Below, piece by piece: positions 1 to 38,187 of a stretch of DNA of 38,187 nt. The notes below the pieces were generated by a model. It was not told the DNA's origin. It searched no databases and saw only the letters and a list, made by a program, of their open reading frames with translations. The stretch lies in contig CAIJNQ010000105.1 in the NCBI GenBank assembly GCA_903822015.1, positions 1 to 38,187 of the forward strand, given 5' to 3'. Position 1 is the first letter of the stretch; each line of letters starts with the position of its first letter. This DNA comes from an uncultured Verrucomicrobia subdivision 3 bacterium (lineage in GTDB: Bacteria > Verrucomicrobiota > Verrucomicrobiia > Limisphaerales > UBA11358). Made by a program: the position numbers and the translations under genes.

Positions 1-458
1 AGGTGATCCAAACCAGCAAGGTCCCAACGCTGGATTTCCTGGCGAGCGGAAAGCTGCCGAGCAGTTCGTTGGGCATTCTCAGTTCCGCGCAAATGAGGGA
101 TCTGATCCATGAGTTGAAGCTGCGCTACGATTTTGTTTTCTTCGATTCCCCGCCGATTCTGGGCGTGAGCGATGCCTCGGTTCTGGCCAGCGAGGTGGAT
201 ATGGTCATCCAGGTGATTCAATACCGCCGCTATCCGCAACCGATGAATTTGCGCGCCAAACAGGTGATTGAAAAAGTCGGCGGCACTTTCCTCGGCATCG
301 TATTGAACAACATCAATATGTCGCAGGACGAAAGCTATTACTATTATAGCGGTTATTACCACGATTATTATTATTCCGGAAATGCCAAGGATCAGGAAGC
401 CGCCGCGCCGAAAGATTCAGGCGACGCGGATAAAGGTGGGATCAAACAAAAATATTGA
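1..458 (+). CDS. Polysaccharide tyrosine autokinase (BY-kinase), C-terminal part, cut by the window edge
   Basis: This is the C-terminal end of a bacterial tyrosine kinase of the Wzc/CpsD/CapB type. These kinases autophosphorylate at the inner membrane and control polymerisation and export of capsule or exopolysaccharide. The reading frame is open to base 1, so the Walker A part lies outside the window. Visible are the Walker B-like segment FVFFDSPPILGVSDA, the hydrophobic strand DMVIQVIQY, and a tyrosine cluster (YYYYSGYYHDYYY) near the C-terminus, the usual autophosphorylation tail. The GTG at base 3 is unlikely to be the true start. The next gene encodes a Wza-like export lipoprotein, which supports the role. 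The family call is firm; the sugar exported is unknown. Confidence 0.88.
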   Translation, partial: VIQTSKVPTLDFLASGKLPSSSLGILSSAQMRDLIHELKLRYDFVFFDSPPILGVSDASVLASEVDMVIQVIQYRRYPQPMNLRAKQVIEKVGGTFLGIVLNNINMSQDESYYYYSGYYHDYYYSGNAKDQEAAAPKDSGDADKGGIKQKY

Positions 459-490
459 TTCCGGCCCGGATTTTACAACGCTTAGCCCCC

Positions 491-1153
491 ATGAAATTAT
501 TTGTTCACGGATTGATTGCATCAGGCCTGCTTGCGGCCGGTTTGTTTTTTACCGGTTGTGCCACGCCGTCCTCGCTGTCCGGCATTCCCGACGCCGGCAC
601 GGTTCAGACCAACGTTCCCGCTACATCGCTGGCGAATGCGCCCGCCGCCGAGGAGAGTCAGGGTAATACCGAAGTAGCCCGTTTTCACGTTGGTGAGTCG
701 GTTAACATCATTTTTTCCGGAACCCCGGATCCGACCGAATTCCCTCCGCATGAAGAAACCATCAAGGAGGATGGCAACATCACTTTGCCGCTGATCGGCT
801 CGGTTCAGGCGCTGGGCAAGACGGCCGGTGAATTACAGAAGGAAATACGCGATCTCTACGTTCCGAAGTATTACGTCCGCCTCAACGTCGTGGTGAAACC
901 CGGCGATCTGATTTATTACGTTCGCGGTGAAGTCAAGACGCCCGGCCGTCAGCTTTACGTGGGTGAAACCACCGTAACCAAAGCCATCACTTCGGCCGGT
1001 GATTTTACCGATTTCGCCAGCCACAAGGTCACACTAATCCGTGCTAATGGACAACGCGTCAAGGTCAACGTGGACAAAGCCTTGGAAGACCCCACCCTTG
1101 ATGCGAAAGTTTATCCGGGCGATCAGGTCTATGCGCCGCGCCGCATTTTCTGA
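491..1153 (+). CDS. Wza-type polysaccharide export lipoprotein (Poly_export + SLBB)
   Basis: Outer-membrane polysaccharide export protein of about 220 residues. I chose the ATG at 491 because it opens a lipoprotein signal peptide (MKLFVHGLIASGLLAAG, then lipobox FTGC). The frame is also open from a TTG at 455, but that would add 12 polar residues before the signal. After a low-complexity Ala/Ser/Thr linker, a Poly_export domain (about residues 60-145: VGESVNIIFSG, EDGNITLPLIGSV) is followed by one SLBB-like domain (YYVRGEVKTPGR, ITSAGDF, VYPGDQVYAPRR). The family forms the channel or periplasmic collar through which the chain leaves. It is shorter than E. coli Wza, with one SLBB repeat, as in minimal export systems. 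It follows the kinase by 32 bases and overlaps the next gene by one base. Confidence 0.88.
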   Translation: MKLFVHGLIASGLLAAGLFFTGCATPSSLSGIPDAGTVQTNVPATSLANAPAAEESQGNTEVARFHVGESVNIIFSGTPDPTEFPPHEETIKEDGNITLPLIGSVQALGKTAGELQKEIRDLYVPKYYVRLNVVVKPGDLIYYVRGEVKTPGRQLYVGETTVTKAITSAGDFTDFASHKVTLIRANGQRVKVNVDKALEDPTLDAKVYPGDQVYAPRRIF

Positions 1154-1542
1154 TGATCCAGCTGAACATCCTTTCCGGCAAACAGGCGGGCACCCCAACG
1201 GTGGCCCGCCGTTTTCCTTTTCATATCGGGCGCGCGGTGGAGAACGAACTGGAATTAGCCGACGATGGGGTCTGGGATCGGCACCTCACGTTGGAATTCA
1301 AATCCCAGTCCGGCTTTTATCTGACGATCGCACCCGGTGCGCTTGCCACGGTTAATGGTCAGCCGGTTCAAAACACGATGCTCCGTAACGGTGATCACAT
1401 CACGATCGGTTCGGTAAAGATCCAATTCTGGCTTGCTGCAGCCCGCCAGGGCAGTCTGGTCGCCCGCGAAAGTTTTGTGTGGGGCCTGCTGGGTCTGGTC
1501 ACCCTTGGTCAGTTTCTTTTGCTTTATTGGCTCATCCGTTAA
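1153..1542 (+). CDS. FHA-domain protein with C-terminal membrane anchor
   Basis: A 129-residue protein with a forkhead-associated fold at about residues 1-95 and one transmembrane helix at about 108-128 ([19 protein letters not shown]), so the FHA domain probably faces the cytoplasm. FHA landmarks are IGR (25-27), RH (43-44), VNG (67-69) and [10 protein letters not shown] (77-86). The Ser that normally precedes R-x-H and contacts phosphothreonine is Trp41 here, so phosphopeptide binding may be weak or altered. The start codon shares one base with the stop of the export lipoprotein gene (TGATG), which suggests translational coupling with the polysaccharide cluster. The 3' end overlaps the convergent purH gene by four bases. 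The fold is clear; the partner is unknown. Confidence 0.82.
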
Positions 1543-3089
1543 TGCCGGAAATGCCGCGCGCCGGTGAAGGCCATCGCCATGCCTCGGGCGTCTGCCGCCG
1601 CGATGACTTCCGCGTCTTTAACCGAACCTCCGGGCTGAATGGCCGCCGTCGCGCCGGCGTCGGCTGCGGCGATGAGCCCGTCGGGAAACGGGAAGAAAGC
1701 ATCACTGCACACCACGCTGCCGGCCAGCGGCAGGTTTGCCTCGCCCGCTTTCCACACCGCAATGCGGCTGGAATCCACCCGGCTCATCTGACCCGCCCCG
1801 GTGCCGAGTGTGCGGCCTTCACCAACATAAAGAATCGCGTTGGATTTAAGGTGTTTCACCACGCGCCAGCCAAACAGCATGGCTTTCAACTCAGCCTCCG
1901 TCGGCTGGCGTTTCGTGACGATTTTCAAGTCTGCCGCCGTTGTCACCTTCAGGTCGCGCTGTTGTAACAGGTAGGAATCCGCGCCGACGCTGCGCACGTC
2001 CCATGACTGCGCCGCGAGCGGACATTTCAGGATCTGGAGCAGGCGCAGATTTTTCTTCTTCTGTAAAATTGCCAGCGCCTCCGTCGAAAATTCCGGTGCG
2101 ATGATGACTTCACTGAAGATTTCCGCAATGGCCCCGGCGCACGCGCCGTCGAGCGTCTGGTTGACGGCGATGATGCCGCCGAACGGCGCCTGTTTGTCCG
2201 TGGCAAACGCCTTGTCCCAGGCCTTGCGCAAATTCGCTCCCTGGCCGACGCCGCACGGATTGGTGTGCTTGAGAATCGCCAGCGTGGGCGCGTCCTCGCG
2301 GAACTCGGAGATAAGCGCGGCGGCGGAGGTGAGATCCAGGATGTTGTTGTAGGAAAGTTCCTTGCCGTGGAGCTGCTTGAAAAATTCGTGGAATTTGCCG
2401 TAAAGCGCCGCGGTCTGGTGCGGATTTTCACCGTAACGCAACGGCTGCGTCAGGGGCGCGGAAATCGTGAGCGCTGGCGGAAGCGAATTTTTGTCGGCGG
2501 CAAACTCCTTTTGCAGATGCGCCGCTATGGCGGCGTCATAGGCGGCGGTCCGGGCGTAGACTTTTGCGCAGAGCCGGCGGCGCAATTCCAGTGTGGTGTT
2601 GCCGGTTTCGGAAATTTGCTTGGCGACTTCGGCGTAATCGAGCGGGTCCACCACGACGGTCACGCTATCATGATTTTTCGCGGCGCTGCGAAGCATCGAA
2701 GGCCCGCCGATGTCGATGTTTTCAATGGCCTCGTGAAGTTTCACGTCCGGCCTGGCAACGGTGGCCTCAAACGGATACAGGTTCACGACCACGAGATCAA
2801 TGGGCTTGATGGCATGTTGCTTGATCGCCGCTTCATGCGACGCATTGCCGCGGATGTAGAGCAGCCCGCCGTGGACGAGCGGATGGAGTGTCTTCACGCG
2901 GCCATCCAGCATTTCCGGGAAGCCGGTATGGTCGGAAATATCCTTCACGTCCAAGCCGGCTTCGCGCAGCGCCCTGGCCGTGCCGCCGGTGGAGATGATC
3001 TCAACTCCTGCCTGCGCGAGGGTCCGGGCGAAATCAAGCAAGCCGTTTTTGTCCGAAACCGAAATGAGCGCGCGTTGAATTTTTGACAT
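1539..3089 (-). CDS. purH: Bifunctional AICAR transformylase / IMP cyclohydrolase
   Basis: Catalyses the last two steps of purine synthesis: formylation of AICAR using 10-formyl-tetrahydrofolate, then ring closure of FAICAR to IMP. The 516 residues match the usual full length. The N-terminal MGS-like cyclohydrolase domain has [16 protein letters not shown] and the [17 protein letters not shown] block. The transformylase domain has [46 protein letters not shown] and the C-terminal GARHFRH. All expected conserved blocks are present. It lies 45 bases downstream of the TolC-like gene on the same strand, with no convincing terminator between them, so it could be co-transcribed or have its own promoter (TTGACG copies occur in the gap). 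Confidence 0.97.
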
Positions 3090-3134
3090 GGGCAGACAAA
3101 ATCCTCGAAATCCGCCTTCTCCGTCAACGTCAAA

Positions 3135-4490
3135 TCACGGCTTTGTGGTTTTATTCTGGACGATTCCGGCGCCGATGGCGCGTTCGAACCGGGCGCGCGC
3201 GGCATCGTAATCATGCAGCGCCTGCACTTGCGTGCTGCGGGCCTGGGTCAGCGAATTTTCGGCGTCCAGCACGTCGAGTTGCGTGCCGGTGCCGGCATTC
3301 GCGCGGGCATTGGCTTCGCGGAGGGACTCCTCGGCCTCAGCCTGCACGGTCTTTTGCGATTCCAATACTTCCTGGGCTTCGAGGAAATCCGAATAGGTGG
3401 TGCGCACCTCCAGTTCGACATTGCGCATTTCTTCATCCACGGCGGTTTTGGATTTCTGGTAAAGCGCCTTGGCCTGGACGACTTTGCCGTGGGTCAGCAT
3501 CCCGTCAAAAATATCCCAGCTCACCTGCGCCCCGGCGTTCCAGCCATTAATGTCGTGGGTAAGATCAACGGGCGGTGAGAATTGCGCGTTGAACCAGTTG
3601 TAGCCGGCGAAAACCGATAGGTTGGGTTTGTAACCGGATGAGGCGTCGGTGATGTTGAGTTTCTGCAACTCCTCCGTCTTGCGCAAGGCGACCAGTTCGG
3701 GGCGCTGGTCCAGCGCCTGCTGCAGCGCGTCGGAAAGATTGATTTGATACGGCGCGGCGTCCAGGCCGTCGGTCAGATTCAACGGAATGTTGTCCGTGAT
3801 TTCACGGGGCAGGTTGTAGCCGAGCAGGTTGGCCAGGTTGTTTTTGGCGATGCGATAATTATTCTGCGCCTGAATCAAGGGCGGGCGCGCATTGGCCACG
3901 GAAACCTTGGCCCGCAGCACGTTGAAATGCGGCACGGTGCCCGCGTCGTATCGGTGCTGTTGGTCGTCCAACTCCTTTTGCAACAGATTGACGGACGCCT
4001 CATTCACGGTGATCTGTTCTGCCGCGAGCAGGATGTCGAAATACGCCAATCGCACGGTGAGCAAGGTATCCGCGAGCGTCGACTGGTATTGTGCCAATGC
4101 TTGTTCCTTGGTGACCTTGGCTGCGCGGATGGCGGCCATCAGCTTGCCGCCCTGGTAAATGGACTGGGTGATTTGCACGCCCGCGTTCCAGTTTTGGTTA
4201 GGTGTGCTGGGGGCTTTGGGAAAACTCTCAATGACATTCCGGTCGGTATCCTTGTATTGGCCGGTGGCTTTCAATTGCGGCAGCGCAATGGCGCGGGTCT
4301 GCACCACCACGCCATACTGCGCTTCGAGATCATTTTTCGCCTTGAGAATCGTGGCGTTCTGCGCGAGTGCTATGTTCAGGCAGTCGGCCAGCGACAGGGG
4401 CCGCGTCAGCCAGGCGGGCGCGTTGGTGTCGGTGGCGGCCGTGGCAAAAGTGAACCTTAAAAGCACTAAAAGCAGTGTAAATTTTTTCAT
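3135..4490 (-). CDS. TolC-family outer-membrane efflux protein
   Basis: Outer-membrane channel of tripartite export systems. The ATG at 4490 gives a signal peptide (MKKFTLLLVLLRFTFATAA); an upstream in-frame start at 4535 would put 15 extra residues before it. The mature protein has the two OEP repeats of the family, mainly long helices (LADCLNIALAQN, LADTLLTVRLAYFDILLAAEQ, LSDALQQALDQRPEL, VELEVRTTYSDFLEAQEVLES). The length of 451 residues is typical. It is divergent from an HlyD-like fusion protein, ATPase and permease, so it is the likely outer-membrane partner of that exporter. Family certain; substrate unknown. Confidence 0.92.
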   Translation of the reverse strand: MKKFTLLLVLLRFTFATAATDTNAPAWLTRPLSLADCLNIALAQNATILKAKNDLEAQYGVVVQTRAIALPQLKATGQYKDTDRNVIESFPKAPSTPNQNWNAGVQITQSIYQGGKLMAAIRAAKVTKEQALAQYQSTLADTLLTVRLAYFDILLAAEQITVNEASVNLLQKELDDQQHRYDAGTVPHFNVLRAKVSVANARPPLIQAQNNYRIAKNNLANLLGYNLPREITDNIPLNLTDGLDAAPYQINLSDALQQALDQRPELVALRKTEELQKLNITDASSGYKPNLSVFAGYNWFNAQFSPPVDLTHDINGWNAGAQVSWDIFDGMLTHGKVVQAKALYQKSKTAVDEEMRNVELEVRTTYSDFLEAQEVLESQKTVQAEAEESLREANARANAGTGTQLDVLDAENSLTQARSTQVQALHDYDAARARFERAIGAGIVQNKTTKP

Positions 4491-4587
4491 ACCCGTCAAT
4501 GATCCTACCATTCGGTAAGTTAAAAGTCGAATCAATCGTTTCCCTCGTAAAAAATAATTTACATGCTAACCTAAACTTGAAGTTTGC
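4491..4587. promoter_or_regulatory. Divergent intergenic region of the tripartite exporter, with nested inverted repeat
   Basis: This 97-base AT-rich gap separates the TolC-like and HlyD-like genes and must hold both of their promoters, but I could not assign -35/-10 pairs with confidence. Just before the HlyD ATG is a perfect inverted repeat, AAACTT-G-AAGTTT (4573-4585). A second pair, CATGC (4562-4566) and GCATG (4586-4590), encloses it and takes in the start codon. It could be an operator for a dimeric repressor or an mRNA hairpin at the initiation site. The repeat is directly visible; a function is inferred. Confidence 0.4.
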
Positions 4588-5550
4588 ATGAAAAAATTCT
4601 TCAGTTTGAACTTGCTGGTTTTGGCGGCCGGGGTGTTTTTCACCGGCTGCGCTCCATCTTCCCCGGGTCAGTTCCAAGGTTATGTCGAAGGTGAATACGT
4701 TTACGTCGCGTCCCCGTTGGGCGGGGCGCTCGCCCGTCTCGCCGTGGCCCGCGGCGACGAAGTGAAATCCGGGCAGGTGCTGTTTGCGCTGGAGCGCGAG
4801 TCCGAGGCCAGCGCCGTCCGGCAGGCCGAGAAAAATCTCGCGCAATCGCAATCCCAGCTGGACGATTTGATCACCGGCAAGCGGCCGACCGAAATCGCCT
4901 CGCTTGAAGCCCAATGGCAACAGGCGCAGGCAAATTTGAAACTGGCCGACGACCAGCTGACCCGCCGTGAACGGCTCGGCGACGCCAGTGTGATTTCCTC
5001 GGAGGAATTGGATCAAGCGCGGGCCCAGCGCGACGCCGACCAGGCGCATGTTGATCAGCTAACAGCGGATTTGGCCACCGCCAAACTGGGCGGCCGGGAT
5101 GACGCCATCCGCGCTGCGCAGGCGGCCGTCGCCTCACAGCAGGCCGCGCTCGACAAGGCGAAGTGGTCCTTCGACCAGAAACAGCAGTTCGCGCCCGCGG
5201 ATGCGCTGGTGCATGACACGCTTTATCGCCAGGGCGAATGGGTCGCGGCCGGAAATCCCGTTGTGGTCCTGCTGCCGCCGGAAAATTTGAAGGTGCGCTT
5301 TTTTGTGCCGCAGGAAATGCTGCCGAAAATCAAGACCGGCCAGAACGTCAACGTCAGCTTCGATGGCGCGGCAAAAAATTATTCTGCGACGGTGAATTAT
5401 ATCTCCACGCAGGCCGAATTCACGCCGCCGGTGATTTACAACCGCGAGAACCGGGCCAAGCTGGTGTTTATGATCGAGGCCAAATTTGCGCCGGCGGATG
5501 CGGTGGCGGTCAGGCCGGGTCAGCCGGTGGATGTGAAGATCTCCCCGTAA
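4588..5550 (+). CDS. HlyD/YbhG-like membrane fusion lipoprotein
   Basis: Periplasmic adaptor linking an inner-membrane ABC transporter to an outer-membrane channel. The 320-residue protein starts with a lipoprotein signal (MKKFFSLNLLVLAAG, lipobox FTGC). It then has a split biotinyl-lipoyl-like domain (YVASPLGGALARLAVARGDEVKSGQVLFAL), an Ala/Gln/Asp-rich helical hairpin at about residues 75-200, the returning lipoyl half (FAPADALVHDTLYRQGEWVAAGNPVVVLLPP) and a beta-barrel region (VRFFVPQEMLPKIKTGQNVNVSFDG). The family architecture is complete. The ATPase gene begins three bases after its stop, so the two are probably one operon. The set resembles YbhG-YbhF-YbhS of E. coli by order and domain type. 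Confidence 0.92.
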   Translation: MKKFFSLNLLVLAAGVFFTGCAPSSPGQFQGYVEGEYVYVASPLGGALARLAVARGDEVKSGQVLFALERESEASAVRQAEKNLAQSQSQLDDLITGKRPTEIASLEAQWQQAQANLKLADDQLTRRERLGDASVISSEELDQARAQRDADQAHVDQLTADLATAKLGGRDDAIRAAQAAVASQQAALDKAKWSFDQKQQFAPADALVHDTLYRQGEWVAAGNPVVVLLPPENLKVRFFVPQEMLPKIKTGQNVNVSFDGAAKNYSATVNYISTQAEFTPPVIYNRENRAKLVFMIEAKFAPADAVAVRPGQPVDVKISP

Positions 5551-5553
5551 AAC

Positions 5554-6480
5554 ATGAGCGCCGGCGACCTTGTCATTGACGTCCGCAACGTCACCAAGAA
5601 ATTTGGCGCGCGCACCGTCGTCAACCACATCGCCATGCAGGTCCGGCCCGGCGAAATTTACGGCTTTCTCGGCCCGAACGGCAGCGGCAAAACCACCTTT
5701 TTGCGCATGCTCTGCGGCCTGCTCAAGCCGGACGGCGGCGAAGGCAGCTGCCTCGGGCTGGACTTTCGCACGCAAAGCGCCGAGATCAAAAAGCGCGTCG
5801 GCTACATGACGCAGCGATTCAGCTTCTACGAGGATTTGAGCATCGAGGAGAATCTGGATTTCATTGCGCGCATTTACGGCGTCCCGGAGCGCAAGGCTGC
5901 CGTAGAGAAAAGCCTCGAACGCCTCGGCATGGTCGAGCGACGCCGGCAGCTGGCTGGAACGCTATCCGGCGGCTGGAAACAGCGGCTCGCGCTGTCGGCC
6001 TGCCTCATCCACGAACCCCAGCTGCTCCTGCTGGACGAGCCGACGGCGGGCGTTGACCCGAAGGCCCGAAGGGAATTTTGGGATGAGATTCATCAGCTTG
6101 CCGCCGGCGGTTTGACGGTGCTCATCACAACGCATTACATGGACGAGGCGGAACGCTGCCACCGGCTTGCTTACATCGCTTATGGCAATCTGCTTGCCAG
6201 CGGTGCGGTGGCGGACGTGGTGAAAGCCGCCGCGCTCACGACTTGGGAAGTCACGGGAACCAATCTCGCCACGCTTGCGGAAAAAATCCGAAAATTGCCG
6301 GGTGTGGAACAGGTCGTCGCGTTCGGCACCGCCTTGCACGTCAGCGGTCGCAATGCGGCGAAGCTGCGCGCCAGCGTGGGCCCATGGATGACGGGCGAAT
6401 TCCATTGGACGCCGATTCAATCCGGTTTGGAGGACGTGTTCATCAGCCTCATGGACATTGCGGAGGATAATTTCAAGTGA
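5554..6480 (+). CDS. ABC transporter ATP-binding protein (YbhF/CcmA-like)
   Basis: Cytoplasmic ATPase of the exporter, 308 residues with one nucleotide-binding domain. Walker A is GPNGSGKT (40-47). The signature is LSGGW rather than LSGGQ, a variant common in drug-type ABC-2 exporters. Walker B is LLLLDEP, followed by TAGVDPKARREFW and the switch histidine in ITTHYMDEA. The C-terminal 80 residues (TWEVTGTNLATLAEKIRKLPGVEQV onward, ending SGLEDVFISLM) form the usual accessory domain of this class. YbhF of E. coli has two ATPase domains; this has one, so it presumably dimerises. Its stop overlaps the GTG start of the permease gene. Confidence 0.95.
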   Translation: MSAGDLVIDVRNVTKKFGARTVVNHIAMQVRPGEIYGFLGPNGSGKTTFLRMLCGLLKPDGGEGSCLGLDFRTQSAEIKKRVGYMTQRFSFYEDLSIEENLDFIARIYGVPERKAAVEKSLERLGMVERRRQLAGTLSGGWKQRLALSACLIHEPQLLLLDEPTAGVDPKARREFWDEIHQLAAGGLTVLITTHYMDEAERCHRLAYIAYGNLLASGAVADVVKAAALTTWEVTGTNLATLAEKIRKLPGVEQVVAFGTALHVSGRNAAKLRASVGPWMTGEFHWTPIQSGLEDVFISLMDIAEDNFK

Positions 6481-7616
6481 AACTGCACGAATTCAACTGG
6501 CGGCGGTTTTGCGCGGTGGTCCGCAAGGAGTTCATCCAGATGCGCCGCGACCGCATGACCTTCGGCATGATGATTGGCGTGCCGATGATCCAGCTTATCC
6601 TGTTCGGCTACGCCATCAATTCCGACCCCAAGCATCTGCCCACGGCGGTTTTTTCGGCCGACAACAGCATCTTTGCCCGCAGCCTGGTCTGGGGCATGCG
6701 GAACAGCAGTTACTTCGATATCACGCGTGAGCCGAAGAACGAGGCGGAGATCAACACTTTATTGGCGCAAAACACCGTCCAGTTTGCCGTGACTATTCCG
6801 GTGGATTTCTCCCGCAAGCTGTTGCGCGGCGAGAAGCCGGACCTGCTGCTTGAGGCCGACGCCACCGATCCGACGGCGGTGGGTTATGCCATCGCCGCAA
6901 TGAACTCGCTGACGCCAACCGTTTTGAATCGTGATCTCATCGGGCCGCTGGCGAAATTGAACGGTTCGGCCCCGCCGTTCAATCTGGTCGTCCAGCAGCA
7001 TTACAATCCGGAAAATATTACGCAGTATAACATCGTGCCCGGACTGATGGGCGTGATGCTGACGATGACGATGGTGATGATAACCGCGCTGGCCATCACG
7101 CGGGAACGCGAACGCGGAACGATGGAAAACCTTCTCTCCACGCCGGTGCGGCCGGGTGAGGTGCTCATCGGCAAAATCGTGCCCTACATCGCCGTCGGTT
7201 ACATTCAGGTGACCCTGATTCTGCTCGCGGCGAAATTTTTGTTCGACGTGCCGATGGTGGGCAGTCTGCCGCTGCTGGTGGCCATGACGTTTTTGTTCAT
7301 TGTCGCCAACCTGGCGGTCGGCATCACCTTCTCGACCGTCGCCAAAAACCAGCTGCAGGCCATGCAGATGGCGTTTTTCTTCTTCCTCCCGTCATTACTG
7401 TTGTCGGGCTACATGTTCCCATTCCGTGGAATGCCGGTCTGGGCGCAAAATGTCGGTGAATGCCTGCCGCTGACCCATTTTCTTCGCGTCGTGCGGGGGA
7501 TCTTGCTGAAAGGAAATGGAATTGTCGAAATCGCACCGGATCTATGGCCGATTGTATTATTCCTGCTCGTGATGCTGATCATCGGCGTTAAACGCTACCG
7601 CCAGACGCTGGATTAG
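6477..7616 (+). CDS. ABC-2 type permease (YbhS/YbhR-like)
   Basis: Inner-membrane subunit of the exporter, 379 residues, starting at a GTG that overlaps the ATPase stop by four bases (GTGA). The topology is that of ABC2_membrane_3 proteins: an N-terminal helix (FGMMIGVPMIQLILFGYAI), a large extracytoplasmic domain (about residues 40-175), and a cluster of about five C-terminal helices (GLMGVMLTMTMVMITALAI, VGYIQVTLILLAAKFLF, LLVAMTFLFIVANLAVGI, FFFFLPSLLLSGYMFPF, IVLFLLVMLIIGV). The coupling motif RERERGTMENLLSTPVRPGEVLIGK is present. It probably acts as a homodimer, because no second permease gene follows. Confidence 0.93.
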   Translation: MKLHEFNWRRFCAVVRKEFIQMRRDRMTFGMMIGVPMIQLILFGYAINSDPKHLPTAVFSADNSIFARSLVWGMRNSSYFDITREPKNEAEINTLLAQNTVQFAVTIPVDFSRKLLRGEKPDLLLEADATDPTAVGYAIAAMNSLTPTVLNRDLIGPLAKLNGSAPPFNLVVQQHYNPENITQYNIVPGLMGVMLTMTMVMITALAITRERERGTMENLLSTPVRPGEVLIGKIVPYIAVGYIQVTLILLAAKFLFDVPMVGSLPLLVAMTFLFIVANLAVGITFSTVAKNQLQAMQMAFFFFLPSLLLSGYMFPFRGMPVWAQNVGECLPLTHFLRVVRGILLKGNGIVEIAPDLWPIVLFLLVMLIIGVKRYRQTLD

Positions 7617-7691
7617 GCGTTTTCATTAGAAATTAACGGGTTTCGCGCTGAACTTGCAAATCCGGCCGTTTTCGGTTCTCATGTTTCCAAG

Positions 7692-9266
7692 ATGTGGCAA
7701 GCCTTTAGGCGTTTGATTTTAATCGGAAGTCTGCTGGTCGTGTCGGTCTGCACTGCCTCGGAATCTGCCGAGGTCAACCTCGATTATGTGGCCCGACGGG
7801 CGCTCGAACGCGCCCAAAAACCTTTTCACTCGCCGCGGGCCGATCTGCCGAAAGTGTTGCGCCAGGACAATCTCGATTATGACAAATACCGCGAAATCCG
7901 TTTCCGCCGGGACCGGGCCCTCTGGACGGCGGACGACCTGCCGTTCCGTATGGAGTTTTTCCATCCGGGCTATCTGTATCAGGAGCCCGTTCACGTTTAC
8001 GAGTTTACGCTGACGCATGTCCAGCCGATCCGTTTTGTCCAGGACTTTTTTGATTACGGTAACCTGAAGATTCAGAATCAGATTCCGGTCAACACGGGCT
8101 ACGCCGGCTTCCGGATTTTGCACCCTTTGAACCAGGCAAATCAGCTGGACGAACTCGGGGCGTTTCTGGGCGCAAGTTATTTCCGGTTGCTCGGCAAAAA
8201 CCAGCGTTACGGCATGTCGGCGCGCGGGCTGGCACTGGATAGCGGTGAATCGGATCGCCCGGAGGAATTTCCGATCTTCACCGACTGGTGGCTGGGCAAG
8301 CCGCAGAAAGAGGATACGGAGCTGCGGTTGTTTGCGATCCTCGACAGCGTGAGCGGCGTTGGTGCTTATGAATTCCTCATCCGTCCCGGCGACACCACCA
8401 TTTGCGACGTGGAAGCCGTTTTGTTTCTGCGCGAAACCAACAAGGTCCTCAAAGTGGACCCGAAGCGGCTGCCGATCAAGACCCTCGGACTAGCGCCGTT
8501 GACGAGCATGTTCTGGTTCGGCAAGACCACCGAACACAAGCCGGACGATTACCGGTCGGAAGTCCACGACAGCGATGGCTTGCTGGCGAAGATGGACGGC
8601 GGCGAGGTCCTCTGGCGTCCCCTGGACAATCCGTCGGCCATCCGCCACCAGATTTTCTCCGCGCCGAACATCCGCGGTTTCGGCCTGATGCAACGGGAGC
8701 GTTCGTTCGCGGCCTATCAGGACAGCTTCAATCCCTACCATCTGGTGCCGAGCGTTTGGGTGGAACCGCATGGCAACTGGGGGGACGGTGACCTGCACCT
8801 GTTGGAGTTGAGCGCCCAATTCGAGGGCTTGGACAACATCGTTGCGTTCTGGGATCCGAAAATTAAGCCCGTGCCTCTCCAGCCGTATCGGTTCGGCTAT
8901 ACGCTCTATTGGACGCGGGAAACCGGGGAAAACGGCATGAAGCTCTCGGAAGAACGGGCGATTTCCACGCGCCTCGGCCTGGATTTGAACTGCAAGGAAT
9001 GCCGGCAGATCGTGATTGATTTCGACGGGCCGAAATTGGATGCCTTGCCGGAAAATCAGCCGCCGGTGGCGATCGCCAATTGCAGCCCCAACGCGGCCAT
9101 TGTGGACAACCAGGTGATTCGCAATGATGACTTGGGCACCTGGCGCGTCATTCTGAAAATGCAACCCAAGCCCGGCAATGCGGATCCGGTGGACTTGCGC
9201 TGCACATTGCAACAGGGTACGAATGTTTTGAGCGAGACCTGGACTTACGAATGGAGTCCGCCGTGA
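7692..9266 (+). CDS. opgG: Periplasmic glucan biosynthesis protein OpgG/MdoG
   Basis: Periplasmic protein needed for making osmoregulated periplasmic glucans, where it acts on the beta-1,2-linked backbone extruded by OpgH. The 524 residues compare with 511 in E. coli. A signal peptide is visible (LILIGSLLVVSVCTASESA). The MdoG fold is recognisable from YDKYREIRFRRDRALW, FHPGYLYQEPVHVYEF, LGASYFRLLGKNQRYGMSARGLAL, PLTSMFWFGKTTE, DGLLAKMDGGEVLWRPLDNP and the C-terminal domain (FRFGY-like segment RFGYTLYWTRE). It begins 75 bases after the ABC permease and overlaps the next gene by 16 bases, so opgG, the unknown gene and opgH form one tight operon. Confidence 0.95.
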   Translation: MWQAFRRLILIGSLLVVSVCTASESAEVNLDYVARRALERAQKPFHSPRADLPKVLRQDNLDYDKYREIRFRRDRALWTADDLPFRMEFFHPGYLYQEPVHVYEFTLTHVQPIRFVQDFFDYGNLKIQNQIPVNTGYAGFRILHPLNQANQLDELGAFLGASYFRLLGKNQRYGMSARGLALDSGESDRPEEFPIFTDWWLGKPQKEDTELRLFAILDSVSGVGAYEFLIRPGDTTICDVEAVLFLRETNKVLKVDPKRLPIKTLGLAPLTSMFWFGKTTEHKPDDYRSEVHDSDGLLAKMDGGEVLWRPLDNPSAIRHQIFSAPNIRGFGLMQRERSFAAYQDSFNPYHLVPSVWVEPHGNWGDGDLHLLELSAQFEGLDNIVAFWDPKIKPVPLQPYRFGYTLYWTRETGENGMKLSEERAISTRLGLDLNCKECRQIVIDFDGPKLDALPENQPPVAIANCSPNAAIVDNQVIRNDDLGTWRVILKMQPKPGNADPVDLRCTLQQGTNVLSETWTYEWSPP

Positions 9267-9901
9267 ACCCCGCGATCTTGCCCGATGCATCCGGCCAGCT
9301 GGCTGGCCGGCCGCTGGAGGAGTGGAATGCCGCTTACGCCAAGGTCGAAAGCTATTTTCATGCGCTCCGCATCCGCAACAAACCGCTGCTGGGCCAGCTC
9401 GTCCTGCGTGTTCTGGAAAGGGCCCAGCGCCGCGCGCCCGCCGAGCTGAACCGCTCCGCCACGCTGCTCGCCGCCGAGGAAATGGACCGCACCGTAACCG
9501 AATGGTTTTCCGAGGTCCTGCAAGTTTCGCCAACCAACACGGACCAGACTCTTTCCACGCGCGGCCGGCTGGCGCTGCTGCTCGCCGACATGCCGGGCAA
9601 ATGGCAGGACCAGTTTCTGCGTCCGGGCCCGTGGCCGGAAGAATTCACCAGCGCTATGCGGGAAACTTTTTTCCGCGCCGGGCCGGACTTCCAGCTTTCG
9701 AAGATGACGCCGCGGCCGCTCGACCTCGGCCCGATCACGACGCTGACCAATCTGGGGCGGCTGCCCTATTTCCGGATGGTGCTGGTGTGGACGTTGTTCG
9801 CGCTCCTGCTCGTCGTTGTTTTCTGGCTGACCCATGGCGGTTTCGAGCAGGTCAACGCCCGTCTATTGCTGCTGATCGACTGGTTCCGGCAAAATGGCTG
9901 A
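9251..9901 (+). CDS. Unrecognised membrane protein encoded between opgG and opgH
   Basis: I do not recognise this 216-residue protein. It has a mostly helical, Leu/Arg-rich soluble part (residues 1-170, including RPLEEWNAAYAKVESYFHALRI and a Trp/Pro-rich stretch at 118-130) and one strong transmembrane helix at about 176-194, followed by a short tail that may be a second amphipathic helix. There is no signal peptide, so the soluble part is probably cytoplasmic. Its ATG lies inside the end of opgG (16-base overlap) and its end overlaps opgH by eight bases, so it is very probably translated and coupled to both. OpgH here lacks the roughly 130-residue N-terminal extension of E. coli OpgH. This gene may supply an equivalent, but no sequence likeness was seen by eye. 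Confidence 0.75.
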   Translation: MESAVNPAILPDASGQLAGRPLEEWNAAYAKVESYFHALRIRNKPLLGQLVLRVLERAQRRAPAELNRSATLLAAEEMDRTVTEWFSEVLQVSPTNTDQTLSTRGRLALLLADMPGKWQDQFLRPGPWPEEFTSAMRETFFRAGPDFQLSKMTPRPLDLGPITTLTNLGRLPYFRMVLVWTLFALLLVVVFWLTHGGFEQVNARLLLLIDWFRQNG

Positions 9902-12041
9902 GGCACTGAACATTTCCGTGGCGGCGGCTCCCCGGCTACAGCGGGGCTGGCGCGTCTTCATCTTTTTTTCCTGCGCCCTGCTGCTCACCGGATTGGTTTC
10001 GCTGCTCTTCGCCGATCTGCTCTGGCGCACCGGCTGGTCCGCCGCCTGCACCGTCCTCATGGTGCTCTTCGTGATTTTGTTTCTGTTTGCCGCCATCGGC
10101 TGCGTGCACGGGCTTTTTGGCTTTTTTCTGCGGACCTTCGGCGACGATCGCCGGATTACCAACCTCAAAAGTTACCACGACCAGCCAGTCGACGGCATCA
10201 GCACCGCCATCATCTTTCCAATTTACAACGAAAACGTCGTGCGCGTTTACGAAGGCTTGCGCGCAACCTACGAATCGCTGGTCAAGGCCGGGCAGCTCGA
10301 CCGGTTCGATTTTTTCATCCTGAGCGACTCGACGGATCCGGACAAATGGGTGGAGGAAGAGCGCCGCTGGTACGATTTGATCCGCGAACTCGATGCGCTG
10401 GGGAAGATTTATTACCGCCGCCGGCTGGTCAATGAAGCCCGCAAAAGCGGCAACGTGCGTGATTTCCTGAACACCTGGGGCCGCCGTTACCGCTACTTCA
10501 TCTGTTGCGACGCCGACAGCGTGATGCGCGGTGAGACTCTGGTGGACCTGGTGAAATTGATGGAAGCGCATCCGACCGCGGGCATGATTCAGACCGTGCC
10601 CGCTCTGGTCAACGCGGAATCCCTGTTTGGCCGCATCCAGCAGTTTGCCAACCGCCTTTACGCGCCGGTCTTCATCGCCGGGCTGAATTATTGGGCGCTG
10701 GACTTGGGAAATTACTGGGGCCATAACGCCATCATCCGCACCGAGCCGTTCATGCAGTGCTGCGACCTGCCGCAACTGCCCGGCCGCAAGCCGTTCGGCG
10801 GCCAGATTCTGAGCCATGATTTCGTCGAGGCCGCGCTGCTGCTGCGCGAAAACTGGGAGGTCTGGTTCGCCTACGACCTCGAAGGCAGTTACGAGGAGGC
10901 GCCGCAAGCGCTCATCGAAAACGCGCAGCGGGAACGCCGCTGGTGCCAGGGCAATCTGCAGCACACGCTCGTGGTGTTCGCCAAAGGCTTGCGCGGCGTC
11001 AGTCGGCTGCACCTGATTCTTGGCATCTGCGGCTATCTGGCCGGGCCGCTGTGGCTGGCATTTCTACTGACGTTCAACTGGATTTACTGGTACCAGAAAT
11101 ACACCGGCCTGTCGGAGATTCCCGTGCAATCCTTCAATCCGTATTTGAGTGGCTTGAGCGGCACGGCGCATGCGCTATTGGTTTTCGTCATTTGCATGAC
11201 GGTCATCATGCTGCCGAAGGCCCTCGCCCTTATCGACCTGGCGCGCGACTGGCCCCGCCGCAAGGCGTTCGGCGGCCTGGGGTGGACCGCCGCCGGCGTG
11301 GTCGGCGAAACCATTTTTTCCACGCTGCACGCACCGCTGCTGATGCTCTGGCACACCCGCTTTGTGGTCACCAATCTGCTCGGCATCAGCGTCGGGTGGG
11401 CGACGCAAAAACGGTCTGCCGACGGCACCACCTGGCTTTATGCCGCGCAACGGCACTGGGGCCACACGCTCATCGGCGTTTTGTGGGGCGCGTTCATGTG
11501 GCGGCTGGACCCCAGCCTGTTCTGGTGGTTTACGCCGGTTCTCGCCGGTCTGGCCCTATCCATTCCGTTGAGCGTGTTGACCAGCCGTCGCAGTCTGGGC
11601 GCAAATGCCCGGCGGCTGGGATTTTTTAAGACGCCGGAAGAAACCCGGCCGCCGGTGGAACTGGTTTCCCTCCGGGCGCAATTGCGGATTCACGAACTCA
11701 CCGACGACCCCGCGCCGCCGCGTCCGCACGCGGGCTTGGCTGAGGCGATTCTCGATCCCTACGTCAACGCCATCCATGTTTCGCTGCTCCGCGAGAAACA
11801 GCTCAACCCGGTTTATGCCGAGCAGTTTTCCAAGTTCGGTTGCGGCAGTGAATCGGTTCAGGCCTTGGGCGAAAAACTCCTGGCCGAAGGCCCGGACAAA
11901 CTGGCTGCCGGCGAACGGATGCAGGTCATGGCCGATCAGCGCGTGATGGTGTGGCTGCACCAGCAGACGTGGCAGCGGCCCGGCGAATCGCTCGCGCCGT
12001 GGTGGCGCGGCGCGATCCTGGAATTCAGCCGCCGCGATTAG
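9894..12041 (+). CDS. opgH: Glucan glucosyltransferase OpgH/MdoH
   Basis: Inner-membrane family 2 glycosyltransferase that polymerises UDP-glucose into the linear backbone of periplasmic glucans. The 715 residues compare with 847 in E. coli; the difference is mainly the absent cytoplasmic N-terminal extension. Two N-terminal helices (about 20-42 and 50-78) precede the catalytic domain, which carries the expected acidic motifs: LSDSTDP (about 142), CDADSVM (about 204), HDF (about 307), and the RERRWCQGN block (about 345), equivalent to QxxRW. At least five C-terminal helices follow, then a conserved cytoplasmic tail (EETRPPVELVSLRAQL, ILDPYVNAIHVSLL). All catalytic motifs are intact. It is the last gene of the operon and converges on an aminotransferase gene nine bases away. 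Confidence 0.96.
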   Translation: MAEALNISVAAAPRLQRGWRVFIFFSCALLLTGLVSLLFADLLWRTGWSAACTVLMVLFVILFLFAAIGCVHGLFGFFLRTFGDDRRITNLKSYHDQPVDGISTAIIFPIYNENVVRVYEGLRATYESLVKAGQLDRFDFFILSDSTDPDKWVEEERRWYDLIRELDALGKIYYRRRLVNEARKSGNVRDFLNTWGRRYRYFICCDADSVMRGETLVDLVKLMEAHPTAGMIQTVPALVNAESLFGRIQQFANRLYAPVFIAGLNYWALDLGNYWGHNAIIRTEPFMQCCDLPQLPGRKPFGGQILSHDFVEAALLLRENWEVWFAYDLEGSYEEAPQALIENAQRERRWCQGNLQHTLVVFAKGLRGVSRLHLILGICGYLAGPLWLAFLLTFNWIYWYQKYTGLSEIPVQSFNPYLSGLSGTAHALLVFVICMTVIMLPKALALIDLARDWPRRKAFGGLGWTAAGVVGETIFSTLHAPLLMLWHTRFVVTNLLGISVGWATQKRSADGTTWLYAAQRHWGHTLIGVLWGAFMWRLDPSLFWWFTPVLAGLALSIPLSVLTSRRSLGANARRLGFFKTPEETRPPVELVSLRAQLRIHELTDDPAPPRPHAGLAEAILDPYVNAIHVSLLREKQLNPVYAEQFSKFGCGSESVQALGEKLLAEGPDKLAAGERMQVMADQRVMVWLHQQTWQRPGESLAPWWRGAILEFSRRD

Positions 12042-12050
12042 GAAGCTCTA

Positions 12051-13199
12051 CTACAACAATTCCAGCACGCGTTGCAATTCCGCGTCCGTGTTGTAAAAAT
12101 GCGGCGAGAGGCGGAGGTAGTTCTGCCCTTTGCGGTCGGTGCGCAGCGACGCGACAATTCCCGCATCTGAAAGTTTTTGGGTCAACGCCGCCAGGTCCTG
12201 GCCCGGCTGGAAAATGGAAACGATGCCGCCGGCGTTTTCCGGCTTCACTTCGGCGTTCAAAACCGTGAATCCTTTCGCCGACAACGCCGGCACCAGCCAG
12301 GCGCGTTTGCGGAGTAGTTCGGCGGCGATGTTGGCCACGCCGATTTCCAGGGCGAGTTCCATGGACGCAATCAAGCCGACCAGGCCGAGCAGATTCTGCG
12401 TGCCGGCCTCGTATTTCACCGCGCCGCTGCGGAAAACGATTTGTTCCTGCGCGACAAAATTCGGCGAACGCACGTTGTGCCAGCCATAAAGCGGCGGATT
12501 CAATTTCTCCTGCAGTTCGCGCCGCACATACAACACGCCCGCGCCGCACGGACCGAGCAGCCATTTATGCGCGTCGGCGGCGAGAAAATCCACGTGCTCC
12601 ACCGTCGTCAGAAATGCCCCGAGCGTCTGGATCGCATCCAGGCAGAATAAAATGCCGCGCTCGCGCAGATATTTTCCGATGGCGGCGATTTCAACCCGGA
12701 AACCGCTGATGAAGTGGCAGGATGCCAGCGCTACGAGCCGCGTGTTTTCGTCCACCTGGCCCATCACGTCAATGGTGCGGATGGCGCCCAGCCCGCGGGT
12801 GTTGAGCAGGCGCACCTGGACGCCTTTTTCCGCCAGCGCCATCCATGGATAAACATTGGACGGATAATCGTCGTGATAGATGAGGATGTTGTCCCCTTTG
12901 CGGAAATTCAATCCGGATGCGACCAGGCTCAACCCGAGCGAGGTCGGCCCGACGAGCGCGACTTCCTCGGTCTGGCAGTTTAGCAACCGCGAAGCCAGAT
13001 TCCGGGCCTCCTCCAGACGATGCAGCATGAACGCCTCCTGGTCGCCAAGGGTTCCCTGCCGCGCGCATTCGGCAATGGCGTCGGCCACGCGGCGCGGCAG
13101 CGGGCAGACGCCGGCATGGGCGAGGAAAGTCCGATCCTTCACGACGGGGAATTCGTGGCGGCGGAGCTCTTCGTTGGTCAGGATTTCAGGCAACGTCAT
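12051..13199 (-). CDS. Class V aminotransferase fold PLP enzyme (cysteine desulfurase-like)
   Basis: Pyridoxal-phosphate enzyme of aminotransferase class V, 382 residues. The cofactor lysine is in ADAHKWLLGPCGAGVLYV, the aspartate that pairs with the pyridine nitrogen is in FCLDAIQTLG, and the N-terminal part has FLAHAGVCPLPRRVADAI. The group includes SufS/CsdA cysteine desulfurases, isopenicillin N epimerase-like proteins and others. There is no clear active-site Cys loop of the SufS kind near the C-terminus, so I do not assign a substrate. It lies downstream of the GspF-like gene on the same strand (43-base gap) and is not part of an obvious Fe-S assembly cluster. Confidence 0.85.
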   Translation of the reverse strand: MTLPEILTNEELRRHEFPVVKDRTFLAHAGVCPLPRRVADAIAECARQGTLGDQEAFMLHRLEEARNLASRLLNCQTEEVALVGPTSLGLSLVASGLNFRKGDNILIYHDDYPSNVYPWMALAEKGVQVRLLNTRGLGAIRTIDVMGQVDENTRLVALASCHFISGFRVEIAAIGKYLRERGILFCLDAIQTLGAFLTTVEHVDFLAADAHKWLLGPCGAGVLYVRRELQEKLNPPLYGWHNVRSPNFVAQEQIVFRSGAVKYEAGTQNLLGLVGLIASMELALEIGVANIAAELLRKRAWLVPALSAKGFTVLNAEVKPENAGGIVSIFQPGQDLAALTQKLSDAGIVASLRTDRKGQNYLRLSPHFYNTDAELQRVLELL

Positions 13200-13242
13200 C
13201 GGGCGAAAATCATATGCGGCGGTTCAAGGTGCCGGGGGCATA

Positions 13243-14268
13243 TTACTTACCATTCATGATATTGGAAAGGTCGCCGTGCGGGCCATAGAGACCGTTCCAG
13301 AACTGGATGATATTATAGGCCACCATCAAGGCGACGAGGAGGTAGACCAGGCGCGGCAGCCATTGGGCGAAGGCCTGGAGCTTGTGGGAACCTTCCTCCT
13401 GATAATGCGTGTAAAGGCGGCGCAAGGTGTCATCCAGTTTGCCGCTGACTTCGCCGCTCTGGTAGAGATTGGCAAACTGGTCGGGAAATTGCGATTGTTT
13501 GCGGATGGCTTCGGCGGGTGTCTGGCCGGCGACAACTTCCGGTTTCATGGTCGCAACGGCGCGGCGCAGCGCCGGTGAACCGCTGGCGTTCGCCGCCAGA
13601 TCCCAGGCCGAAATGATGTTCACCCCGGCACTGATGAGGGCTTCGAGCGCGGCGGACAGCCGTGCCAGCGCCAGATAATGCCGGGCCCTGCCCAGGATGG
13701 GGATCCGGCGCAAGAGCGACTCAACCAGCGCGCGCCATTTTTCGCCGTGCCGGCTTTGGGTTGCGTAAATGATGAAGGCGGCGGCCAGATAAAGCGGTGC
13801 GAGTGCGAGTCCCGCTTTCGCCGTCAGCACCATGAGACTCGCGTTGAACTGCGACCGGGCAAAGGGCAGCACGATGATGAAAATGATCGCGGCGAGATGA
13901 ACCAGCGCCGCCGGATACATCAGCTGGGAAAGCATCTGCTGGGTGATTCGCGCCTGGTCATTGTAATAATCGGCAAGCAGGCGGAAACAGGCGTCGAGCC
14001 GGCCGCTGCGTTCGCCGGCATCAATCAAGGCAATATCAAATTCCGGCAGCCAGGCATCCAGCTGGCGCAACGAATCCGTGAGGGTGCGCCCGTTCGCGAG
14101 TTCAGCCAGGAGGCGCTGGATCGGTTCGCGATACGCCGGGGCGGGCGGGTTGCGTTTCAGCTGTTCCAGCGCGGCCAGAACCCCGATACCGGCGGAAGTC
14201 AGCTGGGCAAGTTGATGATAAAACTCGGCGCGCTGGGTGAACTGGCGGGGCGTGACGATTAACGACAT
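13243..14268 (-). CDS. GspF/PilC-like inner-membrane protein
   Basis: Type II secretion / type IV pilus assembly platform protein of 341 residues. Two T2SSF repeats are visible, each with the glycine-rich opening: YHQLAQLTSAGIGVLAALEQL (about residue 16) and LARLSAALEALISAGVNIISAWDLA (about 200). Each is followed by a GERSGRLD or GEVSGKLD motif and hydrophobic helices (ALVHLAAIIFIIVLPFA; LPRLVYLLVALMVAYNIIQFW). This protein normally recruits the assembly ATPase and moves pseudopilins. No other secretion gene is adjacent, so it would work with components encoded elsewhere. It is 16 bases downstream of trxA. Confidence 0.88.
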   Translation of the reverse strand: MSLIVTPRQFTQRAEFYHQLAQLTSAGIGVLAALEQLKRNPPAPAYREPIQRLLAELANGRTLTDSLRQLDAWLPEFDIALIDAGERSGRLDACFRLLADYYNDQARITQQMLSQLMYPAALVHLAAIIFIIVLPFARSQFNASLMVLTAKAGLALAPLYLAAAFIIYATQSRHGEKWRALVESLLRRIPILGRARHYLALARLSAALEALISAGVNIISAWDLAANASGSPALRRAVATMKPEVVAGQTPAEAIRKQSQFPDQFANLYQSGEVSGKLDDTLRRLYTHYQEEGSHKLQAFAQWLPRLVYLLVALMVAYNIIQFWNGLYGPHGDLSNIMNGK

Positions 14269-14284
14269 AGCGCCCCGGCCTGAC

Positions 14285-14617
14285 TCAGACCGCCAGGCGG
14301 TCGAGGCTGGCCTTGAGGTCGCGCTTGCTTTTGGCGCCGACCATTTGTTCGGCGACCTGACCCTTGTTGATCAGCAAAAGCGTCGGTATGGCCCGGATGC
14401 CATATTTGGCGGCGAGCGCCTGCTGTTCGTCAATGTTGACCTTGCCGATTTTGACCTTGCCGTCGTATTCGTCGGCGAGTTCATCAAGGAGCGGCGCGAT
14501 CATTTTGCACGGGCCGCACCATTCGGCCCAGAAATCCACCAGCACGGGTGTCGTAGCTTGGAGAACTTCCTTGTCAAAATTGTCCTGTGTTAGGGCGGAA
14601 ATCAATGGTGATGCCAT
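14285..14617 (-). CDS. trxA: Thioredoxin
   Basis: Small cytoplasmic disulfide reductase with the classical active site WCGPC (Cys34 and Cys37). The 110-residue length is typical. The order of elements is canonical: [21 protein letters not shown], active site, the DE(L/Y)[12 protein letters not shown] strand, the cis-Pro loop [11 protein letters not shown] and the end helix. No signal peptide is present, so it is the cytoplasmic type. It starts 33 bases after the Pro/Ala-rich gene and is probably in the same transcript. Confidence 0.97.
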
Positions 14618-14650
14618 AAGTCTGAATCGTTAAGCAATTAATTTGCCAAA

Positions 14651-15088
14651 TTAAGAATTCACCGCCGTGTTCAACATCAACATCATCCAAACCGTGGTGC
14701 CAATGGCCGCCAGGCCGACGATGGCCGCGGCAATGGCCAGTATTTTATCAATCGTGCTGATGCTCGATGCCGCCGCGGCCGGTTTGGCGGGCGCGGGCCG
14801 TTGTGCGGCGGGGGCGGCGGGCGCGGCTGCAGCGGAACGCTGGGCGGCCGGGGTGGCTGAGGAGCGCAAAGTGGTCGAACTGGGCGGGGTGGGCACCAGC
14901 GTCGATCCACCAGGGGCGCTGGCGGCACCGGTCGGACCGCCGGGCGGCAAAGTCGGTAATTTGATCGTCGGCGCGGCGGTCGGCTTGGGCGGCAAATTGA
15001 TGCGGACGGTCTCTTTCTTGGGCTGAACGCGGCCGGTGGATTTTTTCAGCGGTTCTGCACCCGGATTGATTGGAGGAATGTCAGCCAT
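14651..15088 (-). CDS. Pro/Ala-rich protein with C-terminal membrane helix, function unknown
   Basis: A 145-residue protein of skewed composition. Residues 1-50 are Pro/Lys-rich (RVQPKKETVRINLPPKP is a recognisable conserved-looking segment), residues 50-115 are Ala/Pro/Ser low complexity, and one transmembrane helix sits near the C-terminus (KILAIAAAIVGLAAIGTTVWMMLML). The long disordered N-terminus is probably cytoplasmic. I recognise no domain. The start has no Shine-Dalgarno sequence. A good sigma-70-like promoter lies just upstream, placing the expected transcription start only about nine bases before the ATG. It heads a group with trxA, the gspF-like gene and the aminotransferase gene. 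Confidence 0.68.
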   Translation of the reverse strand: MADIPPINPGAEPLKKSTGRVQPKKETVRINLPPKPTAAPTIKLPTLPPGGPTGAASAPGGSTLVPTPPSSTTLRSSATPAAQRSAAAAPAAPAAQRPAPAKPAAAASSISTIDKILAIAAAIVGLAAIGTTVWMMLMLNTAVNS

Positions 15089-15103
15089 AGATTTTAGGAC
15101 TCA

Positions 15104-15131
15104 AAGATAAGCGGCGTCCGGCGGCTGTCAA
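15104..15131 (-). promoter_or_regulatory. Sigma-70-like promoter for the Pro/Ala-rich gene and trxA
   Basis: On the minus strand a perfect -35 TTGACA (15126-15131) is separated by 16 bases from TATCTT (15104-15109), which matches the -10 consensus at four of six positions. The predicted start of transcription is near 15097, giving an untranslated leader of roughly nine bases. The motif is seen directly; activity is inferred. Confidence 0.5.
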
Positions 15132-15146
15132 ATTTAATTCTGGTCC

Positions 15147-15175
15147 AAAAAAACAAAAAATGCCCTCCGGGGGGT
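15147..15175 (-). terminator. Probable terminator after accC
   Basis: Reading the minus strand just past the accC stop, a short GC-rich element (ACCCCCCGGAGGGCA) able to fold into a small hairpin is followed by ATTTTTTGTTTTTTT. The U-rich tract is strong; the stem is short and could be imperfect. It would separate accBC from the Pro/Ala-rich gene, which has its own promoter. Confidence 0.5.
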
Positions 15176-15186
15176 GACGACGACGG

Positions 15187-16569
15187 TTAAGTTTTTTCCT
15201 CGATCAATTCCCGGCGGGCTCCGCCCAGCAATTGTTCGACAAAGGCGGTGGAATAGACGCCGCGCCGGAAATTCGGGTCCTGCATGATGGCCTGTTGGAA
15301 GGAGATGGTCGTTTTGATCCCGGTGACCATGTATTCGCCCAGCGCGCAACTCATCCGGTCAATGGCTTCGCGCCGGTCTTTGCCGTAGGTGATGAGCTTG
15401 CCGATCATCGAATCATAGGTCGGCGGAATCGTGTAGCCGGCATAGGCGTGGGTGTCCACGCGCACTCCGCGTCCGCCGGGCTGGTAATACATCTCCAAAC
15501 GGCCGGGGCTGGGGCGGAATTCATCAAACGGGTCCTCGGCGTTGATGCGGCATTCAATCGCGTGGCCTTTCATCACGATATCGCTCTGTGAATGTTGCAG
15601 CGATTCCCCCGCCGCGATCAAGATCTGGTAGCGGACCAGGTCAATCCCCGTGACTTCCTCGGTGACGGGATGCTCCACCTGGATGCGCTTGTTGACCTCG
15701 AGGAAATAATAATTGCCGTCGTTGTCCACGATGAACTCAACCGTCCCGGCATTGGTGTAGCGGGCGGCTTCGGCAATCCTGACCGCTGCCTTGCCGATTT
15801 TATCGCGTAACTTGCGGAATTTATATTCCAGCAGCGGCGAGGGCGATTCTTCGATCAGCTTTTGGTTGCGGCGTTGGACGGAACAATCGCGTTCGCCCAG
15901 ATGAATGATGTGGCCTTTGTTGTCGCCCAGGATCTGGATTTCAATGTGGTGCGGATTTTCGATGAATTTTTCGATGTAAACGCCGGAATTCCCGAACGCC
16001 TTTTCCGCTTCCGTCCGTGCAGTGTGATAGCCTTTGATCAGGGAAATGTCATTATGCGCCACGCGCATCCCCCGGCCGCCCCCTCCGGCCACCGCTTTAA
16101 TCATCACCGGATAACCGATGCGCTTGGCGATGACCAGCGCGTCTTTCTCATTCTCGACAATGCCATCCGAACCGGGCGGCGTGGGCACCCCGGCTTTCTT
16201 GGCCAGCGCGCGGCTGACGGCTTTATCCTCCAGGGCGCTCATCGCCCGCGGACTCGGGCCGATGAACCGGATGTTGCAACTTTCGCAGACTTCGGCGAAA
16301 TGGGCGTTTTCCGAAAGGAAACCATAGCCCGGATGGATCGCATCTACATCGGTGATTTCGGCGGCACTGATGATGCGGTCAATCCGCAGGTAGCTTTCCG
16401 AGGCCGGAGCCTTGCCGATGCAAATTGCCTCGTCGGCCATCTGGACATGCATGGAATTGGCGTCCACCTCCGAATAGACCGCCACGGTGCGGATGTTCAG
16501 TTCCTTGCAGGCACGAATGATGCGAACGGCGATTTCGCCGCGGTTGGCGACCAGAATTTTTTCAAACAT
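15187..16569 (-). CDS. accC: Acetyl-CoA carboxylase, biotin carboxylase subunit
   Basis: Carboxylates the biotin carried by AccB using ATP and bicarbonate, the first half of malonyl-CoA formation for fatty acid synthesis. The 460 residues make it full length. The N-terminal domain starts [26 protein letters not shown]. The ATP-grasp domain has [42 protein letters not shown] and [14 protein letters not shown] (E. coli has [14 protein letters not shown]). The C-terminal domain has [13 protein letters not shown] and [12 protein letters not shown]. All catalytic blocks are present. It follows accB by 50 bases and shares its promoter. Confidence 0.97.
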
Positions 16570-16619
16570 GGGCTTTCAGGGAACGCAGACAGGGTTCAAG
16601 CGGACGCACTGCCGCCGTT

Positions 16620-17081
16620 TCAGTTCGGACGAACTTTGAATAAAGGCTGGCCAAATTCAACCGGCTTGCCATTTTCCACCAGAACCTGGGTGACCACACC
16701 TTTGACCTCGGATTTGATCTCGTTCATCACTTTCATGGCTTCAATGATGCAGACGACCGTGTCGGCGTTCACTTCAGTTCCGATCTCAACATAGTTACCC
16801 GCCTCCGGAGATGGTGCGCGATAGAAAGTGCCGATCATGGGGGACTTGATATCAATTTCGCCGGTCGAAACGGGTTGAGGCGCTGCCAAGGGAGCGACGG
16901 TAACTGCGGGTAAAACCGAGATCGCGTTCGTTAATTGGGGTTCGTCATATTGAACCGGCGCAGTGCCGCCGTTTAATCCGCGTTTTAATCGAATTTTTGA
17001 ATCCTGCCGTTCCAGTTCGAACTCGGTAATCGAGTTCTTCTTCATCAAATCAATGATGGCTTTGATATCTTTTAAGTCCAC
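16620..17081 (-). CDS. accB: Acetyl-CoA carboxylase, biotin carboxyl carrier protein
   Basis: Carries biotin between the carboxylase and transferase halves of acetyl-CoA carboxylase. The 153 residues comprise an N-terminal helical segment (DLKDIKAIIDLMKKNSITEFE), a flexible Ala/Pro/Val linker (about 42-72) and the biotinyl domain (SPMIGTFYRAPSPEAG to the end). The biotin-accepting lysine is Lys117 in EAMKVMN. The start codon is GTG at 17081; no in-frame ATG would leave the conserved N-terminus intact. A strong promoter lies about 90-115 bases upstream. Confidence 0.96.
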   Translation of the reverse strand: MDLKDIKAIIDLMKKNSITEFELERQDSKIRLKRGLNGGTAPVQYDEPQLTNAISVLPAVTVAPLAAPQPVSTGEIDIKSPMIGTFYRAPSPEAGNYVEIGTEVNADTVVCIIEAMKVMNEIKSEVKGVVTQVLVENGKPVEFGQPLFKVRPN

Positions 17082-17168
17082 GATGCGTTTTCGTTAAAGC
17101 GAATTGAGTTTTAGAAATTTTTTCAAAAACCAAAGCCTAAACAGGGCTCTCTTGAAATGTGGGCATAG

Positions 17169-17195
17169 ATTATAACTCAATCCGACAGTCGTCAA
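17169..17195 (-). promoter_or_regulatory. Promoter of the accB-accC operon
   Basis: On the minus strand TTGACG (17190-17195) and a perfect TATAAT (17169-17174) are spaced by 15 bases. The spacer is shorter than the optimal 17, but both hexamers are close to consensus and the region is AT-rich. The predicted leader before the accB GTG is about 80 bases. It sits downstream of aroQ, so accBC can be transcribed independently of it. Confidence 0.6.
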
Positions 17196-17246
17196 GATCC
17201 AAAATTAAAAAACTATTTCAGCCTGATTAAGGTCGTTTTATCAATT

Positions 17247-17684
17247 TTATTTAGAAACTTTAACGTCAATTGCCGCTTCGAGCCCCAAAATGTAGGATTT
17301 ATGTCCAAAACCGGTGATTTGGCCACGACATACCGGTGCAATTAATGATTTATGCCTGAATTCCTCACGAGCATGCACGTTGGAAAGATGAATCTCAATG
17401 GTCGGGACACCGGTGGCGGCAATGGCGTCGCGAAGGGCAATGCTGGTGTGAGTATAGGCGGCGGCATTGATCACAATAACGTCAAACTTACCCTTGGCCT
17501 GTTGGATCCAGCCGACAAGTTCGCCTTCTAGGTTGGATTGCCGGAAATCAATTTCCGCCTTCAATTCGTCAGCCCGTTCCCGCACGTTGGCCTCAATGTC
17601 CGCCAAAGTCGTATGCCCGTAGATTTCGGGTTCACGCTGCCCCAACAGGTTCAAATTCGGGCCGTTGAGAAATAGAATCTTCAT
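17247..17684 (-). CDS. aroQ: Type II 3-dehydroquinate dehydratase
   Basis: Third step of the shikimate pathway: anti-elimination of water from 3-dehydroquinate. The 145 residues fit the small dodecameric type II enzyme. The flexible active-site loop with the catalytic tyrosine is REPEIYG (Tyr22). Substrate-binding motifs are [45 protein letters not shown] and the C-terminal GLEAAI. It starts 14 bases after the O-antigen ligase-like gene. Placement directly ahead of accBC is a common bacterial neighbourhood. Confidence 0.97.
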
Positions 17685-17698
17685 TTAAGGGAGAAAGG

Positions 17699-19099
17699 TT
17701 AATTCCCCGTCGCCGGCTTGTCGAATCGTTTTCCCGCCGATCCGACCAGGTATCCAAGCAGGGTGAATGCCGTCCAGGCCAGGGCGGGGATGTAGAGTCC
17801 GAACTCGCCGATACCTTGAATAAACCAGCCGATCAGTCCCATGAAAATGGCGAAGTTCAGAGGGTTTCCGCCGTTCCAGACCCGGCGACCCGTGATGATC
17901 AATGCCACTAAAATCCATGCCGTATAGAAAACGCCGCCGGCAATGCCTGAATCTGAAAACTGTTCCAGATAATCGTTGTGAGTCAGCCGGGCCATCTCGG
18001 CGTCGGGTGATTTCAGCGCCGCATACGGACGTTGAAACGTCCCCGGCCCGGTTCCCAACAGGGGATGGGTCAAGGCGGTTTGCACGGCTGCCTGCCAATA
18101 ATCGAGGCGCGCCCCGGCGCTGGTCGCCCCGGCGGCAAAGTAATTGTGGAAGCGGACGGTGAAAATCCCCAGGCCAACGAACAGGATTAGAAGCAACGCC
18201 GCCCATTTGAAACGCGCCGGCCATTGCCGCCGGAACAGGCAGGCGCAAGCGACCGCGATGGCGATGAGCCAGCCCAGTTTTGAGCCGGTCCAAAAGAATC
18301 CCGTCACTCCCAAAAAGAGGGTCAGGGCTAAGACGAAGGCACGGATCACCGGCCGCAGCCGTTGGGCGCTGTTGAGTGCCAGCGCCAGTGCCACCGGCAG
18401 AAGCAGCAAGATGGCGCCGGCCAACGCATTGGGATAAACGAGTGTGCCGTTGACCCGGCCTTTGGAGAACTTTGCGAGGATTGCCGGGTTTGCCACGTCC
18501 AGGCCGTTGGTGGTGATGACCACGTTCGCGCGTTTCATTTCCAGATACAGTTCCGGCGGCAGGTTGGTCCAGTTGTCGCGCTCACCCTCGACCAGCAGCA
18601 GGCGGCTTTGGGGAAATTCAAAGACCCGCTGATCAATGGCACGGACGAGGCAGAAAGCGAACGCCGCCAATACCCCGATCAGGAGCCAGCGCAGCGCGTC
18701 CTTGCGCCCCGATAAGCAGGCCCCGATAAAGTAACCGGCCAGGCAGCCGGAGAATTGGCCGAGGGTTGCGATGGTCAGACCGGGGTCCACCGTTTGCAGG
18801 GCGGAAACGAATTGCCAGGCGAGCCACAGCAGCGGGAGTCGCCAGAGCCATTTTGATCCCGGCCAGGGGATTTTTTCGTAAACGACGGCGACCGCCCCCG
18901 CCAGGGCAAGCGGCAGAAAAATCCAGACGGCCCAATGCGTCGGCCAGGCATCATTCAAATAATCTGAAAACGAAACCGGCGGGGTGATTTTGTTATCCAG
19001 GATGACCGGATTGCCGAATTTAAGAATCGTGAGGCCGAGGAAAAGCCCGAACACCAGCGCGTAACCTTCCATTAGGGGGGATTTGCTCGCGGACTTCAT
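17699..19099 (-). CDS. O-antigen ligase / Wzy-like polytopic membrane protein
   Basis: Inner-membrane protein of 466 residues with about 12 hydrophobic segments. The Wzy_C/WaaL hallmark is a large extracytoplasmic loop with LGTGPGTFQRPYAALKSPD and LTHNDYLEQFSDSGIAGG, where H-N-D is the typical ligase motif. Such proteins transfer polysaccharide to lipid A core, polymerise O units or glycosylate proteins; sequence alone does not decide which. No glycan-assembly genes sit next to it, although an export module lies at the other end of the window. It is 28 bases downstream of holB on the same strand. Confidence 0.83.
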   Translation of the reverse strand: MKSASKSPLMEGYALVFGLFLGLTILKFGNPVILDNKITPPVSFSDYLNDAWPTHWAVWIFLPLALAGAVAVVYEKIPWPGSKWLWRLPLLWLAWQFVSALQTVDPGLTIATLGQFSGCLAGYFIGACLSGRKDALRWLLIGVLAAFAFCLVRAIDQRVFEFPQSRLLLVEGERDNWTNLPPELYLEMKRANVVITTNGLDVANPAILAKFSKGRVNGTLVYPNALAGAILLLLPVALALALNSAQRLRPVIRAFVLALTLFLGVTGFFWTGSKLGWLIAIAVACACLFRRQWPARFKWAALLLILFVGLGIFTVRFHNYFAAGATSAGARLDYWQAAVQTALTHPLLGTGPGTFQRPYAALKSPDAEMARLTHNDYLEQFSDSGIAGGVFYTAWILVALIITGRRVWNGGNPLNFAIFMGLIGWFIQGIGEFGLYIPALAWTAFTLLGYLVGSAGKRFDKPATGN

Positions 19100-19127
19100 T
19101 CGGAAATTTATCCGGTGCGGTCGTCAA

Positions 19128-20153
19128 CTAAAAACGCAATTTCAACAGGCAGACTTCCAGGGCCAGGGCTTCCTGGACATTGCTGTGGAGCAGGCGCTGC
19201 GCGTTTTCCAGCGTTTGTAGGTTTTCCCGGGCCTGCCGGGGCGTGATCCGGCGGGCGACGGTTTCCGCGCCGGGAATCGCCGGAAATTTCAACAAATCCC
19301 CGCCGGCGGCAAGCGTGTGCAGCCAGACGTCGCGCAGCCACCATTGGACGAGTAACAGCAAATCAGCCCGGTGGCGGCGGTACTCGGCTTCAATCGCGGC
19401 GGTGAGTTCGGTTTCCCATTTTTCGCGCAAATCCTTTTCCACCTCCTCGTATTTTTCAAGCGGCGAGCGCGCGGTCAATGATTCGTCCACCTGTGAACGG
19501 ATTTCGCCGAGTTCTTGAAGCAGCGCGTCCAGCAGCCGGTAGCGGCCCAGCAGGCTTTTTTGTTCGTTGGCGGCGAGGGAGCTGAAATGTCCCAGCCATC
19601 CGGCTTGCGCCGTCTCCAGCGGTCGCGGGCCGTCGCCGGAGAAATTCAAGCGCAGGCAGCGGGACAGAATCGTTTCCAGAATTCGTGACGGTTCAGTGGA
19701 TAGCAGGATGAGTACGGAATTCGCCGGCGGTTCTTCCAAGGTTTTGAGAAAGGCGTTGGCGGCCTGCGCGTTCAGCCGGTCGGCGCCGGCGATGACCGCC
19801 ACTTTGATTGCCGCTTCCGTCGGCTTGAGCTGGATTTGCTGCATCAACTCACGCATCTGTTCGACCGTGACGACGCGGGATTTGGATTCCGGTCGCGCCC
19901 AATGGATGTCGGCATGATTGAGGTTTTCAATCTTCCGGCAGCTTAAACACTCATCGCAGCAATCAATGGCGTTGCCGGATTCCTTTACCGGGTTCTGGCA
20001 GTTGAGCGTTTTCGCCAGGGTGCGGGCAAACCGTTCCAGCCCGTCGAGCTGGTCGCCGGTGAACAGATAGGCGTGGCCAAGCCGTCCGCGGGCCAGCGAT
20101 CGCTGCAGCATTTGAACGCCCTGCGTCAACTTCGGATAATCTTTAAAGGCCAT
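19128..20153 (-). CDS. holB: DNA polymerase III delta prime subunit
   Basis: Clamp-loader subunit, 341 residues. AAA+-like domain I (GRLGHAYLFTGDQLDGLERFARTLA) has a degenerate P-loop, as expected for delta prime, which does not hydrolyse ATP. A four-cysteine zinc module follows (Cys52, Cys65 or 66, Cys69, Cys72). VVTVEQMRELMQQIQLKPTEAAIKVAVI and the SRC motif in LETILSRCLRLNF are typical. Domain III is the helical C-terminus. It appears to be the first gene of the minus-strand run with the O-antigen ligase-like gene and aroQ. Confidence 0.92.
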   Translation of the reverse strand: MAFKDYPKLTQGVQMLQRSLARGRLGHAYLFTGDQLDGLERFARTLAKTLNCQNPVKESGNAIDCCDECLSCRKIENLNHADIHWARPESKSRVVTVEQMRELMQQIQLKPTEAAIKVAVIAGADRLNAQAANAFLKTLEEPPANSVLILLSTEPSRILETILSRCLRLNFSGDGPRPLETAQAGWLGHFSSLAANEQKSLLGRYRLLDALLQELGEIRSQVDESLTARSPLEKYEEVEKDLREKWETELTAAIEAEYRRHRADLLLLVQWWLRDVWLHTLAAGGDLLKFPAIPGAETVARRITPRQARENLQTLENAQRLLHSNVQEALALEVCLLKLRF

Positions 20154-20607
20154 TTAGGTTTGAACTGTGACTTTGCCGTTAAAATTTCCGGCGCCAAAAA
20201 TGCCAGCCGGTAATCGCTGGCCATGGATTAAACCACTGGTGGCTGGACAGTCAAATGACAATTAAATCACCGCGCCAGCAAAAGCCGGATGCCGGCCGAC
20301 CAAACCGGTTATAAAAGAAAGGGTTGCAGAATCAAAGGCATTCACCTGAGCCATCCGGGCAGCTGGTCATTTTGAAATTCAAAACCCAAAAGCTGAAAGA
20401 CCTGTCCGTTTTTTACTTTACAGCAGCGATCGATTCGAGCCCTTCACCTTGATGCCGATAACCAACTCCCCGGCCCGATCCGACTTGAGAATGCATCGTC
20501 AAGAAATGAATTGATGGTGACGGACTTCATCGCCTTGCCAGATCCGACCAGGCGATGGCCGCCCATTGAAAAGTCTGGTCGCACCAACCCCGGCCTCCGC
20601 CAGAGCC
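20154..20607. other. Non-coding gap between holB and the CDGSH gene
   Basis: A 454-base stretch with no open frame I consider real. It should contain the holB promoter (minus strand) near its left end and the 3' region of the CDGSH gene at its right end. I saw no convincing terminator, tRNA or conserved RNA. A T-loop-like string (CGATTCGAGCCC, near 20430) has no matching acceptor or anticodon arms. Confidence 0.5.
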
Positions 20608-21285
20608 TCAGTCGGCGTGCGACCCGTCGCAGAACGGCTTGTTCGCGGAATTACCGCAACGGCACAACGTCACCCGGTTCCGGATCTCGTAAGCCTTGAC
20701 GTCGGCGGCCATGATCGTTATGCCCCCGCGCACCCAGATCGGCCCGCCAACCTTTTTCTCAGTGTCTTCTATCAAACCGAGCGACGGCGTAAATTCGGGC
20801 TCGATGGCTTTGCCGGTCGCTTTATCCCGGATCACCAATCGGCCGGCCGGACAATGCCCGGCTTCGTGTTTCACGATTTTCTCGATTTCAGGATTGTCCG
20901 TTTGCTTGACCAGGTTCCAAATCCTGCCTTTCGGATCGCAGAACCGGGCAAACGCACATAGCTTGTCCTGGTCGGTGAGCTGTAGGGTGGGGCCGTCAAT
21001 CGTTTTGGCTTGTTCCAAGTAAGGTTCATGGCCGGCGGTTTCCGTGCCATTGAAACGCACCTTCGCATGGGAGCCATCGCAGAAGGGTTTGTTAGCCGAC
21101 TGGCCGCAGCGGCAAAGGGCATACTGCGGCGTGGTCGGGAATTTTACCCCTTCCCGATATTCGAGCGAATCGCCCTCGGCGTTGGTGACAATCCATTGCT
21201 CGCTCAACGGCAGGCCGCCGCTGACAAGATACGGGCCGTCCCGGGTGACTTCGATTTTCGCTTGGGTGGGGGCTTTCGTTTTCAA
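20608..21285 (-). CDS. Double CDGSH iron-sulfur protein with central ferredoxin-like cysteines
   Basis: A 225-residue soluble protein with two CDGSH modules, each with the ligand set C-x-C-...-C-D-G-S-H of the mitoNEET [2Fe-2S] type. Module 1 uses Cys58, Cys60, Cys69 and His73; module 2 at the extreme C-terminus uses Cys208, Cys210, Cys219 and His223. Between them is a domain with Cys110, Cys116 and Cys145 (LCAFARFC and HCPAGRL) resembling divergent single-cluster 4Fe-4S domains. The likely role is electron transfer or redox sensing. The start appears to be TTG at 21285; there is no suitable ATG in frame, and a five-codon ATG frame ends on top of it. The call is firm for the family, open for function. 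Confidence 0.85.
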   Translation of the reverse strand: MKTKAPTQAKIEVTRDGPYLVSGGLPLSEQWIVTNAEGDSLEYREGVKFPTTPQYALCRCGQSANKPFCDGSHAKVRFNGTETAGHEPYLEQAKTIDGPTLQLTDQDKLCAFARFCDPKGRIWNLVKQTDNPEIEKIVKHEAGHCPAGRLVIRDKATGKAIEPEFTPSLGLIEDTEKKVGGPIWVRGGITIMAADVKAYEIRNRVTLCRCGNSANKPFCDGSHAD

Positions 21286-21299
21286 GACGATTTTACCAT
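21282..21299 (-). other. Five-codon upstream mini-ORF overlapping the CDGSH start
   Basis: On the minus strand ATG-GTA-AAA-TCG-TCT-TGA begins 14 bases before the TTG start of the CDGSH gene. Its stop overlaps that start (TTGA). This geometry would allow reinitiation or coupling. It may also mean the true start is elsewhere or that a base is in error. Confidence 0.25.
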
Positions 21300-21469
21300 A
21301 GCACCGGTCTTGAAATTGTCACGGATTTCATCCTGTCCGGGACGGCTAACCGGCGTGCTCCCGTCAGCATTTCCTCATTTAATTCGGCAAATTTCAGAAT
21401 CTTAACTTCACTTGACTTTCGCCACCTGGCGATGCAGGGTGAAACTCAATTAATGAACCAAGGCAGAAA
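21300..21469. promoter_or_regulatory. Divergent intergenic region before the DUF1800 gene
   Basis: This gap must carry promoters for the CDGSH gene (minus) and the DUF1800 operon (plus). A TTGACT hexamer (21412-21417) is followed immediately by an inverted repeat TCGCCA-CC-TGGCGA (21419-21432). No good -10 was found at the right distance, so the promoter is not assigned. The repeat is a candidate operator. Confidence 0.3.
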
Positions 21470-24400
21470 ATGAAGCGCCCCCGAAGAATCTCTCCATGGC
21501 TTTCGCTGGTAGTGGCTTCTGCTGTGTTGCTCTTGGGCGCGTCCGCCGCTTCGGGTCAGATGATTGACCTGAACGGCAACGGAATGAGCGACGTTTGGGA
21601 GGCGGTCTACAATGCGAACGGCATCAATCCCAACGCCGATCCGGATGGCGACGGTTTTTCCAATCTGCAGGAGGCTGTCGCCGGCACGAACCCCTTCGAT
21701 TCCAATTCCTATCCCCACATCCCCATCGTTGCCTATTCCGCGACCAATTTTTCCGTGACGCTGCCGTCCGCTCCGGGAAAAGTGTATCAATTGCAAAGCT
21801 TCACCACCGTTGGCGGCACCAATTGGGTTGTGGAAACGAATATCGAGGCGCGGTCGGGCCTCAATTTGACCATGACGGTGCCGGCGGCGGAAATGATGAA
21901 ATTTTATCGCGTTGCCGTTTCGGACGTGAATTCAGATGGCAGCGGGTTGATGAACGATTGGGAAAAATATCAACTCGGCCTGGATCCAGCCAGCCCCGTC
22001 AGCAATGGAAACCAGGATGCCTACGGCAATGCCTTGAATGATTATCGTTACGCCACCAACCTACTGGCGTCCCAGAACACCATCACCATTGCGGCGACCG
22101 ATCCGACGGCGACGCAGCCCGATCCCGGACAAAAAGGGACGTCCACGGGACAATTCACCGTCACCCGCGGCGGGTTTCCGCTGAACACCATCACGGTGAA
22201 TCTCGGCCCCGGCGGGCCGGGTGCCAATCTGGCGACGGCGGGGGTGGATTACAGCAACAATCTGCCGGTGGCAGTCACCTTGCCGGCGGGCACCATTGTC
22301 ACTAACATCATCCTGACGCCCATGGCGGACACCAATCTCGCGACCCCGGTCATCGTGCCATTGCAGATCCAGCCCGGTATTAATTACACCATCGGTGCGC
22401 CAGGCAATGCGGCGGTGTTGATTTATCCCTCGCCGACGGCAGCCGGCACGGGTCTGTTCGGCCAGTATTTCACGAACTCAAGCACCACCTACACGAACAA
22501 AATCAATTTCAATCCCACAAATCTTTTCTATACCCGTTTTGACCCGGTGATCGATTTCAACTGGACGAACGGCACGTCCCCGGATTTGAGCAACGGGCTT
22601 TACGCCGTGCGCTGGACAGGCCAGGTGCAGCCGCAATATTCCGAGACCTATTTCTTCGACGTGAAAAGTGATGACGGCTGCCGGCTCTGGGTCAATGACC
22701 AGTTGCTAATCGACAAATGGCAGGCGCAGGGGGTGACGGATCAGACGAATGCCATCGCGCTTCAGGCCGGCGTCCGCTATGACCTGCGGCTGGAATACCT
22801 GCAGGCCGGCGGCGCCGCTCAGGCACATCTTTATTGGTACAGTCCGAGCCAGTCGGTGCAAATCATTCCGAATACCTGCCTTTATCCGACGAATAGTTTC
22901 GGCGGCGGCAGCTCGAACGCTCCGGCGGTCGTGACGAGCGCGTTGAATGCGTTGGGATTTCTCGGCCAGCCGTTCAGCTTCACGGTCACGGGTGCAAACA
23001 CGCCGCTTGGTTTAACGGCGAATGGTCTGCCGCCGGGCCTGGGCTTCAACCCCGCAACTGGAGTCATTTCCGGCGTGCCGTCGCTGGCGGGCAGTTTTCA
23101 AGTGACGCTCACGGCGAGCAACCTGCTGGGCGCGGGGGCCTCGGTGCTCAACCTCCTGGTACTGAACACCGGCAGTTCTGTGGTGCAGGAAATCTGGACG
23201 AATGTGCCCGGCACCAATGTTGCGGATATCCCGATGGGCTCGCCGGCAAATTTCACCAATATCCTGGGCACGCTCGAGGGCCTCACGAATTTCGGGGACA
23301 ATTATGGCGAACGTGTCCGCGGCTATTTCACCGCGCCGGCAACGGGCAATTATTATTTCTGGATCGCCGGCAGCGACTCGGCGCAGCTGTGGATCTCCAA
23401 CGACGGCGAGCCGGTCAACAAAGTATTGCGGGCGTGGGTTGCCCCGGTGAATAATCCCACGGCAAGCGGGCAGAACGGCACGTCGCCGCGCCAGTGGAAT
23501 TTGCAGCCATCGCAGCCGTCCGGCTGGCTGGTGATGAACGCGGGCCAGAAATACTACCTCGAGATTTTGCACAAGGCCGGTACGGCCACGAACGACAACT
23601 GGTCGGTTGGCTGGCTGCCGGACCCGACCGGCACGAACACCTCGCCGGCTGGGGTGGTGCCGGGCTATTTGCTGACACGTTATTATCCGACTTTGCCGTC
23701 AAACATTCCGGGTACGCTATACTCGGCGAATTTACTGGCGCAAAACGGCATTGCGAGCACCGCCAGCGGCTCGGCGACCCTGAGTTTAAGCGCGGATGGA
23801 ACCCAGGCGATACTACGGGCAAACTACTCCGGCCTTTCCTCGGCCAAAACCGGCGAGCATATCCATTGCGACCCGTATCTGAACAATCCCGGCCAGATCA
23901 TGTTTGATGTGGATACCGCAACCCCGCAACCGGATGGAAGCTATGTCTGGACGATCGCGCCGATCGGGACGCTGCAGCCGTCAGACATCCTGGAAATCAT
24001 CCGCGAGAACAAGGCCTACCTGAACATACACAGCTCCAATTATCCCGGAGGTGAAATCAACGGCCACTTTACCCTGGCCAACGGCACGCAGACGTTCACG
24101 CCGCCCCCGGCGCCGCCCGCTTGGACGGATGATTCCGCCGATCCCAACGCCGCCGTGCGGTTCCTATCCCAGGCGACCTTCGGCGCGACCACCAATGACA
24201 TCGCGCAGGTGCAGTCCCTTGGCTATGCCGGCTGGATCAGCAACCAATTCTCGTTGCCGCCGTCCCATCATCTGCCGGTCGTGTTAACCAACCTATACGC
24301 CGATCCCACCGATCCATACCCGAGTGCGCTCTGGTTCAACGCCTGGTGGCAGCGCTCGATCACCGCGCCGGACCAGTTGCGCCAGCGCGTCGCGTTTGCA

Positions 24401-26455
24401 CTCAGCGAGATTTTCGTCGTGTCGGAAAACGGTGTGCTGGTGAACAACGCGGATGCGCTGGCGTCGTATTACGACATGCTGCTCGACCAGGCGTTTGGCA
24501 ACTATCCTTCCTTGATCCGGGCGGTCACGCTGCACCCGGCGATGGGCTTGTATTTGAATATGCAGGCCAATGACAAGGGAAACCCGGTCACCGGGCTGCA
24601 TCCCAATGAGAATTATGCGCGGGAAATCCAGCAGTTGTTTTCCGTGGGGCTGAACCGGCTCTGGCCGGATGGCACGCTGGTTTTGAATTCGCAGGACAGC
24701 CTGGTGCCGACCTACGGACAGAATGAGATCATGGGTTTTTCCAGCGTTTTTACGGGCTGGAATTATTACCAGACCAACCAGGCCAACAACCGGCTGCCGG
24801 TCAATTGGTACCCGGCTTATAACGGCACCAACCCCATGGTGCTGGTGCCGACTCATCATGAGCTGGGCACCAAACTTGTGCTGGACAATGTCATGTTGCC
24901 GCCGGCGTGGGGCAATCAGACGGTTTATTCAACCTCCACCAACGACATCTACTGCCTGCATGACCTGACGGTGGCGATGAATTCGATTTGCAACAATCAG
25001 AATGTCGGGCCGTTCATCTGTCGCCAACTCATCCAGCGGCTGGTGACGAGTAATCCGAGCCGCGGCTATGTTTACCGCGTCGCGCAGGTATTCAACGACG
25101 ATGGCACCGGCACGCGCGGCAACCTGTCGGCCGTCATTCAAGCCATCCTGCTTGATTACGAAGCGCGCAGCCCGGACCTGATACCCCTGTCCACCTATGG
25201 CAAACAACGCGAACCCCTGCTCCGGGTCACTTCGCTGGCCCGCGCGTTTCCGTCGCCGCCGGGCTTGAGCGGCACTTATTCCGAAAACGGTTCGCAAGTG
25301 ATCACCATCACCACGCCGACGGCGCACCTGATGAACAATGGCGACACGGTGGCGCTGGCTTTCACCGACACGTCGGGCAACCCTGCGCCGCCGAGCCAGA
25401 ACTACAGCGTCACGGCGATCGCGACGAATATTTTCACCGTCAACGCGCCAAACATGTCGACCGGCACCTACGGCCAGACGAACAATGTGATCACGGTGAA
25501 CATCAGCAACAATGGCCTGCAGCCGGGCAACGCCGCGGAACTTGTTTTCACGACCGGCGGGGCGGGCAGCGGATTGTTTTTGATTGCCACAACCAATTCC
25601 ACAACGCAATTCACGGTATCCACGCCCGACAGCGCAACCCGTTCGGGAAACTGTCTGCTGCCGAAAATTTCCACCGCCGGTTACGTGCAAACCGGCTCGA
25701 ATGTCACGGTCAGTTGCTTCGGCCCCCACGGCCTGATCACCAATGAGACCGTCTACGTTCCGGTGAATAACGTTCTGCTCGCGTCCGGCCAGTATCAGGT
25801 CGCGGGCATTCCCGACCCCCTGCATTTCATCCTCCGCGCGACGAACTTGGTGAATTTGACCGAGAGCGGTTTCAATGTTTATCCGCTCGGCCCGCCGCCA
25901 CTGACGCGCTCCGGCACGGTTGGCATCCAGCAAAGCACCTGGAACATGAGCTACACGGATAGCGGTACGACGGCGAGCCTGTTCCAGTCGCCGCTGCGGT
26001 CGCCGACGGTGTTCAACTTCTTTTATCCGAACTACGAATTTCCCGGCGTGCTGGCATCCGCCGGATTGACCACCCCCGAATTCCAACTGACCACCGACAG
26101 CAGCGTTGCGGCGCAGATGAACTTTATTGAAGGCGGCATCCTGGGCAACGCCGGCAACACCAACGGACTGAGCAGTTTCACCGGCGGGAATGGTTCCATC
26201 GTGCTCAACCTCGGCCCGTGGATGACGACCAATTTCACGGCCGATGCCGGCATCCCGGCGCTGATAAGCAATCTGAACACGTTGCTGGCCGCGGGCCAGT
26301 TGTCCGGCGACATGCAAACGAACATCGTCGGCTATGTGGCCAACACGAATAATTTCCCCTACGGCACACCGCCCAGCCAGACGCAGATGCGCGATCGCGC
26401 CCGGGCGGTCGTTCACTTGATCACCGCCTCGCCCGATTACCTCATCCAGAAATAA
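21470..26455 (+). CDS. Giant secreted multidomain DUF1800 protein
   Basis: An exported 1661-residue protein starting with a signal peptide (LSLVVASAVLLLGASAASG). In order: a Ca-binding-like Asp/Asn/Gly segment (DLNGNGMSDVWEA, DPDGDGFSNLQEA, residues 30-75); a region at 75-200; a Calx-beta-like domain (202-320); a PA14 domain (324-470, with SDDGCRLWVNDQLLIDKW); a putative Ig domain (483-565, GLPPGLGFNPATGVISGVP); a second PA14-like domain (570-740); a CHRD domain (743-873, HIHCDPYLNNPG); and DUF1800 (890 to the end, RFLSQATFGAT, LRQRVAFALSEIFVVS, HPNENYAREIQQLFSVG). DUF1800 is split by a beta-rich insert at about 1262-1503. DUF1800 proteins have no settled activity. The DUF1501 gene follows after four bases; the two families commonly occur as a pair. 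Confidence 0.9.
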   Translation: MKRPRRISPWLSLVVASAVLLLGASAASGQMIDLNGNGMSDVWEAVYNANGINPNADPDGDGFSNLQEAVAGTNPFDSNSYPHIPIVAYSATNFSVTLPSAPGKVYQLQSFTTVGGTNWVVETNIEARSGLNLTMTVPAAEMMKFYRVAVSDVNSDGSGLMNDWEKYQLGLDPASPVSNGNQDAYGNALNDYRYATNLLASQNTITIAATDPTATQPDPGQKGTSTGQFTVTRGGFPLNTITVNLGPGGPGANLATAGVDYSNNLPVAVTLPAGTIVTNIILTPMADTNLATPVIVPLQIQPGINYTIGAPGNAAVLIYPSPTAAGTGLFGQYFTNSSTTYTNKINFNPTNLFYTRFDPVIDFNWTNGTSPDLSNGLYAVRWTGQVQPQYSETYFFDVKSDDGCRLWVNDQLLIDKWQAQGVTDQTNAIALQAGVRYDLRLEYLQAGGAAQAHLYWYSPSQSVQIIPNTCLYPTNSFGGGSSNAPAVVTSALNALGFLGQPFSFTVTGANTPLGLTANGLPPGLGFNPATGVISGVPSLAGSFQVTLTASNLLGAGASVLNLLVLNTGSSVVQEIWTNVPGTNVADIPMGSPANFTNILGTLEGLTNFGDNYGERVRGYFTAPATGNYYFWIAGSDSAQLWISNDGEPVNKVLRAWVAPVNNPTASGQNGTSPRQWNLQPSQPSGWLVMNAGQKYYLEILHKAGTATNDNWSVGWLPDPTGTNTSPAGVVPGYLLTRYYPTLPSNIPGTLYSANLLAQNGIASTASGSATLSLSADGTQAILRANYSGLSSAKTGEHIHCDPYLNNPGQIMFDVDTATPQPDGSYVWTIAPIGTLQPSDILEIIRENKAYLNIHSSNYPGGEINGHFTLANGTQTFTPPPAPPAWTDDSADPNAAVRFLSQATFGATTNDIAQVQSLGYAGWISNQFSLPPSHHLPVVLTNLYADPTDPYPSALWFNAWWQRSITAPDQLRQRVAFALSEIFVVSENGVLVNNADALASYYDMLLDQAFGNYPSLIRAVTLHPAMGLYLNMQANDKGNPVTGLHPNENYAREIQQLFSVGLNRLWPDGTLVLNSQDSLVPTYGQNEIMGFSSVFTGWNYYQTNQANNRLPVNWYPAYNGTNPMVLVPTHHELGTKLVLDNVMLPPAWGNQTVYSTSTNDIYCLHDLTVAMNSICNNQNVGPFICRQLIQRLVTSNPSRGYVYRVAQVFNDDGTGTRGNLSAVIQAILLDYEARSPDLIPLSTYGKQREPLLRVTSLARAFPSPPGLSGTYSENGSQVITITTPTAHLMNNGDTVALAFTDTSGNPAPPSQNYSVTAIATNIFTVNAPNMSTGTYGQTNNVITVNISNNGLQPGNAAELVFTTGGAGSGLFLIATTNSTTQFTVSTPDSATRSGNCLLPKISTAGYVQTGSNVTVSCFGPHGLITNETVYVPVNNVLLASGQYQVAGIPDPLHFILRATNLVNLTESGFNVYPLGPPPLTRSGTVGIQQSTWNMSYTDSGTTASLFQSPLRSPTVFNFFYPNYEFPGVLASAGLTTPEFQLTTDSSVAAQMNFIEGGILGNAGNTNGLSSFTGGNGSIVLNLGPWMTTNFTADAGIPALISNLNTLLAAGQLSGDMQTNIVGYVANTNNFPYGTPPSQTQMRDRARAVVHLITASPDYLIQK

Positions 26456-26459
26456 GATT

Positions 26460-27941
26460 ATGAACGACCAGAAATTCGCCGAGATTTCGCGCCGGGAGTT
26501 CCTCCGCCGGGCCGCCTGCGCCGCGGTGGGCACCGTCGCCATGACCGCGTCGATCCGCGATTTGCGGCTGATGAACGCCGCCGTGGCCCAGTCGAACATC
26601 ACGGACTACAAGGCGCTCGTTTGCATTTTTCTTCAGGGCGGGAACGACTCGAACAATCTCATCATTCCGACGCTCGCGTCGCAATACGCCAATTACGCCG
26701 CGATCCGCACGCCTGTGCTCGCGATTCCCCAAAGCGCCATCCTGCCGGTCACCACCCTGAACAGCGATGGCAACACCTATGGCCTGCATCCGAGCTGCCC
26801 GGAATTACAAACACTCTACGGCGAGGGCAAGCTGGCGTTTTTGTTCAACACGGGCACCCTGGTGTATCCCGTCACCCGCGCGCAATATCTCGCCGGCTTG
26901 AACAAGCCGCCGCAACTTTTTTCCCACGCCGACCAGCAGACGCAATGGCAGACGTCGCTCCCCGACCAGCCGCCGTTGACCGGCTGGGGCGGCCGCTGCG
27001 CGGATTTGCTGAATTCCGTCCAGCCGACCGCGCCGATATCGCTCATGGTTTCGCTGGCGGGGGCAAACACTTTTGAAGTGGGCAACATCATCTCGCAGTA
27101 TTCGGTTTCGACGAGCGGCGCCATTTCGCTGTCCATGCCCGGCACCCCGTCGGGCGGGGCGAACACCAACCGGCTGCCGACCTTGATGAACATTCTCGGT
27201 CTGCCTTATAAAAACCTCCAGTCACAGGCCTACGCCGGCGTGGCCGAACATGCGATCAACACCGGCGCGCTCCTGAACAATGCCATCAGTCCGACGGCCG
27301 GTACGAATTACTGGACAAATTTGTTCCCGACCAAGGTCACCCCGCCCGAAGGCGGCGGGGCGTTCTTTTCCAGTTTGAGCCCGCAGCTGCAGATGGTCGC
27401 CCGCTTGATCGCCGCCGGGAGCACGGCGGTCGCGAACGGGGGGTTCGGGATGAAGCGGCAGATATTCTTCTGCCAGGTCGGCGGCTACGACCTGCACACC
27501 GGCCAGACCAATTACAGTGCCGCGAACCCGAATAACGTCCTGCTGGGGGCGCACACGAACCTGCTCGCGGAGCTGAGCCAGTCGATGTATGCGTTCCAGC
27601 GCGCGATGGAGCAGCTCGGCCTTGCCAACAATGTGACGAGCTTCACCGCCAGCGATTTCGGCCGGACCTTCCCCAGCAACGGGCAGGGCAGCGACCACGG
27701 CTGGGGCAGTCACCATCTCATCCTCGGCGGTGCGGTCAAAGGCCAGCAGACTTACGGCCAGTTTCCCGCGCTCACCGTCAACGGGCCGAATGACACCAGC
27801 ACCGGCCGGTGGATTCCCACGACGGCAATCGACCAGTATTTCGCCACGCTCGCCTCGTGGTTCGGCGTGGATCCCGGTAATCTATCCACGGTCTTCCCGA
27901 ATCTGGGCCGTTTTACCTCGCCCAACCTCGGCTTCATCTGA
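26460..27941 (+). CDS. Tat-exported DUF1501 protein
   Basis: A 493-residue protein with a twin-arginine signal (SRREFLRRAACAAVGTVAM), so it is exported folded. DUF1501 landmarks are CIFLQGGNDSNNLIIP near the N-terminus, YGLHPSCPELQTLYGEGKLAFLFNTG, GYDLHTGQTNY, and TASDFGRTFPSNGQGSDHGWGSHHLILGG toward the C-terminus. The family belongs to the alkaline phosphatase/sulfatase-like fold group; the D-H-G segment resembles its metal-binding motifs, but no enzymatic activity is established. It is co-encoded with DUF1800 (four-base gap) and overlaps the next gene by one base, so the three proteins probably act together outside the inner membrane. Confidence 0.92.
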   Translation: MNDQKFAEISRREFLRRAACAAVGTVAMTASIRDLRLMNAAVAQSNITDYKALVCIFLQGGNDSNNLIIPTLASQYANYAAIRTPVLAIPQSAILPVTTLNSDGNTYGLHPSCPELQTLYGEGKLAFLFNTGTLVYPVTRAQYLAGLNKPPQLFSHADQQTQWQTSLPDQPPLTGWGGRCADLLNSVQPTAPISLMVSLAGANTFEVGNIISQYSVSTSGAISLSMPGTPSGGANTNRLPTLMNILGLPYKNLQSQAYAGVAEHAINTGALLNNAISPTAGTNYWTNLFPTKVTPPEGGGAFFSSLSPQLQMVARLIAAGSTAVANGGFGMKRQIFFCQVGGYDLHTGQTNYSAANPNNVLLGAHTNLLAELSQSMYAFQRAMEQLGLANNVTSFTASDFGRTFPSNGQGSDHGWGSHHLILGGAVKGQQTYGQFPALTVNGPNDTSTGRWIPTTAIDQYFATLASWFGVDPGNLSTVFPNLGRFTSPNLGFI

Positions 27942-28522
27942 TGAAAAACCGGCTTTTGGTGGCGACGATACTGCTGCTGCCGCTCGGGCTGTTTTTTTAT
28001 TTCTGGTGGCATCCCGGGGCGGTGAAAACCGCCGGCGCCGGCGGCGGCAAAACCGCGCCGGCGGCGGTCGTGGCGGGCGCGCTGGCGCGGCAAAGCCCCG
28101 CGATCGTCGCCATCATTGAGACCAATTTCGCGTCCGTGCACCCGGCGGAAGTGATGCCGGATACGGCCGCGGACCTGGCGGTCAGACCTTCCGGCCTGCC
28201 GGCGCCGCTGCAATTCACCAACTTTGCGCCGGCCACGGTCCTGGAAAATGTGCGGCGCGCCGTGCGGCAATACGGTGAAATGTTTGGCGGCAATCCCGTC
28301 GGCACAAACCCGGAAATCACCCGCCAGTTGAACGGTGATAATCCCAAGCACATCAACTTCCTCAATGCCGATGCCGGGATGCGCGTGAACGAAAACGGCG
28401 AATTGACGGATTCCTGGGGCACGCCATTTTTTTTTCACCAGCTTTCAAGCCGGGACATGGAAATCCACAGCGCCGGACCCGACCGCATCCTGTGGACCAA
28501 GGATGACCTGTTGGTGAAATAA
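27941..28522 (+). CDS. Membrane-anchored protein with pseudopilin G-like C-terminus
   Basis: A 193-residue protein with an N-terminal membrane helix (LLVATILLLPLGLFFYFWW), an Ala/Gly linker, and a soluble domain. The C-terminal segment (NENGELTDSWGTPFFFHQL, then MEIHSAGPDRILWTKDDL) closely resembles the end of type II secretion pseudopilin GspG, where D-x-WG-x-P and GPD...TKDD form the calcium loop. It lacks the pilin leader (no G-FTLIE processing site), so it is probably tethered and not assembled into a pseudopilus. Its start overlaps the DUF1501 stop by one base. Function unknown; the resemblance was judged by eye. Confidence 0.72.
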   Translation: MKNRLLVATILLLPLGLFFYFWWHPGAVKTAGAGGGKTAPAAVVAGALARQSPAIVAIIETNFASVHPAEVMPDTAADLAVRPSGLPAPLQFTNFAPATVLENVRRAVRQYGEMFGGNPVGTNPEITRQLNGDNPKHINFLNADAGMRVNENGELTDSWGTPFFFHQLSSRDMEIHSAGPDRILWTKDDLLVK

Positions 28523-29064
28523 TTTTGGGGGGCGAGCCGGCTCCTCTGGCCCGCCGCGGTTGCCAGGTAAGCCTTCTTAATTAATGCAGTTTAAGAAATA
28601 TTGTAGCCGCTAAAAAATCCGGGAGCTGGACGTTTTCACGGCGCGTGTCATGGATTGCGGCAGGACGTGAAGCGCCAAGCCGCTTTCGCCCGAAGGCGGG
28701 GGATGTTTCCCTTCGATCCCGCGGCAAGCTCGTCCCACGAGCGCCACCCCGGTAAAAAGATTTTTCCCTCGCCCCATCGATGGGGCGAGGCGGTTATCCG
28801 GGCTGCTAGAACTGAGATGAGTAATTGGCTGGCGAGCGCGAAGGTGTGACACTTCACAAAATCTGCTTATCCGCGGGGCGCAATTAACCTGGAGCGCATG
28901 AAAATGCGATTTCCTATCACTAATTTGGTTTCGGTTCCAATCGAAAACTTATTGTGCCATCACCTGCCGGATGGACGGCAAATGGCACCTATGGTTTCCT
29001 GAGCCAGGCCGTTGCCGTGTCAGTCGGATCGCATCTTTGAGTCGGTGGCATTCATGATTTGCCA
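28523..29064. other. Non-coding gap after the DUF1501 operon
   Basis: A 542-base region between genes that converge on it. I see no gene. Its central part carries a cluster of hairpins listed separately. No classical terminator with a T-run directly after the DUF1501 operon was found. Confidence 0.5.
28687..28790. repeat. Cluster of palindromes, possible dispersed intergenic repeat
   Basis: Three inverted repeats lie within 104 bases: CGCC-CGAA-GGCG (28687-28698), GCTCGT-CCC-ACGAGC (28728-28742), and a perfect 24-base palindrome with arms CCTCGCCCCATC and GATGGGGCGAGG (28767-28790). The last has no loop, which is unusual for a terminator and more like a mobile palindromic repeat. Small frames across it are not credible genes. 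That it recurs elsewhere in the genome is inferred. Confidence 0.5.
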
Positions 29065-30132
29065 TTAAACTGAGGACGGTGACAAGAGTGGCCCGGTTGT
29101 TGGCGTGCCGTCAAATCTGAGCCAGCGGTGTTGTTGGTAATCGTAAAGCTGGCATGACTTTAGGTTTTTATGAAATTGAAAGATCGACCCCTTTTCTACG
29201 GTGATATCTTCGGCAAAATGATTTTCCAGTGTTTTTTGACACTGGGCAAGTTGGTAGAGCGGTATCTTGGGATCCACATGGTGCGCGGTATGTTCAAGAA
29301 TGTTTTGAAACAGAAATTCAAACAGCCGCGGCATTTTCACATGCACCGTACCCCGTACCTGCCCGTTGAAAAAGTCCCATTCTTCCCTGGTAGAAAACCA
29401 GGCGACGCTGGGATGCGTATGATGCTGCAAGGTGATGAACGCCATCAGCCAATTAAAAAAGAAATATGGCGCGAGGACGATGGCGAAAACATTCAACATC
29501 TGTTGCATTGGATTTACAGCCGGGCCCGTAAAAAATGCCAGGGTGCATTCGGCCGCAAAAAAAATTATGACGTAGGAAAGGTCCAGGATGAATTGCCGTT
29601 TATCCAGCTTTGACCGGTCCGCCGGCGGCGGCCAGATCAAATGATTCCACCAGACTTCAATCATGTAAAAGAGGCCCGAACCCAATACCGTTCGATAAAC
29701 TCGCTCCATTAACCGGCGCGTAGCCGGTAGCGCGTCAAACTCTGCTTTTGAAAAGGGCGTGTAAACGTAATCAACGCCTTTCAAGTTCGTCCACCCGTGG
29801 TGCAGCCGGTTGTGTCCCAGCTCCCAGGTCACATAAGGATGTAATGATGGAAGAAAAGCGATTCTGGCAATCATGGCATTCAAAAAACTCGAAGGTGTCA
29901 GGCTGTCATGACACGCGTCATGTCCAATGACAAATAAAATTGAAAATGCGAGGCCCGACAATAACCCCAGGATAAGCTTATACCACCAACCATTCACGGC
30001 CAGAGCCAAGCCAAACAGCATGACATATAGGGAAAACACTGAAAGAAAAAGGAGCACCCCCTTAAAAGTTGAACGCAGTCGACTTTGTTCGGGTAATACG
30101 GAACGCAAGATGCCCACGCTGGGATGAGACAT
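29065..30132 (-). CDS. Membrane fatty acid desaturase
   Basis: Integral membrane di-iron desaturase of 355 residues that introduces double bonds into acyl chains, changing membrane fluidity. The three histidine boxes are present: HDACH (71-75), HNRLHH (107-112) and, near the C-terminus, the HTAHH box in EHTAHHVDPKIPLYQL; an additional HHTHPS lies before it. Hydrophobic spans at about 25-47, 52-72 and 190-245 flank the boxes. The pattern fits the delta-12/omega-3 acyl-lipid group more than acyl-CoA delta-9 enzymes, but regioselectivity cannot be read from sequence. The upstream region is very AT-rich with a TTGAC element (near 30167-30171), a plausible promoter. Confidence 0.92.
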   Translation of the reverse strand: MSHPSVGILRSVLPEQSRLRSTFKGVLLFLSVFSLYVMLFGLALAVNGWWYKLILGLLSGLAFSILFVIGHDACHDSLTPSSFLNAMIARIAFLPSLHPYVTWELGHNRLHHGWTNLKGVDYVYTPFSKAEFDALPATRRLMERVYRTVLGSGLFYMIEVWWNHLIWPPPADRSKLDKRQFILDLSYVIIFFAAECTLAFFTGPAVNPMQQMLNVFAIVLAPYFFFNWLMAFITLQHHTHPSVAWFSTREEWDFFNGQVRGTVHVKMPRLFEFLFQNILEHTAHHVDPKIPLYQLAQCQKTLENHFAEDITVEKGSIFQFHKNLKSCQLYDYQQHRWLRFDGTPTTGPLLSPSSV

Positions 30133-30303
30133 ATTCCGATATATATTTTTGAATTCGGTCGGGAAAAGTCAATTTTTTTCAGTCATTGTTTTGCGGGGAA
30201 AAATAATACAAAACCGCTTCGAAATGGGTGCCAAATTAAACGTAAATGGCGATGACCACGGGGTTCAGAACCAGTTGCGCCGTCGCAACCTAAATCAATT
30301 CTT

Positions 30304-30320
30304 CGCCGGCAAATCCGGCG
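30304..30320 (-). terminator. Weak hairpin downstream of the Gloeo/Verruco-repeat gene
   Basis: Arms CGCCGG and CCGGCG enclose a five-base loop about 35 bases past the stop of the minus-strand repeat-protein gene. The bases that follow on the minus strand (AAGAATTGATTT) are only partly T-rich, so termination is possible but not clear. The rest of the 30133-30355 gap holds only the AT-rich upstream region of the desaturase gene. Confidence 0.3.
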
Positions 30321-30355
30321 GCTGAGTTGCGCCGCCCGTGGTCCTCAGCGCGATT

Positions 30356-32761
30356 TCATGGAGTTGCGAGGCGGTAGTAACGGGAAGGGTCCGAGCCGGG
30401 GTCGAGGAAAGTGAGCGTACCGTCCGCCCCGAAGACACTGGAAGCGAGGGTTTGCCAGAGCACCGGCGGCGTGAGGTTGGGGGTGTACTGGAGGTGCGCG
30501 GTGGTATTATCGAGGCCACGGGCAGAGAGCTGTACGGCGCCGTTGGTTTGCCGGGCAATGCCGGTGAAATGGGGCGTGAGATTGATGCGGAAGACGGTTC
30601 CGCCGCCGCCGGTTCCGGCCTGACTGGTGACGCCGTAGAGATTGCCGTCAGGCGCCAGCAGAATCGGAGCCTGCGGACTACTGCCGTTTGTGCCGTCGAA
30701 TGTGAAGGTGCCGGTCATGGTTCCATTGGTCGTCATGCGGAAGAGGGTCCCGTATCCAATTCTTGCGGGGTCGCTGGCAATCGCGCCGCCGCTGTAGGTG
30801 CTGCCATAGAGCTGGCCGTCGGGACCCAGCGTGAGCCGGGCGCCGGGACCATTGCCGTTCGTCCCGTTAAAATAGTAGATCGAAGACAAAACTCCGTTGG
30901 GCGACAGCTTGAAGACGTTGCCATTGCCGGTGAAGCCATTCGTCCCGGCGGAAGTGGTGGTGCCGTAGATTGAGCCATCGGGACCCATAATGAGACCGCC
31001 TCCCGGATTTTTACCATTGGCCACATTGAAGGCGACGTCACTTTGTAGGACACCCGCGGGTGTCAGGCGATAAATGACGCCGGGTTGGTTCAAGGTGATG
31101 CCGATGGCGACGCCGTAATAATTGTCATCAACGCCGCGGACGGGCGCATCCACGGGAAGGCCCAACGTGCCGCCGGGAAAAGCGATGACCTGGTTGAAGA
31201 CGCCATTCGTGGTGACTCGGAAAAGGGTGCCTGCCTGGTGCAAGCCGCCGACCTGGGCAGTGCCGAGCAGGACGCCCGGGGAGTCGAGCAACAGCTGGCA
31301 GCACGGACTGCTGCCATTGGTGCCGTCGAAACAAGCCAGGGACGTAAATTGGCCGCCCGGGTTGAAACGGTAGACCGTGCCGCTATTGAAAGGGCCGCCC
31401 AGCGTGGTGACGCCGTAGAAGTTGCCATCCGGTGCCAGGGTCAGGCCGGATTGCGGCGCGGCGCCATTGGTCAGGCTGAAAGAGAATAATGTGACAGCAG
31501 AGCCGTCCGGGTTGAGGCGGAAGATCGTCCCGCCGTTTGCGGTGCCACCGCGTGAAGTGGTCCCGTAGAGCGCGCCATCCGGGCCAGCCGCAAGTCCGCC
31601 GATGGGGGTCAGGCCTTCCGGCAGCAGGAGCGAAGCGACGGCGGTCAGCGCGCCCGACGTGTCCATTTGAAATATGGACGACTGGCCGGCGCCATAGAAT
31701 TTGCCGTCCTTGGCGAGCAGCAGAGGGCCGGGGCCGGCACTGATGTAATCGGCGGGAAAAGATAAAAGAGCGGTCAGGTCGCCGGCGGTGGTCACTTTGT
31801 AGGCTACTCCGCCTCCGTTCGCGCCGCCATTGGAGGTGGTGCCGTACAGCGCGCCATCGGGGCCGAGGGCCAGATCGGTTTGCGGCATGAATCCGTTGGT
31901 GCCGGAAAACGTCGCGACCATTGAGAACTGCCCGTCGGTCGTCACGGAGTAAACGGCTCCGCTGCCATTGGTGCCGCCGTTGGCGGCGACATTGTACAAT
32001 TTGCCATCGGGACCAAGGATGAACCTGGAAATTCCCGCGAAGCCGTCGCCCGGAAGCGAAACGACTTCGGTGAGGGTCCCGCCCGCCGGTGAAACCCGAA
32101 AAACATTTCCGCCACTCAGGGAGCCGCCGATGATGGTTGTGCCATAAAGCAAACCGTCGGGGCCGAAACACAACGGCGCTTCCGGGAATTCACCGGTGGC
32201 CGGACTAAAATCCGCGATGGAGGTGATGATCCCGTTAGTGGTCACGGTGAAGACATTGCCCGCCCCGTTGGTTCCGCCATACTGGGTGACACCGTAGAAA
32301 ATACCATTGGCGGCCGCGAGCAAACCCGCCGTGGGAAGACTGCCGTTGGTGCCATCGAAATTGGCGATGGTGGCCAGCTGGCCGTTGGTCGTGGCCCGAA
32401 ACACGGTGCCCAAGCCGCGAGCGCCGCCTTGCTGGGTCACGCCATAATAGGCGCCGTCTGGCCCGAGCGCGAGTCCAGGACAGGGCGGAGTTGAAAAGGC
32501 CGCGAGCACGCTGACCGCGCCGCCGGCTGTCACACGAAAGAACGCACCTTGATTGAACGCGCCCCCGCTGGTGGAGATCCCGTAGAAATTGCCGTCGGCG
32601 GCCTGGACCAGGGCGCCCGTCGGTGAGCCGGGACCGTTCTTGAAATTGTAAAGTGTTTCTGAGACCAGAGCGCGGGCCGGCGCGCCGGCGAGCAACCATG
32701 ACAAAGCCACGGCAGCCGTCAAAAAAACAAGTTTATTTGAAGCAATATGTTTCGTATCCAT
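30356..32761 (-). CDS. Secreted protein of 14 Gloeo/Verruco-type repeats
   Basis: An exported 801-residue protein. I chose ATG 32761 over the in-frame TTG six bases upstream; it gives a signal peptide (LVFLTAAVALSWLLAGAPARA). The body is a tandem array of repeats about 50 residues apart with the core G-P-D-G-x-L-Y-G-T-T-x-x-G-G-...-G-x-V-F, as described for the Gloeo_Verruco repeat (TIGR03803). I count 14 units; unit 7 (AKDGKFYGAGQ) and unit 11 (GVDDNYYGVAIG) are degenerate. The C-terminus (VLWQTLASSVFGADGTLTFLDPG to YYRLATP) is a small beta domain common at the ends of secreted verrucomicrobial proteins. There is no PEP-CTERM tail. Function unknown, probably extracellular; the repeats are likely beta-propeller blades. 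Confidence 0.88.
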   Translation of the reverse strand: MDTKHIASNKLVFLTAAVALSWLLAGAPARALVSETLYNFKNGPGSPTGALVQAADGNFYGISTSGGAFNQGAFFRVTAGGAVSVLAAFSTPPCPGLALGPDGAYYGVTQQGGARGLGTVFRATTNGQLATIANFDGTNGSLPTAGLLAAANGIFYGVTQYGGTNGAGNVFTVTTNGIITSIADFSPATGEFPEAPLCFGPDGLLYGTTIIGGSLSGGNVFRVSPAGGTLTEVVSLPGDGFAGISRFILGPDGKLYNVAANGGTNGSGAVYSVTTDGQFSMVATFSGTNGFMPQTDLALGPDGALYGTTSNGGANGGGVAYKVTTAGDLTALLSFPADYISAGPGPLLLAKDGKFYGAGQSSIFQMDTSGALTAVASLLLPEGLTPIGGLAAGPDGALYGTTSRGGTANGGTIFRLNPDGSAVTLFSFSLTNGAAPQSGLTLAPDGNFYGVTTLGGPFNSGTVYRFNPGGQFTSLACFDGTNGSSPCCQLLLDSPGVLLGTAQVGGLHQAGTLFRVTTNGVFNQVIAFPGGTLGLPVDAPVRGVDDNYYGVAIGITLNQPGVIYRLTPAGVLQSDVAFNVANGKNPGGGLIMGPDGSIYGTTTSAGTNGFTGNGNVFKLSPNGVLSSIYYFNGTNGNGPGARLTLGPDGQLYGSTYSGGAIASDPARIGYGTLFRMTTNGTMTGTFTFDGTNGSSPQAPILLAPDGNLYGVTSQAGTGGGGTVFRINLTPHFTGIARQTNGAVQLSARGLDNTTAHLQYTPNLTPPVLWQTLASSVFGADGTLTFLDPGSDPSRYYRLATP

Positions 32762-33280
32762 TTTCAAAGTTCAGATTTTCGATTTCAAAGGTGAGAGATA
32801 AGGGGCGGGGATTTGTTCCCGGAAATCGGAGCGCCAGAGCTAATCAAATAAAAGTGTGGCCCGGATGCAGGCGGCGTGGACGGCGGCGGTCAGGCGGTAG
32901 CCGCGACACGATTTTCAAGCTGGCGAAGAGGGTCGAAGGCAAACCGCCGCCAAATTTTTTTGCGTCTAAAGTATTTTTTAACCACCATGGCCAAATATCC
33001 GGTTGCAGATTTCCCGATCCGCGGATGGAAACTCGAACTGAAGGAAAGTGCTTTTCATGCGCCTTCATTTACTTGACGCTGCGCGGGTCAGAAAAAAGCT
33101 GAAACGTTGAACCTCGAGATCTGAAGTGGAATACGCCGGCTGCCCGGATTAAAAAAGGGCAGGCCGCACCGGCCATCAAGGAGGAGAATTTCCGGATGGA
33201 TGCTTGCGGTCTGGGGCGGCTGATAATCAGGTGTTAAGTGCGGACAACACCCCGCCACGATGGATTTCAGCGACCTGGAG
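32762..33280. other. Non-coding gap between two minus-strand genes
   Basis: A 519-base interval upstream of the repeat-protein gene and downstream of the outer-membrane protein gene. The plus-strand frame crossing it starts inside the coding region and shows no protein-like composition. It should hold the promoter of the repeat-protein gene; no clear hexamer pair was found. Confidence 0.45.
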
Positions 33281-34222
33281 TTAAAACATATAGCTCAAAC
33301 TCGCCTTGATCAGCACCGGCGCCACCAGTTGGTTCCCATTGACCTTCTGGAACACGGGCAATTCGGCATCCACGTAAATTTTCACGGGATGAATGTGGAA
33401 TTCGATGCCGGGCGAAAGCAGCAGGCGTTCGTAGCCGGAATTGTTGTAATTGGCCGCGTCACCGCTGTCATGGCTGCGGAAGGAGAAAATGGCCTGCGCT
33501 ACCGGTGAAATCCTCACCCGGCCGAGCGAGTAACCCTGGTAATCAATTCCCAGGGCAGAGTCCGATTCCACACCCGGGCGGTATTGCGCCTGGATCAGCA
33601 TCGGCACATCCAGTTCGGTCTGCGCGAACCAGTCCCATTTTCCGTCGCCGGTCAGGTTGCCGCGGTGAAAGCCGCCCAGCAGCAGGTCCGTGCTGCCGGT
33701 TCCGATCTGGCTGTCGCGGTCAACCACCGCCGGATTGTAATTGTCGTTGCCCGTCGGCAACTTGATGCCGAACGACACGCCGGAGGATAGGTCCGGTGAA
33801 AAACCGGTGTAATGGCCTTCCAGGCGGATGTCGCCCAGGCTGCCCCAGGTCGTTGAGACCGGGTTGCCCGCATCATCCAGTTTCTTGAAATAACGCACGG
33901 CAAATGGAATTTGCGCTTCCACGCCCCAGCTGCGGTTGAACATATATTGCCCGCCGGTGGCAAAGAAATCCGTCCACAACTCCTTGTCGCCGTTGTTGGC
34001 CGACGATGACTGGGCTGCTCCGCTCCAGTTCCGGTTTTGATCCTGATAGGCGTAGCTGAAATACGCCATCCCGCCTTCGCCCGAGGGCAACATCGAACTG
34101 GTGCCCACGTCAAAAACCCCGCAACCGCAGGCGCAGCCAAAGGCCAGTCCCGGAGCCAGCATACCCGCCAACAAACCGCCACCGATTTTTACCATCCGTG
34201 AATTCATGTTTTTATTTTTCAT
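33281..34222 (-). CDS. Probable outer-membrane beta-barrel with Cys-rich mature N-terminus
   Basis: A 313-residue exported protein. ATG 34222 is preferred to a TTG six bases upstream. After the signal peptide (IGGGLLAGMLAPGLAFG) the mature protein would begin C-A-C-G-C-G-V-F, a three-cysteine cluster. The rest alternates short amphipathic strands rich in Gly, Asn, Asp and aromatic residues and ends in a terminal Phe (LIKASLSYMF), the usual C-terminal signature of outer-membrane barrels. SFGIKLPTGNDNYNPA resembles the family of barrel 'transporter' proteins of unknown substrate. The small CPLC protein gene upstream on the same strand suggests a shared, possibly metal-related, role; this is inference only. 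Confidence 0.75.
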   Translation of the reverse strand: MKNKNMNSRMVKIGGGLLAGMLAPGLAFGCACGCGVFDVGTSSMLPSGEGGMAYFSYAYQDQNRNWSGAAQSSSANNGDKELWTDFFATGGQYMFNRSWGVEAQIPFAVRYFKKLDDAGNPVSTTWGSLGDIRLEGHYTGFSPDLSSGVSFGIKLPTGNDNYNPAVVDRDSQIGTGSTDLLLGGFHRGNLTGDGKWDWFAQTELDVPMLIQAQYRPGVESDSALGIDYQGYSLGRVRISPVAQAIFSFRSHDSGDAANYNNSGYERLLLSPGIEFHIHPVKIYVDAELPVFQKVNGNQLVAPVLIKASLSYMF

Positions 34223-34323
34223 TCTCAACGTTAAAGATTGCGAGCACGCCGCCCGGCGTCCTCAAGTTAAAGGAACAAGGTTTGCCCACGTCTCGCGACG
34301 TTGGCCGGAAAAACGGCGAAGAA

Positions 34324-34707
34324 TCAGACGGGGAAACCGCGCGGTGGCGGCACCGGTGGTTTTTGCGAGCGGGATGCGGCAAAGAAATTCGCGGTCGGGA
34401 CCATTTTAAAATCCAGCGGTGGATAAAGAAAAGCCCTCTGCACCACGGGCGGAAATTCCCGCTTCAGTGTTGAGGCTGCCGCCGCGGATTTTTTTTCCGA
34501 TTTCTTCCCCGCGGCGATGGCCTGGCACAGCGGACAAGGATGTTTTCCGTCGAAGGTCTCAGACACCGCTTCGGTGAGCGAGTGTTGTCTGGAAAGGTTG
34601 GCCGCGATCATTGTGGTCCAGGCGACGGTTTGTAGCGCCGCCCAATGCGCGCCGGTCGTCAAGACCAGCGCGGCCACCACCAGTAATTTTCCGCAGCGCG
34701 AAAACAC
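34324..34707 (-). CDS. Small membrane-anchored protein with HPCPLC motif
   Basis: A 127-residue protein beginning with GTG (no in-frame ATG before the hydrophobic segment). It has an N-terminal helix (LLVVAALVLTTGAHWAAL), a short loop, the motif DGKHPCPLCQAI at about residues 54-65 and a Lys/Ala then Pro-rich tail. The layout resembles DUF2946-like small proteins, often found beside metal-efflux genes. The two close cysteines and a histidine could bind a metal ion or haem outside the membrane. The gene is 101 bases upstream of the Cys-rich barrel on the same strand. Function not known. Confidence 0.62.
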   Translation of the reverse strand: MFSRCGKLLVVAALVLTTGAHWAALQTVAWTTMIAANLSRQHSLTEAVSETFDGKHPCPLCQAIAAGKKSEKKSAAAASTLKREFPPVVQRAFLYPPLDFKMVPTANFFAASRSQKPPVPPPRGFPV

Positions 34708-34891
34708 GAAGCCAGCTTAAACTTGAATTGCCCGGCGGCAAGCGGGATCTGGTTTGTCGATCCTGGCGACGCAAACCGCCAGCGGTCATCTTCCCAGGCC
34801 CTGAATGCGCCGGCTGACCGGACGGTGTGGATGATCCGGGTGGGCGGAAAAAGCTCCCAACCTCAACGCCACATTTCGGGTAAGCCTCTAA

Positions 34892-35164
34892 GAGCATGTC
34901 TGAAAATTCCGAGGGGATCTGCGGCGAGGAATTTTGGTTGTGGGCCAGGCGGCGAGGGAGGAGCATCCCCAAAGCGGGCTGTGTCGACCGGGCCAACGCC
35001 GGCCACGACCAAAAGACCCGCCGCCCAAAGGGTTTTCCCGCCAAAGACCATAAGACCACTTTGTTCTGTACCCAAAATTCCAATCGAAATCTCAAATTTT
35101 GTACCGTGTTACTCTCCGGCCTTTTCCCTGATAACAGTGCCCCTCGCAATTTTCAGACACGCTC
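34892..35164. mobile_element. 273-bp non-autonomous IS5-like element (MITE)
   Basis: The ends are 25-base terminal inverted repeats identical at 23 positions. The left (34892-34916) starts GAGCATGTCTGAAAATT; the right (35140-35164, read inward) starts GAGCGTGTCTGAAAATT. The element is flanked by a TAA direct repeat on both sides (34889-34891 and 35165-35167). A three-base T-N-A duplication and GAGC...TGAAAA ends fit the IS1031/IS427 branch of the IS5 family. Inside there is no transposase frame, but there is a second inverted repeat (34932-34946 with 35001-35014, TTTTGGTTGTGGGCC against GGCCACGACCAAAA). It must be mobilised in trans. The family assignment is inference from the ends. Confidence 0.8.
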
Positions 35165-36288
35165 TAAGCTTTTTTCGGTCGTGGCAGGTAAGCCCCGCAC
35201 GATTCGCGCACGACCAGTCGGGGAGTCAAAGAGATGCTGCGTGCCGGAAGCGTGGGCTCGGCCAACCGTTCCAACATCGTACGAAAAGCCATGACCGCAA
35301 TATCCCGGCAGGGCTGGTGGATGGTGGTGAGCGGGACGGAAACCAGCGTGGCGTATTTGACATCGTCAAAACCCACCACCCGGATGTCGCGTGGCGCGCG
35401 CACATTTTCCGATTCCAAGGTGCGGAGCAGCACCGCCGCCGTGTCATCGTTGGCGCAGATTAAGGCGTCTGCCTGCCGGCCGGCAACAAGTGACCGGACA
35501 AATTTCAGATCCGCGGGATCGCCGTAGCGAACCCAGTCCGCCGGCGGTTCAATGTGATGCCGTACGATGGCTTCCCGGACCCCGGCAATGCGCGCGTCCA
35601 CGGTGGCTGCCGAGAAGGGGCGTGCGATAAAATAAAACTTCCGGCACCCCAGCTTGATGAGATGTTCAGCTACCATGTAGCCGCTGGCCATGTTATCTAT
35701 GCCCACCAGGTCAAAATCGCTCCGCCCGGGGTAATCCAGTAGATCGCGGTCCAGCAGCACGACCGGGATGCCGGCCTCGCGGAGGGATTCGGCCAGATGC
35801 GTGTTGGCTTTTCCTTGGCCGGGTTGTAATTCAGCCGGGGCGAAGAAGACCCCGCTGATTTTTCGTTCGATGAACTGTTTGCAGATTTCCTCGGCGTGTT
35901 TGAGGCTGGCGTCGGTGTCCACCCGCGGGTTGGTTGAACCGCCCCAAAGCAGGCCATATTCGTTGACGCGGGCCAGACTGGCAATTTCGCCGCAGATGAT
36001 TTGAAAGATTTCGGTCGTGGAAAGACCCGGCAGGAGCAATCCCAGAATGCGCGTTGCCGAGTTGCGCTCATTGTTTGAACGGACATAGGTGCCGGACCCG
36101 GCGCGACGTTCGATCAGGTTCTTGGCTTCCAAATCACGCAAAGCCCGCGCGACGGTGGGACGCGACACGTTAAATTGCTTCACCAGTTGAATCTCACTGG
36201 GGAGCCGCGAACCATCGCCATATTTCCCGCTGGCAATTTCGGTCTCCAGATACCGGCTGATTTCGCTGTGCTTGGACTTTGTGCTCAT
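35164..36288 (-). CDS. GntR-helix / LacI-like sensor transcriptional regulator (AraR-type)
   Basis: A 374-residue regulator with an N-terminal winged helix of the GntR type (residues 5-70: SRLPSEIQLVKQFNVSRPTVARALRDLEAKNLIERRAGSGTYV) joined to a LacI/GalR-type periplasmic-binding-like sensor (about 78-365: ILGLLLPGL, GVFFAPAEL, IPVVLLDRDL, DNMASGYMVAEHLIKLGCRKF, ADALICANDDTAAVLLRTLE, VVGFDDVKYATLVSVPLTTIHQP). The domain order is that of B. subtilis AraR, so a sugar effector is expected. The gene is divergent from a sugar-binding lipoprotein gene, with a 16-base palindrome between them that is a likely operator. The last base of its TAG stop is the first base of a transposable element. Confidence 0.93.
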   Translation of the reverse strand: MSTKSKHSEISRYLETEIASGKYGDGSRLPSEIQLVKQFNVSRPTVARALRDLEAKNLIERRAGSGTYVRSNNERNSATRILGLLLPGLSTTEIFQIICGEIASLARVNEYGLLWGGSTNPRVDTDASLKHAEEICKQFIERKISGVFFAPAELQPGQGKANTHLAESLREAGIPVVLLDRDLLDYPGRSDFDLVGIDNMASGYMVAEHLIKLGCRKFYFIARPFSAATVDARIAGVREAIVRHHIEPPADWVRYGDPADLKFVRSLVAGRQADALICANDDTAAVLLRTLESENVRAPRDIRVVGFDDVKYATLVSVPLTTIHQPCRDIAVMAFRTMLERLAEPTLPARSISLTPRLVVRESCGAYLPRPKKA

Positions 36289-36426
36289 AAACGAAATTTA
36301 CTTTTGCTTTTTGGACATTACAACTTCAAAAGCAGTAATAGCAGCATTTGTCCAACCTGTCTACTTTGGATTTGCATAAAATGTTACAGCGAGCTCAAAC
36401 TACTCATATTCAAAACCCCGATGGTG

Positions 36427-36442
36427 ACGCAAACGTTTGCGT
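36427..36442. promoter_or_regulatory. Perfect 16-bp palindromic operator, LacI/PurR-like
   Basis: ACGCAAACGTTTGCGT is fully symmetric with a central CG, matching the general LacI-family site and essentially the E. coli PurR consensus. AraR operators in Bacillus are also 16-base palindromes with a central CG, so the neighbouring GntR/LacI-type regulator is a natural candidate binder. It lies 28 bases before the binding-protein ATG, where a bound repressor would block transcription or clearance. The site is seen; the binder is inferred. Confidence 0.72.
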
Positions 36443-36470
36443 TCCATGAAACCGTATTGAACTTCGAATT

Positions 36471-37445
36471 ATGAAAAACATGCTATCACTTGCCACTTTT
36501 TTGGTGGCGGCAGTAATTATGGGCACCGGTTGTGAAAAAGAATCGCCCACCGCTGAAATACCCAGCGGACCCAGCCATGTCATTGCCGTCATTCCCAAGT
36601 TAACCAATACGGTTTTCTGGCAATCCGTCCTGGCCGGGGCGCAAGCCGCCGGCAGGGATTTTGGCTATGAAATCATCTGGAACGGCCCGGATCGGGAAAC
36701 GAATAGCGCCGGGCAGATCCGCATTGTTGAAGACGCCATCGCCCGCCATGTGGAAGGGGTTGTGCTTGCGCCGGTGGACCGTCAGAATCTCGTCCCCTCT
36801 GTTGACAAACTTGCCGATTTGAATATTCCTTGCGCCATTATTGATTCGGGATTGGATGCGGTTAATTTCGTCTCCTTCGCTTCCACGGATAACTATCAAG
36901 GCGGAGTGCTCGCGGCGCAACGCATGGGACACGCGCTCGGTGGCAGGGGAAATATTCTCGTCGTCCGGCACATCGCCGGTTCCCACGCCGCCGTGAAGCG
37001 CGTAAGCGGTTTTGTGGACACCATCGCGAATGATTTTCCCGGCATCAAAATCGTAGACTCCGAATCGGGCCAGGACACGGCGGTCATTGCTCAGAAAGTG
37101 ACCGCGCAAATGCTCCAGAGTCATCCGGATGTGCAGGGGCTTTTCGCCTGTAACGTGGACATGTCTGTGGGCGCCTTGCAGGCGTTGCAGGAGCTGAAAC
37201 GCACCGACGTGAAAATGGTGGCCTTTGACCCGGATAAATCTTTGATTGACGGTTTGCGTTCCGGGGAGGTCGCCGCGATTATCGTTCAAGATCCCTATAA
37301 AATGGGATACGAGGGAGTGAAAACATTGGCATTTCACAACAAAAGACAAACCAGCCCCCGATTGATTGACACGGGCGTGGCGGTGGTGACGAGCGATAAT
37401 CTCACGGATCCCCAGATCATGCGATTGCTCGGCGAACAACAATGA
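36471..37445 (+). CDS. Sugar ABC transporter substrate-binding lipoprotein (RbsB-like)
   Basis: A 324-residue binding protein with a lipoprotein signal (LATFLVAAVIMGTGC, lipobox GTGC) and a type I periplasmic-binding (Peripla_BP_4) fold. Visible blocks: HVIAVIPKLTNTVFWQSVLAGAQAAGRDFG, DAIARHVEGVVLAPVD, IPCAIIDSGLD, FASTDNYQGGVLAAQRM, VQGLFACNVDMSVGALQAL, VKMVAFDPDKSLIDGLRSGEVAAIIVQDPYKMGYEG. The sequence fits ribose/galactose-type pentose or hexose binding; the exact sugar is unknown. No permease or ATPase follows within the window, so its transporter is encoded elsewhere, or it acts as a sensor. It is divergent from the AraR-type regulator. Confidence 0.92.
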   Translation: MKNMLSLATFLVAAVIMGTGCEKESPTAEIPSGPSHVIAVIPKLTNTVFWQSVLAGAQAAGRDFGYEIIWNGPDRETNSAGQIRIVEDAIARHVEGVVLAPVDRQNLVPSVDKLADLNIPCAIIDSGLDAVNFVSFASTDNYQGGVLAAQRMGHALGGRGNILVVRHIAGSHAAVKRVSGFVDTIANDFPGIKIVDSESGQDTAVIAQKVTAQMLQSHPDVQGLFACNVDMSVGALQALQELKRTDVKMVAFDPDKSLIDGLRSGEVAAIIVQDPYKMGYEGVKTLAFHNKRQTSPRLIDTGVAVVTSDNLTDPQIMRLLGEQQ

Positions 37446-38141
37446 ATCTGCCGCCAGTTCGCAAACCGGCGACTTGCCTCATGGCAAAACGACAGGCACA
37501 CAAGACAAAAGTGTCACGATGAGATGGCTTGTATATCATCCTTGCCTGGATCTTTTCGATGCGCACCTTTGACTGTTTAACCGAACGGCCGGCCGGCTTT
37601 TCAACATTCAGATTGCTGAACTCATGGCATTCATTTCTTCAGTGAGCCAGTGATTCAGTTTGTTTACCCTACCGCAGGTTTGTTTATCCGGTGCTGGTTT
37701 TGTCCTTCGATTCATGTTTTTCCTTCTTCCGAATTGCGGTGTTCTCTTGGCCCAAGCCGGAAGTCGTGACAGGAGCGGATCAATAATTTTTTGCGGTGTT
37801 ACAGGGAGAGTTTTCCAATCTCATTCATCACAGTTTATGTGTTTGCTTGCATTCATTGTAATTTCTGCTGAAAACCCGTTTTTCCTTTTTTTTAGTAATG
37901 ACCGGGTTCAATGCTGTAATAACAACTATTTTCATTCCGGTATAGTCTGCGTTTGAATGGAGAACGAGGGCGGGTTAAAACACAATCAATCCCAGCGGCT
38001 GGACATAGGCCCATCATGGCGAAAAGATGAATTCCTTGATGACCCATGTGAGAATGATTCCGAAATATGGTGACGAATAGATTCTTTTTCTGGACGGTCT
38101 GGAACGGCGACAATCGAAACAACAAACCAAACACAACAGTC
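37446..38141. other. Long leader/non-coding region before the last gene
   Basis: A 696-base stretch with no credible gene. A small hairpin TTGCC-TCAT-GGCAA (37474-37487) lies about 30 bases after the binding-protein stop but has no T-run. The second half is AT-rich and may hold the promoter and a long untranslated leader of the gene starting at 38142; the last 30 bases are A/C-rich (AACAACAAACCAAACACAAC), which would be unstructured mRNA. Confidence 0.45.
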
Positions 38142-38187
38142 ATGAAAATGAAATACATCAAGTTGGCAATGGTCTCCGCTGCGCTCA
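38142..38187 (+). CDS. Start of an exported protein, cut by the window edge
   Basis: Only 15 codons are visible: MKMKYIKLAMVSAAL, a positively charged start followed by a hydrophobic run, which looks like a signal peptide. Either ATG 38142 or ATG 38148 could be the start. The A/C-rich leader just upstream supports a real start site. Identity cannot be determined. Confidence 0.5.
   Translation, partial: MKMKYIKLAMVSAAL

Follow-up and report, generated by a model that had tools for sequence, protein, structure and literature searches.

A conserved, predicted membrane-anchored protein encoded between opgG and opgH in Verrucomicrobiota, a candidate third subunit of the OpgG/OpgH system

Background

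OpgH is known as a glucan synthase and, in Escherichia coli, as a nutrient-dependent brake on cell division. It is a GT2 protein according to Pfam, and small accessory membrane subunits are needed beside several GT2 polysaccharide synthases (PgaD with PgaC, Alg44 with Alg8, and BcsB with BcsA). The E. coli OpgH has 138 residues before its first transmembrane helix, and the peptide 83-101 within this extension suffices to inhibit division and to localise to midcell (PMC3723540). According to the same source, the N-terminal region (OpgH-N) still inhibits division in E. coli when residues 83-101 carry alanine changes or are deleted, so this peptide is not the whole story (PMC3723540). OpgI of Rhodobacter sphaeroides is a precedent for such a third gene, since opgI, like the gene analyzed here, is a small extra gene between opgG and opgH; when present together, opgI and opgH of the opgGIH operon are reported to complement the deletion of opgH in E. 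coli (PMC10514313).

Here we describe a gene between opgG and opgH in a stretch of 38,187 nucleotides (the window), positions 1-38,187 of contig CAIJNQ010000105.1 from the assembly GCA_903822015.1 of an uncultured Verrucomicrobia subdivision 3 bacterium. The name Mid is used for the 216-residue middle protein that it encodes. On balance, and with moderate confidence, we read Mid as a dedicated membrane-anchored third subunit of OpgG/OpgH, which would supply in trans a segment that the OpgH proteins of beta- and gamma-proteobacteria carry in cis.

Results and discussion

Organization of the operon

The operon in the window consists of overlapping genes on the plus strand. The first gene, opgG (mdoG; 7692-9266), encodes a periplasmic glucan biosynthesis protein of 524 aa that matches the Pfam family PF04349 MdoG with 537.6 bits (E 3.9e-161). 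This was the only MdoG match found by profile search in the genome of the window, an assembly of 310 contigs and 2.85 Mb that is 73% complete. The last gene, opgH (mdoH; 9894-12041), encodes a membrane glucosyltransferase of 715 aa in its short form, as judged from the NCBIfam model NF003958 (786.3 bits) and from the alignment with E. coli OpgH. The model describes the short MdoH subfamily and covers the protein end to end (residues 15-705 on the 704 model positions). The operon thus encodes both the MdoG-family protein and the MdoH glucosyltransferase expected of an opgGH osmoregulated periplasmic glucan system. Between these two genes lies the Mid reading frame (9251-9901), which overlaps opgG by 16 bases and opgH by 8 bases; both overlaps agree with an earlier note made from the sequence.

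Mid is a genuine gene, because its differences from relatives pile up on the third codon position (pooled counts of 1440/1110/4141 at codon positions 1/2/3). Its exact start is uncertain; a start at GTG 9263 would give a protein of 212 aa and an overlap of 4 bases with opgG. At the position of this GTG, 23 of 78 loci have an ATG, GTG, or TTG codon, so that for the family a start at ATG 9251 is plausible, though not proven. Directly upstream of opgG, at 4588-7616, we noticed by eye genes that resemble an ABC efflux set, namely a membrane fusion protein, an ATPase, and an ABC-2 permease. The plus strand of the window also contains an open reading frame of 1661 aa at 21470-26455.

Mid as an unannotated protein family

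Database searches agreed with the initial description of Mid as an unknown protein. Neither Pfam nor NCBIfam gave a match to the window protein at E<=1, and Mid matched no curated family above its cut-off. The PHROGs search returned a single match (E 0.21), the best PDB match by sequence had an E of 0.45, and comparison of the Mid model with the PDB by Foldseek gave nothing at E<=0.001, with weak matches to sigma-region and RsbN folds. One of 55 relatives matched the Pfam family TarS_linker at 22.6 bits, below the cut-off of 27, and this match was taken as chance. When viral contigs were searched for OpgH, 17 pattern matches were obtained with no relative among them. A literature search, with most subscription journals outside its coverage, found no account of this gene. 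Like PgaD, Alg44, and BcsB, Mid would be a small or anchored second protein beside a GT2 synthase; the Pfam, PDB, and Foldseek searches found no sequence or fold relation between Mid and these subunits.

Mid is a conserved unannotated family that accompanies OpgH across Verrucomicrobiota, with members in Chthoniobacter flavus and Luteolibacter. An OpgH-associated family of this phylum that lacked annotation has thereby received a name.

Predicted architecture of Mid

The architecture of Mid was predicted with AlphaFold2 (55 sequences, mean pLDDT 79.1, pTM 0.58) and from alignments. Residues 22-142 (9314-9676, plus strand as for all parts of Mid) form a predicted helical domain with helices at 22-38, 44-64, 70-90, 100-112, 116-122, and 130-142, in which EWNAAY and GRLALLLADMPGKWQ..FL..PWP are conserved; this domain is probably cytoplasmic. 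It is followed by a conserved segment at residues 140-166 (9668-9748), FFRAGPDFQLSKMTPRPLDLGPITTLT, where model confidence is low. A transmembrane helix is predicted at residues 172-195 (9764-9835), coincides with a hydrophobic stretch in the translation, and is probably oriented with its N-terminus inside; this prediction agrees with the earlier claim of a one-helix protein. Behind the membrane the model has a C-terminal helix at residues 198-215 (9842-9895) that is absent from many relatives, and 4 of 16 alignment rows, the window among them, run well beyond the conserved TH after the transmembrane helix.

The conserved segment just before the membrane follows the pattern M-x-P-x-P-[W/L]. 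Throughout the 55 Mid sequences G144, P145, F147, and M152 are invariant, with P154 and P156 almost invariant, and the pLDDT falls below 50 at residues 147-157. Being strongly conserved yet without a predicted fold of its own, this segment may be a partner-binding peptide.

OpgH without the N-terminal extension

Alignment with E. coli OpgH showed, in agreement with the initial description, that the OpgH of the window lacks the N-terminal extension of the E. coli type. Across 70 related loci with a measurable OpgH N-terminus, the first transmembrane helix is preceded by a median of 20 residues (range 16-68), and a full-length OpgH beside Mid was seen in none of them. The pattern M-x-P-x-x-[WLIF] occurs in 0 of these 70 N-termini; therefore the segment sits in either Mid or OpgH, not in both.

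The earlier note had tied the shortness of OpgH to the inserted gene, and this connection was not supported. The OpgH proteins of Azospirillum, Sphingomonas, and Bradyrhizobium also lack the extension and have no gene between opgG and opgH. Short OpgH therefore also occurs without Mid, and a loss of the extension as a consequence of Mid gains no support. The short type of OpgH is well established and ordinary, not something special to this operon.

Similarity of the Mid segment to the E. coli OpgH extension

The segment ahead of the membrane in Mid, GPDFQLSKMTPRPLDLGP, aligns with residues 77-101 of E. coli OpgH and with the middle protein of Leptospira. Like Mid, E. coli OpgH-N (residues 1-138) carries the segment, around M89-F-P-D-P-W94, ahead of a membrane helix. 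Unlike Mid, it is built into OpgH and has no match to the Mid helical domain, whereas Mid has a transmembrane helix of its own. Comparison of whole profiles by hhalign gave a single alignment, which falls on the M-P-P segment that is well conserved in each profile and pairs Mid 140-170 with residues 77-108 of E. coli OpgH (score 27.8, P 0.0018, probability only 14.7%). A rerun placed Mid 140-164 on E. coli 77-101 with a score of 28.0, and 0 of 300 column shuffles scored as high (mean 13.4, maximum 27.0); the profile of the proteobacterial OpgH N-terminus comprised only four sequences, with the first transmembrane helix included. Only ~25-31 columns align, and the rest of the 138-residue extension is not similar to Mid.

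In addition, we built a motif model from the segment only and scored it against 2000 shuffles of each sequence. The resulting P values were 0.018 for E. coli, 0.006 for Cupriavidus, and 0.0045 for Mitsuaria, and 0.0005 and 0.035 for L. kobayashii and L. biflexa of Leptospira, respectively. Controls and alphaproteobacterial sequences gave values of at least 0.06, and short middle open reading frames of Verrucomicrobiota were not above chance (0.20 for L163, 0.12 for L178, and no match for L176). These segment tests are not mutually independent, and the resemblance had been spotted by eye beforehand. From the sequence comparisons, the view that the Mid segment is a detached counterpart of the segment in the E. 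coli OpgH extension is moderately supported, which is not proof.

The middle gene of Leptospira (L. biflexa p74 and L. kobayashii pE30-1; L132:2489-2878 and L166:2480-2848, both on plasmids) resembles Mid in lying between an MdoG-family gene and opgH and in encoding the segment (SMVPRNLD or SMVPKDSEW) followed by a transmembrane helix. At 122-129 aa the Leptospira proteins are much shorter than Mid, and the segment is the sole detectable match between them (0 of 150 shuffles as good). Compared directly with the proteobacterial extension, they showed no match, 21 of 150 shuffles being as good. The OpgI-like middle open reading frame of Sulfitobacter (Rhodobacterales) encodes 56 aa with no evident transmembrane helix, in contrast to the 216 aa and one helix of Mid; no sequence relation between the two was found, and the motif model gave a P of 0.73.

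Mid could instead be a lineage-specific stability factor or chaperone of OpgH that is unrelated to the E. coli extension, with the segment match being convergent or due to chance. Such a protein would fit the shortness and modest statistics of the match (the hhalign probability above), the empty fold search at E<=0.001, and the several alphaproteobacterial OpgH proteins that have no extension of any kind. We nevertheless regard this explanation as rather doubtful, given that none of the 300 shuffles reached the hhalign score and that the best whole-profile alignment lands on the M-P-P segment that both profiles conserve strongly.

Distribution and genomic context

We searched 97 relatives; those with names are Limisphaerales or Verrucomicrobia subdivision 3, together with other Verrucomicrobiota. 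Mid is present in 53 of them, MdoG in the identical 53, and OpgH in all but one of these (52). The one genome without OpgH (G024) lacks it only, and its Mid lies at a contig end; all three proteins are missing from another genome (G033). Mid stands directly after opgG in 53/53 relatives. It shares a contig with opgH in 45 of the 52 relatives that have both, and in the other seven (G002, G009, G011, G019, G043, G044, and G045) opgG and Mid are together with opgH on another contig, Mid being at the contig end in G009. In G020 a further, weak match to Mid (14.7 bits) lies in a spurious antisense frame and was rejected.

A scan of GTDB species genomes for Mid yielded 85 loci, and 80 of these were retained. 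All informatively titled loci are from Verrucomicrobiota, and several others are titled only 'bacterium'. The opgG gene precedes Mid in 78 of the 80 loci, and the remaining two start no more than ~210 bases from a contig end. Mid is followed by OpgH in 71 loci; in the other nine, the sequence remaining after Mid amounts to 248 bases (one locus), 1.7 kb (one locus), or 4.4-6.0 kb (seven loci). In two loci (L026, 1980-2453, and L007) an insertion of ~700 bases separates Mid from opgH, and the open reading frame that it contains in L026 resembles a small antitoxin. Four genomes of one genus (L176, L177, L202, and L203) have two tandem MdoG-family genes ahead of opgH.

A broader sample of the phylum comprised 387 genomes, in which Mid was called in 68, MdoG in 80 (two calls, in G244 and G481, being weak and partial), and OpgH in 79 (one call, in G194, being a fragment). 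MdoG and OpgH occur together in 78 genomes, and comparison of the lists showed that 68/68 genomes with Mid have both. In all ten genomes that have opgG and opgH with no Mid call, a gene-sized gap separates the two genes. The gap contains a diverged Mid in four of them (49.8 bits in G224, 32.6 in G135, 29.1 in G144, and 7.6 in G259) and a shorter open reading frame without a profile match in another four, which are two pairs of related genomes (G138, G150, G333, and G336). The last two, G168 and G248, have a similar opgG-opgH distance, seen as a gap only.

Four genomes (G283, G286, G295, and G330) keep Mid with opgH while opgG is elsewhere. In G195 a second Mid is followed by a second OpgH (L189:4786-7628), with no opgG within 11 kb. 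Six solo copies of opgG (L183, L185, L187, L188, L198, and L199) lack both Mid and OpgH in their vicinity. One more (L186) was left out, its sequence ending ~0.3 kb downstream. Mid thus goes with the OpgG/OpgH pair and, in five cases, with OpgH alone. It had been asked whether Mid always lies between opgG and opgH. This is true of its place after opgG in the relatives, but opgH can be on another contig and the five cases just described have no adjacent opgG. A Mid unlinked from both genes at once was not seen, although Mid can adjoin only one of them. Because of this linkage, with Mid staying beside opgH or opgG where the other gene is elsewhere, it is close to certain that Mid is a component of the glucan system.

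The distribution also bears on the idea that Mid is chiefly a regulator of division or of the envelope, directed at FtsZ or another target, for which OpgH would be only a seat and which glucan synthesis would not need. The overlap of the shared segment with the E. coli peptide that suffices for midcell localisation and division inhibition would agree with this idea. However, Mid occurs without OpgH in 0 of 387 genomes, and the OpgH of Mitsuaria retains the segment though most of the remaining extension is gone. This hints at a function linked to OpgH itself, and a regulator of this kind is improbable. It is also unlikely that Mid serves OpgG, as its partner or assembly factor, for example as a membrane anchor coupling periplasmic OpgG to the synthase. 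The constant place of Mid after opgG in the relatives, kept even where opgH is on another contig, would fit such a role; against it stand the four genomes with Mid beside opgH and opgG elsewhere, the second Mid-OpgH pair in G195, the six solo opgG copies without Mid, and the predicted cytoplasmic location of the conserved part of Mid, OpgG being periplasmic.

Fusion and co-folding analysis

The earlier note had suggested that Mid could be a split-off regulatory subunit of the synthase. Its role as a companion of opgG and opgH, the predicted one-helix architecture, and the shared segment favor the regulatory part of this suggestion, whereas no fusion was found that would favor literal splitting. 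Some open frames that include Mid, 930-1003 aa long, were considered as Mid-OpgH fusions and rejected, as reading of the loci showed one stop between open reading frames in the same frame. Every candidate frame read in the 80 GTDB loci and in the loci of further relatives stops between Mid and OpgH. In 22 of the 71 loci with OpgH the two genes are in the same frame and separated by a single stop, which is close to the one third expected by chance; in the window itself the two cannot be joined.

For co-folding, the stop was read through and Mid and OpgH were modeled as one chain from a shallow alignment of 79 rows (22 paired), a run that returned no interface scores. The model had a pLDDT of 82.1 and a pTM of 0.73, with the segment (132-159) below a pLDDT of 50. 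Docking of Mid on the OpgH helices is neither supported nor contradicted by this model, which from its shallow alignment showed no confident interface.

Possible role of Mid

If Mid is a third subunit of OpgG/OpgH, as we favor, the overlapping genes would yield a protein held in the inner membrane by its one helix, with the helical domain probably in the cytoplasm. The M-x-P-x-P-[W/L] segment just before the membrane would correspond to the part of the beta- and gamma-proteobacterial OpgH extension around E. coli residues 77-101. Mid would then work beside OpgH, presumably by binding to it, and its control peptide may tune the synthase or report the state of the synthase to another system, for example cell division. 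A phylum in which the segment seemingly resides on a separate protein would allow the synthase and division roles to be separated, as Mid could be added or removed with the enzyme untouched.

More speculatively, OpgH-type synthases in general might employ a short, M/P-rich control peptide that has been relocated between proteins in the course of evolution. It would be placed at the OpgH N-terminus in beta- and gamma-proteobacteria and Sphingomonas, at the C-terminus in Azospirillum, and on a separate small gene in Verrucomicrobiota, Leptospira, and Rhodobacterales, with the Verrucomicrobiota having it on a membrane protein of its own with a phylum-specific sensor domain. We hold this broader proposal only tentatively and think it rather unlikely as it stands; if it were true, the peptide with which E. 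coli OpgH inhibits division would have been borrowed from the control element of the synthase itself.

A recurrent motif in alphaproteobacterial loci

A separate observation concerns the Alphaproteobacteria. The pattern P-[LIMV]-x-M-P-x-Q was considered as a form of the Mid motif and rejected, the motif model giving P values of 0.73-0.77 for Sulfitobacter, Qingshengfaniella, and Sphingomonas. In the form P-L-x-M-P-x-Q, the pattern recurs among Alphaproteobacteria with opgG beside opgH and is found in different places (L133:4711, L167:2741, L169:2824, and L172:2265): at the OpgH C-terminus in Azospirillum, at the OpgH N-terminus in Sphingomonas, and in a small open reading frame between the genes in Sulfitobacter and, unannotated, in Qingshengfaniella. 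The wider pattern P-[LIMV]-x-M-P-x-Q is present in 4 of 6 alphaproteobacterial loci where opgG adjoins opgH and in 0 of 4 loci where it does not.
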